A program made the translations under genes and the position numbers. A stretch of DNA of 64,000 bases from Brevundimonas sp. (GTDB lineage: Bacteria; Pseudomonadota; Alphaproteobacteria; Caulobacterales; Caulobacteraceae): NCBI RefSeq assembly GCF_027487935.1, contig NZ_JAIYCP010000002.1:1-64000 (forward strand). The letters run 5' to 3'. This document shows, piece after piece, positions 1 through 64,000 of this stretch. Position 1 is the stretch's first letter, and each line of letters starts with the position of its first letter. The notes under the pieces were generated by a model, which was not told where the DNA came from, made no database searches, and saw only the letters and a list, made by a program, of their open reading frames with translations.

Positions 1-131
1 ATGTCGGCGGGCTGTGGTCGAGCGATGAAGCCCGGGGGACGGATACTCCGGGGGTCCTCGCAGGGGTCGATGGATGGCTCCTGTTTGCTCGCCGCGCGCT
101 TCCCGCGCGGACCGCTGGCGCCTGTCGCCAT
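1..131 (-). CDS. possible partial CDS running off the left window edge (MATGASGPRGKRAASKQEPSIDPCEDPRSIRPPGFIARPQPAD...)
   Basis: Minus-strand frame open from an ATG at 131 (in-frame ATG also at 266) to the window edge; absent from the ORF track, presumably because it has no stop in the window. No family recognised. Confidence 0.3.
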   Translation of the reverse strand, partial: MATGASGPRGKRAASKQEPSIDPCEDPRSIRPPGFIARPQPAD

Positions 132-344
132 GTCCGCCGCGCGTCGGCACCCGCAAGGGCGACGGCGCGATCCGGTAAGGCCTGAAGCAAGGGCCGCCAG
201 CCGGAGGGCGCGTGGAAAACGGCCGCGCGGGGCAGGTCTGCTTCGTCGAAACGGTATGTGAAACATGCACCGGGCGAGGCCCGGCCGCCCCGCGCCCTCC
301 CCACCCGCTTGTTCGCAAGCGGCGATGAGTCATGCGCCAAACCT

Positions 345-500
345 CTCCCTCCCCCTTGGGGGAGGGTCGTCGGCGCGAAGCGACGACGGGGTGGGGAGGA
401 CTCGGCACCCCATCCACCGGCACCCCATCCACCGGCGCTCCCCTCGCCGAACCGCCCCCACCCGGTCGCTGCGCGACCACCCTCCCCCGGCGGGGGAGGG
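345..500. repeat. palindrome-capped intergenic element (type B)
   Basis: Left hairpin CCCTCCCCCTTGGGGGAGGG, right hairpin CCCTCCCCCGGCGGGGGAGGG, internal hairpin GTCGTCGGCGCGAAGCGACGAC and tandem CACCCCATCCACCGG x2. Confidence 0.6.
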
Positions 501-519
501 AGATCAGGGAGACTGCCTC

Positions 520-1131
520 TTGAGATCCAAACCTCGACCCGACGCCCGCCCCGCTCCCGAACCGCCCCCCGACCGGATCGACCTCTTCGCCCCGGCCCCC
601 GCCGATGACCCCGAGACCGTCGATCCCGCCGCCCTGGCGCGGGCGGCGACGCTGGCCTCGGGGCGGGCGATGAAGGCGCGGCAGTGGACCGAGGCCAGGG
701 CGCTGGCCGGGCTGGCCGAGAGCTATGCGCGGCTGGGCGAGCGGGCGCGGGGCGGGGGGCAGACGATCGAGACCCTGGACCTGGCCCTGATCTTCGAGGT
801 GCTGGCCGACGACCACGGCGTGGCGGCGCGGCGGCTGGCGCTGAACCCCGACCGGCGCGACGATCCGGACCGGGCCATCAAGGAAGAGTATCAGCGACGG
901 CTGGCCGAGGTGCGGCAGGACCAGACCCATCATCACATGGCCATGGTCCGCCGCATTCACGCGGCGGAGGCGCAGATCCGGGCGCTGGGCGGCACGGTTG
1001 AGATCTCGCAGTCCAGCTTTGACGCCATGGCCGAGGCGCGGGACTGGCTGCTGTCGGCGACGGAGGATCTGGAAGACGTGACCGTCACCCCCAGCCCGCC
1101 GCGCGGCGATCCGTGGAAGGTCGGGATGTGA
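520..1131 (+). CDS. hypothetical protein
   Basis: ORF 265..1131; the N-terminal part overlaps the palindromic element, and protein-like sequence begins after an in-frame TTG at 520. Confidence 0.6.
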   Translation: MRSKPRPDARPAPEPPPDRIDLFAPAPADDPETVDPAALARAATLASGRAMKARQWTEARALAGLAESYARLGERARGGGQTIETLDLALIFEVLADDHGVAARRLALNPDRRDDPDRAIKEEYQRRLAEVRQDQTHHHMAMVRRIHAAEAQIRALGGTVEISQSSFDAMAEARDWLLSATEDLEDVTVTPSPPRGDPWKVGM

Positions 1132-1138
1132 CCTCTAC

Positions 1139-1582
1139 CTACCGCTTCCTGAACCGCGTCGCCTCCGCCTTCAGGTTCGAGCCCCAGTCGGTGACCGGCT
1201 GGTCCGGTTCGGCCCGGAATGGCAGTTCGCCGGCGACGCCGCGCATCGCCAGCGCCAGCGGCAGGGCCCAGTGCGCCAGCATCCGCAAGGGCTTGCGGCG
1301 CGTATCGAGGACGTCCCAGCCCTCGGCGGCAAAGGCCTCGGCCATGTCGGCGGGGTCGAGGCGTTCGATGGGGTCCCAGTCGGCCGGGCGGGTGACGGCG
1401 GCGGCCTCGTCCGGGGTCAGGCCGAAGGCGGCGCGGGCGGTCTCGTCGATGGCCTCGGCGATCTCGGGGAAGTCATACAGTTCGTCCGGATCGGCGGCGC
1501 GCGGCTTCATCAGCGCCTTCAGCTCAAGGGCGTCGATCCCGGGCAGGTCGATCAGGCGGCGCAGGGTGGGGGTATCGGTCAT
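1139..1582 (-). CDS. hypothetical protein
   Basis: 147-aa ORF with typical acidic/alanine-rich composition, closely spaced with the downstream ADH gene. Confidence 0.65.
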   Translation of the reverse strand: MTDTPTLRRLIDLPGIDALELKALMKPRAADPDELYDFPEIAEAIDETARAAFGLTPDEAAAVTRPADWDPIERLDPADMAEAFAAEGWDVLDTRRKPLRMLAHWALPLALAMRGVAGELPFRAEPDQPVTDWGSNLKAEATRFRKR

Positions 1583-1585
1583 GGC

Positions 1586-2710
1586 TCAGAACCTTACCAC
1601 AGTCCGCACGGCGTGGCCGTCGGCCAGGGCGTCGAAGGCGGCATTGATGTCGGCCGGCGGGATGGTGCCGCTCAGCAGCCGGTCGACCGGCAGCCGCCCC
1701 TGCCGGAACAGGGCGACGTATCGCGGGATGTCGCGGGCGGGGACGCAGGTGCCGATATACGACCCCTTCAGGGTCCGCTCCTCGGCCACCAGCTGGACGA
1801 TATTGACCGCCAGCGCCGCCTCCGGCGGGGGCAGGCCCGCCGTGACCGTGGTGCCGCCGCGCCGGGTCATCCGCCAGGCGGCCTCGAGCGCGGCGGCCGC
1901 GCCGGCCATTTCGAAGACGAAATCGGCCCCGCCGCCGGTCAGGCTGCGCACCTGTTCGACGGCATCGGGATCGGCGGCGTTGACGGTCTGGACCGGGCCG
2001 AGGCTGCGGGCCAGCGCCAGCTTCTCCTCGCTCAGGTCCACGGCGATCACCGGACTGGCCCCCGCCGCCAGGGCCCCCAGCACCGAGGACAGGCCGACGC
2101 CGCCGAGGCCGATCACGGCGACCGACTGGCCCGCCCGGACCTGCGCCGTATTCACCACCGCCCCGACCCCGGTCAGGACGGCACAGCCGAACAGGGCGGC
2201 ATGCTCGAACGGCAGGTCGCGATCGACCTTCACCAGCGACCGCCGCGAGACCACCGCATGGGCCGCAAAGGCGGAGCAGCCGAGATGATGATTCAGGTCT
2301 CCCGCCGCATCATGGATGCGCCGTCCGCCGGCCAGCAGCTCGCCCCGGCCGTTGGCCGCGGCACCCGGCTCGCACAGGGCCGGCCGCCCCCCGGCGCAGG
2401 GCTCGCAGTGGCCGCAGGAGGGCATGAAGACCATGACGACATGGTCGCCGACGGCGAGATCGATCACCCCGGGCCCCAGCGCCTCGACCACGCCCGCCGC
2501 CTCATGGCCCAGCGCCATCGGCAGGGGTCGGGGCCGGTCGCCGTTGATGACGCTGAGATCGGAATGGCACAGGCCCGCGGCCTTGATGGCAACGCGCACC
2601 TCGTCCCGGCCGGGCGGATCCAGCGTCACCGTCTCCAGCGACAGCGGCCGGCTGTCGGCATAGGGGCGGGCGGCGCCCGTGGCTCTGAGAACGGCGGCGA
2701 GGGTCTGCAT
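1586..2710 (-). CDS. zinc-dependent alcohol dehydrogenase (MDR superfamily)
   Basis: GHEAAGVVEALGPGV, Cys-rich CGHCEPC structural Zn motif and GLGGVGLS nucleotide-binding motif; start at MQTLAAVLRATG. Confidence 0.9.
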   Translation of the reverse strand: MQTLAAVLRATGAARPYADSRPLSLETVTLDPPGRDEVRVAIKAAGLCHSDLSVINGDRPRPLPMALGHEAAGVVEALGPGVIDLAVGDHVVMVFMPSCGHCEPCAGGRPALCEPGAAANGRGELLAGGRRIHDAAGDLNHHLGCSAFAAHAVVSRRSLVKVDRDLPFEHAALFGCAVLTGVGAVVNTAQVRAGQSVAVIGLGGVGLSSVLGALAAGASPVIAVDLSEEKLALARSLGPVQTVNAADPDAVEQVRSLTGGGADFVFEMAGAAAALEAAWRMTRRGGTTVTAGLPPPEAALAVNIVQLVAEERTLKGSYIGTCVPARDIPRYVALFRQGRLPVDRLLSGTIPPADINAAFDALADGHAVRTVVRF

Positions 2711-2780
2711 GACGCCGAGGCTAGGCGCTTGACGCCGCGTCCGCCAAGCCCAAGGCTGGAGACTCAACGAAGCGCACCAA

Positions 2781-2826
2781 TCGCGCTCAAGCAGCGAGGC
2801 GCCGCGCGCCGAGCGTTAGCGCACCA
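2781..2826 (+). repeat. short leader repeat, copy 1
   Basis: TCGCGCTCAAGCAGCGAGGCGCCGCGCGCCGAGCGTTAGCGCACCA; near-identical to 3575..3622. Confidence 0.75.
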
Positions 2827-2835
2827 GGGGAAGTG

Positions 2836-3273
2836 ATGACCGGCACCATCGAACGGACGAAACGCGGCGACTACCGCCGGTTCCAGGCCATATCCACGCG
2901 CTGGATGGACAATGACGTCTACGGCCATGTGAACAATGTCGTCTATTATTCCTGGTTCGACACGGCGGTGAACCGGCTGCTGGTCGTCAACGGCCTGATC
3001 GACATCAACGCCGGCAAGACCATCGGCCTGGTGGTCGAAACCGGCTGCCGTTATTTCTCCCCGACCGCCTTTCCGGACGAGATCGAGGCCGGGGTGCGCG
3101 TCGCCCACGTCGGCACCTCCTCCGTCCGCTACGAAATCGGCCTGTTCCGCAACAATGAGCAGGAAGCCGCCGCCGTCGGCTATTTCGTCCACGTCTATGT
3201 CGACCGCGACTCCAAACGCCCGGTGCCCGTGGACGAAAAAATGCGGGGGTTTCTGGAGAGTTTGAAAGCCTAG
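2836..3273 (+). CDS. acyl-CoA thioesterase, hotdog fold (4HBT family)
   Basis: RWMDNDVYGHVNNVVYYSWFDTAVNRLL hotdog thioesterase signature. Confidence 0.88.
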   Translation: MTGTIERTKRGDYRRFQAISTRWMDNDVYGHVNNVVYYSWFDTAVNRLLVVNGLIDINAGKTIGLVVETGCRYFSPTAFPDEIEAGVRVAHVGTSSVRYEIGLFRNNEQEAAAVGYFVHVYVDRDSKRPVPVDEKMRGFLESLKA

Positions 3274-3470
3274 TCGTCCAGCCGCCCCATCAGCGCCAGC
3301 GCGCCCACGGCGGTCAGGACGCCGAGGGTGAAGGCACCGATGATGGCACCGGTGGCGACGGCGGACGGAACGGTGACCGGGCGGGTCTCGTACCATTCCA
3401 CGATATCGGCCTCGTCGAGGTCGTCTTCGGCAAAGGCTTCGGCGTGATAGATGGCGTCTTCAGCGATCAT
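3270..3470 (-). CDS. small predicted membrane protein
   Basis: MIAEDAIYHAEAFAEDDLDEADIVEWYETRPV...AIIGAFTLGVLTAVGALALMGRLDD; one TM segment. Confidence 0.6.
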   Translation of the reverse strand: MIAEDAIYHAEAFAEDDLDEADIVEWYETRPVTVPSAVATGAIIGAFTLGVLTAVGALALMGRLDD

Positions 3471-3574
3471 GGCGGGGCTCCGTCCTTCGGTTGGAAATCC
3501 TGTAGCGCAGCAGAGGTTCCTGAACCGTGACACCGCCGCCGCCATCCGCTAGATGCCCGCCCAGATCATTTCGA

Positions 3575-3622
3575 CCGCGCTCAGGCAGCGAGCCGCCGCG
3601 CGGCGAGCGTTAGCGCACACCA
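3575..3622 (+). repeat. short leader repeat, copy 2
   Basis: CCGCGCTCAGGCAGCGAGCCGCCGCGCGGCGAGCGTTAGCGCACACCA, just upstream of the yebC ATG. Confidence 0.75.
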
Positions 3623-3635
3623 AGAGACCCCACCC

Positions 3636-4409
3636 ATGGCCGGCCATTCCAAATTCAAGAACATCATGCACCGCAAGGGGCGCGCCGATGCGCAGCGGTC
3701 CAAGCTGTTCTCGAAACTGTCCCGCGACATCACCGTGGCTGCCAAGCTGGGCATGCCCGATCCGGCCATGAACCCGCGCCTGCGACTGGCCGTGAACAAC
3801 GCCAAGGCCGAGAGCCTGCCCCGCGACGTGATCCAGCGCGCCATCAACAAGGCCGCGGGCGGCGACGTCGATATGATGGAAGAGGTTCGCTATGAGGGCC
3901 GGGGCCCCGGCGGCGTCGGCATCATCGTCGAGGCCCTGACCGACAACCGCAACCGTGCCGCCTCCAACATCGGCGCGGCGTTCAAGAAGAACGGCGGGGC
4001 CCTGAGCGAGATGAACTCGGTCGCCTTCATGTGGAACCGCGTGGGCCGGATCATCTATCCCGCCGAGGCCGGCAGCGAGGACGCCGTCATGGAGGCCGCC
4101 ATCGAAGCCGGCGCCCAGGACGTTGAGAGCGACCTGGTCAAGCCCGACATCTATGAGGACGCCCCGGGCCACACCATCTGGACCACCTTCGAGGACCTCA
4201 ATGAGGTCGCCGAGGCCCTGTCGAAAATCCTCGGCGATGCCAAATCCACCGCCCTGGTCTGGCGCCCGCAGACCGAGGTGGCCGTGACCGGCGAGGCGGT
4301 CGGCACCCTGATGAAGCTGCTCGATGCCCTGGACGCCGAGGATGACGTCCAGAACGTCTATTCGAACGAGGACATCTCGGACGAAGACATGGAGAAATAC
4401 GCCGGCTGA
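3636..4409 (+). CDS. yebC: YebC/PmpR family protein
   Basis: [33 protein letters not shown]-terminus; upstream of ruvC. Confidence 0.96.
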
Positions 4410-4526
4410 TGATCGGCCTGCAGCCGAAGGCGGCACGGACCTGCATCGGTCCGCTGCGTCTTCCGCACAGTTCCTCTCGGCCGTGGTCATTGTTCGTCAA
4501 CCTCGTTTGGGGCATGAATGGAACGA

Positions 4527-5042
4527 ATGACGAACGAAACGACTCGAATCCTGGGGCTGGACCCTGGCCTGCGCCGCACCGGCTGGGGCGTTGTGGCCTC
4601 CGAAGGCGCGCGCCTTCGCTGGATCGCCCACGGCGTCATCGCCCCGCCCGAGTCTGCGCCGTTCAGTGAGCGACTGCTGTTCCTCCTTGAAGCGGTGGGT
4701 CAGGTCTGCGTCGACCAGGGCTGCGACGAGGCGGCGATCGAAGAGGTGTTCGTCAATATGAACCCGGTCTCGACCTTGAAGCTGGGCCACGCCCGGGCGG
4801 CGGTAATGCTGGCCCCGGCGCGGCATGGGCTGAGCGTGGCTGAGTATTCGCCCAACCTCATCAAGAAGGCCGTGGTCGGCGCCGGCCACGCCGACAAGAC
4901 CCAGATCGCCTTCATGGTGAAGCGGTTGCTGCCCGCGGCCGGGGATGTGAAGGCTGATGCCGCTGACGCCCTCGCCGTGGCGATCACCCATGCGCAGATG
5001 CGCAAGCGGGCGCTGCTGACGACGCTGCGGGGGGCGGCATGA
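4527..5042 (+). CDS. ruvC: crossover junction endodeoxyribonuclease RuvC
   Basis: [16 protein letters not shown] motif; ruvCAB order. Confidence 0.96.
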
Positions 5043-5656
5043 TCGGTCGTCTGAGAGGCGTACTGGCTGAGATCGAGGCCGACCATTGCCTCATCGACTG
5101 TGCCGGGGTGGGCTATGTGGTGGCGTGCGGGGCGCGAACCCTAGGGCGCCTGCCGGCCCCGGGCGACGAGGCAACCTTGCATATCGAGTCGAACTGGAAC
5201 GCCGAGAGCGGGCCGCGCCTTTACGGCTTTCTGACCCGCGACGAGCGGCGGGCCTTCACCACCCTGACCGCCATCCAGGGCGTGGGGCCCAAGGCGGCCC
5301 TGTCGGTTCTGGACGTGCTGCCGCCCGGAGAGCTGGCGGCGGCGGTGGCGCGCGAGGACAAGGCGGCGGTGGCGCGGGCCAATGGTGTCGGACCGAAGCT
5401 GGCTCTGCGCATCGTCACCGAGCTGAAGGGCAAGCCGCTGGGGGACGCCTCCTTCACGCCGAGCGCGCCCGGCCTCCATGCCGGGATCGCATCGCCAAAG
5501 CCATCGGTTACCGGTGAGGCCGTTTCGGCCCTGCTCGGTCTGGGTGTGGCCGAGGTCAATGCCCGCCGCGCTGTCGATCAAGCCCTGATCCGGCTGGGCG
5601 ATGAGGCCGATCTGTCGGCGGTCATCCGCGCGGCGCTTCAGGAGCTCGGGCGTTGA
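5039..5656 (+). CDS. ruvA: Holliday junction branch migration protein RuvA
   Basis: [28 protein letters not shown]; overlaps the ruvC stop. Confidence 0.96.
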
Positions 5657-6687
5657 GCGAGGACCGGATCATCTCGGGCCAGTCTGCGCCGGGCGAATCC
5701 CACGACCGCGCCCTGCGGCCGCAGACCCTGTCGGAATTCGTCGGTCAGGAGCAGGCCAAGGGCAATCTGAAGGTCTTCATCGACGCCGCGCGGGGCCGGG
5801 GCGAGTCGCTCGACCATGTCCTGCTTTTCGGACCACCCGGTCTGGGCAAGACGACGCTGGCGCAGATCGTGGCGCGCGAGCTCGGTGTCGGCTTTCGCGC
5901 CACCTCGGGGCCCATTCTGGCCAAGGCCGGCGATCTGGCCGCCATTCTGACCAATCTCGAACCGCGCGATGTGCTGTTCATCGACGAGATTCACCGGCTC
6001 GCCCCGACGGTCGAGGAGATCCTCTACCCGGCCATGGAGGACCATGTGCTGGACCTGATCATCGGCGAGGGGCCGTCGGCGCGGTCGGTGCGCATTGATC
6101 TGGCCCCCTTCACCCTGGTCGGGGCGACGACACGGGCGGGGCTGCTGGCCACACCCCTGAGGGACCGGTTCGGCATTCCGCTGCGGCTGGAGTTCTACAC
6201 GCCGGAAGAGCTGGTCCGTGTCATCACCGGGGCGGCGCGCAAGCTGGGCGTCGGCATCAATGACGAAGGCGCGCGCGAGATCGCCAGCCGTTCGCGGGGC
6301 ACGCCGAGGGTTGCCGGACGGCTGCTGCGCCGGGTGCGGGATTTTGCTGAGGCCGAGGGCTCGCCAGTCATCGACCGGCTGTCTGCGGCGCGGGCGCTGG
6401 CGCGGCTGGAGGTCGATGAGGCGGGACTGGACAGTCTGGACCGCCGATTCCTCAAGGCCCTGATCGAGAACTACGGCGGCGGGCCGGTCGGCATGGATAC
6501 GCTGGCGGCGGCCATCGCCGAGGCGCGCGATGCGGTCGAGGACGTGATCGAACCCTATCTGCTGCAACAGGGCTTCATCCAGCGGACGCCGCGTGGACGA
6601 ATGGCCTGTGCGCGCGCCTATGAGCATCTGGGTCTGGCCGAACCACCCAAGGGTCCGGATCCCGGTGGACTGTTTGGCGGCAAATAG
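5653..6687 (+). CDS. ruvB: Holliday junction branch migration ATPase RuvB
   Basis: [22 protein letters not shown] Walker [10 protein letters not shown] Walker B. Confidence 0.98.
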
Positions 6688-6737
6688 GGTTCACCTCGGG
6701 CGCGAACCCCGTCATGCTCGGTCTCGAAGGAGACGGT

Positions 6738-7127
6738 ATGGCGCGAAAGGCGATCCGGACAGAGCGACTGATCGCGGTGCTGGGCATCGTGGTGTTGGTA
6801 CTTGGTGCCTTGGCAGTCTGGCTGACCACACGTGGCTCGGGTCCGGACTTCGTCCAGGAGCCGCCGGCCAAACGGGTGCTGCGGCAGGCCCGCGAACAGC
6901 TGGGACCCGGAGCCGAAGTACAACTGATCGAGCCAGGACGCGGACGGGTGGTCTGCGGCTATATCGCAGCTGGCCGTCGCGGGCGGGCTGTAGGGTTCAT
7001 CTCGCGTCCGAACCGTATGCTGCTGAGCCAGGATCCGCTGAACGGCGAGTTCCGCGCCATGATCAGTGCCGACTGCCCCGATTTTCCGGAACCGCCGACG
7101 AACCAGCCGGTTGTGAGCCGGCCATGA
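6738..7127 (+). CDS. hypothetical protein with N-terminal TM segment
   Basis: MARKAIRTERLIAVLGIVVLVLGALAVWLTTRG; AAGGAGA Shine-Dalgarno upstream. Confidence 0.7.
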   Translation: MARKAIRTERLIAVLGIVVLVLGALAVWLTTRGSGPDFVQEPPAKRVLRQAREQLGPGAEVQLIEPGRGRVVCGYIAAGRRGRAVGFISRPNRMLLSQDPLNGEFRAMISADCPDFPEPPTNQPVVSRP

Positions 7128-7573
7128 TAGACAGTCCAACCGCCGGCCGGTTCGACGGTCGTGAGCATCGTCTGCCGGTCCGGGTCTATTACGAGGACAC
7201 AGACTTCACCGGCCTCGTCTATCACGCCAACTATGTCCGCTATTTCGAGCGGGGGCGGTCGGATGCCCTCCGCCTGATGGGCATCGGCCATGCCGAACTG
7301 CTGGATGGCGACACGCCGATGGCCTTTGTGGTCTCGAAGATGGACCTGCGGTTCCTCAAGCCTGCCCGGATCGACGACGCGTTGGTGGTGCAGACTCACT
7401 ATGATGCGTTGAAGGGGCCGCGGCTGTTGATTTCCCAGGCCATCACGCGCGGCGATGACCTTCTGTGCCGGGCCGCGGTCGAGGTCGTCTGTATCCATAT
7501 GGACGGCCGGCCCCGGAGGCCGGGCCGCATCCTTCGTGAACAACTCGCGCCATGGCTGGCGCGCGAAGCCTGA
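7124..7573 (+). CDS. ybgC: tol-pal associated acyl-CoA thioesterase YbgC
   Basis: VRVYYEDTDFTGLVYHANYVRYFERGRSD hotdog motif, upstream of tolQ; start ATG at 7124 inside the longer track ORF. Confidence 0.93.
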   Translation: MIDSPTAGRFDGREHRLPVRVYYEDTDFTGLVYHANYVRYFERGRSDALRLMGIGHAELLDGDTPMAFVVSKMDLRFLKPARIDDALVVQTHYDALKGPRLLISQAITRGDDLLCRAAVEVVCIHMDGRPRRPGRILREQLAPWLAREA

Positions 7574-7702
7574 CCATTTCCTCCGCCTGTCACGTGCAGA
7601 CAGGTGACGACGCGGTCACTCCTCGCTAGACCCGGGCCGGATCGCCACACAACCGCCACGCCCGTCCGGTGCACAGTGGTCGGAGAGACGGAAGGACGCT
7701 GA

Positions 7703-8431
7703 ATGACCACCGCCACTGAAGCTTCGATGATCAACCCGGTCGCCCTGTTTCTGGAGGCCGATATCGTTGTGCAGGCGATCATGATCGGCCTTGCCATCGC
7801 CTCCTTGTGGTCGTGGGCCGTGATCGCCGACAAGGCGATGCGGTTCAGCGCGCTGAACCGCTTGGCCAACACCTTTGAGGCTGCGGTCGGCTCGGGCCGG
7901 TCGCTGGAGGATATCGCCGCCCAGGCGGGGCCAAACCCCGAGCATCCTTTGCCGAGAATGCTGGTTATCGCGCTCGCTGACTGGCGCGAGGCACGTACGC
8001 GCGGCCCGCTGACCGAGAACCAGGCCAATCTTCTGATGTCGCGCATTGACCGGGCGCTGGACAGCCTGATCGCCCGTGAGAGCCAGCGGGTTGAGAATGG
8101 TCTGGGCGTACTGTCGGTGGTGGCCACATCCTCGCCCTTCGTCGGCCTGTTCGGGACGGTCTGGGGCATTATGAATGCCTTCGGGGCCATCGCCTTGTCG
8201 GGCAATACCAATCTCGCGACGGTGGCACCGGCCATCTCAGAGGCCCTGTTCGCCACGGCCCTCGGACTGGCGGCGGCGATTCCGGCCTATATCGCCTACA
8301 ACAAGTTTTCCATCGATGCGGGCAAGTTCACGGGGCGGCTGGAAAGCTTCGCCGATGATCTGCAGGCTGCGGTCGCACGCCGTCTGGGCGGATCGTCCGG
8401 CACCGCGCCGCAGACCACCCGGGAGCTCTGA
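7703..8431 (+). CDS. tolQ: TolQ proton channel subunit
   Basis: MotA/TolQ/ExbB family: ATSSPFVGLFGTVWGIMNAF. Confidence 0.96.
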   Translation: MTTATEASMINPVALFLEADIVVQAIMIGLAIASLWSWAVIADKAMRFSALNRLANTFEAAVGSGRSLEDIAAQAGPNPEHPLPRMLVIALADWREARTRGPLTENQANLLMSRIDRALDSLIARESQRVENGLGVLSVVATSSPFVGLFGTVWGIMNAFGAIALSGNTNLATVAPAISEALFATALGLAAAIPAYIAYNKFSIDAGKFTGRLESFADDLQAAVARRLGGSSGTAPQTTREL

Positions 8432-8433
8432 GC

Positions 8434-8901
8434 ATGGCCCTGGCAGGAGGTAGCGGCGGCGGACACGTCCGCGGCCGGAGACGGCCGCGAAAGCAGCCGC
8501 TGAGTGAGATCAATGTCACCCCGCTTGTCGATGTGATGCTGGTACTGCTGATCATCTTCATGGTCTCGGCCCCCTTGCTGAATGTGGCGGTGCCGGTTGA
8601 ACTGCCCAAGACGGACGCCAGTGCGGTCGACGCCTCGGATGATCCGGTTGTCATCTCGATCAAGCGCGACGGTGCCATCTATGTCGGGGAGCGGGAGGTC
8701 AGTTTTGACCGCCTTGTGCTGACGGTGGCGGAAGAGGGAGGCGCAAGCGCCCGCGAAAAGCCCGTGTCCGTGCGAGGCGACGGCCGCGCCCCTTATCAGG
8801 CCGTAGCCCGCGTCATGGCGCGGTTGTCCTCGGCGGGGTTCACAAAGCTCAACCTGATCACCGACACCGCCGGCGGCGCTCCAACGGACGTGGAGGGCTG
8901 A
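8434..8901 (+). CDS. tolR: TolR
   Basis: LSEINVTPLVDVMLVLLIIFMVSAPLL ExbD/TolR motif. Confidence 0.96.
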   Translation: MALAGGSGGGHVRGRRRPRKQPLSEINVTPLVDVMLVLLIIFMVSAPLLNVAVPVELPKTDASAVDASDDPVVISIKRDGAIYVGEREVSFDRLVLTVAEEGGASAREKPVSVRGDGRAPYQAVARVMARLSSAGFTKLNLITDTAGGAPTDVEG

Positions 8902-8905
8902 CGCC

Positions 8906-9685
8906 TTGGAGCGGCCCGGGACCTCGCTGCTGGCCTCCATCGCCGTTCACGCGGCGGTGGTACTGGCTGTGGTGGGCTATGGCCTTCTGGGGTTCACGCG
9001 TGAGCCGCTGAACGTCGAAAACGCTGTGCCTGTGTCGATCATCTCCGACACGGTCATCGAGGCTGCTGCGCCCGACAATCCCGACGACGAACTGGTCACC
9101 GAGGACGCCGCGACGGCACCGGTCGCCCCGCCGCCGCCCGAGCCGGTTCCCACCGAGCCTGTCCCGCCGGCACCAGAGCCGGTGCCGGTCAAGAAGGCGA
9201 CGCCCGCACGTCCGGTACCGCCCCGCACCACTCCGCCGCCTCGCCCCCAGCCGCCGCGCCCGACTCCGCCTCGGCGGGAGGAAACGCTCGACCTCGACTC
9301 TCTCGCCGGTCCGCCGCGGCCGGGTCCGCGCCCCGGCCCGCGTCCGCCGACCGGTCAACAGGGGCAGGGCACGGCCCCCCGGGCTATCGGCAGGGCCTCG
9401 CTTCAGGCGCTCGCCAGCCAGGTTACGCCTTACTGGAACGTCAACTGCGATCTGCCCGGCTCGGATGATTTGACCATCGGCGTAAGGGTAACGCTGGATC
9501 AAAGGGGGGCGATCGTCGGGTCCCCGCGATTGACCCAGAGCCGTGGCGATCCAGTCTGGCGGGCCGCTGCGGACGGTGTGTTGCGCGCCATGCGGGCCGC
9601 TGCGCCTTTTGACATGCCTGCGGACTATCAGCAGCAGGAGATTGCCTTCTCCTTCCGCACGGCCACCATGTGCGGGAGCCGTTGA
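8906..9685 (+). CDS. tolA: TolA-like energy-transducing protein
   Basis: N-terminal TM, long Pro-rich linker and TonB/TolA-like C-terminus, between tolR and tolB. Confidence 0.85.
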   Translation: MERPGTSLLASIAVHAAVVLAVVGYGLLGFTREPLNVENAVPVSIISDTVIEAAAPDNPDDELVTEDAATAPVAPPPPEPVPTEPVPPAPEPVPVKKATPARPVPPRTTPPPRPQPPRPTPPRREETLDLDSLAGPPRPGPRPGPRPPTGQQGQGTAPRAIGRASLQALASQVTPYWNVNCDLPGSDDLTIGVRVTLDQRGAIVGSPRLTQSRGDPVWRAAADGVLRAMRAAAPFDMPADYQQQEIAFSFRTATMCGSR

Positions 9686-9846
9686 GCGTGTTTGATGCGT
9701 GATGCCAGTGTCGAAGAGGCGCTGTATGGTAATCCTGCGCGATCTTGGGCCGCCTGACCTGAAAGTCGCCGCATTCACGCCCAAGCTGGTCCCGGCGGCA
9801 GGTCCGGGTCTGGCCGACCTATGCAGATTCGAGCTGGAGTGACTTC

Positions 9847-11205
9847 ATGCGTCTGACTACCTTGCTGGCCTCGGTCGCCATGATTGCGGTCTGCGCGCCT
9901 TCAATGGTCGCGGCACAGACGCCGCCGCCCCAGGAAGAAGAGGTCATCGTCGACCAGGGCGTTCTGCGACCCTTCCCCATCGCCGTCGTCAATTTCTCGG
10001 GCCAGAACGGTGCCGATCTGGGCGGAGTGATCCGCGCCAACCTGCGAAGGTCCGGCTATTTCGAGCCGTTGGACCCCGCGGGTTTCGTCGAGACCGGAAT
10101 GACGCTGGCGAATGCGCCCAACTATCCGCAGTGGACCTCGATCGGGGCGCAGGCGGTGCTGTACGGCGCGGTGACGCCCCGGCCCGACGGCCGCAACGAC
10201 TTCGGCTTCCGTCTGTACGACCCCTATCGCCAGTGCCAGCTGGTATCTTACCAGTTCACCGCCACGCCCGAGCAGTGGCGCCGCATCGGCCACAAGATCG
10301 CTGACCTGGTCTATCAGCGCATGACCGGCGAGACGGGACTGTTCGACAGCCGGGTGGTCTTCGTGGCCGAAAGCGGTACGCAGCTGAACCGGCTGTCGCG
10401 CCTGGCCATCTCGGATCAGGACGGGTTCAATCCCGTCTATCTGACCCAGGGAGACGAGGTGATCATGTCGCCGCGGTTCTCGCTCAACGACCCCAATGAG
10501 ATCACCTATGTGGCGCTCGGGCGGGACTACAGCCGCATCTATCTGTTCAACCTTTCGACCGGCCGGCGTGAGAGCCTCGGCGAGTTCGATGGTCAGGTGC
10601 TGGCCCCGCGCTTCTCGAACGATGGATCGAAGATGGCGTTTTCGATCATCCGGGGCGGCAATACCGACGTCTATGTGATGGACCTGTCGAGCCGCCAGTT
10701 GCGCCGCCTGACCAGCGATCCCGGTATCGACACCTCGCCGTCCTTCAGCCCGGATAACAGTCAGATCGTCTTCACCTCGGACCGGTCCGGCAGCGCGCGC
10801 CTCTACACGATGCGGGCCGACGGCACGGGCCAGCGGGCCATTTCGCGCGGCGGCGGCATCTACACGGCCCCGAACTGGAGTCCGCGCGGAGACCTGATCG
10901 CCTTCACCAAACAGGGCGGCGGACGATTCTCGACCGGGGTGATGGCCACCGACGGCTCCGGCGAGCGTATCCTGTCGTCCAGCTATTTCGAGGAGGGGCC
11001 GTCCTGGGCCCCCAATGGCCGTTACATCATGTTCGCGCGGCAGTCTCCCGGCGGGGACACCCGCCTGTGGACCGTCGACCTGTCGGGACGGGTCGTATCG
11101 CAGGCGGGCTATTCGGGCCGCGGTACGGATCCCGCCTGGTCCCCCCTGCTCGACGAGCAGCCCGTCAACCTCGGCGGCGGCGGTCCCGACGGCTGTCAAA
11201 CCTGA
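9847..11205 (+). CDS. tolB: Tol-Pal system beta-propeller protein TolB
   Basis: Repeated WD40-like PD40 motifs (RLTSDPGIDTSPSFSPDNSQIVFTSDRSGSARLY). Confidence 0.96.
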   Translation: MRLTTLLASVAMIAVCAPSMVAAQTPPPQEEEVIVDQGVLRPFPIAVVNFSGQNGADLGGVIRANLRRSGYFEPLDPAGFVETGMTLANAPNYPQWTSIGAQAVLYGAVTPRPDGRNDFGFRLYDPYRQCQLVSYQFTATPEQWRRIGHKIADLVYQRMTGETGLFDSRVVFVAESGTQLNRLSRLAISDQDGFNPVYLTQGDEVIMSPRFSLNDPNEITYVALGRDYSRIYLFNLSTGRRESLGEFDGQVLAPRFSNDGSKMAFSIIRGGNTDVYVMDLSSRQLRRLTSDPGIDTSPSFSPDNSQIVFTSDRSGSARLYTMRADGTGQRAISRGGGIYTAPNWSPRGDLIAFTKQGGGRFSTGVMATDGSGERILSSSYFEEGPSWAPNGRYIMFARQSPGGDTRLWTVDLSGRVVSQAGYSGRGTDPAWSPLLDEQPVNLGGGGPDGCQT

Positions 11206-11326
11206 CCAGAAAGGAGCCTATCGGCTCAAACCCGCGTTATCGTGACTGGCGAAACCGCTGGCACATCAGTAGCAACCCGCTAAAGCCAAGCTGGAGGCTT
11301 GGGCCTCACCTCAAGGAGACGACCTG

Positions 11327-11884
11327 ATGATGAAAATCCCGACCCTCGTCCGTCTGGCCGCCGTCGGCATGGCCGTCACGGCCATTGCCGCCTGTACCCC
11401 GCGCACGCCCGCCGACACCGGCGCCGGCAACACCGTGCCGACCCCGGCCAATGACCAGTACACCGGCAACGCCGTGGCCCCCGTTTCGGGCGGCAATCTC
11501 GGTGCCCCCGCGCCCGGCTCGGAGCAGGATTTCGTCGTGAACATCGGCGATCGTGTCTATTTCGATCTCGACAGCTATGCGATCCGTTCGGAAGCCTTTC
11601 CGCGCCTCGACGCCCAGGTGGCCTGGCTGCAGCGCTATCCGGGCGTGACCATCCGCATCGAGGGCAATGCCGACGAACGCGGCACCCGTGAATACAACCT
11701 GGCCCTCGGTGCCCGCCGCGCTGAATCGGTTCGCACCTATCTGGTCGAGCGCGGCATCAATGCCGGGCGAATCGATACCATCAGCTACGGCAAGGAGCGT
11801 CCGATCGCGGCCGGCTCGAACGAGGAATCCTGGGCCCGCAACCGCAACGCCCACACCGCCATCGTCTCGGGCGCTGCGCGCTAG
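11327..11884 (+). CDS. pal: peptidoglycan-associated lipoprotein Pal
   Basis: Lipobox TAIAACTP; OmpA C-terminal domain VTIRIEGNADERGTREYNLALGARRA. Confidence 0.95.
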   Translation: MMKIPTLVRLAAVGMAVTAIAACTPRTPADTGAGNTVPTPANDQYTGNAVAPVSGGNLGAPAPGSEQDFVVNIGDRVYFDLDSYAIRSEAFPRLDAQVAWLQRYPGVTIRIEGNADERGTREYNLALGARRAESVRTYLVERGINAGRIDTISYGKERPIAAGSNEESWARNRNAHTAIVSGAAR

Positions 11885-11910
11885 GGTCAAGGCAGCATCG
11901 ATAAGGGAGA

Positions 11911-11943
11911 AGGGCGGCCGGCTCCCGGCCGCCCTTTCTTTTT
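11911..11943 (+). terminator. rho-independent terminator after pal
   Basis: AGGGCGGCCGG-CTC-CCGGCCGCCCT followed by TTCTTTTT. Confidence 0.85.
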
Positions 11944-11995
11944 GACCTCTTTTTCTTCGCATCGCACAATCGCACGCAGCAAATCGGGGGCGGCA

Positions 11996-13156
11996 ATGGA
12001 CAGTATGGAGGCGGCCGGCGGTCTGATCACCGGCGGACTGATCGCGAAACTGCTGTCACGGCGGGAAAGCCGTCGCAACGCGGCAGCCGGGAATCACCCC
12101 GGGGTCTGCAGCGACTGCGGCGCGCCGGTCTCGGGGAAATACTGCTCGGAGTGCGGCCAGCCGACCCATGTGCACCGCTCCCTGCTCCATCTCGGCGAGG
12201 AGGTGCTGCACGGCGTCATGCATTTCGACGCCCGCATCTGGCGCACCCTTCCGCTGCTGGCATTCAATCCGGGACGACTGACCCGGGAATGGGTTCAGGG
12301 CAAACGCACCCGGTACGTCTCGCCGCTGGCGATCTTCCTGTTCACCGTCTTCCTGATGTTCTTCGTCTTCAGCTTCTTCGGCGGAGCCCTGATGAAGAAC
12401 CCGCCCATCGCCGAGCGGATCGCGGCTGCCGAGATCGAACTGACCGAGGACCGCCGGGATGCAGACGCCGCGCTGAGCGCGCTCTATGCGGTCCAACGGG
12501 CTGCCGCAGCCCCCGGCGCATCTTCGCAGACGGCCGCGGCGCTCGAAGAGGCACAGGCGAGGTTTGACAAGGCCGCCAACGACCTGGCCGTATCCGCCGA
12601 AAGCACGAGACGGCTCAAGGCTGCCGCGTCAGCCGGTCCCCGGGCCGACGGTTTCGAGCCAGGCAGCGTCAAGGCCGAGCTGGCGGATGTCGCGAAGAGC
12701 GATCGGCTGGAGGTCAACGTCGGCAACAGCAAGTTCGAGGAGAAGCTGCGCCACAAGCTCGCCAACCCCGACCTGCTCTTCTACAAATTACAGCAGACGA
12801 TCTACAAATTCGCCTTCCTGCTCGTGCCCCTGTCCATTCCCTTCGTCGGCCTGCTGTTCCTTTGGAAGCGGGGATTCACCTGGTACGACCACGGCGTTTT
12901 CGTCCTTTATTCGCTGACCGCCATGGCCATCCTGTTCATGGCGATGACCTTGCTGTCTGCAGGCCCCGTCTGGCTTCAGATCGGATCGGGTTTCCTGATG
13001 CTGGCCATCCCGATTCATATGTTCGCCCAGCTGAAGGGTGCTTATGGGCTGTCATGGTTCTCGGCAACCTGGCGGACCATTGCCTTGCTGAATCTGAGCG
13101 CCTTCGTTCTGATCATCTTCTTCCTCCTGATCCTGTTCCTGGGCTTCGGGGGCTGA
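11996..13156 (+). CDS. DUF3667-like zinc-ribbon membrane protein
   Basis: CSDCGAPVSGKYCSECGQPT zinc ribbon, RTLPLLAFNPGRLTREWVQGKRTRYVSPLAIFLF and multiple TM helices. Confidence 0.8.
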   Translation: MDSMEAAGGLITGGLIAKLLSRRESRRNAAAGNHPGVCSDCGAPVSGKYCSECGQPTHVHRSLLHLGEEVLHGVMHFDARIWRTLPLLAFNPGRLTREWVQGKRTRYVSPLAIFLFTVFLMFFVFSFFGGALMKNPPIAERIAAAEIELTEDRRDADAALSALYAVQRAAAAPGASSQTAAALEEAQARFDKAANDLAVSAESTRRLKAAASAGPRADGFEPGSVKAELADVAKSDRLEVNVGNSKFEEKLRHKLANPDLLFYKLQQTIYKFAFLLVPLSIPFVGLLFLWKRGFTWYDHGVFVLYSLTAMAILFMAMTLLSAGPVWLQIGSGFLMLAIPIHMFAQLKGAYGLSWFSATWRTIALLNLSAFVLIIFFLLILFLGFGG

Positions 13157-13199
13157 CTACGCCTTGCGGACGCCGCAAATCGGTGGGACGAAAACAACC

Positions 13200-14096
13200 A
13201 TGCTGAAGTTTCCCGCCGCCCTCCGTTCGCGAAACGCCCTGGTCTCGGTCCTGGGCATCGTCCTGATCGCGGGCACGACCACGGTCGTGGCCCAGACCAC
13301 GCCGCTTGAGCCGGTGCAGTGGGACAAGCGGCGGCTTGAACAGCTGGACCGCAATGTCCGCCGGCTCGAACGCGCCGTGACCCAGCGCAACGCCGCCGGT
13401 GATCCTGTGATTATCGAGCCGGATCCCGAGGTCGTCGCCCTTCAGGGTCGGGTGGGTCTGATGGACCGCCGGCTGGCCGACATGGAGGCGACCGTCCAGC
13501 GCGTAAACGGCGACATCGAGCGGCTGACCTTCCAGCTGGATGAGGCCGGGCGCGACAACACCGCCCTGGCCAATCGTTTGCGTGACGCCGAGGGCCGTCT
13601 GCGTGTCATCGAGGCCGCGGCGGCGCGCGAGGCCGAGCTAAACTCCCCCATTCCCACCACCTCGCCGACCGGTGACGCGGTGCGCGACCTGACCGCGGCC
13701 GCCCGCCTCGCGGCCACCGACCCCCAGCGGGGCGAGCGGGCCCTCCAGACCGTCATCCTCGCCTGGCCGGATACGCCGCAGGCGCGGGAGGCCTCCAGCC
13801 GTCTGGGCGACCTGCGCGTCGCGGCCGGCGATCCGGCCGGTGCCGTGTCGGCCTATGCCACGGCCCTGCAAGGCTGGCCGACGGCCCCCTGGGCCCCCTC
13901 GACGACCCTCGAACTGGCCAATGCCCTGAATGCGACGGATCGCAAGACCCAGGCCTGTACCGCCCTGACCGAGTTCACCCGCCGCTACGCCGAGACTTCG
14001 AGCCCCGCAGTGCGAACCCGGGCCACCGAGGCCCGCAACCGTATCGGCTGCCCGGCCGCTGCGCCCGCCGCACCGCCGGCCCGGAGAGGGGGCTGA
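13200..14096 (+). CDS. ybgF: Tol-Pal system protein YbgF/CpoB
   Basis: Signal peptide, coiled-coil N-terminus, TPR-like C-terminus; upstream of tilS. Confidence 0.85.
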   Translation: MLKFPAALRSRNALVSVLGIVLIAGTTTVVAQTTPLEPVQWDKRRLEQLDRNVRRLERAVTQRNAAGDPVIIEPDPEVVALQGRVGLMDRRLADMEATVQRVNGDIERLTFQLDEAGRDNTALANRLRDAEGRLRVIEAAAAREAELNSPIPTTSPTGDAVRDLTAAARLAATDPQRGERALQTVILAWPDTPQAREASSRLGDLRVAAGDPAGAVSAYATALQGWPTAPWAPSTTLELANALNATDRKTQACTALTEFTRRYAETSSPAVRTRATEARNRIGCPAAAPAAPPARRGG

Positions 14097-15457
14097 CCCC
14101 AGACCCCGCCGACTGGATCGGGTCCGCGCGGGCCATCCTGTCCGCGCGGCTCCGGACTCACACCGACCAGCCGCTCGCCCTGGCCCTGTCCGGAGGCGGC
14201 GACTCGATGGCCTTGCTGCACCTTGCTGCCGACTGGGCCCGCGCCAACGGCCGCCGCCTGTTGGCCCTGACCGTCGACCATGGTCTGAACCCCGACAGCC
14301 CCGACTGGACGGCCGTCGCCGAGCGCGCCGCCCATGCGGCCGGGGCCGACTGGCGCGGACTACCTTGGACCGGCCCGAAGCCCGCGACCGGCCTGCCGGC
14401 CGCGGCCCGCACCGCCCGCCACCGCCTGATCGCAGAGGCGGCACGGGAGGCGGGCGCTCGGGTCGTGCTGTTCGGCCATACCGCCACCGACATCGCCGAG
14501 GGCGAGCTGATGCGGGACCGGGGATCGACCCTCGGCCGGCTGCGCGAATGGTCACCCTCTCCGGCCTGGCCCGAGGGGCGGGGCCTGATGCTGCTGCGTC
14601 CGATGCTGGACGCGGGGCGGGAAGACGTACGGCAATGGCTGGCAGGGCAGGGGGCCACCTGGCTCGATGATCCGGGCAATGATGACCCGAGGTTTGCGAG
14701 AAGCCGGGCCCGGCAGGCTCTAACCCTTCTCCCGATGGGAGAAGGTGGCCCGGAGGGCCGGATGAGGGTCGACTGGATGAGCGGCGAAGCCGCCCCCGGA
14801 CAGTCGCCCCTCACCCTTTCGCGCAAGGACGACCGCTTCGCGCCTGTGCGCTCAAGCCCTCTCCCGATGGGAGAGGGATCAATCAGGATCGACCGGCTTG
14901 TCGACGCTCCCACCCTCGCCGCCGCCCTCGTCTGTGCTGGCGGAGGCGACCGGCTCCCGCGCGGCGACCGGCTCGCCACCATCCTCGCCCGCCTGCACTC
15001 CAGCGAGGCCTTCACCGCCACCCTTTGCGGGACCCGGGTCGAAGCCAGCGGCGAACACGTCCTCGTGACCCGGGAATCCGGCGAGTTCCTCCGACGACCG
15101 CGCCCGCCCCTCGCTCTGTCCCCTGGCGTCGAGACGGTCTGGGACGGCCGTTGGGCCATCACGGTCGGGTCGTTCGGATGGTCCGTTGCCCCCGCGGCCG
15201 GGCGCATGGCGAGCCTTTCGGACGCCGACCGGGCTGTGCTGAGGGCCTTGCCGCCTGCGGCACGCGGTTCCCTGCCTGTGCTGATCCGGAACGATGCGAC
15301 TGCGCCGGTTCTTGCAGGGACGGCGGGCAGGGCGACGTCGCTGGTCGAGGAGAGACTGGCGCTGGCGCTGGACCGAATGACGCACGAACGGGACCTTGGT
15401 GGCACCATCCATGGCGCATTGCCGCGGAACCACCTATTTTCCGAAGCAGATCACTGA
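14093..15457 (+). CDS. tilS: tRNA(Ile)-lysidine synthase TilS, with embedded repeat-derived segment
   Basis: PP-loop LALSGGGDSMALLHLAAD; VDHGLNPDS. The track ATG (14207) lies after the PP-loop, so the true start is upstream; CTG at 14093 overlaps the ybgF TGA. Confidence 0.85.
   Translation: MTPDPADWIGSARAILSARLRTHTDQPLALALSGGGDSMALLHLAADWARANGRRLLALTVDHGLNPDSPDWTAVAERAAHAAGADWRGLPWTGPKPATGLPAAARTARHRLIAEAAREAGARVVLFGHTATDIAEGELMRDRGSTLGRLREWSPSPAWPEGRGLMLLRPMLDAGREDVRQWLAGQGATWLDDPGNDDPRFARSRARQALTLLPMGEGGPEGRMRVDWMSGEAAPGQSPLTLSRKDDRFAPVRSSPLPMGEGSIRIDRLVDAPTLAAALVCAGGGDRLPRGDRLATILARLHSSEAFTATLCGTRVEASGEHVLVTRESGEFLRRPRPPLALSPGVETVWDGRWAITVGSFGWSVAPAAGRMASLSDADRAVLRALPPAARGSLPVLIRNDATAPVLAGTAGRATSLVEERLALALDRMTHERDLGGTIHGALPRNHLFSEADH
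14724..14877 (+). repeat. palindrome-capped dispersed element (type A), copy within tilS
   Basis: Bounded by CCTTCTCCCGATGGGAGAAGG and CCCTCTCCCGATGGGAGAGGG; aligns end to end with the reverse complement of 46781..46932. Confidence 0.88.
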
Positions 15458-15496
15458 CGACCGGGCGCTGCGGCGCACCGAGGGAATGATACGAGA

Positions 15497-17431
15497 ATGA
15501 ACCTGCGCAATCTGGCCATCTGGGGCGTCATTATCCTCGGTGCCATGGCCTTCTATGTCGCCGCCAGCCGCCCGGGCGGCCTCACCGCGCCGCCCGGTGC
15601 CAAGGAGGCCGCTGCGGCGCGCCCCGTGGTGATGAGCTATTCGGACCTGCTCAAGGCCCGCGATGACGGCAATATCGTCAGCGTCGAGGTGCGCGGCGAG
15701 GCCGTGAAGGCGACCCTTCGCGACGGCAAGGTCGTGACGGTCACGACAACCCTGCCCAACTCCGCCCTGATCGACAGCATCCAGGCCAAGGGTGCCGAGG
15801 TCGACGTCAAGACCACGCGCCAGTCGCTGTGGGTCAGCGCCCTGATCGGCCTGCTGCCCTTCATCCTGATCATCGGCCTGTGGATCCTGATCATGCGCCA
15901 GATGCAGGGCGGTGCGCGCGGGGCCATGGGCTTCGGCAAGTCCAAGGCCAAGCTGCTGACCGAGCACAAGGGTCGCAAGATGTTCGAGGACGTCGCCGGT
16001 GTGGACGAGGCCAAGGAAGAACTTCAGGAGGTTGTCGACTTCCTCAAGGACCCGGGCAAATTCCAGCGGCTGGGCGGCAAGATTCCCAAGGGGGCCTTGC
16101 TGGTTGGCCCTCCCGGGACCGGCAAGACCCTGCTGGCTCGCGCCGTCGCGGGCGAGGCGGGCGTGCCCTTCTTCTCCATTTCGGGCTCTGACTTCGTCGA
16201 GATGTTCGTGGGCGTGGGTGCCAGCCGCGTGCGCGACATGTTCGAACAGGCCAAGAAGAATGCCCCCTGCATCATCTTCATCGACGAGATCGACGCGGTC
16301 GGCCGCCATCGTGGTGCCGGCCTCGGCGGCGGCAATGACGAGCGCGAGCAGACGCTGAACCAGCTTCTGGTCGAGATGGACGGGTTTGAGGCCAATGAGG
16401 GCATCATCCTGATTGCCGCCACCAACCGCCCGGACGTGCTGGACCCGGCCCTGCTGCGTCCCGGCCGCTTCGACCGTCAGGTCGTGGTGCCCAATCCCGA
16501 TGTGAACGGTCGCGAGAAGATCCTGCGCGTGCACATGAAGGACGTGCCCCTGGCCGCCGATGTCAACACCAAGACCATCGCGCGCGGCACCCCCGGCTTC
16601 TCGGGTGCCGATCTGGCCAATCTGGTCAATGAGGCGGCCCTGATGGCGGCTCGCAAGGACCGGCGCATGGTCACCCACCGCGACTTCGAAGACGCCAAGG
16701 ACAAGGTCATGATGGGAGCCGAGCGCAAATCCATGGCCATGAACGAGGAGGAGCGCCGCCTGACGGCCTATCACGAGGGCGGCCACGCCATCGTGGCCAT
16801 GAACGTCAAGATGGCCGATCCGGTGCACAAGGCGACCATCGTCCCGCGGGGCCAGGCCCTCGGCATGGTCATGCAACTGCCGGAAGGCGACCGCTATTCG
16901 ATGAAATACCAGCAGATGGTCGATCGTATCGCCATCATGGCGGGCGGCCGCGTGGCCGAGGAGCTGATCTTCGGCAAGGAGAACATCACCTCGGGTGCCA
17001 GCTCCGACATCCAGCAGGCCTCGAAACTGGCCCGCCGCATGGTCACCCAGTGGGGCTTCTCGGACGTCCTCGGGACGGTGGCCTATGGCGAGAATGAGCA
17101 GGAGGTCTTCCTCGGCCACTCGGTCGCACGCAGCCAGAACGTCTCGGAGGAAACGGCCCGGATCATCGATTCCGAGGTCAAGCGTCTGGTCACCGAGGGC
17201 TGGGACGAGGCCCGCCAGATCCTGACCGACAAGGCCGCCGATCTCGAGACCCTGGCCCAGGCCCTGCTGGAGTATGAAACCCTCTCCGGCCAGGAGATCA
17301 GGGACCTGCTCGAGAAGGGCGTGGCCCCGAACCGCGACGAGAGCAATTTCCCCAATGTCGGCCCATCGGTTTCCGTGCCGATCACCCCGGTAGCGGACGC
17401 GGCTCCGGCCGAGGCCCAGACCGTCCACTGA
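15497..17431 (+). CDS. ftsH: ATP-dependent zinc metalloprotease FtsH
   Basis: [45 protein letters not shown] zinc site. Confidence 0.98.
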
Positions 17432-17448
17432 CCGGCTGAACGACAGGG

Positions 17449-17484
17449 CCCGCCGTCGGAAATCGCCGGCGGCGGGTTCTTTCT
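17449..17484 (+). terminator. probable terminator after ftsH
   Basis: CCCGCCG...CGGCGGG stem followed by TTCTTTCT. Confidence 0.6.
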
Positions 17485-17550
17485 GATGAACCTGTTTGCA
17501 TTATAAACAAGTCTGTGAGATACGGCTTCCATCAAGAGGGGAGTCCTTCC

Positions 17551-18771
17551 ATGTCTTCAAGCGAAACCCGCCCGACCGAACGCCTGCACGGCCTTGACGC
17601 CCTGCGCGGTACCGCCCTGCTGCTGGGGGTCATCCTCCACGCCGCCATGTCCTATTTCCCGGTCACGATCTGGATCGTGCCGGATACCGACAACTCGCCG
17701 GTCGCCGCCGTGATCTTCTTCGCCATCCACCTCTTCCGGATGACGAGCTTCTTCCTCATCGCGGGCCTGTTCGCCCATATGATGCTCGACCGGCGCGGCA
17801 CCGGCGGCTTCATCCGGGACCGCGCGACCCGCATCGCCGGCCCGCTGGCGGCCTTCTGGTTCCCGATCCTCGCAGCCCTCATTGCGGGGCTGATCTGGAT
17901 GGCCGCGATCCGCAACGGCGGGTCCATTCCCACCGGCGGACCGCCCCCGCCGCCGCTGACGCTCGAGACCTTCCCCCTGACCCATCTGTGGTTCCTGTGG
18001 GTGCTGCTGATCCTCTATGTCGCCATGCTGGTCCTGCGCGCGCCCTTTGCGATGGCCGACCGGGACGGCCGCTGGGGCCGGTTCGTTGACCGTGTCACCG
18101 GAGCCCTGATCGGCCCCTGGACCCCGGCCCTGATGGCCGCGCCGCTGGCCGTCGCCTTCTGGCTGGCCCCGAACTGGACGCCCTTCTTCGGCATTCCGAC
18201 GCCTGACACGGGGCTGGTGCCCAACCCGGTCGCCCTGACCGCCTTCGGCACAGCCTTCGGCCTCGGCTTCCTGCTGGACCGTCGCCGCGACCTGCTGGTC
18301 CGGATCGAGCGGCTCTGGCCGGTGTTCACGGTCGTGGCCCTGGGGGTCGGGACCGGGGCCCTGGTCCTGGCCGGTGGCCCGGTCCCGGAGCTGGTGCCCG
18401 TAACCGATCCGGAGCTGAAGGCCCCGCTGGCGGCGGTGATGGCCCTGGCCGTCTTCGCCTCGACCCTGGCGGTCCTGTCCCTGGCCCTGCGCTTCGCCTC
18501 AGGCTACAGCGCCGTCGCCCGCTACCTCGCCGACTCCTCCTACTGGGTCTACATCGTCCATCTGCCGCTGGTCATGGTCGGACAGATCCTGGTCGTGAAC
18601 GAGACCTGGCCCTGGTTCGTGAAGTTCGGCGTGGTCGTCGGCGGCACCATGGCGATCAGCCTGCTGACCTATGAGCTGCTGATCCGCCACACCTTCATGG
18701 GTGGCTGGCTGAACGGGCGTCGCATCCCCCGAGGTCGCCGGCCGGACCCGGTTCTGTCGCCCGCCGAATAG
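17551..18771 (+). CDS. acyltransferase family 3 / OpgC-like membrane protein
   Basis: RLHGLDALRGTALLLGVILHAAMSY N-terminus and multiple TM segments. Confidence 0.85.
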   Translation: MSSSETRPTERLHGLDALRGTALLLGVILHAAMSYFPVTIWIVPDTDNSPVAAVIFFAIHLFRMTSFFLIAGLFAHMMLDRRGTGGFIRDRATRIAGPLAAFWFPILAALIAGLIWMAAIRNGGSIPTGGPPPPPLTLETFPLTHLWFLWVLLILYVAMLVLRAPFAMADRDGRWGRFVDRVTGALIGPWTPALMAAPLAVAFWLAPNWTPFFGIPTPDTGLVPNPVALTAFGTAFGLGFLLDRRRDLLVRIERLWPVFTVVALGVGTGALVLAGGPVPELVPVTDPELKAPLAAVMALAVFASTLAVLSLALRFASGYSAVARYLADSSYWVYIVHLPLVMVGQILVVNETWPWFVKFGVVVGGTMAISLLTYELLIRHTFMGGWLNGRRIPRGRRPDPVLSPAE

Positions 18772-18829
18772 CTTGCCAACACACGCCGGCTCGTCCACCC
18801 CAAGGGCGAGCCGGCCCCGGAGAATCGTC

Positions 18830-19474
18830 ATGCCCGCCAAGCCCCGCCCGAACTCCCCCGAGGACGACCTCGCCTTCATGCGCGCGATCGTTGAGAGCGG
18901 CGGACGCCCGCCGATGACCATGGCCGTCTGCTATCTGGCGGGCGGGCTGCTTTACGGGCTGCAGTGCCTGTTCCATGTGGGTCAGGTCGCGGGTCTTGTC
19001 CGCTGGTCCGGTTTCGCCAGCCTGACCTTTGTCACCCTCATCAGCGTGACCTTCCTGGTGATCCTGATCTGGGCCATCCTGAAGGACCGCAAGGACGGCG
19101 TCGGCCATCGCGGGCCCGCGGCGGCCCGCACGCTCAAGGCGGCCTTCAGCGCCACGGGCATGGCCAATGGGGCCGTCATCATCATCTTCGGCGTCGGGGC
19201 CATGCGGGACAACGACTTCGCCATCTGGCTCTACTATACGGCCATCGTCTTCGCGCTGCAGGCTGCCGCCTGGTATGTGGCCTGGACGCTGAAGCGAAAG
19301 GCCTGGATGCTGGCCACGGCCCTCGGTGGCTGGGCGACGGCCGTGGCGCTGGGCCTGCTGGTGCGCGAGCCCATGTGGTATCTGGCTGTCTGCACCACCG
19401 CCCTGTTCCTGCTGTTCGCCCTGCCGGGATGGGTGATGTTCCGCGACGCCCGCGCCGTGCGCACTGCGGACTGA
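18830..19474 (+). CDS. hypothetical multi-TM membrane protein
   Basis: Six or so hydrophobic segments; start MPAKPRPNSPEDD. Confidence 0.65.
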   Translation: MPAKPRPNSPEDDLAFMRAIVESGGRPPMTMAVCYLAGGLLYGLQCLFHVGQVAGLVRWSGFASLTFVTLISVTFLVILIWAILKDRKDGVGHRGPAAARTLKAAFSATGMANGAVIIIFGVGAMRDNDFAIWLYYTAIVFALQAAAWYVAWTLKRKAWMLATALGGWATAVALGLLVREPMWYLAVCTTALFLLFALPGWVMFRDARAVRTAD

Positions 19475-19480
19475 GTCAGG

Positions 19481-19783
19481 ATGGGTCTCGCCGATCTCGG
19501 ACGTATCGACGAGGTCATCCACGGCCGCCTGCGGCTGGGGATCATGGTGTATCTTGCCGACTCCGACGTGGCCGACTTCACCGAACTGAAGACCGTACTC
19601 GAGGCCACCCAGGGCAATCTGTCGGTCCATCTGAAGAAGCTGGAGGAGGCGGGCTTCGTCGCCATCGCCAAGAGCTTCAAGGACAACAAGCCCCTGACCC
19701 GGGTGTCGATCACCCCCGCCGGCCGCAAGGCCTTCGGGGCCTATCTCGACGCCATCGGCAGCCTGATCGGCGGCAAGGACTGA
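19481..19783 (+). CDS. winged-helix transcriptional regulator (MarR/ArsR-like)
   Basis: LKTVLEATQGNLSVHLKKLEEAGFVAIAKSF...TRVSITPAGRKAF winged-helix pattern. Confidence 0.85.
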   Translation: MGLADLGRIDEVIHGRLRLGIMVYLADSDVADFTELKTVLEATQGNLSVHLKKLEEAGFVAIAKSFKDNKPLTRVSITPAGRKAFGAYLDAIGSLIGGKD

Positions 19784-20589
19784 TGCCCCGTCCGCAGGTC
19801 ATGGGCATCGTCAATGTCACGCCCGACAGCTTCTCGGACGGCGGCCGGCTGGCCTCGGTCGAGGCGGCGGTGGCGCACGGTCTCGCGCTGGTCGAACAGG
19901 GCGCGGACATCCTCGACATCGGCGGCGAGAGCACCCGACCGGGGGCCGAACCGGTCGTTGAAGCCGAGGAGATCGCCCGCACCATTCCGGTCATCGAGGG
20001 CCTGCGCGCCGCCCACTGGGCCGGGCTGATCAGCATCGACACCATGAAGCCCGCCGTGGCCCGCGCCGCCGTCGCGGCCGGGGCGACCATGTGGAACGAT
20101 GTGACGGCCCTCGGCTTCGCGCCGGACAGTCCGGCAACCGCCGCCGAACTGGGCTGCGATGTGGCGCTGATGCATATGCGCGGCGAGCCGCAATCCATGC
20201 AGGCCGACCCCCGCTATGACGACGTCGTCGCCGAGGTCTGCGCCGAACTGACAGCCCGGGCCGAAGCGGCCATGGCGGCGGGGGTGGCGCGCGAGCGGAT
20301 CTGGCTCGATCCCGGCATTGGCTTCGGCAAGACCCTGGCCCACAATCTGGCCCTGATCTCGCATCTGGATCAGCTGGTCGATCTCGGCTTCCCGGTCCTC
20401 TTCGGGGCCAGCCGCAAGCGGATGATCGCCGGGGTTGACCCGACCGCCATTGATCCGGGCGACCGCATCGGCGGGTCGATCGCCCTGGCCCTGGCCGCCG
20501 CCGGTCACGGGGCCCGCATGATCCGCGTCCATGACGTGCGCGAGACCGTTCAGGCGTTACGGCTTCTGGCCGCGCTTTTCCCTGACTAA
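19783..20589 (+). CDS. folP: dihydropteroate synthase
   Basis: MGIVNVTPDSFSDGGR and DIGGESTRPGAEPV motifs; true start at 19783. Confidence 0.96.
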   Translation: MPRPQVMGIVNVTPDSFSDGGRLASVEAAVAHGLALVEQGADILDIGGESTRPGAEPVVEAEEIARTIPVIEGLRAAHWAGLISIDTMKPAVARAAVAAGATMWNDVTALGFAPDSPATAAELGCDVALMHMRGEPQSMQADPRYDDVVAEVCAELTARAEAAMAAGVARERIWLDPGIGFGKTLAHNLALISHLDQLVDLGFPVLFGASRKRMIAGVDPTAIDPGDRIGGSIALALAAAGHGARMIRVHDVRETVQALRLLAALFPD

Positions 20590-20628
20590 ACGCTTGCCCG
20601 GAGACCCGGCCTGTTCCATCTCAACCCC

Positions 20629-20967
20629 ATGAGTGGAACCTGGATCAATCCCTGGCTCGCCCTTCTGATCGCGGGTGCGCTGGAGGTCGTCTGGGCCTCC
20701 GGCTTCAAATACGTCGGCACCCAACGCCCGCTGATCTCGGTGGGCGTAGCGATCACCATGGCCGCGAGCTTCTATTTCCTGTGGGTTGCGACCCAGAAAC
20801 TGCCGATCGGAACCGCCTACGCCATCTGGACCGGCATCGGTGCCGTCGGCGCGGCAACGGTCGGCATCCTTGTCTTCGGTGAGCCGGCGACCGCCCTGCG
20901 GATCGTCTGTATCGTCCTGATCGTGGCCGGGATCGTCGGGTTGAAACTCTTTTCAGGCGCGCATTGA
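20629..20967 (+). CDS. small multidrug resistance family transporter (SugE/Gdx-like)
   Basis: ~110 aa, four TM, ALEVVWASGFKY and IGTAYAIWTGIGAVGA. Confidence 0.9.
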   Translation: MSGTWINPWLALLIAGALEVVWASGFKYVGTQRPLISVGVAITMAASFYFLWVATQKLPIGTAYAIWTGIGAVGAATVGILVFGEPATALRIVCIVLIVAGIVGLKLFSGAH

Positions 20968-21773
20968 TGACGGGGGTTTCGACCGGCCGGGTCCTGATCA
21001 TCGCCGGGTCTGACTCCGGCGGCGGAGCCGGGATCCAGGCCGACATCAAGGCCGTGACCCTGCTCGGCGGATACGCCGCCACGGCCATCACGGCGATCAC
21101 CGTCCAGAACACCCTGGGTGTCCACGGTGTGCACGCCCTGCCGCTGGACCTGATCGAGGCCCAGGCGCGGGCCGTTCTCGACGACATCGGCGCGGATGCC
21201 ATCAAGACCGGCATGCTGGGCTCCATCGCCGTGGTCGAACGGGTGGCGGCCATCCTCGACGCATCCGGGGCTCCGGCGGTGATCGATCCGGTCATGATCG
21301 CCAAGGGCGGAGCGGCCCTGCTCGCGGATGACGCCGTGGCCGCGGTGCGCACGCTGATGGTCCCCCGCGCAGCCCTGCTGACCCCCAATGCGCCCGAGGC
21401 CGAGGCCCTGACAGGGATCGTCGTCGCCGACCTCGACGGCCAGCGCCGCGCCGGCGAGGCCCTGCTGGCCATGGGCGCGCGGGCGGTGCTGATGAAGGGC
21501 GGCCACGTGCCGGGGGCCACCGTCGTGGACCTGCTTATGACCCCGTCCGGCGAGACCCTGCTGGAAGGCGAACGGTTCGACACCCGCAACACCCACGGCA
21601 CAGGCTGCACCCTGGCCAGCGCCTGCGCGGCGGGGCTGGCGAAAGGACTTCCGCTCGAGGCCGCCGTGGCCGAAGCCTGGGCCTATGTCGCCGAGGCCAT
21701 CCGCCGGGCCCCGGGACTGGGCGGCGGGCATGGCCCGCTGGATCACGGCTGGCCGGTGCGAGACCGCAAATGA
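20964..21773 (+). CDS. thiD: bifunctional hydroxymethylpyrimidine/phosphomethylpyrimidine kinase
   Basis: RVLIIAGSDSGGGAGIQADIKAVTLLGGYAATAITAITVQNT. Confidence 0.95.
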   Translation: MMTGVSTGRVLIIAGSDSGGGAGIQADIKAVTLLGGYAATAITAITVQNTLGVHGVHALPLDLIEAQARAVLDDIGADAIKTGMLGSIAVVERVAAILDASGAPAVIDPVMIAKGGAALLADDAVAAVRTLMVPRAALLTPNAPEAEALTGIVVADLDGQRRAGEALLAMGARAVLMKGGHVPGATVVDLLMTPSGETLLEGERFDTRNTHGTGCTLASACAAGLAKGLPLEAAVAEAWAYVAEAIRRAPGLGGGHGPLDHGWPVRDRK

Positions 21774-22342
21774 CCGATCTCAATGCCCGCCTCGCCGGGA
21801 TCGTCCGCGCCGACCCCGGCCTGATGCACGTCCTGACCACGGTGCGCGGCCTTGGCCTCAATGACTGGCGGGTCTTTTCCGGTGCCGTCTATCAGAGCGT
21901 CTGGAACGCCGTGACCGACCGGCCGGTCGGCTATGGTCGCAAGGACTATGACCTCGGCTATTTCGACCCGGACACGAGCTGGGATGCCGAGGACCTGGTC
22001 ATCAAACGCGTCGCCGCCGCCCTTGACGAACCGTTCCGGTCCGAGGTCGAGGTGCGTAACCAGGCCCGCGTGCACCTCTGGTTCCCCGACCGGTTCGGCG
22101 AACCCTATGAGGCCCTGACCGGCACGGATGAGGCGCTGGCCCGGTTCGTGGCCCCGGCCTTCGCGGTCGGGGTGCGGCTGGAGCGGGACGACACCATAAG
22201 CATCGCCGCCCCGTTCGGACTGGAGGATGTCTTCTCCCTGACCCTCCGTCCCAACCCGGACCGACCCCGTGCGAAGGGCTGGGACAAGGCTGTCGAGAGT
22301 GCTCAGGCGCGGTGGCCGGAACTGAAGGTGCTGACTTCATGA
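21770..22342 (+). CDS. nucleotidyltransferase family protein (DUF925-like)
   Basis: RDYDLGYFD / NQARVHLWF / FAVGVRLE pattern. Confidence 0.8.
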   Translation: MTDLNARLAGIVRADPGLMHVLTTVRGLGLNDWRVFSGAVYQSVWNAVTDRPVGYGRKDYDLGYFDPDTSWDAEDLVIKRVAAALDEPFRSEVEVRNQARVHLWFPDRFGEPYEALTGTDEALARFVAPAFAVGVRLERDDTISIAAPFGLEDVFSLTLRPNPDRPRAKGWDKAVESAQARWPELKVLTS

Positions 22343-22914
22343 TTACCGTCTTGATGGCCACTATTGTCCTTATCCAGGCGACTCCAGCCTGCCCGCAGGC
22401 CGACAGCGACATGATGGCTCTGTCGCTGCATGATTTTGATCAGACGGACGCCGGATGGCGGTCTCTGGACCGAGAGGGGTGTGAAGCGGGTGTGGCCGAC
22501 GTCATCGCCCGTTTTCGCGCCGAGCATGCCGAGGCCATGGCCGATGGAAGCGGAGATGCGCTGATCTGGCACGAGGGCCAGCTTCGGGCCGCCGCCGGGC
22601 AGACGGAGGCGGCGATCACGCTCCTGCTTCATGGGCGCGATGCCGAATCCGACGCTACGCAGCCCTATGTCGACGCGACCGTGGCCTTTCTTCGCCGGGA
22701 TCGTCCGGCACTGCTAGCTGCGCGCGAGCGACTGATGGCCCTGCCGGTTCCGCCTCGGTTTCAGAGCGCCGTCGATCGCTTCAAGGCTACCTATCCGGAC
22801 TTGCCCGCGCCCACCTGGCCGTTGAATCTCGACAAGGTCGATGGTTTTATCGCCTGCTTCGACCGGCCTTATAGCGAGGCCTATGTCTGCGACGCCGAGG
22901 GCAATACCCAATGA
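22339..22914 (+). CDS. hypothetical secreted protein
   Basis: Hydrophobic N-terminus [21 protein letters not shown]; stop/start-coupled to both neighbours. Confidence 0.65.
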
Positions 22915-23720
22915 AACAATGGACCGTCGACGCCTTTGCCGCCGCCCCGTTCAAGGGCAACCCCGCCTGCGTGGTCGAGCCCTTCGACCAGTGGCCCTCC
23001 GACGACTGGATGCAGGCGCTGGCGAAGGAGAACAATCAGGCGGAGACCGCCTTCCTGCTGCGCACCGCCGATCCGGCCCGATTCGGCCTGCGCTGGTTCA
23101 CGCCGGGGATGGAGGTCGATCTGTGCGGCCACGCCACCCTGGCCTCGGCCCATGTCCTGCTGGCGGAACTCGGACTGGAGGCCGGGGCCCTGACCTTCGA
23201 CACCCGTTCAGGTCCACTGATCGTCAGCCGGGCGGGCGAGGGCTATGAGATGGACTTTCCCGCCGATCCGCCGCGCCGGACGACGGTGCCGGAGGGGCTG
23301 GCCGAGGCCCTTGGCGTCACCCCGGTCGAGGTCCGGGCCGGGCGTTATCTGGTCGCCGTGCTGGCCGATGCGGCGGCGGTCCGGACGATCACCCCGAACA
23401 TCCGCGCCCTTGCCTCAATCCGGGGCGAGGCGGGTGAGACCGGTCAGGTGATCGTCTGCGCCCTGGCCGATGCGACGGACGATGTCGATGTCGTCGACCG
23501 CTTCTTCGCGCCGGGCTGCGGGGTCGATGAGGATCCGGCGACCGGTTCGGCCCACTGCATTCTCGGTCCCCTGTATGCCGACACCCTGGGCCGGGCGACG
23601 GTCCGGTTCCGCCAGGTCTTCCCAGGGCGGGGCGGCGACATCGAGACCGAAACCCGCGGCGACCGTGTGCTGCTGCGCGGACAGGCCGTCACCGTGATCG
23701 AGAGCCGGTTGCGGCTCTGA
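22911..23720 (+). CDS. PhzF family phenazine biosynthesis-like isomerase
   Basis: [17 protein letters not shown]...[10 protein letters not shown]...[12 protein letters not shown]...[13 protein letters not shown]. Confidence 0.95.
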
Positions 23721-23729
23721 AACGAGAAG

Positions 23730-23759
23730 GGGGCGCAACCCTTGCGGATCGCGCCCCCC
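23730..23759. terminator. hairpin between convergent genes, possible terminator
   Basis: GGGGGCGC...GCGCCCCC stem; no clear T-tract. Confidence 0.35.
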
Positions 23760-23785
23760 GGACCTCCGGAGAGGAAGGTCAGACC

Positions 23786-24193
23786 CTACCAGCGACGGTC
23801 GTCGCGGTCGCGGCGTTCTTCACGCACCTGAAACGACAGACGGTCATAGCGTCGGTCGAGTTCGGCGCGTTCGCGGTAGGAAAGGCCGCCGCGCATGTAG
23901 CTGCGCTCCAGATAGACCAGGGCGTCCAGATCAAAACGCAGCCGCGTCGCTTCCCGCCGGCTGAGCGAGCCATTGCGTTCGCCCCGGTCGATGCGGCGAT
24001 CCAGCTGGTATTTGCGCTGGAAGATGTTCTGCCAGCCGTCGCCGCGATCATTGTACCAGCGGCCGCCCCGGTCCTCTTCGTAACGACCACCGCGGTCGTC
24101 ATGATGGCGCGGGCCATAGGACTGGGCCATGGCGGGGACCGCGACGGACGCCGCAGCCAGGGCGAGGGCGGGGATGAGAAACTTCTTCATCAT
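23786..24193 (-). CDS. hypothetical secreted Arg/Asp-rich protein
   Basis: Signal peptide MKKFLIPALALAAASVAVPAMAQS followed by repetitive DDRGGRYEEDRGGRW. Confidence 0.7.
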   Translation of the reverse strand: MMKKFLIPALALAAASVAVPAMAQSYGPRHHDDRGGRYEEDRGGRWYNDRGDGWQNIFQRKYQLDRRIDRGERNGSLSRREATRLRFDLDALVYLERSYMRGGLSYRERAELDRRYDRLSFQVREERRDRDDRRW

Positions 24194-24449
24194 CGGACTT
24201 CTCCTTGAGCGTTCCACGCGGACCGGGGTGGCCGGCGTTGAGGTGAGAAGACCATTCCCCGGCTGAGCCCGACCTGAACGGTGCGTGTCAGCTTCCATTC
24301 ATCGGCATGAATTCGCCGCCACATCCTCCCGGAATTGCCGGGAAGACAAATCCTCGCCGTGCGCGCAAGGAGGGGCGGCGCAAGACGTGAAATATGTCTA
24401 CACTCGCCGTTCAGCCGTCGTTCAGAGCCAGGGTCCTAGACCGCTTTTC

Positions 24450-24746
24450 ATGATCCATCCGTCCACCCTGCTGCTCGCCGTCCTGATCGCCGCCGCGCCC
24501 CTGTCGCAGGCGACTGCGCAGGATCGTGGCCCTCGCGGCGACCGTGCGGATCGTCAACAGCAGGATGAGCAGCCCAGGGTCAGCGTCGGGGAGGCGGTCC
24601 AGCGCGCTTCCTCGGGCCGCCCGGGCCGTTTTCTGGGGGCCAGCAATCGCGGTGACACCATCGTCGTTCGCTGGGAATATCCCGGTGGCCGCGTCGCCGA
24701 CATCATCGTGGACGCCCGCACCGGCCGGGTTGTGGGAGAACGCTGA
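24450..24746 (+). CDS. small secreted PepSY-like protein
   Basis: Signal peptide; C-terminus RVADIIVDARTGRVVGER typical of PepSY-like proteins. Confidence 0.6.
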   Translation: MIHPSTLLLAVLIAAAPLSQATAQDRGPRGDRADRQQQDEQPRVSVGEAVQRASSGRPGRFLGASNRGDTIVVRWEYPGGRVADIIVDARTGRVVGER

Positions 24747-25427
24747 ATGCGAGTCTTGCTTGTCGAGGACGATGTTGACCTGTCGCGCCAGCTGAAACTG
24801 GCCCTGGGCGACGCCGGCTATGCCGTGGACCATGCTGCGGACGGCGAGGAGGCCCATTTCCTCGGCGACACCGAACCCTATGACGTGGTGGTGCTGGATC
24901 TCGGCCTGCCGAGGATCGACGGCGTTTCGGTGCTGGAGCGCTGGCGGCGCGACGGCAAGACCACGCCCGTGCTGATCCTGACCGCGCGCGGGGCCTGGTC
25001 CGACAAGGTGTCGGGCTTTGACGCCGGGGCCGACGACTATCTGACCAAGCCCTTCCACACCGAGGAACTGCTGGCCCGTCTGCGGGCCCTGCTGCGACGG
25101 TCCGCCGGCATCGCCTCGGCGACCCTGTCCTGTGGCGGCCTGCGCCTCGATCCGAGGGCGGCCCGTGCCACGGTCAACGGCGAGCCCCTGCGGCTGACCT
25201 CGCTGGAGTACCGGCTGCTGCACTATGTGATGATGCACCAGGGCCGGGTGATCAGTCGCACCGAACTGGTCGAACATCTTTACGATCAGGATTTCGACCG
25301 CGATTCCAACACGATCGAGGTCTTCGTCGGTCGGCTGCGCAAGAAGATCGGGGCGGACCGTATCGAGACCGTGCGCGGACTGGGCTATCGCCTGACGCCG
25401 CTGGCCGGGGAGTCCGACGCGGCGTGA
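24747..25427 (+). CDS. OmpR-family response regulator
   Basis: MRVLLVEDDVDLSRQL, VVLDLGLPRIDG, winged-helix C-terminus. Confidence 0.95.
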   Translation: MRVLLVEDDVDLSRQLKLALGDAGYAVDHAADGEEAHFLGDTEPYDVVVLDLGLPRIDGVSVLERWRRDGKTTPVLILTARGAWSDKVSGFDAGADDYLTKPFHTEELLARLRALLRRSAGIASATLSCGGLRLDPRAARATVNGEPLRLTSLEYRLLHYVMMHQGRVISRTELVEHLYDQDFDRDSNTIEVFVGRLRKKIGADRIETVRGLGYRLTPLAGESDAA

Positions 25428-26872
25428 CCGAAGGGGCGGGGGACGTATCGGCTCCGGCCGAACACCGGTCCTGGGCCCGCTGGTTCGGGAGACCGGACCG
25501 CAGCCTGACCCGACGACTGATCTGGCTGGCCTCGGCATGGATCATTCTGGCGCTTGTGCTGACCGGCTGGGCCTTGACCCGCCAATACCAGGAATCGGCA
25601 CTGCGCCGGCTCGGCAATGAGCTGTCCGACACCCTCGACGAGGTGGTGATCGCAACCAATGCCGGACCGGACGGCATCGTCGTGGCCGAAATCAGGGACG
25701 CCCGGACGGAGCGGGCCTTGTCCGGGAAGTACTGGGCCGTGGCCGAGCTGGACGGCGAGGGCGGGGTTCGGGTCATCGCCGGCTCGCCCTCCCTGGCCGG
25801 CGAGCAACTGGCCGTCCCGCGAGGGCTGCCGGACCGGCTCAGGGCCGCGACCGGCTCCACGATCAGCTTCAATGATCCCGGCTTCCTCAGACCGCCGCTG
25901 CGACAGCCGCTGCGCGTCGCCGCCAGCCTGAAATCGCTGCCCGGCCGTCGCGAGCCGCTCGTGTTCATGGCGGCGATCGACCGGACCAATATCGAGAACG
26001 ACACCCGCCAGTTCGCGACCTTTACCTGGACCTCGCTGCTGATCCTCGGACTCGGCCTGGTCATCGCCGTCTTCCTGCAGGTGCAGATCGGCCTGCGTCC
26101 GCTGTTCAGCCTGCGGAACGAGATCGCCGACGTCCGCAAGGGCAAGGCCGCCCGGATCGTCCACAGCTATCCCATGGAAATCCAGCCGTTGGCCGAACAG
26201 GTCAACCGGCTGCTCGACCACAATCAGGAGACGGTCGAGCGCCAGCGCACCCACGTCGGCAATCTGGCCCATGCGCTGAAGACACCGCTCTCGGTCATGC
26301 TGGCCGAAGCCGGCACGCAGACGGGGATCCTGCCCGACATGGTCCGCAAACAGACCGAGGTTATGAAGGCCCAGGTCGATCACCACCTGCGCCGCGCCCG
26401 CGCCGCTGCCCGGGCCCAGCTGCTGGGTGAACGTACGCCCATCGCCGGGGTGCTGGACGAGATGGCCGTCATGCTGGAGCGGGTGTTCGAGGAGAAGTCC
26501 GTCGAGATCGACTGGCGTGCGCCGGATGAGCTCAGCTTCCGGGGTGAACGTCAGGACCTGCAGGAGATCCTCGGCAATCTGATGGAAAACGCCTGCAAAT
26601 GGGCAAGACGGCGCGTTCGCATCAACGCCGGTCCGACGGGCCTCGGCCAGATGCAGGTTGTGGTCGAGGACGATGGGCCCGGCCTGCCCGCCGACCTGCG
26701 CGACGCGGCTCTGGAGCGGGGGGCCCGCCTGGACGAAACCACGCCGGGCTCCGGCCTTGGCCTTTCCATCGTGGTCGAGCTGACGCGCGCCTATGGCGGC
26801 AGTATCACCCTTGCCGACAGCGATCTCGGCGGTCTGAAGGTGCTGCTGGAGCTGCCCGCAGCCGAGGCCTGA
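25424..26872 (+). CDS. sensor histidine kinase
   Basis: H-box NLAHALKTPLSVM; N box NLMENACKWA; G boxes VEDDGPGLP, GSGLGLSIV. Confidence 0.94.
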   Translation: MTEGAGDVSAPAEHRSWARWFGRPDRSLTRRLIWLASAWIILALVLTGWALTRQYQESALRRLGNELSDTLDEVVIATNAGPDGIVVAEIRDARTERALSGKYWAVAELDGEGGVRVIAGSPSLAGEQLAVPRGLPDRLRAATGSTISFNDPGFLRPPLRQPLRVAASLKSLPGRREPLVFMAAIDRTNIENDTRQFATFTWTSLLILGLGLVIAVFLQVQIGLRPLFSLRNEIADVRKGKAARIVHSYPMEIQPLAEQVNRLLDHNQETVERQRTHVGNLAHALKTPLSVMLAEAGTQTGILPDMVRKQTEVMKAQVDHHLRRARAAARAQLLGERTPIAGVLDEMAVMLERVFEEKSVEIDWRAPDELSFRGERQDLQEILGNLMENACKWARRRVRINAGPTGLGQMQVVVEDDGPGLPADLRDAALERGARLDETTPGSGLGLSIVVELTRAYGGSITLADSDLGGLKVLLELPAAEA

Positions 26873-26953
26873 TTTCATCCGTCGGGAGAGTTATTGTTAA
26901 TCTCACCCGCCTTAACTTCGCTCTGCCGGCAAGAGTCCGGCCGGGGATTTGTC

Positions 26954-28315
26954 ATGGCCGGGCTTTCCAGCGCCCATCGTATCGCCCTCACTGCCCTGCT
27001 GGCCCGGTGTCCCGACGTCGCGCTCAGGGCCGTGTCCGTTGCCGTGGCCTCGACGGCCGGCAGCCGGGCGGCGGAAATGCGAGCCCTGGTCGGCGAGGAG
27101 ATTCGGAACCGCGAGCGATGCGAGAAGGCCCTGAAGCCGCTGGTTCCGATGTTCCGCGCGCGCGCGGACGGCATCGTCGCCACGACCTTTCCATCCCATA
27201 TCCTGCCGCGTCTCTGGCGCGCCGCAAGCGCGCGCGCGCCTGACCTTCTCCGCCATCTGGACGGCGATGAGCCCGCGTCCCGGTCGGCGGCGGATCGTCT
27301 CTGCCAGGCCGCGGCCAGCGCCATACGTGACCAGCCTGAGTTGATCTGGCCGCCCGGGGGCGATGAGGTCGCCCGTCAGAAAGGTCTCGAAGACCTGACG
27401 GCCTGCCTCGATCTGGCCCATCTCGCGCGGCGCGGCCTGCCGTCTCTTGAAATCTGGCTCAGGCGCCCCGACGGCGACCAGATCGCGGAGCTGCGCCTCC
27501 TGTTCAAGGACTGCGCCGGCGCGCGCATCGACGGCGCGCCCCGCGTGCTGGAGATGCTGTTCGCACATCTGCCGGACGCCGTGCTGATCCTTCGGATCGT
27601 CACCCTGACCTCACTGGTCGCCGGTCGCGACGGCTTCCTCAGCGAGTCTGAGATGTCCGGCTTCGTTGATCGACTGATCGGCGGCGTCGATCTCCGTGCG
27701 GGCAGGATAAAGGCGTTCAAGCCCGGCTCCGATCTGGCCCGGGTCGATTCGGTGATCGCCGATTTCAACTGGTGCGCCGGCGTGCTCGGTGAACTGGATG
27801 TGACCCTGTCCTTCGACCCCCGAAGCGCCTGGGGCAAGTCGGTGCGGGACGCGCGCGCCACCATTGCCGGACGCATGTCGAGTCTGCTCCGTGAAGCGGA
27901 CAAGGCGGTGACCCGTGCCTTGCCGATGGAGCGGGTGCAGTTCGGCGGGCGTATGGCCCGCGAGATGCCCCGTCTGTCTGCACCGGTCGAGGGCCCTGCC
28001 GTCGAGGCCGCCCTGAGCCTGCTGAGCCTGGTCGGATCCGCGTGCGGACCGGCCTCGGTCTTCGGCTGCGAGGGTGACCGCAAGACCCTGGTTGTCGCCC
28101 TTGGAGACCGGCTGCTGGACTATGCCGACCAGGCGCTGCGGATGATCCACGAAGGCCCGGTCGAGGACGAGACCCACGCCTTCGGACTCATCGAACTGGC
28201 CGCGCTTTGCCTCGATCGTATCGAGGCCGAAGAGGCCGCCCATACGGTGCGGCGTCGGGCCGCGGTCGCAAGGGTGCCAGTAAAGGAACCCGGGGCCTCG
28301 TCGCAGGCCGCGTGA
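26954..28315 (+). CDS. conserved hypothetical protein
   Basis: Long ORF with coherent helical-repeat-like composition. Confidence 0.7.
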   Translation: MAGLSSAHRIALTALLARCPDVALRAVSVAVASTAGSRAAEMRALVGEEIRNRERCEKALKPLVPMFRARADGIVATTFPSHILPRLWRAASARAPDLLRHLDGDEPASRSAADRLCQAAASAIRDQPELIWPPGGDEVARQKGLEDLTACLDLAHLARRGLPSLEIWLRRPDGDQIAELRLLFKDCAGARIDGAPRVLEMLFAHLPDAVLILRIVTLTSLVAGRDGFLSESEMSGFVDRLIGGVDLRAGRIKAFKPGSDLARVDSVIADFNWCAGVLGELDVTLSFDPRSAWGKSVRDARATIAGRMSSLLREADKAVTRALPMERVQFGGRMAREMPRLSAPVEGPAVEAALSLLSLVGSACGPASVFGCEGDRKTLVVALGDRLLDYADQALRMIHEGPVEDETHAFGLIELAALCLDRIEAEEAAHTVRRRAAVARVPVKEPGASSQAA

Positions 28316-28332
28316 TCGGCTACACGGCCGGG

Positions 28333-29142
28333 ATGACGGCATTCTGGATCATGGCGGCGCTGATGACGGCCCTGGCCGGTCTGTGCACGCTCGCCGGCGC
28401 GCGGCGCGGCGCTGACGGCGAGGAGACCGTTTCCGCCGAGGCCGAACTGGCTGAACTGGATCGACTGAAGGCGCGTGGACTGCTTGACGAAGCCGCATGG
28501 ACGGCGGCCCGGGCCGAGTCCGGTCGACGGATCCTCGTTTCCGACCGGGTAACCGCGCCCGTCCGGGCTGGAACCCGGGACCGGTTGATGGTGCTCGGCG
28601 GACTGGCCTGCACCGCCGCTGCCGCCCTGGTCCTCTATGTCCTGGTCGGCACGCCCGGCCTGCCGGACCAGGCCTATGAGCGACGTGTCGACCAGTGGAC
28701 CACCGAACTGGAGACGCTTCAGCCTCCGCAGGTCGCGGCCGTCGCGGCCCGGGTAGTGAAAGATCGGCCGAACGATCATGAGGCCCTGGCCATGCTGGGC
28801 GCGGCGCGCTTCCAGGCGGGCGACCCGATCGGCGCGGCCTCGGCCTTCCGCCGGGCCCTGGCGCTGAAACCTGACGACGCCCAAAGCTGGGCGCGGCTCG
28901 GTGAGAGTCTGACCCGTGCCAACGACGGTGTGGTCGGCGGCGACGCGGAAGCCGCCTTCGCCCAGGCCCTGCGTCGGGACCCGGGTCAGCTGGGCGCGCG
29001 CTATTTCCTCGGCGAGGCGGCGCTGGCCCGCAATGAGGTGGACAGGGTCCGGGCCATGTGGGGGCCGTTGATCGCAGCGCTCGACCCGGCCGATCCGCGC
29101 CGGCTGGATCTGCAACGTCGAATGCCGGGAGCCCCGGAATGA
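28333..29142 (+). CDS. ccmI: c-type cytochrome biogenesis protein CcmI
   Basis: TM plus short linker and TM, C-terminal TPR; immediately upstream of ccmE. Confidence 0.85.
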   Translation: MTAFWIMAALMTALAGLCTLAGARRGADGEETVSAEAELAELDRLKARGLLDEAAWTAARAESGRRILVSDRVTAPVRAGTRDRLMVLGGLACTAAAALVLYVLVGTPGLPDQAYERRVDQWTTELETLQPPQVAAVAARVVKDRPNDHEALAMLGAARFQAGDPIGAASAFRRALALKPDDAQSWARLGESLTRANDGVVGGDAEAAFAQALRRDPGQLGARYFLGEAALARNEVDRVRAMWGPLIAALDPADPRRLDLQRRMPGAPE

Positions 29143-29624
29143 ACTGGCTGCCCAAATCGCCCAAGGCACGCCGCCGCCTGTGGGTGGTCGCGGCCGTCGC
29201 TCCGGTCCTGGCCCTCGCCGTCGGCCTGTCGCTTTATGCCATGCGGGACAGCGTCACCTTCTTCTTCTCCCCTTCCGAGGCCACGGCCGAGACGGCACCG
29301 GTCGGACGGGTCGTTCGTCTGGGGGGGCTGGTCGAGGCCGGCAGCGTGGTCCGCGGCACCAACGGTGAGGTTGCCTTTGCGATTACGGACAATGCCGCCA
29401 CCACCCGCATCGTCTATCAGGGCGATCTGCCTGACCTGTTCCGTGAGGGGCAGGGTGTGGTGACCCAGGGGGCCTTCCTGCCCGACCGCAGCTTCCGCGC
29501 CACCCAGGTGCTGGCCAAACACGATGAGAACTATATGCCGCGCGAGGTCGCTGACCGCCTGAAGGCCAAGGGTGAATGGCGGCCCGGGGGTGAATCGCCC
29601 ACCGCAGGAGCCGCAGACCTGTGA
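29139..29624 (+). CDS. ccmE: heme chaperone CcmE
   Basis: RLGGLVEAGSVVR...VLAKHDENYMPREV heme-binding HxxxY region. Confidence 0.96.
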   Translation: MNWLPKSPKARRRLWVVAAVAPVLALAVGLSLYAMRDSVTFFFSPSEATAETAPVGRVVRLGGLVEAGSVVRGTNGEVAFAITDNAATTRIVYQGDLPDLFREGQGVVTQGAFLPDRSFRATQVLAKHDENYMPREVADRLKAKGEWRPGGESPTAGAADL

Positions 29625-31603
29625 TTGTTGAACTGGGCGCCTTCGCCCTGATCCTCGCCCTGGTGCTCGCTGTGCTGCAGACCGGCATGGCTGCGGCCGG
29701 TCGTCTGCGCCGCAGCCCGGTGCTGGCCGGTGCCGCCGAGGGCGCGGCCCTGGCCTGCGCGGGCGTCGTCGCCCTGGCCTTCGCCGCCCTGATCCTGGCC
29801 TTTGCGGTCTCGGACTTCTCGGTCGCCAATGTCGCGGCCAACAGCCACACCGACAAGCCGATGCTTTACAAGGTCGCCGCCGCCTGGGGCAGTCATGAGG
29901 GCTCGCTGGTCCTTTGGTGTCTGGTGCTGACCGGCTTCGGGGCAGTCCTGGCCCGCGCCCGGGGCCTGCCGTTCGGCCTCAAGGCTTCGGCCGTAGCGAC
30001 CCAGGGTCTGCTCGGTGTGCTGTTCCTGGCCTTCGCCGTCTTTACCTCCAATCCGTTCGAGCGGCTGGATCCGGCTCCCTTTCAGGGCGGTTCGCTGAAC
30101 CCCTTGTTGCAGGACCCCGCGCTCGCCTTCCATCCGCCCTTCCTCTACGCGGGCTATGTCGGGTTTTCGGTCTGTTTCTCGCTGGCGGTTGCGGCCCTTA
30201 TCGAGGGTCGGGCCAATTCCAGCTTCTGGCCCGCCTGGGGGCGCTGGGTGCGGCCCTGGGCCCTGGCCAGCTGGGCCTTTCTGACCGTCGGCATCACCCT
30301 GGGTTCCTTCTGGGCCTATTATGAGCTCGGCTGGGGCGGCTGGTGGTTCTGGGACCCGGTCGAGAATGCCAGCTTCCTGCCCTGGCTGGCCGGAGCGGCC
30401 CTGCTGCACTCGGCCGTGGTCACCGAGCGGCGCGGAGCCCTCGCGGGCTGGACGACCTTTCTCGCCCTGTTGACCTTCACCTTCTCCATGCTGGGGGCCT
30501 TCCTCGTCCGCTCCGGCGTCCTGACCAGTGTCCATGCCTTTGCCGTCGATCCCGAGCGCGGCCTGATGCTGCTGGCCATTCTCGGTGCCACCTCGGGCGT
30601 GGCCTTCGCCCTGTTCGCCTGGCGCGCGCCCCAGCTGAAGGGGGGCGGCATGTTCGCCCCGGTCAGCCGCGAGGGTGCGCTGGTGCTGAACAATGTCTTC
30701 CTGACCGCGGCCAGTGCCACCGTCCTGCTCGGCACCCTCTATCCGCTGATCCTCGAGGCCGCCAACGGTGCGACCATTTCGGTCGGGCCGCCCTATTTCG
30801 CCCTGACCTTCAACCCGCTGATGATCGCAGCCCTGCTGATACTGCCCGCCGGGCCGCTGTTGTCGTGGAAGCGGGGGGATCTGCAGGGCGTCGGCCAGCG
30901 GCTGGCGCTGGCGGCGGGGGTCTCCATCCTGATCGCCCTGGCCGGCTGGATGGTCTTCGAGCCGAAGAAGGCCCTGTCCGCCGCCGGTATCGGCCTGGGT
31001 GGCTGGCTGATCCTCGGCACCCTCGCCGAGGTGGCCGAGCGGCTGCGCCTGTTCCGCGCGCCCCTGGCGGAGACCCTGCGCCGCGCCCGGGCCCTGCCGC
31101 TCGGTGCCTGGGGCACGACCCTGGCCCACGCCGGACTGGGCGTCTTCGTCCTGGGCGCGGTGGTCGAGACCGGTTATCGGGTCGAGGCGGCCCGGGCCCT
31201 GGCCCCCGGCCAGACCATCGAGGCCGGCAAATGGGCGGTGACGCTGGACTCCGTCGGCGTGGTCGAGGGGCCGAACTATCTGGCTGAACAGGGAAAACTG
31301 ACCGTGACCCTGCGCGACGGCAGCGCGCCGAGGACCGTCACGGCCGAGCGTCGCTTCTTCCCGACCGGGGGCCAGACCACCACCGAGGTCGGGCTCGATT
31401 TCCGGGGACTGGACGACGTCTATGTGGTGCTGGGCGAGCGCGGGCGAACCGCGGCCGACGAACCGGCCTGGAACGTCCGTGTCTGGTGGAACCCCTGGGC
31501 GCGGCTGATCTTCCTCGGCCCGGCGATTATGGCCCTGGCTGGCCTGCTGTCGCTGCTGGACCGGCGGCTGAGGCTGGGCGTGAACCGTAAGGCCGCGGCA
31601 TGA
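29621..31603 (+). CDS. ccmF: heme lyase subunit CcmF
   Basis: WGSHEGSLVLWCLVL, ELGWGGWWFWDPVENASFLPWL. Confidence 0.97.
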   Translation: MIVELGAFALILALVLAVLQTGMAAAGRLRRSPVLAGAAEGAALACAGVVALAFAALILAFAVSDFSVANVAANSHTDKPMLYKVAAAWGSHEGSLVLWCLVLTGFGAVLARARGLPFGLKASAVATQGLLGVLFLAFAVFTSNPFERLDPAPFQGGSLNPLLQDPALAFHPPFLYAGYVGFSVCFSLAVAALIEGRANSSFWPAWGRWVRPWALASWAFLTVGITLGSFWAYYELGWGGWWFWDPVENASFLPWLAGAALLHSAVVTERRGALAGWTTFLALLTFTFSMLGAFLVRSGVLTSVHAFAVDPERGLMLLAILGATSGVAFALFAWRAPQLKGGGMFAPVSREGALVLNNVFLTAASATVLLGTLYPLILEAANGATISVGPPYFALTFNPLMIAALLILPAGPLLSWKRGDLQGVGQRLALAAGVSILIALAGWMVFEPKKALSAAGIGLGGWLILGTLAEVAERLRLFRAPLAETLRRARALPLGAWGTTLAHAGLGVFVLGAVVETGYRVEAARALAPGQTIEAGKWAVTLDSVGVVEGPNYLAEQGKLTVTLRDGSAPRTVTAERRFFPTGGQTTTEVGLDFRGLDDVYVVLGERGRTAADEPAWNVRVWWNPWARLIFLGPAIMALAGLLSLLDRRLRLGVNRKAAA

Positions 31604-32103
31604 GGCGCGCCCTGCTGACCGCGTTCGCCCTGGTCCTGATCGCCACACCGGTTGCGGCGCAGGAGCCCCCGCCGACGCCGGACCGGCCGCTGGCGGATGC
31701 GACCCAGGAGGCTCGCGCCCAGGCCCTGTTCAACGACATCCGCTGCGTCGTCTGCCAGCATGAGGCCATCGCCGACAGCCCTGCCGGGATCGCGGCCGAC
31801 ATGCGCCGTCTGGTGCGCGAAGAGATCGCAGCCGGGCGCAGCGATCAACAGGTCCGCGATGATCTGGTGCGCCGCTACGGCGACTTCGTCCTGTTCACCC
31901 CGCCGCTGCGGGGCGGCACCTGGCTGTTGTGGTTCGGTCCGCTCGCCATCGTGCTGGCGGCGGGGGCGGGCCTGCTGTTCATGGCGCGCCGCCGCCCGGT
32001 CGAGACTCCGGCGCTCACGGCCGCCGAAGAGGCCGATCTGGCGCGAATCCTCGCCGATCAGGCGGTTCGCCCCGATACTGACGCAAAGCCGTCTGACCAA
32101 TAG
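31600..32103 (+). CDS. ccmH: cytochrome c maturation protein CcmH
   Basis: DIRCVVCQHEAIADSPAGIAADMRRLVRE (CxxC). Confidence 0.95.
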   Translation: MRRALLTAFALVLIATPVAAQEPPPTPDRPLADATQEARAQALFNDIRCVVCQHEAIADSPAGIAADMRRLVREEIAAGRSDQQVRDDLVRRYGDFVLFTPPLRGGTWLLWFGPLAIVLAAGAGLLFMARRRPVETPALTAAEEADLARILADQAVRPDTDAKPSDQ

Positions 32104-32106
32104 CCA

Positions 32107-32168
32107 CGAGCCTGATCGTTTGAGGAGGAATCGCTTCGCGGTTCCGACGGGAGCGTGAATCAGGCTCG
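32107..32168. repeat. long inverted repeat / hairpin between ccmH and the protease
   Basis: CGAGCCTGAT...ATCAGGCTCG 10-bp perfect stem with inner GGAATCGCTTCGCGGTTCC hairpin. Confidence 0.65.
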
Positions 32169-32281
32169 CAGGAAATGCAGGCCCTTCATCCCGTCGCGGC
32201 GTTGATGAAAAGTCCTTCAGCCCTGTATGAAAAGGCCTGACGGGCGTTCGCCGCCCGACGAGAGGATCGCAAGACACGCCT

Positions 32282-33844
32282 ATGATGAAGCGCAAGGAAT
32301 TCATGCTGGGGGCCATCGCTGGCCTGACCTTCGCCGCCGCAGCGACCGCCGGCGGCGTCATCGACTGGCCCTCGGCCAATGCCGGCCCGGTGGCGGGCTT
32401 CACGGGTCGCCTCGCGCCCACCGCCGGCGCCGCCGGCCTCGCCTTCGCCCCGCCGCAGGGCGCCCCCCTCAGCTTCGCCGACATCTTCGCCCAGGTCGCT
32501 CCGGCGGTGGTGCAGATCGATGTGAAGACGCGGGTGCCGCGTTCCAGCATGATCCAGATTCCGGGGACGCCGTTTGCGATCCCGAATCCCAACGGCGGAG
32601 AGGAGGGCGAGGAAGGCACTGACGACGAGGGCACCACGGCCATGGGAGCCGGCTCCGGCTTCTTCATCGCCGCCAACGGCTTCATCGTCACAAACAATCA
32701 CGTGGTCGCCGATGCGACCGAGATCATGGTCAAGCTGGCCGACGGTCGTGAGCTGGAGGCGCGAGTCATCGGTCGCGATGAGGCCACCGACCTCGCGGTC
32801 ATCAAGGTCGAGGGCACGGACTTCCCCTTCGTGACCTTCGAGGAGACCGCCCAGCCGCGCGTGGGCGACTGGGTCATTGCCGTGGGCAATCCGTTCGGGC
32901 TCGGTGGGACGGCCACGGCCGGCATCGTGTCGGCCCAGAGCCGTCAGAACCTCGCTGATCCGACCTCCAGCTTCGTCGACTTCCTCCAGATCGATGCCGC
33001 CATCAACCGGGGCAACTCCGGTGGCCCGACGTTCGACATCTATGGCCGTGTGATCGGCGTGAACTCGGCCATTATCTCGCCCACGGGTGGATCGGTCGGG
33101 ATCGGTTTCGCTATTCCCGCCTCTGTCGCCAAACCGGTCACCGATCAACTCATGCGGGGCGTGACGGTCCAGCGAGGCTTCGTCGGTCTGGGCCTCCGAA
33201 CCTTTGATGCTGATCGTTGGGAGGCCCTCGGCCAGGCCCGTGACTTCAAGGGGGCCTATGTCGAGTCCGTGACGCCGGACGCGCCCGCCGAGCAGGCGGG
33301 CGTACAGGAAGGCGATCTTCTGGTTGGCGTGAACGGTCGCCCGGTCGCCAACGGAACCGAGGCGACCCGCGCCGTCGGCTCTGCCCGGCCCGGGGAAACC
33401 ATCCGTCTCGAGGTCATCCGCGACGGCCGCAGGCGCACGATCAACGTGCGCTCCGGTGTGCGTCCGTCCGAGACAGAGCTTCTGGCTGACCAGGATCAGG
33501 GCGGCGGCGAAGGGCCGCGGAATTCGCCCACGGCACCACAGGGACAGGTCCTCGAGGGCGCGACGGTTCGCTCGATCACCCCGGCCCAGCGGTCGCAGTA
33601 TGGCATTCCCGAGACTGTGACCGGTGTGATCGTAACGAGCGTCGCGCGAGGAACGCCGGCGGCCGAAGCCGGTTTGCAGGCCGGCATTGTCATCAGCCGC
33701 GCCGGAAACCGGACGATTGGCAGTGCAGCCGACCTCGCCGCGGCGATTCGGGAGATCAAGGCGGCGGGCCGCCCGAGCATCCTCCTGTTCGTCTCGGCCG
33801 GTGGGCAGCGGGGTACGCTCGTGCTCAAATTCGAGACCGAGTGA
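32282..33844 (+). CDS. Do/DegP-like periplasmic serine endoprotease
   Basis: GSGFFIAANGFIVTNNHVV, NRGNSGGPTFD catalytic Ser, two PDZ domains. Confidence 0.95.
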   Translation: MMKRKEFMLGAIAGLTFAAAATAGGVIDWPSANAGPVAGFTGRLAPTAGAAGLAFAPPQGAPLSFADIFAQVAPAVVQIDVKTRVPRSSMIQIPGTPFAIPNPNGGEEGEEGTDDEGTTAMGAGSGFFIAANGFIVTNNHVVADATEIMVKLADGRELEARVIGRDEATDLAVIKVEGTDFPFVTFEETAQPRVGDWVIAVGNPFGLGGTATAGIVSAQSRQNLADPTSSFVDFLQIDAAINRGNSGGPTFDIYGRVIGVNSAIISPTGGSVGIGFAIPASVAKPVTDQLMRGVTVQRGFVGLGLRTFDADRWEALGQARDFKGAYVESVTPDAPAEQAGVQEGDLLVGVNGRPVANGTEATRAVGSARPGETIRLEVIRDGRRRTINVRSGVRPSETELLADQDQGGGEGPRNSPTAPQGQVLEGATVRSITPAQRSQYGIPETVTGVIVTSVARGTPAAEAGLQAGIVISRAGNRTIGSAADLAAAIREIKAAGRPSILLFVSAGGQRGTLVLKFETE

Positions 33845-33931
33845 TGCTCCGATCCTGAACAAGCCGTAACTGCCCCCATCGCCGCCGATGCGCTAGCATC
33901 GGTGGCGATTTGCATTCGAGGGGCTGATTCC

Positions 33932-34603
33932 ATGCGCATTCTGGTGGTCGAGGACGACGCTGAAGCCGCGACCGCCATGGTCCGGGGACTGACCGAGGCC
34001 GGGCACGAGCCGACCCACGCCGTCGACGGTGCCTTCGGCCTGCTGGAGGCGCAGAAGGGCGGCTATGACGTCTATGTCGTCGACCGGATGATGCCCCGCC
34101 TCGACGGCATCGGCATGGTCGAGACCCTGCGCAAGGACGGCGACCAGACCCCGGTCCTGTTCCTGTCCGCCCTCGGCGAGGTCGAGGATCGCGTCACGGG
34201 GCTCAAGGCCGGCGCGGATGACTATCTGGTCAAACCCTACGCCTTCTCCGAACTGATCGCCCGGGTCGAGGCCCTGTCGCGCCGCCGCGAGACCGGCAGC
34301 GTCGCCACCATGCTCAAGGTCGGCGACCTCGAGATGAACCTGATCGCCCGCACCGTGCACCGCACCGGCAAGGAGATCGACCTGCAGCCGCGCGAGTTCC
34401 AGCTGCTGGAATTCCTGATGCGTCACGCCGGCCAGTCGGTGACCCGCACCATGCTGCTCGAGAAGGTCTGGGAATATCATTTCGACCCCCAGACCAATGT
34501 CATTGACGTCCACATCAGCCGCCTGCGCGCCAAGATCGACAAGGGCTTCGACCACGCCATGCTGCAGACGGTGCGCGGGGCGGGGTATCGGCTGGAGCCG
34601 TAG
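33932..34603 (+). CDS. OmpR-family response regulator
   Basis: MRILVVEDDAEAATAMVRGL; VVDRMMPRLDG; winged helix. Confidence 0.95.
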   Translation: MRILVVEDDAEAATAMVRGLTEAGHEPTHAVDGAFGLLEAQKGGYDVYVVDRMMPRLDGIGMVETLRKDGDQTPVLFLSALGEVEDRVTGLKAGADDYLVKPYAFSELIARVEALSRRRETGSVATMLKVGDLEMNLIARTVHRTGKEIDLQPREFQLLEFLMRHAGQSVTRTMLLEKVWEYHFDPQTNVIDVHISRLRAKIDKGFDHAMLQTVRGAGYRLEP

Positions 34604-34612
34604 CGCCAGCCA

Positions 34613-36019
34613 GTGAAACTTCCCTCCCTTCTCCGCCGTACGCCCTTCCGGCTGACGCTTCTGTTCCTCGCCCTGTTCGCGGCGGCAGCCAGCGCCATCC
34701 TGGCCTATGTCTATTTCGCCTCGGCCTCCGAGGCCCGGACCAGGGCCGAGCTCGAGGTGCGCGGCGAGATGGAGGTGCTGACCGGCATCTACAGGGAACG
34801 CGGCTTCGACGCCCTGAACCGCGCCCTGATCGACCGCACCCTGCGCGACAACGCCTTCCTCTATCTGCTCAAGAACCCTGACGGCAGCCAGATCACCGGC
34901 AGCCTGACCGACTTCCCGATCGCGGAGATGGAGGGCAGCCAGGAGTGGATCAGCTTCCCGTTCACGGACACGGACGCCGAAGGCCGGGTCACCCGGCCGC
35001 AGGTCCGCGGCGTGCAGGTCCAGCTGGCGGACGACGGCATGCTGTTCGTCGGCCAGTCACTCGGGGACACCGAAGCCTATCTGGCGCGCCTGACCCGGGC
35101 CCTCTGGACGGCCATGGGCATCGTCCTGTTGCTCGGTCTGGCGGGCGGGGTGCTGGTCAGCCGAAACATCGAGCACGCCATGGGCCAGCTCGGCAAGGTC
35201 GTCACGGCGGTGCAGGAGGGTGACCTCAAGGCCCGGGCGGAGGTCCGCAACTCCGGCGACGAACTGGACGAACTGGGGGCCGGGCTCAATACCATGCTGG
35301 ACCGGCTGGAAGGGTCGATGTCCTCGATCCGTCACGCCGGCGACGCCATCGCCCACGACCTGCGCTCGCCCCTGACCCGGATGCGGGCCAAGCTGGAGGT
35401 GGCGCTGATGGACGCCGAGGCCGGCCGGATCGACGGGATCGACGCGGTCCAGCTGGCCCTCGACGAGGCCGACAATCTGCTCAAGACCTTCAACACCGTC
35501 CTCGCCATCGCCCGCCTGCAGGCGGCGGCGGGCCGCACGCCGGATCCGAAGGTGTTCGACGCCGCCGATCTGGCCGCAGACATGGCCGAGCTCTATGAGC
35601 CCGCGTCAGAGGAAAAGGGGCTGGAGTTCTCCGCCGAGATCGAGCGCGGGCTGATGATCTCGGGTAACCAGCCCTTCCTCGCCCAGGCCCTGGCCAACAT
35701 CATCGACAACGCCATCAAATACACCCCGACCGGCGGCGCTGTGATGCTGCGCGCCCGGCGGCGCTCGTCGGGCGAGATCGAATACTCGGTCACCGATACC
35801 GGCCCCGGTGTGCCCGAAGGGGATCGTGAGCGGGTCATCGAACGCTTCGTACGCCTCGACAACAGCCGCACCGAGGCCGGCTCGGGCCTCGGCCTGGCGC
35901 TGGTCGGGGCGGTGATGGAGGCCCACGGCGGCCGTATCCTGCTGGATGAAGGCCCCGGCGAATACGGCGGCTTCGGCCCCGGCCTGCGGGTGGCGCTGGT
36001 CCTGCCGGCCGCCGAATGA
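34613..36019 (+). CDS. sensor histidine kinase
   Basis: HAMP, AIAHDLRSPLTRMR H-box, IDNAIKYTPTGG, GSGLGLALV. Confidence 0.94.
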   Translation: MKLPSLLRRTPFRLTLLFLALFAAAASAILAYVYFASASEARTRAELEVRGEMEVLTGIYRERGFDALNRALIDRTLRDNAFLYLLKNPDGSQITGSLTDFPIAEMEGSQEWISFPFTDTDAEGRVTRPQVRGVQVQLADDGMLFVGQSLGDTEAYLARLTRALWTAMGIVLLLGLAGGVLVSRNIEHAMGQLGKVVTAVQEGDLKARAEVRNSGDELDELGAGLNTMLDRLEGSMSSIRHAGDAIAHDLRSPLTRMRAKLEVALMDAEAGRIDGIDAVQLALDEADNLLKTFNTVLAIARLQAAAGRTPDPKVFDAADLAADMAELYEPASEEKGLEFSAEIERGLMISGNQPFLAQALANIIDNAIKYTPTGGAVMLRARRRSSGEIEYSVTDTGPGVPEGDRERVIERFVRLDNSRTEAGSGLGLALVGAVMEAHGGRILLDEGPGEYGGFGPGLRVALVLPAAE

Positions 36020-38904
36020 GCGGCGCGCTGGGCCCCCGGCTGGCACCCTGTGGGCCGGTCATCGATGCGGTCGCCGCCGCTCGCACCCATGAACGCCTGT
36101 CCGAAGCGGCGCGCGAGGACGGCTGGTCGGACGCGCTGCAGGCCGCCTGGCCCGCCCTCGCCCCTGCCTTCGCGGCTTCTCCCTATCTGGCCGGGCTGGC
36201 GCGGCGCTGGCCCGAGCGGCTTCGACAGACGATCGAGACCTCGCCGGACGACCGGCTGGCGGCCATCCTGTCGGCGACCGACGCCCTGACCGGCGGTGCC
36301 GATGAGGTTCGCGCGCCGCTGCGCCGGCTCAAGGCCGAATTGCATCTCGTGACCGCCCTGTGCGATCTCGGCGGCGTCTGGGCACTGGACGCCGTCACGG
36401 ACGCGCTCAGCCGTTTCGCCGACGCCTCGACCCGGTCGGCCCTGCGCGCCGTGGCCCACGACCAGCGCGAGCGGGGCAAGCTGATCTCCGCCGCCGACGA
36501 TCCGCGCGGCCCCATTCCCGGCCTGTTCGGCCTGGCCATGGGCAAGCACGGGGCCTTTGAGCTCAACTACTCCTCCGACATCGACATCAGCCTGTTCTTC
36601 GAGCCCGAGGCGCTCGAAAGCGCCCTGGCCGAGGGCGTGGAGCCGCAGAAATTCTGCGATCGCGCCGCCCATGCGCTGGCTGCCCTGATGCAGGAACGGA
36701 CCGGCGACGGCTATGTCTTCCGCTTCGACCTGCGGCTGCGGCCCGATCCGTCCTCCACCCCGCCCGTGGTCGCCGCCCCCATGGCCCTCGCCTACTATGA
36801 AAGCGTCGGCCAGAACTGGGAGCGCGCCGCCTTCATCAAGGCCCGGCCGGTGATCGGCGACCTCGCCGCCGGTGCCGGGTTTGTCACCGCGCTGAGGCCC
36901 TTCATCTGGCGGCGCAGTCTCGACTATCCGGCCATCCTCGACATCCAGTCGATCAAGCGCCAGATCCACGTCCACAAGACCGGCGAAGGCATGGACGCCG
37001 CGGGGGCCAATCTGAAGCTGGGCCGGGGCGGCATCCGCGAGATCGAATTCTTCGCCCAGACCCAGCAGCTGATCCTCGGCGGCCGTGACCCCGCCCTGCG
37101 CAGTCCGCGCACGGTCGATGCCCTCGCTGCCCTGCGCGATGCCGGCCATGTCAGCCCCGAGGTCTGCGCCGACCTGACCGCAGCCTATGCTGCCCTGCGC
37201 GGTCTCGAGCACCGGGTGCAGATGCTCGACGACGAACAGACCCATATCCTGCCGGCGGAACCCGCCCGCCGCGCAGCGGTGGCCGCCCTGGCCGGCGAGG
37301 GCGATCTCGCGGCCTTCGACCGCGGAATCGAAGCCCTGCTGGTCGGGGTCAACCGCACCTATGGCGAACTGTTCGAGGGCGAGGAGGCCCTGTCCTCCCC
37401 CTATGGATCGCTGGTCTTCACCGGCATCGAGAACGATCCCGAGACCCTGGCGACGCTGGAACGCATGGGCTTCACGGAGCCGGGGACGATCGCCGATACG
37501 ATCCGTAGCTGGCACCACGGACGCATTCCCGCCACCCGCTCGGCCCGGGGCCGGGAGCTCTTCACGCGGCTCGCTCCCCGTCTCCTGACGGCCCTGGCCG
37601 ACACCGGCGCGGCCGACGCCGCCTTCCGGCGGTTCGCCGTCTTCTTCGCGGGTCTGAACAGTGGGGTGCAGGTCCAGGCCCTGTTCCTGGCCCAGCCGAA
37701 ACTGTTCGATCTCGTGGTCGGGGTCATGGCCTTCGCCCCCCGACTGGCGCGGACCCTCGGCCGCTATCCGGCGGCGCTGGACAGTATGCTGGACGCCCGG
37801 TTCCATACCCGGCTGGGTGCCAACACCGGCCTGTTCGACCAGATGACGGACGAAGCCGCGGCGGCCGCCGATTTTGAGGGGGCCATGAACGCCGTGCGCC
37901 GCCTGCATCGTGACCAGATGTTCCGGATCGGTGTCCAGATCCTGACGGGTCGCATCGGGCCTGAGCAGGCCGGTCGGGCGCACACGGCCCTGGCCGATGC
38001 CGTGATCGAGGCCCTCGCCCCGGCCGCCATGACCGAGGCGGCGCGCCAGGGCGGCACCCTGCGCGACGGCGTGGTCGCAGTGGTCGCCCTCGGCAAGGCG
38101 GGCTCGCGCGAGATGACTGCGAGCTCGGACCTCGACCTGATGACGGTCTATGACGCGCCGCCCGAGGCGGTGTCCGAGGGCAAGGGCTGGGCGGCGGGCG
38201 TCTTCTATTCCCGCTTCACCCAGCGGCTGATCGCGGCCCTTTCGGCCTATACGGCCGAAGGGGGGCTCTATGAGGTCGACATGCGGCTGCGGCCCGGCGC
38301 GGCCAAGGGGCCGGTGTCGCTTCGGCTGTCGGCGGTCGAGGACTATTATGCGACCGAGGCGGACACCTGGGAGTTCATGGCCCTGACTCGCGCGCGCGTG
38401 GTCTGGACCAATGATCCGGCCTTCGGTGCCTGCACATCCGCCGCACTGGAGGCCATCCTGCGTCGGCCCCGGCCGGGCGTCGATGTCGCTGCCGACGCCC
38501 GCCGGATGCGCGATCTGATGGCCCGCGAGCGGCCCGGGCAGGGGGCATGGGACCTCAAGCTCGCCCCCGGCGGTCAGGTCGATGCCGAGTTCGTTGCCCA
38601 GGTGCATCAGCTGAAGGCCGCCGCCGGGGGAGGCCGGCTGACCGTCTCCACCCTCGAGGCGCTCGCGGCGGAACCTGCGCTGGCCGGGGCCTGGCAGCTG
38701 CAGCAGGCGCTGGGTCAGGTCTTCAGCGCCGCCTTCGATGACAGACCGGACCCGGAGCAGGAACCCGAGGGCTTCCGCCACCGTCTCGCCGAGGCTGCGG
38801 GCCTGCCCGATTTTGAGGCGCTGAAAGCCCGGCTGGCCGAGGTGCGCACGGCCGCCCGCACGGTCTTCGACACCGTCCTGCCGCCGCCGCGCGACGGAGA
38901 CTGA
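36016..38904 (+). CDS. glnE: bifunctional glutamine synthetase adenylyltransferase/adenylyl-removing enzyme
   Basis: GLAMGKHGAFELNYSSDIDISLFF; KLGRGGIREIEFFAQTQQLI; second nucleotidyltransferase domain GSREMTASSDLDLM. Confidence 0.96.
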   Translation: MSGALGPRLAPCGPVIDAVAAARTHERLSEAAREDGWSDALQAAWPALAPAFAASPYLAGLARRWPERLRQTIETSPDDRLAAILSATDALTGGADEVRAPLRRLKAELHLVTALCDLGGVWALDAVTDALSRFADASTRSALRAVAHDQRERGKLISAADDPRGPIPGLFGLAMGKHGAFELNYSSDIDISLFFEPEALESALAEGVEPQKFCDRAAHALAALMQERTGDGYVFRFDLRLRPDPSSTPPVVAAPMALAYYESVGQNWERAAFIKARPVIGDLAAGAGFVTALRPFIWRRSLDYPAILDIQSIKRQIHVHKTGEGMDAAGANLKLGRGGIREIEFFAQTQQLILGGRDPALRSPRTVDALAALRDAGHVSPEVCADLTAAYAALRGLEHRVQMLDDEQTHILPAEPARRAAVAALAGEGDLAAFDRGIEALLVGVNRTYGELFEGEEALSSPYGSLVFTGIENDPETLATLERMGFTEPGTIADTIRSWHHGRIPATRSARGRELFTRLAPRLLTALADTGAADAAFRRFAVFFAGLNSGVQVQALFLAQPKLFDLVVGVMAFAPRLARTLGRYPAALDSMLDARFHTRLGANTGLFDQMTDEAAAAADFEGAMNAVRRLHRDQMFRIGVQILTGRIGPEQAGRAHTALADAVIEALAPAAMTEAARQGGTLRDGVVAVVALGKAGSREMTASSDLDLMTVYDAPPEAVSEGKGWAAGVFYSRFTQRLIAALSAYTAEGGLYEVDMRLRPGAAKGPVSLRLSAVEDYYATEADTWEFMALTRARVVWTNDPAFGACTSAALEAILRRPRPGVDVAADARRMRDLMARERPGQGAWDLKLAPGGQVDAEFVAQVHQLKAAAGGGRLTVSTLEALAAEPALAGAWQLQQALGQVFSAAFDDRPDPEQEPEGFRHRLAEAAGLPDFEALKARLAEVRTAARTVFDTVLPPPRDGD

Positions 38905-38957
38905 CGCCATCTTCGTTAGACTTCCCGGACTGGGGACTGACACCGCCATTTTTCGGC

Positions 38958-39602
38958 ATGGAGATCACCGAGATGAAAAAGACCCTTCTGGCTGGCGGCC
39001 TCGCCGCCCTGACGCTGGCCGCCGCGGCCGGCACCGCCTTCGCCCAGCAACCCCCGGCCCGTGGCATGCGCGCCGATACGGACGGAGACCGTCGTCTGAG
39101 CCAGGCCGAGTTCGTGGGCCAGCGCGTGCAGCGCCTGACGGCCGCAGACACCAATCGTGACGGCTCGGTCACGGCCGATGAGCGCCGCGCCGCGATTCAG
39201 GCCCGCGTGGCCGACCGCGCCGATGCCCGGTTCGACCGGCTGGACGGCAATGACGACGGCGCCGTCAGCCGCGCCGAGTTCGACGCCGCCCGTGCGGCCG
39301 CGCGCCAGGCCCGCGCCGATCGCGGTCCCCGTCCGATGCGTGCCCAGCGCGGTCCGGCGCGCGGCCAGCGCGGCATGCCCCGGATGGAAGCCCGTGGCCC
39401 GGTCGTCATCGCCGACGTCCAGACCCGCGCAGAACAGGCCTTCACCCGCCTGGATGCCGACCACGATGGCTACATCACTCCGGCCGAAGGCCGCGCCGGC
39501 CGTCAGGCCATGCGCGAGCTGCGCCGTGACCGCATGAATGAACGCCGCGCCGCCCATCAGGCTCAACGGCAGGCGTCGCCTCCGGCCCCCGCTTCGGAGT
39601 AA
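38958..39602 (+). CDS. secreted EF-hand domain protein
   Basis: Signal peptide; DTDGDRRLSQAEF, DTNRDGSVTADE, DGNDDGAVSRAEF, DADHDGYITPAEG calcium loops. Confidence 0.88.
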   Translation: MEITEMKKTLLAGGLAALTLAAAAGTAFAQQPPARGMRADTDGDRRLSQAEFVGQRVQRLTAADTNRDGSVTADERRAAIQARVADRADARFDRLDGNDDGAVSRAEFDAARAAARQARADRGPRPMRAQRGPARGQRGMPRMEARGPVVIADVQTRAEQAFTRLDADHDGYITPAEGRAGRQAMRELRRDRMNERRAAHQAQRQASPPAPASE

Positions 39603-39656
39603 GGTTGATGTCGGGGACGGCGGTCATGAACCGGGCGACCCTTTCGCTGTATTCGC

Positions 39657-40232
39657 ATGAGGGCCGGATTGGCGCTGATCGCCGACCCCGACGAGGACCT
39701 GGTGCGCCGCGTGGGTCAGGGCGACCCGGCGGCCATCCAGGCCATGGTGGCGCGCAAGCTTCCGCGCATGCTGGCACTCGCCCAACGGATGCTGGGCGAT
39801 GCGGCCGAGGCGGAGGATGTGGCCCAGGAGGTCATGCTGCGGGCCTGGAAACAGGCTCCTCGCTGGACACCGGGTCAGGCCAGGTTCGACACCTGGCTGC
39901 ACCGGGTCGGGCTGAACCTCTGCTACGACCGGCTTCGCCGCAGACGGGAAGTGACCACGGCGACGCCGCCGGATCAGGCCGACACCGGCCCCGCGCCGGA
40001 TCGGGGTCTGCTGGCGGCGGATGTGGGGGCACGGGTCGATGCGGCCCTGACCCGACTGCCGGATCGTCAGAGGGAGGCGATCGTCCTCTGTCATTATCAG
40101 GAGCTGACCAATATCGAGGCTGCGGCCCTGATGGCGGTCAGCGTGGAAGCGCTGGAAAGCCTGCTGTCACGGGGACGACGGGCGTTGAGACTGGCCTTGG
40201 CCGATATCCGGCCGGGTGCTGAGGGAGCATGA
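39657..40232 (+). CDS. ECF-family RNA polymerase sigma factor
   Basis: Sigma region 2 AEDVAQEVMLRAWKQAP; region 4 LPDRQREAIVLCHYQELTNIEAAALM. Confidence 0.92.
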   Translation: MRAGLALIADPDEDLVRRVGQGDPAAIQAMVARKLPRMLALAQRMLGDAAEAEDVAQEVMLRAWKQAPRWTPGQARFDTWLHRVGLNLCYDRLRRRREVTTATPPDQADTGPAPDRGLLAADVGARVDAALTRLPDRQREAIVLCHYQELTNIEAAALMAVSVEALESLLSRGRRALRLALADIRPGAEGA

Positions 40233-40669
40233 GTGTGATGACGTCGGAACGGTTCCTCGCCCTGGTCGCGGCCTATGGTGCCGACGCGCGGCGTTGGCCC
40301 GAGGCTGAGCGGGCGGGCGCCCGGGCCTTTGCTGCCGCCCGACCGGAGGCTGTGGCCGATGCGCTGGCTGAAGCGGATGCGGCGGATGCCCTGTTGCATG
40401 CCTCCCGCGTGGCCCACCCGTCCACCATCCTGCGTGACAGGGTCCTGGCCTCGGCCGCCGACGCGGGCTTGATCAGGGCGCGTCATCAAGGTCGACGCTG
40501 GCTGGACCGGCTGGCGCTGGCACTCGGTGCCGGCTGGGCTGCGGCGACCTGTGCCGGTATCGTGGCGGGTGTCATGATGACCACCTGGTTGACGGCCGAC
40601 GCCCAGGCCGAAGCCGTCCTCTACCAGGCCTTCCTGCCCGCTGAGCATGATGCCGAGGTGCTGGGATGA
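40229..40669 (+). CDS. putative anti-sigma factor / membrane protein
   Basis: Stop/start-coupled to the ECF sigma; one TM near the C-terminus. Confidence 0.6.
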   Translation: MSVMTSERFLALVAAYGADARRWPEAERAGARAFAAARPEAVADALAEADAADALLHASRVAHPSTILRDRVLASAADAGLIRARHQGRRWLDRLALALGAGWAAATCAGIVAGVMMTTWLTADAQAEAVLYQAFLPAEHDAEVLG

Positions 40670-41184
40670 ACCCCGGGACCCTGAAGATCGCGCTCGCCGT
40701 ATCGGTTGCGCTGAACCTGTTCGCCGTCGCGGCTGGGGTAACCGTGTTCGTGACCCGGGACGAGGTCGAGAAGCAGGTTGAGGCCCAGCAACCTCCGACC
40801 CGGATCGCGTCGCCGATGCGGCTGATCGACCGGCTTGATCCTGCTGTCCGGGCGCGCGTGCGCGATACCATGCGCGCCTCGGCCCTCGCCGCCCGCCCCG
40901 ATTTCGAGGAAGCCCGGCTGAAGCGGCGTCAGGTCATCGACATGGGCCGGTCCGCAAGCTTCGACCCTGTCCGAGCGGCGGCGCTTCTGGAAGAATCCCG
41001 TACTGCGGAGCTGCGCGGCCGTGCCCGGCTGGAAGCCGACGCCGTGGCCCTGCTGGCTACGCTGGGACCGGATGACCGGCGGGTGCTGTCGGAAATCCTG
41101 ACCCGTCGGGTCCGCGCGGCCGGCCGGGACCGGGGAGGTCGTGACAGTCAACCAACCGCCGCCGCGGCGACGCCCGCAGCCTGA
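40666..41184 (+). CDS. periplasmic heavy-metal-sensor-like (CnrX/Spy-like) protein
   Basis: N-terminal TM, helical RPDFEEARLKRRQ...VRAAALLEESRTAELRGRARLE...LSEILTRR. Confidence 0.7.
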   Translation: MNPGTLKIALAVSVALNLFAVAAGVTVFVTRDEVEKQVEAQQPPTRIASPMRLIDRLDPAVRARVRDTMRASALAARPDFEEARLKRRQVIDMGRSASFDPVRAAALLEESRTAELRGRARLEADAVALLATLGPDDRRVLSEILTRRVRAAGRDRGGRDSQPTAAAATPAA

Positions 41185-41186
41185 TC

Positions 41187-43010
41187 TCAGGCGGCGCGGG
41201 CCTGAACCTCGGTCATTTGGGTTTCCCCCGATTGCACCGGGCGCCGGATCGGCAGATCGAATCTCACAGTCGTGCCGTGGCCGGGCTCGCTCTCGATGCT
41301 CATCGTCCCGCCGTGCAGTTCGATCAGGGACTTGGTCAGGGCCAGCCCCAGGCCGGTGCCCTGGGTTGTCTTCGAATGCTGTCCCTCAACCTGTTCAAAC
41401 GGTCGCGCCAGCCGGGCCAGGTCTTCGGCGGCGATGCCGATACCCGTGTCGGTGACCGTCACCCTCAGGCGATCGGCGTTCTGGCGCGAGATGGCGACGC
41501 CGATATGACCGCCGTCGGGCGTGAATTTCACCGCATTCGAAATCAGGTTCAGCACCACCTGTTTCAGTCCGCGATAGTCGGCATCGATGTCCGGGAGGTC
41601 CGGTGCCTCGACCACCAGGGTCAGGCCTGCCTCCTCGATCTTGCCGCGCATCAGGCGGGCCGCGTCATCGACCACTTCCTTCAGGGACACCGTGTCATAG
41701 TGCAGCGTCAGCTTGCCGGCCTCGATCTTGGCCATGTCGAGCACGTCATTGATCAGTGACAGCAGATGCTGTCCCGACTTGAGGATGTCGGCGGCATAGC
41801 CCTTGTATTTCGGATCGCCCAGCGGGCCGAACATCTCGCCGGCCATGATCTCGGAAAAGCCGTTGATGGCGTTCAGCGGCGTGCGCAGCTCGTGGCTCAT
41901 ATTGGCGAGGAATTCGGACTTGGCCTGGTTGGCCGCCTCGGCGCGGGTCATGGCCACCTCATATTTCCGGGCCAGCAGGGACAGCTTCTCCTCGCGGTCC
42001 TCCAGCTCGGTGATGGTGACCTGCAGCCGTTCGGTGGCGCGCTGGCGCTCCGCCTCCTTCTGCTTGATCGCGGTAATGTCTGCCGCCGTAACCACTGAGC
42101 CGCCGTCGGAAGTGGAACGGTCGACCAGCTGCAGCCAGCGTCCGTCGTGCAGCTCGATCTCACGCGTGCCGGCCCGCTCGCCCGTGGCGGGCTGATCCGA
42201 CTTGATCGCCAGGGCCGCGATCTGGTTCAGTTCATGTCTGGAAACGCCCCTGCGGAGCATGCCCGCCTCAAAGCCGAAGGCGTCCTTGAAGGCCTCGTTC
42301 GACAGGATCAGCCGGCCCTGTTTGTCGAACAGAACAAAGGCGTCCGACACACTCTCGATTCCATCCCGCAGCCGGCTTTCCGCCGCCTGGGCCTGGGCCT
42401 TGGCCCGGCGCGCCTCGGTGGTATCCAGCGCCACGCCGAGCACATTGGTGAAGCCCTGCTCGCCCCGAACCCCCCGGGCCTGACCGCGGGCATCGATCCA
42501 GCGCGTCCTGCCCTGGGCAACAGGAACCGGGAAGGTGACATCGAACGCCCCGAAGGTCTGGGCCTGCCGAAGGGCGTGGTGCACCGCCTCGTGATAACGG
42601 GGATGGATGCAGGCGAGGATTTCCTCGACCGGAACGGATCCGCTGCGATCCAGCCCCATCAGTTCGGCCATATAGTCCGAAATCCTGACCAGGCCGGTCT
42701 CGGTGTCCCACTCCCAGACACCGCAGCGTGCGGCCTCGACCGCGCCGCGGAAGCGCCGTTCGGAGGCGGCCCATTCCCGGCTGATTCCCTGCTGCCGGCG
42801 CTGCATGAACAGGACCAGGCCGAGCGTGAACAGACCGATGGCGATGGGAGGACCGAGAACCCACAGTTCACCGGAGCCGAACCCGCTGACGGGCGGCGCG
42901 CTACCGCGATCAAGGCTGCGCGCCACGAGCAGAACATGCGCCGCGATGGCCAGCGCCAGAGTCAGGGTGGCGATGCGCAGCCAGGGCGGCGGCGCCCGAA
43001 GCCGGTCCAC
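41187..43010 (-). CDS. PAS-domain sensor histidine kinase
   Basis: PAS segments, FLANMSHELRTPLNAINGFSEIM H-box; GTG start at 43010 preceded by GGAGG. Confidence 0.92.
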   Translation of the reverse strand: MDRLRAPPPWLRIATLTLALAIAAHVLLVARSLDRGSAPPVSGFGSGELWVLGPPIAIGLFTLGLVLFMQRRQQGISREWAASERRFRGAVEAARCGVWEWDTETGLVRISDYMAELMGLDRSGSVPVEEILACIHPRYHEAVHHALRQAQTFGAFDVTFPVPVAQGRTRWIDARGQARGVRGEQGFTNVLGVALDTTEARRAKAQAQAAESRLRDGIESVSDAFVLFDKQGRLILSNEAFKDAFGFEAGMLRRGVSRHELNQIAALAIKSDQPATGERAGTREIELHDGRWLQLVDRSTSDGGSVVTAADITAIKQKEAERQRATERLQVTITELEDREEKLSLLARKYEVAMTRAEAANQAKSEFLANMSHELRTPLNAINGFSEIMAGEMFGPLGDPKYKGYAADILKSGQHLLSLINDVLDMAKIEAGKLTLHYDTVSLKEVVDDAARLMRGKIEEAGLTLVVEAPDLPDIDADYRGLKQVVLNLISNAVKFTPDGGHIGVAISRQNADRLRVTVTDTGIGIAAEDLARLARPFEQVEGQHSKTTQGTGLGLALTKSLIELHGGTMSIESEPGHGTTVRFDLPIRRPVQSGETQMTEVQARAA

Positions 43011-43161
43011 GCTTCGCCTCCCATCACTGGTTATGCGGCGTTCGTCACCCCGCAAGGCGATCTCCCCCAAGAATCCGTCGTTCGGTGACGAATCTAGGCT
43101 GCGTCGCGGATTCCTGTCGAGGCTTGGTTGGAAATCAGCCTTCTTTTGTCGCGCGAGCGGG

Positions 43162-43737
43162 TCAGGCGGCGCGTGAGGCCCGCTCGACAAAGCCCGCCGC
43201 TTCGGTCGGGGCGGCCATGATGTCGGTAATGGATCGGAGCAAGGCGCGGGCTTCTCCGGCCAGTCTCTGCATCTCCGGCGGTGCGTCTTCCGGTGCCTCG
43301 TCGACCGAGGCTGCCAGTCGTTCGGCCAGGGCCATCAGCCTCGGCGCGGCAGCGATCAACCGGGCCTGGAACTCGATCTGATCCGGATCGCGGTCGTATT
43401 CAGAACCCGGTACCCGCCAACCGCCCCAGTCAGCCTTGTCGGTGACGATCACGGGGTAGGTGCCGGGGAAGGGATGGTGCGAACACTCATCCGGCGTCTG
43501 CCACTTGTTCCTCGCCCGCATCAGTCGCCACAGATCACCGCTGTTCGCGGCCGGGTCATCCGTGGGCAGAAGCAGTTCATGGCCGAGGAACTCCCGCCCC
43601 AGACCGATGTCGTAGGTCACGCGGACCGGCTCTTCGAACCCCTTGGCCCAGACGGGCTGGACCTTCTCGATCTGGGCCCATGCGCCGACGCATTCGACCC
43701 AGACCTTTTGTCCCTTCTGGAACTGTGCGCGTGCCAT
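43162..43737 (-). CDS. conserved hypothetical protein
   Basis: MARAQFQKGQKVWVECVGAWAQIEKVQPVWAKG; protein-like C-terminal part of the longer track ORF. Confidence 0.7.
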   Translation of the reverse strand: MARAQFQKGQKVWVECVGAWAQIEKVQPVWAKGFEEPVRVTYDIGLGREFLGHELLLPTDDPAANSGDLWRLMRARNKWQTPDECSHHPFPGTYPVIVTDKADWGGWRVPGSEYDRDPDQIEFQARLIAAAPRLMALAERLAASVDEAPEDAPPEMQRLAGEARALLRSITDIMAAPTEAAGFVERASRAA

Positions 43738-43941
43738 CGGCTTCTCCCGTGCTTCAAGGACAGTATGCCGCAGCCGCGTGAACAGCCGGTTTGGCGACAG
43801 GGTGAAGCGGGCGTAAACGGCTGACCGCGAGTTGGGCGCGCCAGCGAGGGCCATCCACCCTGAGGCACCGTCCGCTCCGGGTTCCGCTTTCGCCCGCCTT
43901 GCCGGAAGGCTAAACGGCCCGGCACACCACGGAGAATGACG

Positions 43942-45438
43942 ATGACGGCGGCGAACGAGGCAAAGGCTATTCTGCAACGGCTGGGCGTCCCCGGCGCGGT
44001 CTGGAGCGCCGACGGCTTCGAGGCTCGCTCGCCGATCGACGGCTCGGTGGCCGGCCGCGTGGCAGAGACACCCGACCTCGACGCCGTCGCCGATCGCGCG
44101 ACCGCCGCCTTCCACCAGTGGAAACGCATCCCTGCCCCGCGTCGCGGCGAACTGGTCCGCCTGCTGGGCGAGGAGTTGCGGGCGTCCAAGGACGACCTCG
44201 CCCGTCTGGTCACCCTGGAAGCCGGCAAGATCGTCTCCGAAGGCCTCGGCGAGGTGCAGGAGATGATCGACATCTGCGACTTCGCCGTCGGCTTGTCGCG
44301 ACAGATCTACGGCCTGACCATCGCCAGCGAGCGCCCCGGCCACCACATGCGCGAGACATACCAGCCGCTGGGGCCGGTGCTGGTCATTTCGGCCTTCAAC
44401 TTCCCGGTCGCCGTCTGGGCCTGGAACGCCTGCCTCGCCCTCGTCTGCGGCGATCCGGTGATCTGGAAGCCGTCGGAAAAGACACCCCTGACGGCGCTCG
44501 CCACCCACGCCATCCTCGACCGCGCCATCGCCCGGTTCGGAGACGCCCCGGAAGGCCTGTCCCAGCTGGTCATCGGCGGCCGCGAGGCCGGCGAGGCCCT
44601 GGCCGCCGATCCGCGCATCCCGCTGGTCTCCGCCACCGGCTCCACCCGCATGGGCCGCGCTGTGGCCCAGACCGTCGCCGCCCGCCTCGGCCGCAGCCTG
44701 CTGGAGCTCGGCGGCAACAACGCCATGTTGGTCACGCCCAGCGCCGACCTCGACATGGCCGTCCGCGCCATCGCCTTCTCCGCCGTCGGCACCGCCGGCC
44801 AGCGCTGCACCACCCTGCGTCGCCTGCTGGTGCATGACAGCATCGCCGACACCCTCATCGCCCGCCTTCAAGCCGCCTATGAAACCCTGCCGGTCGGCGA
44901 CCCGCGTGTGGACGGGGTTCTGGTCGGCCCGCTCATCGACGAGACCGCCTTCCACGGCTTCGACACGGCCCTGAAACAGGCCGTCGAACAGGGCGGTCAG
45001 GTCGTCGTCGGCGGCGAGCGCGAGGACCGGGACGGCGTCTACGTCCGCCCCGCCATCGTCCGCATGCCGGCCCAGAGCGCGGTCGTCCAGCACGAGACCT
45101 TCGCTCCTATCCTCTACGTCCTGACCTGGTCCGACTTCGACGCAGCCGTGGCCATGCAGAACGCCGTGCCCCAGGGCCTGTCGTCCTGCGTCTTCACCGA
45201 CAGCGTCCGCGAGGCCGAGGCCTTCCTCTCCGCCTGGGGCTCCGACTGCGGCATCGCCAACGTCAACATCGGCCCCTCCGGCGCCGAAATCGGCGGGGCC
45301 TTCGGCGGCGAGAAGGACACGGGCGGCGGCCGCGAATCCGGCTCCGACGCCTGGAAGGCCTATATGCGCCGCCAGACCCAGACGGTGAATTTCTCGACCA
45401 GCCTGCCGCTGGCGCAGGGGGTGAAGTTCGAGGTCTAG
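43942..45438 (+). CDS. aldehyde dehydrogenase (ALDH7/aminoadipate-semialdehyde-like)
   Basis: FNFPVAVWAWNACLALVCGD, ELGGNNAM, GTAGQRCTTLRRL catalytic Cys. Confidence 0.93.
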   Translation: MTAANEAKAILQRLGVPGAVWSADGFEARSPIDGSVAGRVAETPDLDAVADRATAAFHQWKRIPAPRRGELVRLLGEELRASKDDLARLVTLEAGKIVSEGLGEVQEMIDICDFAVGLSRQIYGLTIASERPGHHMRETYQPLGPVLVISAFNFPVAVWAWNACLALVCGDPVIWKPSEKTPLTALATHAILDRAIARFGDAPEGLSQLVIGGREAGEALAADPRIPLVSATGSTRMGRAVAQTVAARLGRSLLELGGNNAMLVTPSADLDMAVRAIAFSAVGTAGQRCTTLRRLLVHDSIADTLIARLQAAYETLPVGDPRVDGVLVGPLIDETAFHGFDTALKQAVEQGGQVVVGGEREDRDGVYVRPAIVRMPAQSAVVQHETFAPILYVLTWSDFDAAVAMQNAVPQGLSSCVFTDSVREAEAFLSAWGSDCGIANVNIGPSGAEIGGAFGGEKDTGGGRESGSDAWKAYMRRQTQTVNFSTSLPLAQGVKFEV

Positions 45439-45578
45439 GGATCAGGGATCAGGGATCAGGGATTAGGGATTAGGGATTCAGGATCACGAAGGTGACCCCG
45501 GTAGGAGGCCAGACTGTCCGGAGTCGGTTGGCACCAGATTCTGAGTAGGCCCCTAATCCCTAATCCCTAATCCCTAAG
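45437..45578. repeat. inverted heptamer array 1 (AGGGATC/AGGGATT ... AATCCCT)
   Basis: Left arm 45437..45480 with six GGGAT units; right arm 45551..45578 with CCCTAAT units; ~70-bp loop. Confidence 0.92.
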
Positions 45579-46761
45579 CCCCCTCCAGCGCCTCCGCCAG
45601 ATCGCCCTTCCCGACCACCTCGACGTTCTCCAGCCCCAACCACCCGGCCATCCGCCGCAGTTCCGCCGCCAGTCGCGCGGGCGTCTCCGGCGTCGCGTCC
45701 GGCTCGCGCCAGGCCGCCTGCACCAGCAGCGTCCCGGCCTTTCGATCCGCCTTCAGATCGACCCGCGCCGTGATCGCCTCGTCCTCGAGGAAGGGCAGGA
45801 CATAGTAGCCGTGGGCGCGCTTGTGGGCCGGGGTGTAGATCTCCAGCCGCACCCTGACCCCGAACAGCCGCTCGGTGCGGTCGCGGGTCCAGATCAGATT
45901 GTCGAACGGCGACAGCAGGGCCGCGCCCGTCACCTTGCGCGGCGTCTTCGCCCCGGCCGCCAGATAAGCCGGATGCCGCCAGCCCGTCACCGCGACCGGC
46001 ATCAGCTCGCCGGCCTCGACCAGCTCCGCGATCCGCTCGCGCGCATCGGCCAGGGGCAGGCGGAAATAGTCCCGCAGGTCCGCCGCTGTCGCCACGCCCA
46101 TGGCCCGCGCCGAGATGCGGACCAGCTCCCGCTGGGCGTCCGCCTCGGTCGGCGTCGGCAGGTCGACGATCCGGGCGGGCAGGGCGCGTTCGGTCAGGTC
46201 ATAGACCCGCTCGAATCCGTTCCGCGTCTTCGTGGAGATCAGCCCGGCCCAGAACAGCCACTCCAGCGCCCGCTTGCCGTCCGACCATGACCACCAGCCC
46301 GGCGCCCCGCGCGGCCCGGATGCAAAGTCCCCGCCGGTGACCGGCCCGCGCCGTTCGATCTCGGCCAGAACGCCGTCGATATAGTCGGCCTTTTCGCGCC
46401 CGAACCGCGACAGGCCGGTCCACATGGCACCGTCCTTCGCCCGCTCCATCCGCCAGCGCAGCAGCGGCTGCATCTCCAGCGGCAGCAGCGAGGCCTCATG
46501 CCCCCAGTATTCGAACAGCCCCCGCCGCGCCCCCCAGGCCTCGGCCTCCAGCGCCTCGCGCGGATAGTCCCCCAGCCGCGAGAAGCCGGGCAGATAGTGG
46601 GTCCGCGTCACCACATTGACGCTGTCGATCTGGATCACCCCCAGCTTCCGCGCGACGTCGCGGACATGGCTGCGGCCCGGCGTGGCGGGCTGCGCGCGCC
46701 CGAAGCCCTGGGCGGCCAGGGCTATGCGGCGGGCAGTTTGGGCGGAGAGGGTTTCGGTCAC
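45574..46761 (-). CDS. winged-helix DNA-binding protein, YcaQ family
   Basis: LGVIQIDSVNVVTRTHYLPGFSRLG; EYWGHEASLLP; GTG start at 46761. Confidence 0.88.
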   Translation of the reverse strand: MTETLSAQTARRIALAAQGFGRAQPATPGRSHVRDVARKLGVIQIDSVNVVTRTHYLPGFSRLGDYPREALEAEAWGARRGLFEYWGHEASLLPLEMQPLLRWRMERAKDGAMWTGLSRFGREKADYIDGVLAEIERRGPVTGGDFASGPRGAPGWWSWSDGKRALEWLFWAGLISTKTRNGFERVYDLTERALPARIVDLPTPTEADAQRELVRISARAMGVATAADLRDYFRLPLADARERIAELVEAGELMPVAVTGWRHPAYLAAGAKTPRKVTGAALLSPFDNLIWTRDRTERLFGVRVRLEIYTPAHKRAHGYYVLPFLEDEAITARVDLKADRKAGTLLVQAAWREPDATPETPARLAAELRRMAGWLGLENVEVVGKGDLAEALEGA

Positions 46762-46780
46762 GGGGTCATCATGGCGGCAT

Positions 46781-46932
46781 CCCTCTCCCATTGGGAGAGG
46801 GCTTGAGCCTCCGGGCGCGAAGCGATCGGCAAGGCGAAAGGGTGAGGGTCGGCCGTCCGGGGGCGGCTTCGCCGCTCAATCCAGCCGACCCACATCCGGC
46901 GCTGCGCGCCACCTTCTCCCAGCGGGAGAAGG
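46781..46932 (-). repeat. palindrome-capped dispersed element (type A), intergenic copy
   Basis: Bounded by CCCTCTCCCATTGGGAGAGGG and CCTTCTCCCAGCGGGAGAAGG; reverse complement aligns with 14724..14877. Confidence 0.88.
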
Positions 46933-46939
46933 AATCAGG

Positions 46940-48823
46940 TCAGGGCGCCGCCCGCGCCGGCAATCCCTGCGCCGCCCGCACCATCTGCACGAACTCCGCC
47001 CGCTCTCCGTAAGGATCGTCCCCCCGCGCGCCCTGGGCCTGTTCCAGCACCGCGTCCCAGTCAAAGCCGTCGCCCAGCCAGGGGTCACCGCGCAACTTCT
47101 GACCGAAGGCCGCCACCGCGATGGCCCAGCGGGTGCTTTCCGGCGGCTGGGCCGAAACCCGGTCGCCGCCCGCGTTGGACACCACCCTTTGCATCAGCTG
47201 TGAGTCCCGTTCGCCCGGCAGTTTGAAGCGGACCTGCACAAAGCCGACCTCGCCGTCCGGGTCGCCGCCCCCGACGCCCAGGCTGTTACGGTTCTCGGGA
47301 TAGCGGCGCTCGCCCATCTGGCTCGGCCCACCCACCGGGGTGATCTCATACAGGGCGGTCACCGAGGCCCCTGATCCGACCTCGCCGGCATCGACGCGGT
47401 CGTTGTTGAAATCGGCCTCGCTCAGCAGCCTGGTCTCATAGCCGATCAGCCGGTATTCGCTGACCCGGGCCGGATTGAACTCGACCTGGATCTTGACGTC
47501 GTCGGCGATGGGGAAGGCCCCCCGGTCAAACGCCGGACCGAACAGCCGCCGCGCCTCGTTCAGGTCGTCGACATAGGCCGCTGTGCCGTTGCCGGCCTGG
47601 GCGATCGTCTGCATCCGGCTGTCCTGATAGTTGCCGCGCCCGAAGCCATAGACCGACAGATAGATGCCGGTTTCCCGCTTGGCCGCGACATAGTCTTCCA
47701 GCCGCATGTCGTCCGTGACGCCGACATTGAAGTCGCCGTCGGTGAACATCAGGATCCGGTTGACCCGGTCGCGGGCGAAATTGGCCTGGGCCTGGTCATA
47801 GGCATTGGTCATGCCCGTCGCGCCCGCCGTGCCGCCCGAGGCATACAGGCTGGCCACGGCGCAGCGCAGCTTCAGCTTCCGGTCGCCCGGTGTCGGGGCC
47901 AGCCGTGTGCCCGCCCCCTCGGCATAGTAGGTCACCGCCACCGTGTCCTGCGGCCGCAGCCGGTCGATGATCAGGTTCATCGACTTCTGGGCCAGGGCCA
48001 GCTTGTCGGGGCTGCCCATCGAGCCCGAGACATCGACCAGGAAGGTCAGGTTCAGCGGCCGGCGTTCTGCCTCGGGCAGTTCATAGCCCTGCAGCGCGAC
48101 ATGGACGATCTGCCGTCCCGGCCCCCAGGGTGATTCCGTCACCGCGGTAGTGATGGCGAATGGCTGCGTCGCCGAGGTCGGCCGCGCATAGCCGTAGTCG
48201 AAATAGTTGATCAGCTCCTCGACCCGCACCGCGTCGGCCGGGGGCGCGCGGCCCTCGTCAATGAAGCGCCGCACATTGGCATAGCTGGCCGTGTCGACGT
48301 CGATCGAAAAGGTCGAAACCGGCTCATCGGCCACGCGGCGTACCGGGTTGGGCGTGGCGTCGGGATAGCGTTCGGTATCGGGGGTCGCGGGGACGCCCGG
48401 AACCTGGGGGGTGGAAAGGGCGGGGACGCTCGGGGGGTATCTGCTCGCATCTGGCGTGACGCGGGAACCGGTCACGGCCACTTCGTTCACAGCGGTCGAA
48501 GGCAGGATGACGGGCGGCGCAGGGAGTACCAACGCCGGTGCCTGTGCCGGTGGCGGTGGTGGCGGCGGCGGTGGCGCCGACGGGGGCGGCGGCGGCGTGG
48601 GAGGCACACCGCCGCTGCGCGCAGCATAGGTCGCCGCCCCGCGGTCCTCCGGCAGGTCGAAGCCGAACACCCGACAGGCGGCGGGCGATACCACACCGTC
48701 CGAGGGCTTGTCGGGGTCAATGGCCCGGCCCTCCTGGGCCATGACCGGCAGGGGGGCCATGGGTGCCGCGAGGGCCAGGCTCAGCAGGCCGACAAGAGCG
48801 GGTTTCAACGGATGTTCGGACAT
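46940..48823 (-). CDS. VWA-domain protein (YfbK-like)
   Basis: LTFLVDVSGSMGSPDKLALAQKSM MIDAS; FSIDVDTASYANVRRFI; start ATG at 48823 inside the over-extended 1212-aa ORF. Confidence 0.9.
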   Translation of the reverse strand: MSEHPLKPALVGLLSLALAAPMAPLPVMAQEGRAIDPDKPSDGVVSPAACRVFGFDLPEDRGAATYAARSGGVPPTPPPPPSAPPPPPPPPPAQAPALVLPAPPVILPSTAVNEVAVTGSRVTPDASRYPPSVPALSTPQVPGVPATPDTERYPDATPNPVRRVADEPVSTFSIDVDTASYANVRRFIDEGRAPPADAVRVEELINYFDYGYARPTSATQPFAITTAVTESPWGPGRQIVHVALQGYELPEAERRPLNLTFLVDVSGSMGSPDKLALAQKSMNLIIDRLRPQDTVAVTYYAEGAGTRLAPTPGDRKLKLRCAVASLYASGGTAGATGMTNAYDQAQANFARDRVNRILMFTDGDFNVGVTDDMRLEDYVAAKRETGIYLSVYGFGRGNYQDSRMQTIAQAGNGTAAYVDDLNEARRLFGPAFDRGAFPIADDVKIQVEFNPARVSEYRLIGYETRLLSEADFNNDRVDAGEVGSGASVTALYEITPVGGPSQMGERRYPENRNSLGVGGGDPDGEVGFVQVRFKLPGERDSQLMQRVVSNAGGDRVSAQPPESTRWAIAVAAFGQKLRGDPWLGDGFDWDAVLEQAQGARGDDPYGERAEFVQMVRAAQGLPARAAP

Positions 48824-48985
48824 TGAATGGTTTTCCCGGGGTTGTGCCGGGACCATGAGACATCTCCGCTTCGGGCGAAACTGTGGCGCGCGTTTTCTGA
48901 CGAAGTCCGATGGTTGATCGTTGAGCCGGGGGTGGCGCATCCGGGCATCACCCCCCACTATCCAGAGCCGCCGCAGGGGACGCAG

Positions 48986-50833
48986 ATGCACGAGACGACC
49001 AGCATGGGTCTGGGCCACGTGGTGGCGCTGCTGGCGGCCATGGTCATCGCCGCCACCCTGTTCCGCCGCTTCGGCCTCGGCGCCGTGCTCGGCTATCTGG
49101 CCGCCGGCCTCTTGGTCGGGCCGTCGGGGCTGGGCGTCGTCAGCGATCCTGAATCCGTCCTGCACGTCGCCGAACTCGGCGTCGTCATGTTCCTGTTCAT
49201 CATCGGTCTTGAGATGCGGCCCGCCCGCCTGTGGAGCCTGCGCCGGGAAATCTTCGGCCTCGGCGCGGTGCAGGTGCTGGCCTGCGCCCTGCTGCTCACA
49301 GGGATCGCCCTGCTGGCCGGACTGGCCTGGTATGCCGCGCTGATCGCCGGCTTCGGCTTTGCCCTCTCGTCCACCGCCATCGTCATGCAACTGCTGCAGG
49401 AGCGGAACGAGAACGCTGACCCACCCGGTCAGCGCGTCGTCTCCATCCTGCTGTTCGAGGACCTCGCCATCGTGCCGCTGCTGGCGCTGGTGGCGGTGCT
49501 GGCCGGAACCTACGGCGCTTCGGTCGAGACCGGCCATCCAATCTGGATGACCGTCGGCCTCGCCGTCGCGGCGGTGGCCCTGGTCTATGTCGCCGGCCGC
49601 TGGGTCGTGAATCCCTTCTTCCGCCTGCTGGCCCGCTACGGCGGCCGCGAGGTCATGACCATGGGCGCCCTTCTGGTCGTGCTCGGCGCCGCCTGGGCCA
49701 TGGATCTCGGCGGTCTGTCCATGGCCATGGGGGCCTTCCTCGCCGGGGTGTTGCTCTCGGAATCGACCTTCCGTCATCAGCTTGAGGCCGATGTCGAACC
49801 CTTCCGCGGCCTGTTGCTGGGCCTGTTCTTCCTCAGCGTCGGCATGTCGCTGGACCTTCGGGTGGTGGTCGCCGACTGGGCCTGGGTGCTGGGCGGGCTG
49901 GCCGCCTTCATGTCCGCCAAGATGATCGCGGTCTATGCCGTCGCCCGCATCCGGCAGACGCACGGCGAGGGCCTGTTGCGCGCGGCCCTGATGGGTGAGG
50001 GCGGCGAGTTCGCCTTCGTTCTCTATTCGACGGCCTTCGCCGCCGGTCTGTTCGACGCCCGCACCGCCGCCATCCTCGCCGCGGTCGTCATCCTGTCCAT
50101 GGTCCTGACCCCGCTCCGGGTCATGCTGGCCGACCGGTTGCGCCCGAAGGAGGCGGTCTCGATGGACGGCATCGACCACGCCGCCGACCTGCGCGAGCGG
50201 GTCCTGATCATCGGCTTCGGCCGCTTTGCCCAGGTCGTCTCCCAACCCCTGCTGACCCGCGACATCGACGTCTCCATCATCGACCATGACGTCGAAATGA
50301 TCCGGGCCGCCGGCAATTTCGGCTTCAAGGTCTATTATGGCGACGGGTCGCGACTGGACGTGCTGCGGGCATCCGGAGCTGACCGCGCCGAAACCATACT
50401 CGTCTGCGTCGACAAGCCCGAGGTGGCCGACCATATCGTCGAACTGGTCAAGGCCGAGTTCCCCCTGACCAGGTTGTTCGTCCGCGCCTATGACCGCGGG
50501 CATTCCATCCGGCTGGTCAAGGCCGGTGTCGAATACCAGCTGCGCGAAACCTTCGAGAGCGCCCTGGTGTTCGGCCATCAGGTGCTGATCGATCTCGGCT
50601 TCTCCGACGCCGAAGCGCGCGAAACCATCGAGGAGGTTCGCCGCCGCGACGAGGAGCGCTTCACCCTGCAGCTGTCCGGTGGTGCCCAGGCCGGACGCGC
50701 CCTGATGCGCGGCAACGCCGTCACGCCCCAGCCCGCGCCCTACGTCAAACCCCGCCGCGAGGGCCAGGCCCTCAACGACGAGGCCGCCGGGGTGCTGGAC
50801 GGTGAGGACGGGCGGGACAAGGTCGGGACCTGA
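48986..50833 (+). CDS. Kef-type cation:proton antiporter with TrkA-N domain
   Basis: AAGLLVGPSGLGVV, many TM, VLIIGFGRFAQVVSQPLL TrkA-N. Confidence 0.94.
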   Translation: MHETTSMGLGHVVALLAAMVIAATLFRRFGLGAVLGYLAAGLLVGPSGLGVVSDPESVLHVAELGVVMFLFIIGLEMRPARLWSLRREIFGLGAVQVLACALLLTGIALLAGLAWYAALIAGFGFALSSTAIVMQLLQERNENADPPGQRVVSILLFEDLAIVPLLALVAVLAGTYGASVETGHPIWMTVGLAVAAVALVYVAGRWVVNPFFRLLARYGGREVMTMGALLVVLGAAWAMDLGGLSMAMGAFLAGVLLSESTFRHQLEADVEPFRGLLLGLFFLSVGMSLDLRVVVADWAWVLGGLAAFMSAKMIAVYAVARIRQTHGEGLLRAALMGEGGEFAFVLYSTAFAAGLFDARTAAILAAVVILSMVLTPLRVMLADRLRPKEAVSMDGIDHAADLRERVLIIGFGRFAQVVSQPLLTRDIDVSIIDHDVEMIRAAGNFGFKVYYGDGSRLDVLRASGADRAETILVCVDKPEVADHIVELVKAEFPLTRLFVRAYDRGHSIRLVKAGVEYQLRETFESALVFGHQVLIDLGFSDAEARETIEEVRRRDEERFTLQLSGGAQAGRALMRGNAVTPQPAPYVKPRREGQALNDEAAGVLDGEDGRDKVGT

Positions 50834-50874
50834 CGGTCGCGTCCGCCCCCGCTTCGGTGTAAGGACGCGGCCCG

Positions 50875-51888
50875 ATGAACCGCCGTCTCTCGATCGCGCC
50901 CATGATGGACTGGACCGACCGGCATTGCCGGGCGTTCCATCGCGCCCTGACGGCCGAGGCCCTGCTCTATACCGAGATGGTCACCGCCCCGGCGGTGGTG
51001 AACGGCGACCGGGAGCGGCTTCTGGGGTTCGACGCGCTCGAACATCCGGTGGCCCTGCAGATCGGCGGCTCCGACCCGGACCAGCTGGCCGAGGCGGCGC
51101 GGATCGGCGAGGCCTTCGGCTATGACGAGATCAATCTGAACGTCGGCTGCCCCTCCGACCGGGTCCAGTCGGGCCGGTTCGGCGCCTGCCTGATGCGCGA
51201 GCCGCAGCTGGTCGCGGACTGTATGGCGGCCATCAAGGCGGCCGTATCGGTCCCCGCCACCGTCAAATGCCGGATCGGCGTCGATGACCAGGACCCGCAG
51301 GTCTCGCTGTTCGCCACCGTGGACGCCTGCGCCGCCGTCGGGATCGAGGTCTTCATCGTCCACGCCCGCAAGGCCTGGCTGCAAGGCCTGTCGCCCAGGG
51401 AGAACCGGGATGTGCCGCCGCTGGACTATGGCCTCGTGCGCCGGCTCAAGCGTGAAAGGCCCCATCTGTCCATCTCGATCAACGGCGGCATCACCTCGCT
51501 GGACGAGGCCGAGGCCCATCTGGATGACAGCGACGGGGTTCAGCTGGACGGAGTCATGATGGGCCGTGCCGCCTATCATGAGCCGGCGCTTCTCGGTCAG
51601 GCCGACCGCCGCCTGTTCGGGGCCGCGACCCCCGATGTCGACGCCTTCGCCGCCCTCGACCGCTATCGCCCCTATCTGGCTGCGCGGCTGGAAGAGGGCG
51701 TCGCCCTGCCGGCCATGACCCGGCACATGCTCGGCCTGATGCACGGCCGCCCCGGAGCCCGCGCCTTCCGCCGCATCCTGACGGTGGAGTCCATCGGGGT
51801 CGGTGCCGGTCTCGAGGTGCTGGACCGCGCGGTGGACGCCGTGCGCGAAGCCGGGGCGCGGTTCGAGGCCCGCGGCGAGGCGGCCTGA
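50875..51888 (+). CDS. dusA: tRNA-dihydrouridine(20/20a) synthase DusA
   Basis: RLSIAPMMDWTDRHCRAFHR; NLNVGCPSDRVQSGRFGACLM. Confidence 0.96.
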   Translation: MNRRLSIAPMMDWTDRHCRAFHRALTAEALLYTEMVTAPAVVNGDRERLLGFDALEHPVALQIGGSDPDQLAEAARIGEAFGYDEINLNVGCPSDRVQSGRFGACLMREPQLVADCMAAIKAAVSVPATVKCRIGVDDQDPQVSLFATVDACAAVGIEVFIVHARKAWLQGLSPRENRDVPPLDYGLVRRLKRERPHLSISINGGITSLDEAEAHLDDSDGVQLDGVMMGRAAYHEPALLGQADRRLFGAATPDVDAFAALDRYRPYLAARLEEGVALPAMTRHMLGLMHGRPGARAFRRILTVESIGVGAGLEVLDRAVDAVREAGARFEARGEAA

Positions 51889-51918
51889 TCGCCACCCCGC
51901 CTCAGGCGGAAAGAGGCG

Positions 51919-52326
51919 TCAGGGGGCCTTGTCGCCGAGCAGCCGGAACAGGCCGATCAGGCTCCTGATCGTGAACCAGACAGTCAGCAACAGCAGGCTG
52001 AGTCCCAGCAGCACGGCGACCGGGGCCAGGATCAGGCCCATCACCGGCGCGATGAAGATCGACACAAGCCAGGCCCCGATGCCGGTCCACAGCAGGAGGG
52101 TCCACCAGAACACCGACCAGAACAGTCGGATCTGGGCGTCGATATGGGCTCGTGACAGGCCGTCCGAGCCGCTGCGCCCGGCATAGGCGACGATCAGGCC
52201 GACGATGACCAGCAGGTTGGCGCTGGGCAGGGACAGGATGTACAGGCCCCAGGCGATCAGGGCCGCCGGCTTGCCTTCGGACTCATGGCCGGGGGCGAAA
52301 CGGGGTTCTCGCGGGGCATCGGCCAT
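51919..52326 (-). CDS. membrane protein, DUF4870-like
   Basis: Several TM segments; AHIDAQIRLFWSVFWWTLLL. Confidence 0.7.
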   Translation of the reverse strand: MADAPREPRFAPGHESEGKPAALIAWGLYILSLPSANLLVIVGLIVAYAGRSGSDGLSRAHIDAQIRLFWSVFWWTLLLWTGIGAWLVSIFIAPVMGLILAPVAVLLGLSLLLLTVWFTIRSLIGLFRLLGDKAP

Positions 52327-52338
52327 GGCGTCCCGCCG

Positions 52339-52971
52339 TCAGATCCACCAGCCGAGCGGATCGGTAATCTCCCGGCCGGACTTCAGGGCCCAGACACCCG
52401 AAGCGCCGCGCGCCAGTATCCAGATCGCCAGGGCGAACAGGATCGGCACCCCCAGTGCAAACGGCGCCGCCAGCAGGATCACCCCCGCAACAGCCACCAC
52501 CGCTGCCGCCCACAGGGTGCGTCTCTGGTAGATGAAATGCGACGCCGAAAGGTCGTCGTCCGGCTCGTCCCGCCCGGTCACAGCGAACAGGGCGATCGCC
52601 GCTGACACGCCCACGGTCGGCACAGCGAGCAGGATCAGGGCATAGACGGCGAACAGGCCCAGGCCTCCGCCGGGGATGGCCGGGGCTGCGTCCCGGCGGC
52701 GCTTTCGCATCGGAAATTCGCTTGAAGGGGTGAAGAGGGTGCCGGCCTCGACCGGGCCGGGCTCCGGCGGCAAGGGCTTGTCCCCGGGTTCCGGTTCCGG
52801 CTCGGGCTCAGGCTCCGGTTCGGGCTCCGGCTCCGGCTCGGGCTCAGGCTCATGACGCAGTCGCCCCTGCAGCGACGCTGGTGTGGCGAAGCCGATCAGG
52901 TCGTCATCATGGACGTCCGCCTGGTCGACCAGGGGGGCGTCCGCGGGGGGAAGATCGCCGGGTTCGGCCAT
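52339..52971 (-). CDS. membrane protein with Glu-Pro repeat
   Basis: (EP)n tract followed by TM segments. Confidence 0.7.
   Translation of the reverse strand: MAEPGDLPPADAPLVDQADVHDDDLIGFATPASLQGRLRHEPEPEPEPEPEPEPEPEPEPEPGDKPLPPEPGPVEAGTLFTPSSEFPMRKRRRDAAPAIPGGGLGLFAVYALILLAVPTVGVSAAIALFAVTGRDEPDDDLSASHFIYQRRTLWAAAVVAVAGVILLAAPFALGVPILFALAIWILARGASGVWALKSGREITDPLGWWI
52793..52852. repeat. 6-bp microsatellite coding for (Glu-Pro)n
   Basis: Degenerate hexamer run GGCTC(A/C/G)/GGTTC(C/G). Confidence 0.85.
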
Positions 52972-53041
52972 CGGATATCCTTAAGTCCGGCCCCAGTAAT
53001 GACCGCGCCTCGCCTTTGGCGCAACCGTCGGGGGCAATGCG

Positions 53042-53446
53042 TCAGCGCGCCAGCACCAGCTCGCAGCCGGCGGCGGCGGCGGCCTCCAGAGCACCCGGCT
53101 TTTCGATCCGCACGGTGCAGCGCCGCACCCGGCCATCGTCCAGACACGCCACGGCCAGCCGTTCGGCAAAGGTCTCCACAAGTCCGACATGGCCCTCGGC
53201 CACGATGGCACGGGCCGCAGAGGCCACGGTCTCATAGTTGATCGTGTCCGCCAGCCGCTCGACCGGCATCGGGCCGAGCTCCAGCGTCACATCGATGACC
53301 AGGGTCTGCAGCCGACCCTGTTCATGGGCGTGCACCCCGATTCCCGCCTCGACCTTCAGGCCCCGCACGAACACGGTCAGGGCCTCGCGGCGCGGGGCGT
53401 CCCCGGAAACAGGTGCCGCGGGAAAGGGCAGGGGCGATACGGTCAA
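53042..53446 (-). CDS. folB: dihydroneopterin aldolase
   Basis: VFVRGLKVEAGIGVHAHEQGRLQTLVIDVTLE; NYETVASAARAIV. Confidence 0.9.
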   Translation of the reverse strand: MTVSPLPFPAAPVSGDAPRREALTVFVRGLKVEAGIGVHAHEQGRLQTLVIDVTLELGPMPVERLADTINYETVASAARAIVAEGHVGLVETFAERLAVACLDDGRVRRCTVRIEKPGALEAAAAAGCELVLAR

Positions 53447-53449
53447 GGC

Positions 53450-54229
53450 CTACTCCACAATGTCCGGGGTCTGCCAGGCCAGGTGCTGGCCCCCGTCGAC
53501 GGCGATCATCTGTCCGGTCACCAGGTCCGCGTCGACCAGCCAGAGCACGGTCCGGGCGATCGCCTCCGGACTGCCGGGCCGCCCCATGGGCACGGCTGCG
53601 GCCTCGGCGGCGAAGGTCTCGGCGGTCTGATGCACCGACGGCAGGACCGGTCCGGGCCCGACGCCGTTGACGCGGATACGCGGGGCCAGCGCCTGGGCCA
53701 TGGTCCGGGTCGCGACCCACAGCGCCGACTTCGACAGGCCGTAGGAAAAGAAGCGCGGATCGGGCTTCAGCACCCGCTGGTCCAGAATATTGATGATGGA
53801 CGCGCCCTCGGCCGCCTGGGCCGCAAACGCCTGGGCCAGCAGCACCGGTGCGCGCAGATTGACGTCCATATGCGCGGCCCAGCTCTCGCCGGTCAGGGTG
53901 TCCAGCCGGTCATCGGCGAACAGCGAGGCATTGTTGACCAGCACCGACAGCGGCCCCAGCGCCGCGACGGCCCGGCCGACCAGGGCCCCGGTCGCTTCGG
54001 CGTCTGCGAGGTCGGCCGACAGGCAGACGGCGCGTCGGCCGAGGGCCCGGATCCCGTCCGCCAGCTGCGCGGCCTCGTCGCCCGATTCGCGATGGTGGAT
54101 CGCCAGGTCGAAACCGGCGGCGGCCAGCTCAAGACAGATCGCCCGGCCGATGCGCTTGGCCCCGCCGGTGACAAGGGCAGCACCACGGCTGGCGGAGACG
54201 TCAGTCAACCCGGCCGAACTCGACGACAT
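53450..54229 (-). CDS. SDR family oxidoreductase (pteridine-reductase-like context)
   Basis: AALVTGGAKRIGRAICLELAAAGFDLAIH; VNNASLF; YGLSKSAL; adjacent to folB. Start may be ATG 54229 or TTG 54208. Confidence 0.9.
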   Translation of the reverse strand: MSSSSAGLTDVSASRGAALVTGGAKRIGRAICLELAAAGFDLAIHHRESGDEAAQLADGIRALGRRAVCLSADLADAEATGALVGRAVAALGPLSVLVNNASLFADDRLDTLTGESWAAHMDVNLRAPVLLAQAFAAQAAEGASIINILDQRVLKPDPRFFSYGLSKSALWVATRTMAQALAPRIRVNGVGPGPVLPSVHQTAETFAAEAAAVPMGRPGSPEAIARTVLWLVDADLVTGQMIAVDGGQHLAWQTPDIVE

Positions 54230-54281
54230 TGATGACGGCAAGAACGGCGACAAAGCCGAGGATGATATAGAGGGCCAGCAT
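54201..54281 (-). CDS. 26-aa predicted small membrane protein
   Basis: MLALYIILGFVAVLAVINVVEFGRVD with AGGAG 8 nt upstream of ATG; not in the ORF track (below length cutoff). Confidence 0.55.
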   Translation of the reverse strand: MLALYIILGFVAVLAVINVVEFGRVD

Positions 54282-54360
54282 GGAAACGCTCCTTTAGCGC
54301 GCCCGCAATAAAGCCCTGCGCCCTGCTGTTCAAGGCGGCGCGAGGCCCTATCGTCGCCCC

Positions 54361-54834
54361 ATGACGACATGGCGCACCCGGATCGAGCCCTTCACCCGCC
54401 CCCTGTTCTTCGCCTGGTCGCGGATCAGCCGCGGCATGACCCTCGGCGTGCGCGGCGTGGCGATCGATTCCGCCGGCCGCGTCCTGCTGGTCAAACACAC
54501 CTATCTCCACGGCTGGTGGCTGCCCGGCGGCGGCGTCGAGCGCGGCCAGACCTGCGAGGAGGCGCTGATCCGCGAGCTGCGCGAGGAGGCCGGTCTAATC
54601 ATCGAGGGCCGCCCGACCCTGGTCAGCGTCCATTCCAACGAACGCTTCTTCCGCGGCGACCATGTGCTGGTCTACCGCATCGACCGCTTCTCGATGACCG
54701 ACCGCGCCAGCCACGGCGAGATCGCCGCGGTCGGCTGGTTCGACCCGCAGGCCCTGCCGGAGGACACGCACCGCGCGACGCGGGACCGGCTGGGGGAGAT
54801 TTTCTCCGGCGCGGCCGGCATGACAGACTGGTAG
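54361..54834 (+). CDS. NUDIX hydrolase
   Basis: GGGVERGQTCEEALIRELREEAGL Nudix box. Confidence 0.94.
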   Translation: MTTWRTRIEPFTRPLFFAWSRISRGMTLGVRGVAIDSAGRVLLVKHTYLHGWWLPGGGVERGQTCEEALIRELREEAGLIIEGRPTLVSVHSNERFFRGDHVLVYRIDRFSMTDRASHGEIAAVGWFDPQALPEDTHRATRDRLGEIFSGAAGMTDW

Positions 54835-54843
54835 CCAGACCCC

Positions 54844-54966
54844 ATGAACCCGACCCTGCTCGCCATGATCGCCGTCGTCATCGGCGAGGCCGCCACGGCC
54901 CTGCAGGCTCCGACCAGTGCGAAGATGATGACCGCCGCGGGCTCGCCGGTGAATGCCGCCTTCGTC
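54844..54966 (+). pseudogene. 5' fragment of a DMT (YdcZ-like) transporter gene
   Basis: MNPTLLAMIAVVIGEAATALQAPTSAKMMTAAGSPVNAAFV matches the start of the intact gene at 55998. Confidence 0.85.
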
Positions 54967-55088
54967 AGGTGCCAGGCAGGCGATGCAGCAAAGTCCCGAA
55001 GGACTGCACCCTGTCGCGTGAGTTGGTTTTCACGTTGACAGCTACCCGTTTTCACCTGAACCGCGTTGCCCGGTCCAATGGAGTGACG

Positions 55089-55760
55089 ATGAAACATTCT
55101 ATACAAGACGAGCGCTACGGTCGCCTGTTTGCCGGCTTTATCGCGGCGGGCTCCTTAATCGGCATCATCCCGCCGCTACAGCTTTTGCTTGAGGACGGAA
55201 GGGGCCTGGTCGAAGCGCTGTGGCAGATGCTGCGTCCCTTTACAATTACGACTAACCTGCTGATTGTAATCGTATTCGGATCCATTGCGGTTAGAGGGGC
55301 AGAGCGGGTGTCTGCGCTTCTGATCGGTGCTGTGATGCTTGCGATCCTGCTCGTCGGCATCATTTTCAACTTGGTTCTGGGGCAAATCCCGCAACTCAAC
55401 TGGTGGACTTTCCTTGGAGACAGCTTGCACCACCACATTGCTCCGGTCGCAGTACCGCTATGGTGGCTGATCTATGCGCCCCACGGAAGGCTGCGTTGGC
55501 ATGCGCCGCTGGTCTGGGCGTTATACCCGCTTGCTTATTCAGCCTACAGTCTTGCGCGCGCCGAATTCGAGCCAGTCTCGGCGTTACGCTATCCCTATTT
55601 CTTTATGAACGTAGACATGCTCGGCTGGAGTGGTGTGCTGTTTAACCTTGCGATTATCGCCGCCGCTTTCACGGCGATAGGCTTTCTGATTGTATTGGTT
55701 GATCGGCGTCTCGCGCGCGGCAAACAACAAAGTCCCGAGTCAACTGTTCGCAAGGTATGA
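55089..55760 (+). CDS. Pr6Pr/FAR-17a-like membrane protein
   Basis: Multi-TM; TITTNLLIVIVFG, DSLHHHIAPVAVPLWWLIYAP; visibly lower GC than its neighbours. Confidence 0.75.
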   Translation: MKHSIQDERYGRLFAGFIAAGSLIGIIPPLQLLLEDGRGLVEALWQMLRPFTITTNLLIVIVFGSIAVRGAERVSALLIGAVMLAILLVGIIFNLVLGQIPQLNWWTFLGDSLHHHIAPVAVPLWWLIYAPHGRLRWHAPLVWALYPLAYSAYSLARAEFEPVSALRYPYFFMNVDMLGWSGVLFNLAIIAAAFTAIGFLIVLVDRRLARGKQQSPESTVRKV

Positions 55761-55848
55761 CCGGCGACCTGGGCAGCAGGGTGTTGCGCCCTTTGGAGCG
55801 CATTCCACCGTTAACCCGCCATCCAGAAGCCTTGGGGTGCCGCCCGCC

Positions 55849-55988
55849 TGACCGACCGCACCAGCCACGGCGAGATCGCGGCTATCGGCTGGTTCGACCC
55901 GCAGGCCCTGCCGGAGGACATGCACCGCGCGACGCGGGACCGGCTGGGGGAAATCTTCAGCGGTGCGGACACCGCGACAAGCTGGTAG
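55849..55988 (+). pseudogene. 3' fragment of a NUDIX hydrolase gene
   Basis: TDRTSHGEIAAIGWFDPQALPEDMHRATRDRLGEIFSGADTATSW* matches the C-terminus of the intact NUDIX gene. Confidence 0.85.
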
Positions 55989-55997
55989 CCAGACCCC

Positions 55998-56444
55998 ATG
56001 AACCCCAACCTCTTCGCCATGATCGCCGTCGTCCTCGCAGGCGGGGCCACCGCGCTTCAGGCCCCGACCAATGCCAAGATGATGGGCGCCGTCGGTTCGC
56101 CGGTGAACGCCGCCTTCGTCTCCTTCGCCGTCGGCACGGCGGCGCTGGGCATCCTCGCCGTGATCCTGCAGGCCAAGCCCGATGTCGCGGCGGCGCGGGG
56201 CCTGCCCTGGTATGCCTGGGTCGGCGGCCTCTATGGCGCGATCTTCGTCGTGGCGGCGGCCTGGGGCGTGCCGCGCCTCGGCGTCGCCCTGACCATCACC
56301 CTGATGGTCGCCGGCCAGCTGCTGATCGGCCTGATCCTCGACCATTTCGGAGCCTTCGGCACGCCGCAGCACCCGATCAGCCTGGGCCGCCTCGCCGGCA
56401 TCGCCCTGGTTCTGGCCGGTGTCCTTATGGTCCGCCGCTTCTAG
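55998..56444 (+). CDS. DMT family transporter (YdcZ/DUF606-like)
   Basis: ATALQAPTNAKMMGAVGSPVNAAFVSFAVG; four or five TM. Confidence 0.9.
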   Translation: MNPNLFAMIAVVLAGGATALQAPTNAKMMGAVGSPVNAAFVSFAVGTAALGILAVILQAKPDVAAARGLPWYAWVGGLYGAIFVVAAAWGVPRLGVALTITLMVAGQLLIGLILDHFGAFGTPQHPISLGRLAGIALVLAGVLMVRRF

Positions 56445-56480
56445 GGCGGACCTGTCGAACCAATCCGCACGCCTTGTCAT

Positions 56481-56693
56481 CCCGGACACCGCGCAGCGGT
56501 GATCCGGGACGCCCGGTACATGGACACCTTCCTCCCGGAAGCGGCGACAGCCGCTATCCGGGAGACAGGTCGGGACACACTGCGGCGGCAACCCTTCTCC
56601 CGGACAATCGCGTTGCGATTTCCGGGAGGGCCCGGAGGATGAGGGCACGCCGTCCCGGCTCTTCCCCCGGCTTTCGCCGGGGTTCGGCCGGGA
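56481..56693. repeat. cluster of four REP-like hairpins with CCCGGA/TCCGGG-type stems
   Basis: Hairpins at 56481-56508, 56532-56564, 56597-56628 and 56653-56693. Confidence 0.75.
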
Positions 56694-56752
56694 TCACAAA
56701 TCCTCCGCAGATGGCCCGCCCGCCTTCGCGACCGGGATGAGACGCGCCTATA

Positions 56753-58651
56753 TTGATCTGGATGACCGAGGAGCTGATTCCCGCAGAGCCGACACTTCAG
56801 GCCGCCGACCTGATCCGCGACGAGGCGCGCCGCGCCCCGGACAAGCCGGGCGTCTACCGCATGTATGGCGAGGACGGGACCTGCCTCTATGTCGGCAAGG
56901 CGAAGTCGATCAAAAAGCGCATCCTGCAATATGCCCAGGGCCGGTTCCACACCCAGCGCATCGGCCTGATGGTCTCCCTGACCCGGTCGATGGAGCTGGT
57001 CATCACCGCCTCCGAGACCGAGGCCCTGCTGCTCGAATCCAGCTTCATCAAACAGCTGAAGCCGCGCTTCAACGTCGTGCTGCGCGACGACAAATCCTTT
57101 GCCGAACTGATGATCCGCAAGGACCACCGCGCGCCCCAGGTCCGCAAGCACCGCGGGGCCCACACCACGCCCGGCGACTATTTCGGCCCCTTCGCCTCGA
57201 CCTGGGCGGTGAACCGGACCCTGAACACCCTGCAGAAGGCATTCCTGCTGCGGTCGTGCTCCGACAGCGTCTATGAAAGCCGCACCCGGCCCTGCATGCT
57301 GCACCAGATCAAGCGCTGCTCGGCCCCCTGTACCGGCCTGATCTCGCTCGAGGACTATGCCGGCCTGGTCGATGAGGCCTCGGCCTTTCTGAAGGGCAAG
57401 TCGCGCGCCGTGATCGCCCGCCTGTCCGACGAGATGAGCGCCGCCGCCGAGGCCATGGACTATGAACAGGCCGCCCGCGTCCGCGACCGCATCCGCGCCC
57501 TGTCGGCCATCTCCATGGAAAACTCCGTCAGCGCCGACGGCGTGGCCGAGGCCGATGTCTTCGCCCTGTTCAGCGAGGGCGGCCAGGCCTGTGTCCAGGT
57601 CTTCTTCTATCGCGGCGGCCAGAACTGGGGCGGCCGGGCCTATTTCCCGCGCGTCGACCGAACGGACACCGATCCCGAAATCCTCGCCGCCTTCCTCGGC
57701 CAATTCTATGAGGACAGGCCGGTTCCGCGCCTGATCCTGTCCAACGTCCGGCCGCATGAGCTGGAACTGCTGGAAGAGGCCTTCTCCATGAAAGTCGCCA
57801 ATGAAAAAGGGGGCCGCAAGGTCGAGATCGCCCGGCCCCTGCGCGGCGACAAGGCCGCCCTCGTCGACCACGCCCTGACCAATGCCCGCGAGGCCCTGGG
57901 CCGCAAGATGGCGGAGGGGTCGGCCCAGGGCAAAATCCTCGATGAGGTCTGCGAGGCCTTCGGCCTCGACAGCCGGCCCGAGCGGATCGAAATCTATGAC
58001 AATGCCCACATCCAGGGCACCAATGCCGTCGGCGGCATGGTCGTGGCCGGGCCCGAGGGCTTCCAGAAGTCGCAGTACCGCAAGTTCAACATCCGCGGCG
58101 AGGACCTGACCCCCGGCGACGACTACGGCATGATGCGCGAGGTCATGCGCCGCCGCTTCGGTCGTCTGGTGAAGGACGAGGATGCGGGGGAAGAGGTGGT
58201 CCGCCCCGACCTGCTGCTGATCGACGGCGGCGCGGGCCAGCTGGCCGAGGTGCTGGCCGTGCTGGCCGATCTGGGGCTGGACGATATCCTCGCGGTCGGC
58301 GTGGCCAAGGGGCCGGATCGCGATGCCGGCAAGGAGCATTTCTTCATGCCGGGCCGGCCGCCCTTCATGCTGCCGCTCAAGTCGCCGGCCCTGTATTACA
58401 TCCAGCGCCTGCGCGACGAGGCCCACCGCTTCGCCAACGGGGCCCACGCCCGGCGGCGCTCGATGGACATCAAGCGCAATCCGCTCGACGAGATCGAGGG
58501 CGTCGGCCCCGGCCGCAAGAAGGCCCTGCTCCACGCCTTCGGCTCGGCCAAGGGCGTCGGCCGCGCGTCCGTGGCTGATCTGATGAAGGTCGACGGCATC
58601 AACCAGCCGCTGGCGGAACGGATCTACGGGTTTTTCCGTCCCTCTTCCTGA
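56753..58651 (+). CDS. uvrC: excinuclease ABC subunit C
   Basis: PDKPGVYRMYGEDGTCLYVGKAKSIKKRI GIY-YIG; C-terminal HhH GVGPGRKKALLHAFGS. Confidence 0.97.
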   Translation: MIWMTEELIPAEPTLQAADLIRDEARRAPDKPGVYRMYGEDGTCLYVGKAKSIKKRILQYAQGRFHTQRIGLMVSLTRSMELVITASETEALLLESSFIKQLKPRFNVVLRDDKSFAELMIRKDHRAPQVRKHRGAHTTPGDYFGPFASTWAVNRTLNTLQKAFLLRSCSDSVYESRTRPCMLHQIKRCSAPCTGLISLEDYAGLVDEASAFLKGKSRAVIARLSDEMSAAAEAMDYEQAARVRDRIRALSAISMENSVSADGVAEADVFALFSEGGQACVQVFFYRGGQNWGGRAYFPRVDRTDTDPEILAAFLGQFYEDRPVPRLILSNVRPHELELLEEAFSMKVANEKGGRKVEIARPLRGDKAALVDHALTNAREALGRKMAEGSAQGKILDEVCEAFGLDSRPERIEIYDNAHIQGTNAVGGMVVAGPEGFQKSQYRKFNIRGEDLTPGDDYGMMREVMRRRFGRLVKDEDAGEEVVRPDLLLIDGGAGQLAEVLAVLADLGLDDILAVGVAKGPDRDAGKEHFFMPGRPPFMLPLKSPALYYIQRLRDEAHRFANGAHARRRSMDIKRNPLDEIEGVGPGRKKALLHAFGSAKGVGRASVADLMKVDGINQPLAERIYGFFRPSS

Positions 58652-58756
58652 CGATACATCTGCGGAAGAGCGGCACCGGACACCGGACCGTCAAGTCGGC
58701 CTGTCTGCCGCGCAGTCCCTCTCCCCAGCGGCGACGGGAATGCCTATACCGACCCC

Positions 58757-59383
58757 ATGCCCCAACATTCCCGCGTCGCCCTGCTCTCCGGTTATCGCCG
58801 CTTTCGCGACAGCCACTGGCCCGAGGCCAAGGCCCAGTACGAGGCGCTCGCCGCTGACGGTCAGAGGCCCCACACCCTCGTCGTCGCCTGCTCGGACAGC
58901 CGTGCCGACCCGGCCCTGATCTTCGACGCCGCCCCCGGCCAGCTGTTCGTTGTCCGCAACGTCGCCAATCTGGTCCCGCCCTATGAGCCCGACGGCCTCC
59001 TGCACGGCGTCTCGGCGGCGCTGGAATTCGGGGTCAAGGTGCTCAACGTCCGGCGCATCATGGTCATGGGCCATGCCCGCTGCGGCGGGGTCGCCGCCAT
59101 GCTCAGCGGGGCTCCGGCGGACTGCCAGGACTTTGTCGCGCCCTGGGTGCAGCAGGGGGCGCCGGTCGTTCGCCGCGTCTGTGAGGCCTGCCCGCCCGAA
59201 GAGGTCGAACAGGTTGCGGAAGAGGCGGTGGTTCGCCTGTCGCTGCAGAACCTGCGCACCTTTCCATGGATCGCCGAGCGCGAGGCCGCGGGCACCCTGG
59301 CCCTCAGCGGGCTTCATTTCGGCATCGCCGACGGGGTCCTGCGGTCCCTGGAGGGTCCTGGCCGGTTCGAGGTCATGGAATAG
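58757..59383 (+). CDS. beta-carbonic anhydrase
   Basis: VVACSDSRADPALIFDAAPGQLFVVRNVAN; GHARCGGV. Confidence 0.96.
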   Translation: MPQHSRVALLSGYRRFRDSHWPEAKAQYEALAADGQRPHTLVVACSDSRADPALIFDAAPGQLFVVRNVANLVPPYEPDGLLHGVSAALEFGVKVLNVRRIMVMGHARCGGVAAMLSGAPADCQDFVAPWVQQGAPVVRRVCEACPPEEVEQVAEEAVVRLSLQNLRTFPWIAEREAAGTLALSGLHFGIADGVLRSLEGPGRFEVME

Positions 59384-59455
59384 GTCCGCGAGACCGGACG
59401 GCTCGCTTCGGGGCGCGAAGCGTGGCAGATCGCTCCTGAGGTATCGGAGCGCCCC

Positions 59456-60091
59456 ATGACCCCCAATCCCCACGCCAACCCCATTCCCAACATCCTCACC
59501 GGCCTGCGGCTGGTCGCCGGGGTGATCATGTTCCTGATCCTGGCGGGGGCGGCGCCCCAGGGCGTTCCCTTCATGTCCGACTATCTGAGCCCGGACGACC
59601 AGTTCCGGTTCGGGCGCACGGCCTTCATCATCTACATCGTCGCGGCCTCGACCGACTGGGTCGACGGCTTCCTCGCCCGGCGCTGGCATTCGACCACCCG
59701 CTGGGGCGCCATCCTGGATCCGATCGCCGACAAGGTGCTGATCACCGGGGCCATCCTCGGCGTCCTGGCCTGGGGGGCCCTGCCGCAGATCGCCATCCCC
59801 TGCGGCCTGATCATGTTCCGCGAGTTCGCCGTCTCGGCCCTGCGCGAGACCGTCGCCGGCAAGGTCAAACTGCCCGTCACCCTGCTGGCCAAATGGAAGA
59901 CGGTCCTGCAGATCGTGGCCCTCGGGGCCCTGCAACTGGTGCTGCTGTGGGACGGCTTCGGCCTGCCGCTGGAATGGCAGCCCCATTTCCAGACCTTCGC
60001 CTACGTCCTGATCTGGATCGCCGCCATCGTCACCGTCTGGACCGGCTGGCAGTATTTCTCCAAGGCCCGGCAGAAGATGAGCCAGATCTAG
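59456..60091 (+). CDS. pgsA: CDP-diacylglycerol--glycerol-3-phosphate 3-phosphatidyltransferase
   Basis: NPIPNILTGLRL; STDWVDGFLARRWHSTTRWGAILDPIADKV CDP-alcohol phosphotransferase motif. Confidence 0.95.
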   Translation: MTPNPHANPIPNILTGLRLVAGVIMFLILAGAAPQGVPFMSDYLSPDDQFRFGRTAFIIYIVAASTDWVDGFLARRWHSTTRWGAILDPIADKVLITGAILGVLAWGALPQIAIPCGLIMFREFAVSALRETVAGKVKLPVTLLAKWKTVLQIVALGALQLVLLWDGFGLPLEWQPHFQTFAYVLIWIAAIVTVWTGWQYFSKARQKMSQI

Positions 60092-60235
60092 GGCTTAGGG
60101 CTTAGGGCTTAGGGCGTAGGTCTTAGGTCTTAGGTCTTAGGCTTTGGGGATTGGGTTGTGGCACCTGCTACCGCCCTAAGCCCTAAGCCCTAAGCCCCAA
60201 GCCCCAAGCCCCAAGCCCCAAGCCCCAAGCCCTCA
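60089..60235. repeat. inverted heptamer array 2 (TAGGGCT ... GCCCTAA/GCCCCAA)
   Basis: Left arm 60089..60150 (~8-10 units), right arm 60172..60235 (GCCCTAA x3, GCCCCAA x5, GCCCTCA). Confidence 0.93.
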
Positions 60236-62296
60236 CCGAACCCCCAACTCCCGCACCAGCCCGTCCATCCCGTACACATCCCGCAGCGCGACCGTCACCG
60301 CCCCGGTGGTCACGATCACCGAGCGGTTGACGTTGATGTCATAGCCATAGGCATTGCGCTGGGTCAGGACGGTGGAGTCGAAATTGGCCCCCACGATCTC
60401 GCCCGCCGCATTGACCACCGGCGAGCCGGACGAGCCGCCGATGGTGTCGGACGACACCGCCATGTTCAGCACCGTATCGCCGTCGATCCGCTCGCGCGCG
60501 GACAGCAGCTTCGGAGCCACATCGAACGGGGCCGAGCCCGTGGCCCGGTCCCACAGGCCGTCGAAGGTGGTGAAGGGGCCGAACCGCTGACCGGGCACGT
60601 CCGTGCCCTCGATCCGGCCATAGGTCAGCCGCAGGGTGCCGGTCGCATCCGGATAGACGGCGTCGCCATAGGCCGCGAACCGCGCGGCGGCGAGGCGTTC
60701 TGAGGCGCGATCGGTCGGCGCCTGCACGCGCGCTTCCCAGTCCGAACGGACGGCGCGGCTGTTGTCCTGCATGGCCCGGGCGAACACGATCATCGGATCG
60801 GTCGAGGCCAGGATAGCGTCCATGCCGCCCTCCCACAGGGCCCGCCGCACGGCCGGGTCGCCCAGCGTCGTGCCCGCGGTCAGCCGCACCGACTTGGCCT
60901 CCGGCGACTCCGGACCCAGCAGGACGCGCACGCGCGGATCGTCGACCGTCAGCCATTCCCGGGTCTTGGACAGCCACCATTCCATCCGGACCTGATCCAG
61001 CGCCGGATAGACCGGTCGTTCGGCGAACAGGCCGGACTGGACGGCGGCCAGCCGGCTGTCAGCGAACTCGGGCAGGCGCTCGGCCGACGGTTTCGCCCGC
61101 TCCTGCGCCCCGCGCACCAGCGTCCGGGCCCAGCTGAACAGCTGCGAGCCGCCGCCGGCCTGGGTCTCGAGCATCGCATAGGCCGGATAGAGTTCGCGCT
61201 GGAGCGGCTGCACCGCCGCCAGATCGGCCCAGGGATTGCCGACACGCGCGGTCAGGGCTGCGTCGGCCGCCACGCGCCGCCGGAAGTCCGCCTCGCCCTC
61301 GGCCCGCCTTGCCATAAAGGCCGGATCGACCAGGGCCCGCATCCGCCCCAGACCGCGCTTGTAGGTGTTCTCCAGGCCCACGATCGGGTCCATGGCGATG
61401 AAGGCGTTCTCCTCGCTCTCGGCCGCGAACCGGATCAGCCGCCCGCGCAGCTCCGACGCCAGCAGCTGGTCCATCGGCAGGACCACGTCGCGGATGGTGA
61501 ACAGCTGGTCCTGGGTCAGCAGCCGCTGGGTCGCGCCCGGGCTGCCCGAGACGAACACCGGCGTGCCCTCGACCGGCTGCGAGGCGTTCCACTTGAAATG
61601 GGTCGGCGTCGCGGCCGGGGCGTCATTCTCGTACAGGCGGATGAAGGCCGCATCGATGGCGAAGCGGGGGAAGCTGAAATTGTCCAGATCGCCGCCGAAG
61701 GTCGCGGCCCGGTCTTCCGGGGCCCAGGCCAGCCGCACATCGGTGTAGCGTTTGTAGGTATAGAGTTTGAACTGGCCGCCCCGGTACAGGCTGACCACCT
61801 GACAGCGCCGGGCCGCGTCACCGGCACAGGTCTCCTGCTCGATCCGGCCCGCCTCGGCGTCGCGCGCGCGGGTAAAGGCCTGGCCTTCCAGCCCGGCACC
61901 CGCCGCACGCATGCGTTCGGTGACGTCCGAGATGTCGGTCAGGATCTCCGCCGTCCCGCCCGGACATTTGCGCTCTTCCTCGCGGGTCCGCGGGGTAAAG
62001 CCGGTCTCGGCATAGTTGACCGCCTGGGTCGACAGATTGGCCACACAGGTGGCGACGCAGTGGTTGTTGGTCATCACCAGCCCCTCGGCCGAGACGATTC
62101 CCGCCGAACAGCCCGCAAACCGCACCGAGCTCAACCGCACCCGGTCCAGCCACGCCTGGTCGATGTTCGTCCCCAGGGTGGCGTTGGCCCGGGCGATGGG
62201 GAAGTTGTCGAAGGTCCACATGCCTTCCTCCGCCTTCGCCGAAGAACCGGCGGCGAGGGTCAGCAGGGCAGCGGCGAGGGCAGGGGTGAGGCGCAT
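60233..62296 (-). CDS. S46 family peptidase (DPP7/DPP11-like)
   Basis: GLVMTNNHCVATCV; SSDTIGGSSGSPVVNAAGEIVGANFD catalytic Ser; signal peptide. Confidence 0.93.
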   Translation of the reverse strand: MRLTPALAAALLTLAAGSSAKAEEGMWTFDNFPIARANATLGTNIDQAWLDRVRLSSVRFAGCSAGIVSAEGLVMTNNHCVATCVANLSTQAVNYAETGFTPRTREEERKCPGGTAEILTDISDVTERMRAAGAGLEGQAFTRARDAEAGRIEQETCAGDAARRCQVVSLYRGGQFKLYTYKRYTDVRLAWAPEDRAATFGGDLDNFSFPRFAIDAAFIRLYENDAPAATPTHFKWNASQPVEGTPVFVSGSPGATQRLLTQDQLFTIRDVVLPMDQLLASELRGRLIRFAAESEENAFIAMDPIVGLENTYKRGLGRMRALVDPAFMARRAEGEADFRRRVAADAALTARVGNPWADLAAVQPLQRELYPAYAMLETQAGGGSQLFSWARTLVRGAQERAKPSAERLPEFADSRLAAVQSGLFAERPVYPALDQVRMEWWLSKTREWLTVDDPRVRVLLGPESPEAKSVRLTAGTTLGDPAVRRALWEGGMDAILASTDPMIVFARAMQDNSRAVRSDWEARVQAPTDRASERLAAARFAAYGDAVYPDATGTLRLTYGRIEGTDVPGQRFGPFTTFDGLWDRATGSAPFDVAPKLLSARERIDGDTVLNMAVSSDTIGGSSGSPVVNAAGEIVGANFDSTVLTQRNAYGYDINVNRSVIVTTGAVTVALRDVYGMDGLVRELGVR

Positions 62297-62305
62297 GTTC
62301 TTGTC

Positions 62306-62484
62306 TCCTCCCCATCGCCCGCGATGGGGAGGGGGACCACGAAGTGGTGGAGGGGTCGACGCTCGCGCGCTGACCCCTCCGATTGGCTCAGGATTTCAGG
62401 CTAACGCACGAAGCGCGGATGAGGAACCAGCCCCTCCACCACTTCGTGGTCCCCCTCCCCATTGGCTTCGCCAACAGGGAGGAG
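62306..62484. repeat. large inverted-repeat element (type C) between tandem peptidase genes
   Basis: Arms 62324..62356 (ATGGGGAGGGGGACCACGAAGTGGTGGAGGGG) and 62430..62462 (its complement). Confidence 0.85.
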
Positions 62485-62490
62485 ACAGGA

Positions 62491-64000
62491 CTATTCCACC
62501 CCCAGCTCTTCCAGCAGGTTCGGGCTCGGATAGATGTTGCGCAGTGCCTCGGTGATCGCTGCCGTCGACACCGATACCGTCCGGTTCAGCGTGCCGTCAT
62601 AGCCATAGGCACCGCCCAGCGAGTGTATGTTGCCGTCGAAGGCCGCACCGATGACCTCGCCGGCGGCGTTGATCACGGGCGAGCCCGAGTTGCCGCCGAT
62701 GATGTCGTTGGTCGAGGAGAAATTATAGACCGTCCCCGTGTTGACCCGGCTCTGGTTGTCGAGGAAGGCCTGGGCCGCATTGAACGGCTCGGCACCCGTC
62801 GCCCGCTCATACAGGCCGCCCATATAGGTGAAGGCCGGCACGGTGACGCCGCGATAGCTCCAGCCCTCGACCCGGCCATAGGACAGGCGCAGGCTGAAGG
62901 TCGCGTCCGGATACTGGTTGGTGCCATAGACCGCGAACCGGGCCTGGGCGACCTTTTCGGCCGCGCGGGCGGTCGGTGCGTTGACCTCGGCTGACCAGCG
63001 CGCGCTGATCGCCGCGGCGGCGGCGTCATTGGCGATGATGAAGGCCAGCAGGGGATCGGCGGCGGCCATCTGTTCCGTGGTCATGGCGGCGGCCTCGGCG
63101 CGGAAGGCGGCGTCACCCATCCGGGTCGTCGAGATCAGCCGGTCGGCCAGGGCCTCGGGGCTTTCGCGGCCCAGCAGGGCCTTCACGTCGGGATGGTCGA
63201 CCGTCAGATATTCGCGGGTCTTGGACAGCCAGTAGCGCAGACGGATTTCCTCCATCTCCATGGCGATCGGCGTCTCGGTCCCGACGGCGGCGATCATGCG
63301 CGCGCGCTGCGCCTCGGTCATCGCCGGGTTCTTCGACGCCCGCACCATGGCGCGGGCCATCTGGTACAGGGTCGAACCGCCGCCGGCGGCCTGGTCCAGC
63401 TGGCGGGCCGGCAGGAACAGCTCACGCGCCGTCGCCTGCACCCGCTCCAGGTCCGCCCAGGGGTCACCGATCCGCTGCACCAGGGCCGGGTCGGCGGCCA
63501 CACGGGCGCGCAGCTCGGTCTCGGCGTCACGCCGCGCGCCGAGGAAGGCCGGGTCCAGCAGGGCCTGATGCTGGCCGTACTGCGCCTTGAAGCTGTTCTC
63601 GAGGCCGAAGATCGGGTCGAACGACAGCCGCTTGGCTTCATCGCCGGTCAGCGAATACTCCAGCAGGCGGCCGCGCAGTTCCGAGTTCTGGATCAGCGTC
63701 AGCGGCAGCTGCTGGTCGCGCAGCCGCTCCAGCTGGCTCATCGTCAGCAGGCGCGAAGTCGAGCCGGGGTTGCCGGCGACGAAGACGGGGTCGCCTTCCG
63801 CCGGGGCGTTCGGGTTCCAGCGCAGGAAGCCGGGGCTCTCGACCGGACGGCCGTCCTCATAGGCGCGCAGGAAGCCGGCATCGAGGGCGTAGCGCGGGAA
63901 GTTGAAATTGTCCGGGTCCCCACCGAAGAAGGCCGCCTGGTTCTCGGGGGCGAACACCAGCCGGACGTCGTCATAGCGGCGGAATTTGTACAGGGCGTAG
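62491..64000 (-). CDS. S46 family peptidase, N-terminus beyond window
   Basis: FGGDPDNFNFPRYALDAGFLRAYED; STNDIIGGNSGSPVINAAGEVIGAAFDGN; open through the right window edge. Confidence 0.92.
   Translation of the reverse strand, partial: YALYKFRRYDDVRLVFAPENQAAFFGGDPDNFNFPRYALDAGFLRAYEDGRPVESPGFLRWNPNAPAEGDPVFVAGNPGSTSRLLTMSQLERLRDQQLPLTLIQNSELRGRLLEYSLTGDEAKRLSFDPIFGLENSFKAQYGQHQALLDPAFLGARRDAETELRARVAADPALVQRIGDPWADLERVQATARELFLPARQLDQAAGGGSTLYQMARAMVRASKNPAMTEAQRARMIAAVGTETPIAMEMEEIRLRYWLSKTREYLTVDHPDVKALLGRESPEALADRLISTTRMGDAAFRAEAAAMTTEQMAAADPLLAFIIANDAAAAAISARWSAEVNAPTARAAEKVAQARFAVYGTNQYPDATFSLRLSYGRVEGWSYRGVTVPAFTYMGGLYERATGAEPFNAAQAFLDNQSRVNTGTVYNFSSTNDIIGGNSGSPVINAAGEVIGAAFDGNIHSLGGAYGYDGTLNRTVSVSTAAITEALRNIYPSPNLLEELGVE

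Follow-up and report, generated by a model that had tools for sequence, protein, structure and literature searches.

A tolerant interdomain linker of TilS in Brevundimonas and its relatives, probably colonised more than once by palindromic repeats evolving as DNA

The best-known in-frame palindromic repeats are those of Rickettsia and Wolbachia. Rickettsia palindromic elements (RPEs) are inserted in frame into conserved genes, orthologs may carry different RPE groups at one locus, and for such loci an insertion hotspot has been discussed against divergence (PMC3767692; PMC2229807). In Caulobacter and other alphaproteobacteria, the CcrM-associated intergenic repeats (CIRs) are structured repeats of approximately 110 bp (PMC2229807), described as strictly intergenic (PMC10969869). 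REPs have been reported inside genes, including at about the same recB site in two Xanthomonas species (PMC3733652). Bacterial MITEs such as ERIC, Correia/NEMIS and QMITE are non-autonomous, structured and sometimes fused to genes (PMC10969869). Within the open-access literature, most subscription journals lying outside it, no report was found of in-frame repeats in Caulobacterales like the one described here, which extends the phenomenon to a GC-rich genus outside the Rickettsiales.

The window, by which we mean the whole stretch of 64,000 nucleotides analysed, belongs to a genome of 2.65 Mb whose relatives are Brevundimonas. It contains tilS, which has an open frame at 14093-15457 and was identified by TIGR02432 (101.4 bits, cut-off 93.6) and Pfam ATP_bind_3, with ftsH located directly downstream, at 15497. 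The N-terminal PP-loop domain is present, as indicated by the TIGR02432 score above cut-off and by Foldseek, for which the best matches of the TilS model were 1ni5 (E. coli MesJ/TilS) and 3a2k (the TilS-tRNA complex). The initial annotation had placed a palindrome-capped element at 14724-14877 within this frame. Both terminal hairpins were indeed exact, with perfect 9-bp stems, and the element was in frame and 153 bp long (about 51 predicted residues), while its start had to be moved by one base, to 14725 (Table 1). Its location after the catalytic domain was likewise confirmed, this domain ending at residue 208 and the insert following directly, at residues ~210-260 (numbering from window:14099-15454); VDWMSGEAAPGQSPLTLSR is an example of a tryptic peptide predicted from it. 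In the AlphaFold2 model of TilS (mean pLDDT 83.6), pLDDT fell below 50 only at residues 215-252 and in the C-terminal tail, and the insert is thus predicted to be disordered. The hairpin pattern was matched six times in the window, where 0.49 matches were expected (0/100 shuffles), and the single-strand fold of the element was strong, with z = -5.6 as RNA and -6.0 as DNA. The same insert, 98% identical, was present in L076, an independent close relative (88% identity), so an assembly artefact can be set aside. The suspicion that tilS might be broken and backed by a second, intact copy was not borne out: the own genome yielded no second tilS, the sole full-length TilS match being this gene and the other matches repeat copies.

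Table 1. Coordinates of tilS, of the element within it and its hairpins, and of another copy of its family elsewhere in the window.
Feature	Position	Strand	Basis
tilS, tRNA(Ile)-lysidine synthetase	14093-15457	+	TIGR02432, ATP_bind_3, Foldseek
tilS element	14725-14877	+	covariance model R1, 165 bits; R1 built without tilS copies
5' terminal hairpin CCTTCTCCCGATGGGAGAAGG	14725-14745	.	sequence and fold; arms CCTTCTCCC-GAT-GGGAGAAGG
Hairpin 2, GGCCC-GGA-GGGCC	14747-14759	.	covarying pair 26-32, 11 and 11 copies
Long stem GGATGAGGG.CGACTG / CAGTCG.CCCTCACCC	14760-14816	.	fold and covariation
Hairpin GCGGCGAAGCCGC	14781-14793	.	enclosed by long stem 14760-14816
3' internal hairpin GCGCA...TGTGCGC	14821-14851	.	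fold; partly decayed in tilS copy of window
3' terminal hairpin CCCTCTCCCGATGGGAGAGGG	14857-14877	.	sequence and fold; arms CCCTCTCCC-GAT-GGGAGAGGG
Second same-family copy	46781-46932	-	86% identity; R1 168.7 bits; intergenic, adjoins AlkZ-like gene

The element belongs to a dispersed family, as the initial annotation had supposed in speaking of a mobile repeat within an essential gene: it occurs repeatedly in the genome, many related TilS lack it, and the gene holding it is intact. Similarity searches and retrieved sequence stretches revealed about 14 full-length copies in the own genome (70-89% identity), plus fragments; the 13 copies outside tilS lie beside genes and interrupt no Pfam domain. 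The slot of the copy at 46781-46932 was also occupied in two other genomes (G012 and G070). On the basis of DNA similarity (E<=1e-8), the family was present in 36 of 37 Brevundimonas genomes, the own one included, and in none of 24 genomes from other families of the order. The covariance model R1, constructed from 22 copies that all lie outside tilS, detected it in 60 of 61 Brevundimonas genomes (E<=1e-3); elsewhere in Caulobacterales, matches were weaker and often single, but numbered 16-29 in three genomes (G089, G093 and G102). In the stems, both sides were altered in 42 cells, where shuffles gave 16.9 (none of 500 reached the observed value); 98.5% of the cells were paired, against 46-57% with the partner slid. 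Other copies exchange hairpin 2 for GGCGC-GCA-GCGCC, and the 3' internal hairpin module alternates between two sequences among them. The stems covary, and the family therefore keeps a defined multi-hairpin structure. No Rfam family reached its gathering threshold on the element; the only weak match, an antizyme frameshift element (19.7 bits, cut-off 40), was rejected. Two of the six frames were close to stop-free in the copies outside tilS as well (alignment A2), stops being present in 2/22 and 3/22 copies, where base shuffles predicted approximately 14.

Among the copies sampled, retention in frame was specific to the TilS linker. R1 matches were found there in 25 of 81 sources (the window and 24 loci), and all 25 slot copies had lengths that were multiples of three (84-180 bp), compared with 15 of the 50 copies at other places (p 1e-9). 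A coding classifier, trained on Pfam-verified genes, called read-through for 15 of 16 tilS copies and for 0/53 copies outside tilS (about 20 genomes, sampled by model score). We infer that the frame is read through the insert and that TilS is the exception, the family being otherwise intergenic in this sample. Insert-bearing species include B. basaltis (DSM 25335, L088), but at roughly half of the species, if not more, the slot holds no such element. The TilS proteins of other Caulobacterales families were devoid of it, including in families with many R1 matches, so that the concern raised in the initial annotation, namely that distant orthologs might hold the same segment, was not confirmed. 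In several of these families (L280, L281, L282, L284 and L285), TilS displays at the same place a longer and different connector, charge-rich and helix-like by eye, where Caulobacteraceae have a disordered linker. The slot may have become available through loss of this longer connector in Caulobacteraceae.

When compared with the systems described above, the tilS element resembles the RPEs and the Wolbachia palindromic elements, which are likewise palindromic repeats, roughly 100-150 bp long, dispersed through the genome and also found in intergenic regions. Its length, its ~14 full copies and its covarying hairpins all point to this likeness. By contrast, the host is a GC-rich Brevundimonas, the gene is a different one, and, among the copies sampled, only tilS is affected where RPEs affect many protein genes. 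The parallel with Rickettsia proposed in the initial annotation can thus be retained in kind, but not in extent, as coding palindromes are not found genome-wide. Judged from published descriptions, the element would work like an RPE, a likeness in architecture and behaviour. CIRs were rejected as candidates: their defining GANTC was absent in 22/22 copies, and they are strictly intergenic whereas the element lies in frame within tilS. REP, REPIN and BIME elements share with it short palindromes at both ends and a frequent location near gene ends. However, their GTAG (or CGTC) tag was not seen by eye at the hairpin bases of the 22-copy consensus, and the element is about 150 bp long with an internal multi-hairpin body. 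The RAYT Y1 transposase (PF01797) was not detected in the own genome and was found in only 1 of 23 Brevundimonas genomes. With neither the tag nor an own-genome Y1 transposase, assignment to REP/REPIN and mobilisation by RAYT are not supported. With respect to target-site duplications, a MITE feature, 2-bp repeats were seen 7 times against 2.7 expected (p 0.02), and none was longer.

In our opinion, these observations are probably best explained by a tolerant linker that has been repeatedly colonised by palindromic repeats evolving as DNA. A non-autonomous, hairpin-rich genomic repeat would have entered the TilS interdomain linker in frame, an insertion tolerated, in this proposal, because the linker is disordered in Caulobacteraceae. 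The copy, once read through, would serve as an unstructured tether of variable length whose peptide sequence is not selected; selection on TilS would only keep the frame open. The linker would moreover have been occupied more than once in Caulobacteraceae, the occupants being this repeat and members of two further families.

Repeated occupation was considered on a TilS tree constructed with the insert columns removed, a quick tree with weak deep nodes. Bearers of the element family fell into three groups, and their union into one clade was rejected (p-AU 1.75e-5, the bearer group being defined from the sequences and the tree being a quick one). A single ancient insertion in the ancestor of Brevundimonas, followed by decay in some lineages and with no repeated colonisation, is in line with the same codon region being used in clades A and B and with the eroded remnants visible, and on a tree with such weak deep nodes parsimony cannot separate gains from losses. 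This scenario is nonetheless unlikely in view of the non-monophyly of the bearers and of several features of the slot itself. In four loci (L107, L116, L128 and L130), the opposite strand scored higher with R1, indicating a mirrored architecture. The TilS linker of Brevundimonas bullata (L135) contained another repeat, of which the genome has about 10 full copies, and that of a Caulobacteraceae MAG (L152) a third one, with about 40 copies, while the nearest tree rows of both were without these inserts. Entry points also differed by a few codons, which speaks for a tolerant linker more than for a site-specific target. Among TilS relatives, no empty-site ortholog was found close enough to show the insertion junction. 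A broader formulation, in which the TilS linker of Caulobacteraceae is a recurrent landing slot, occupied by several palindromic families independently and with a coding sequence that evolves not as protein but in concert with the intergenic repeats, through module swapping or gene conversion, is put forward tentatively, at slightly less than even chances.

The window itself contains two further palindromic families. The first, at 343-502, has the ends CCCTCCCCC...GGGGGAGGG, resembles by eye the family found in tilS of B. bullata, and has end segments that are found again at two further sites of the own genome. The second, at 62305-62485, with ends CCTCCCCATCG...CGATGGGGAGG and stems GGACCACGAAGTGGTGGAGG, resembles by eye the tilS family of L152, and its end segments recur about 20 times in this genome. 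Both yielded weak R1 scores (27.6 and 21.3 bits, respectively), and the three families may thus be distantly related.

The evolution of the insert was evaluated in nine species with the same element type. Its pN/pS was 0.88, against 0.28 and 0.45 in the TilS flanks, so that no protein-level constraint was seen. Species also differ in which of the three frames is used for the middle of the element. The initial annotation had seen here the creation of new protein sequence; as far as a sequence under selection is meant, neither observation supports this. In the nine species, pS was only 0.16 in the insert, against 0.43 and 0.36 in the flanks: the DNA diverges less than the adjacent synonymous sites. 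Across species, slot copies were as similar to intergenic copies (86.5%) as to each other (86.1%), the sister pair formed by the window and L076 (98%) being the exception. Type-1 slot copies did share an A (9/9, against 2/22 of the copies outside tilS, p 2.7e-6), at a site spotted by eye prior to testing, and this points to a slot of common descent. Internal modules varied among related species, with a type 2 element, itself repetitive in some genomes, in L082, L084, L086, L090 and L091. At orthologous intergenic slots, too, flanks and position were kept while modules and lengths differed (L010/L259; L011/L257/L266/L272; L006/L246/L260). We take these differences, at tilS and at intergenic slots, as mosaic exchange among copies, to which structural constraint could contribute. 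From a mechanistic point of view, the slot copy would have been inherited across species in the lineage of the window genome, its DNA being pulled towards the family consensus, most likely by copy-to-copy exchange with intergenic copies. Such exchange, by gene conversion or module swapping, would be the same as that seen at the orthologous intergenic slots. A stretch of a conserved enzyme would then offer a clear case of shaping by repeat-DNA processes and not by protein selection.

Low DNA divergence is expected under conversion as well as under structural constraint, and the tilS hairpins could instead form a cis element acting on mRNA or DNA, for example in the processing or expression of tilS-ftsH, its DNA being conserved by selection at the locus. 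The low pS with no protein constraint, the covarying stems and strong fold, and the immediate proximity of ftsH are all in line with such a role. However, covariation was measured in copies outside tilS and therefore characterises the family and not tilS; the slot is free of the element in a large part of the species and holds different modules, orientations or families in others; and no Rfam family was matched at gathering threshold. We accordingly regard locus-specific structural selection as distinctly improbable, and conversion as the likelier cause of the DNA similarity. Exaptation of the ~50 residues as a useful part of TilS, suggested by an insert kept in many species with an always open frame, is very hard to reconcile with the near-neutral pN/pS, the changing frame of the middle part, the variation in length from 84 to 180 bp, the predicted disorder and the absence from many species.

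A tolerant linker occupied by repeats that evolve as DNA also offers new perspectives on the Rickettsia elements. Dozens of Brevundimonas species constitute a natural series in which the question posed for RPE-4, RPE-6 and RPE-7, that of a hotspot versus one diverged insertion (PMC3767692), becomes testable.

Two minor observations concern the tilS frame. In L151 (B. albigilva) and L140, the TilS frames stop early from the match start, after 115 and 113 residues, respectively, for which a frameshift, a sequencing error or a coordinate effect are candidates. The tilS start in the window is probably a CTG (14093-14095) that shares bases with the stop codon of the preceding gene (CTGA, 14093-14096). 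An in-frame CTGA was found in the expected region in 70 of 74 TilS loci (the window and the L076-L155 range), and 43 loci were without ATG, GTG or TTG between 4 codons upstream of the CTGA and 23 codons before SGGGDS. In clade A, GGAG lies a few bases 5' of the CTGA. A CTG start conserved in a core gene would, if true, be unusual.
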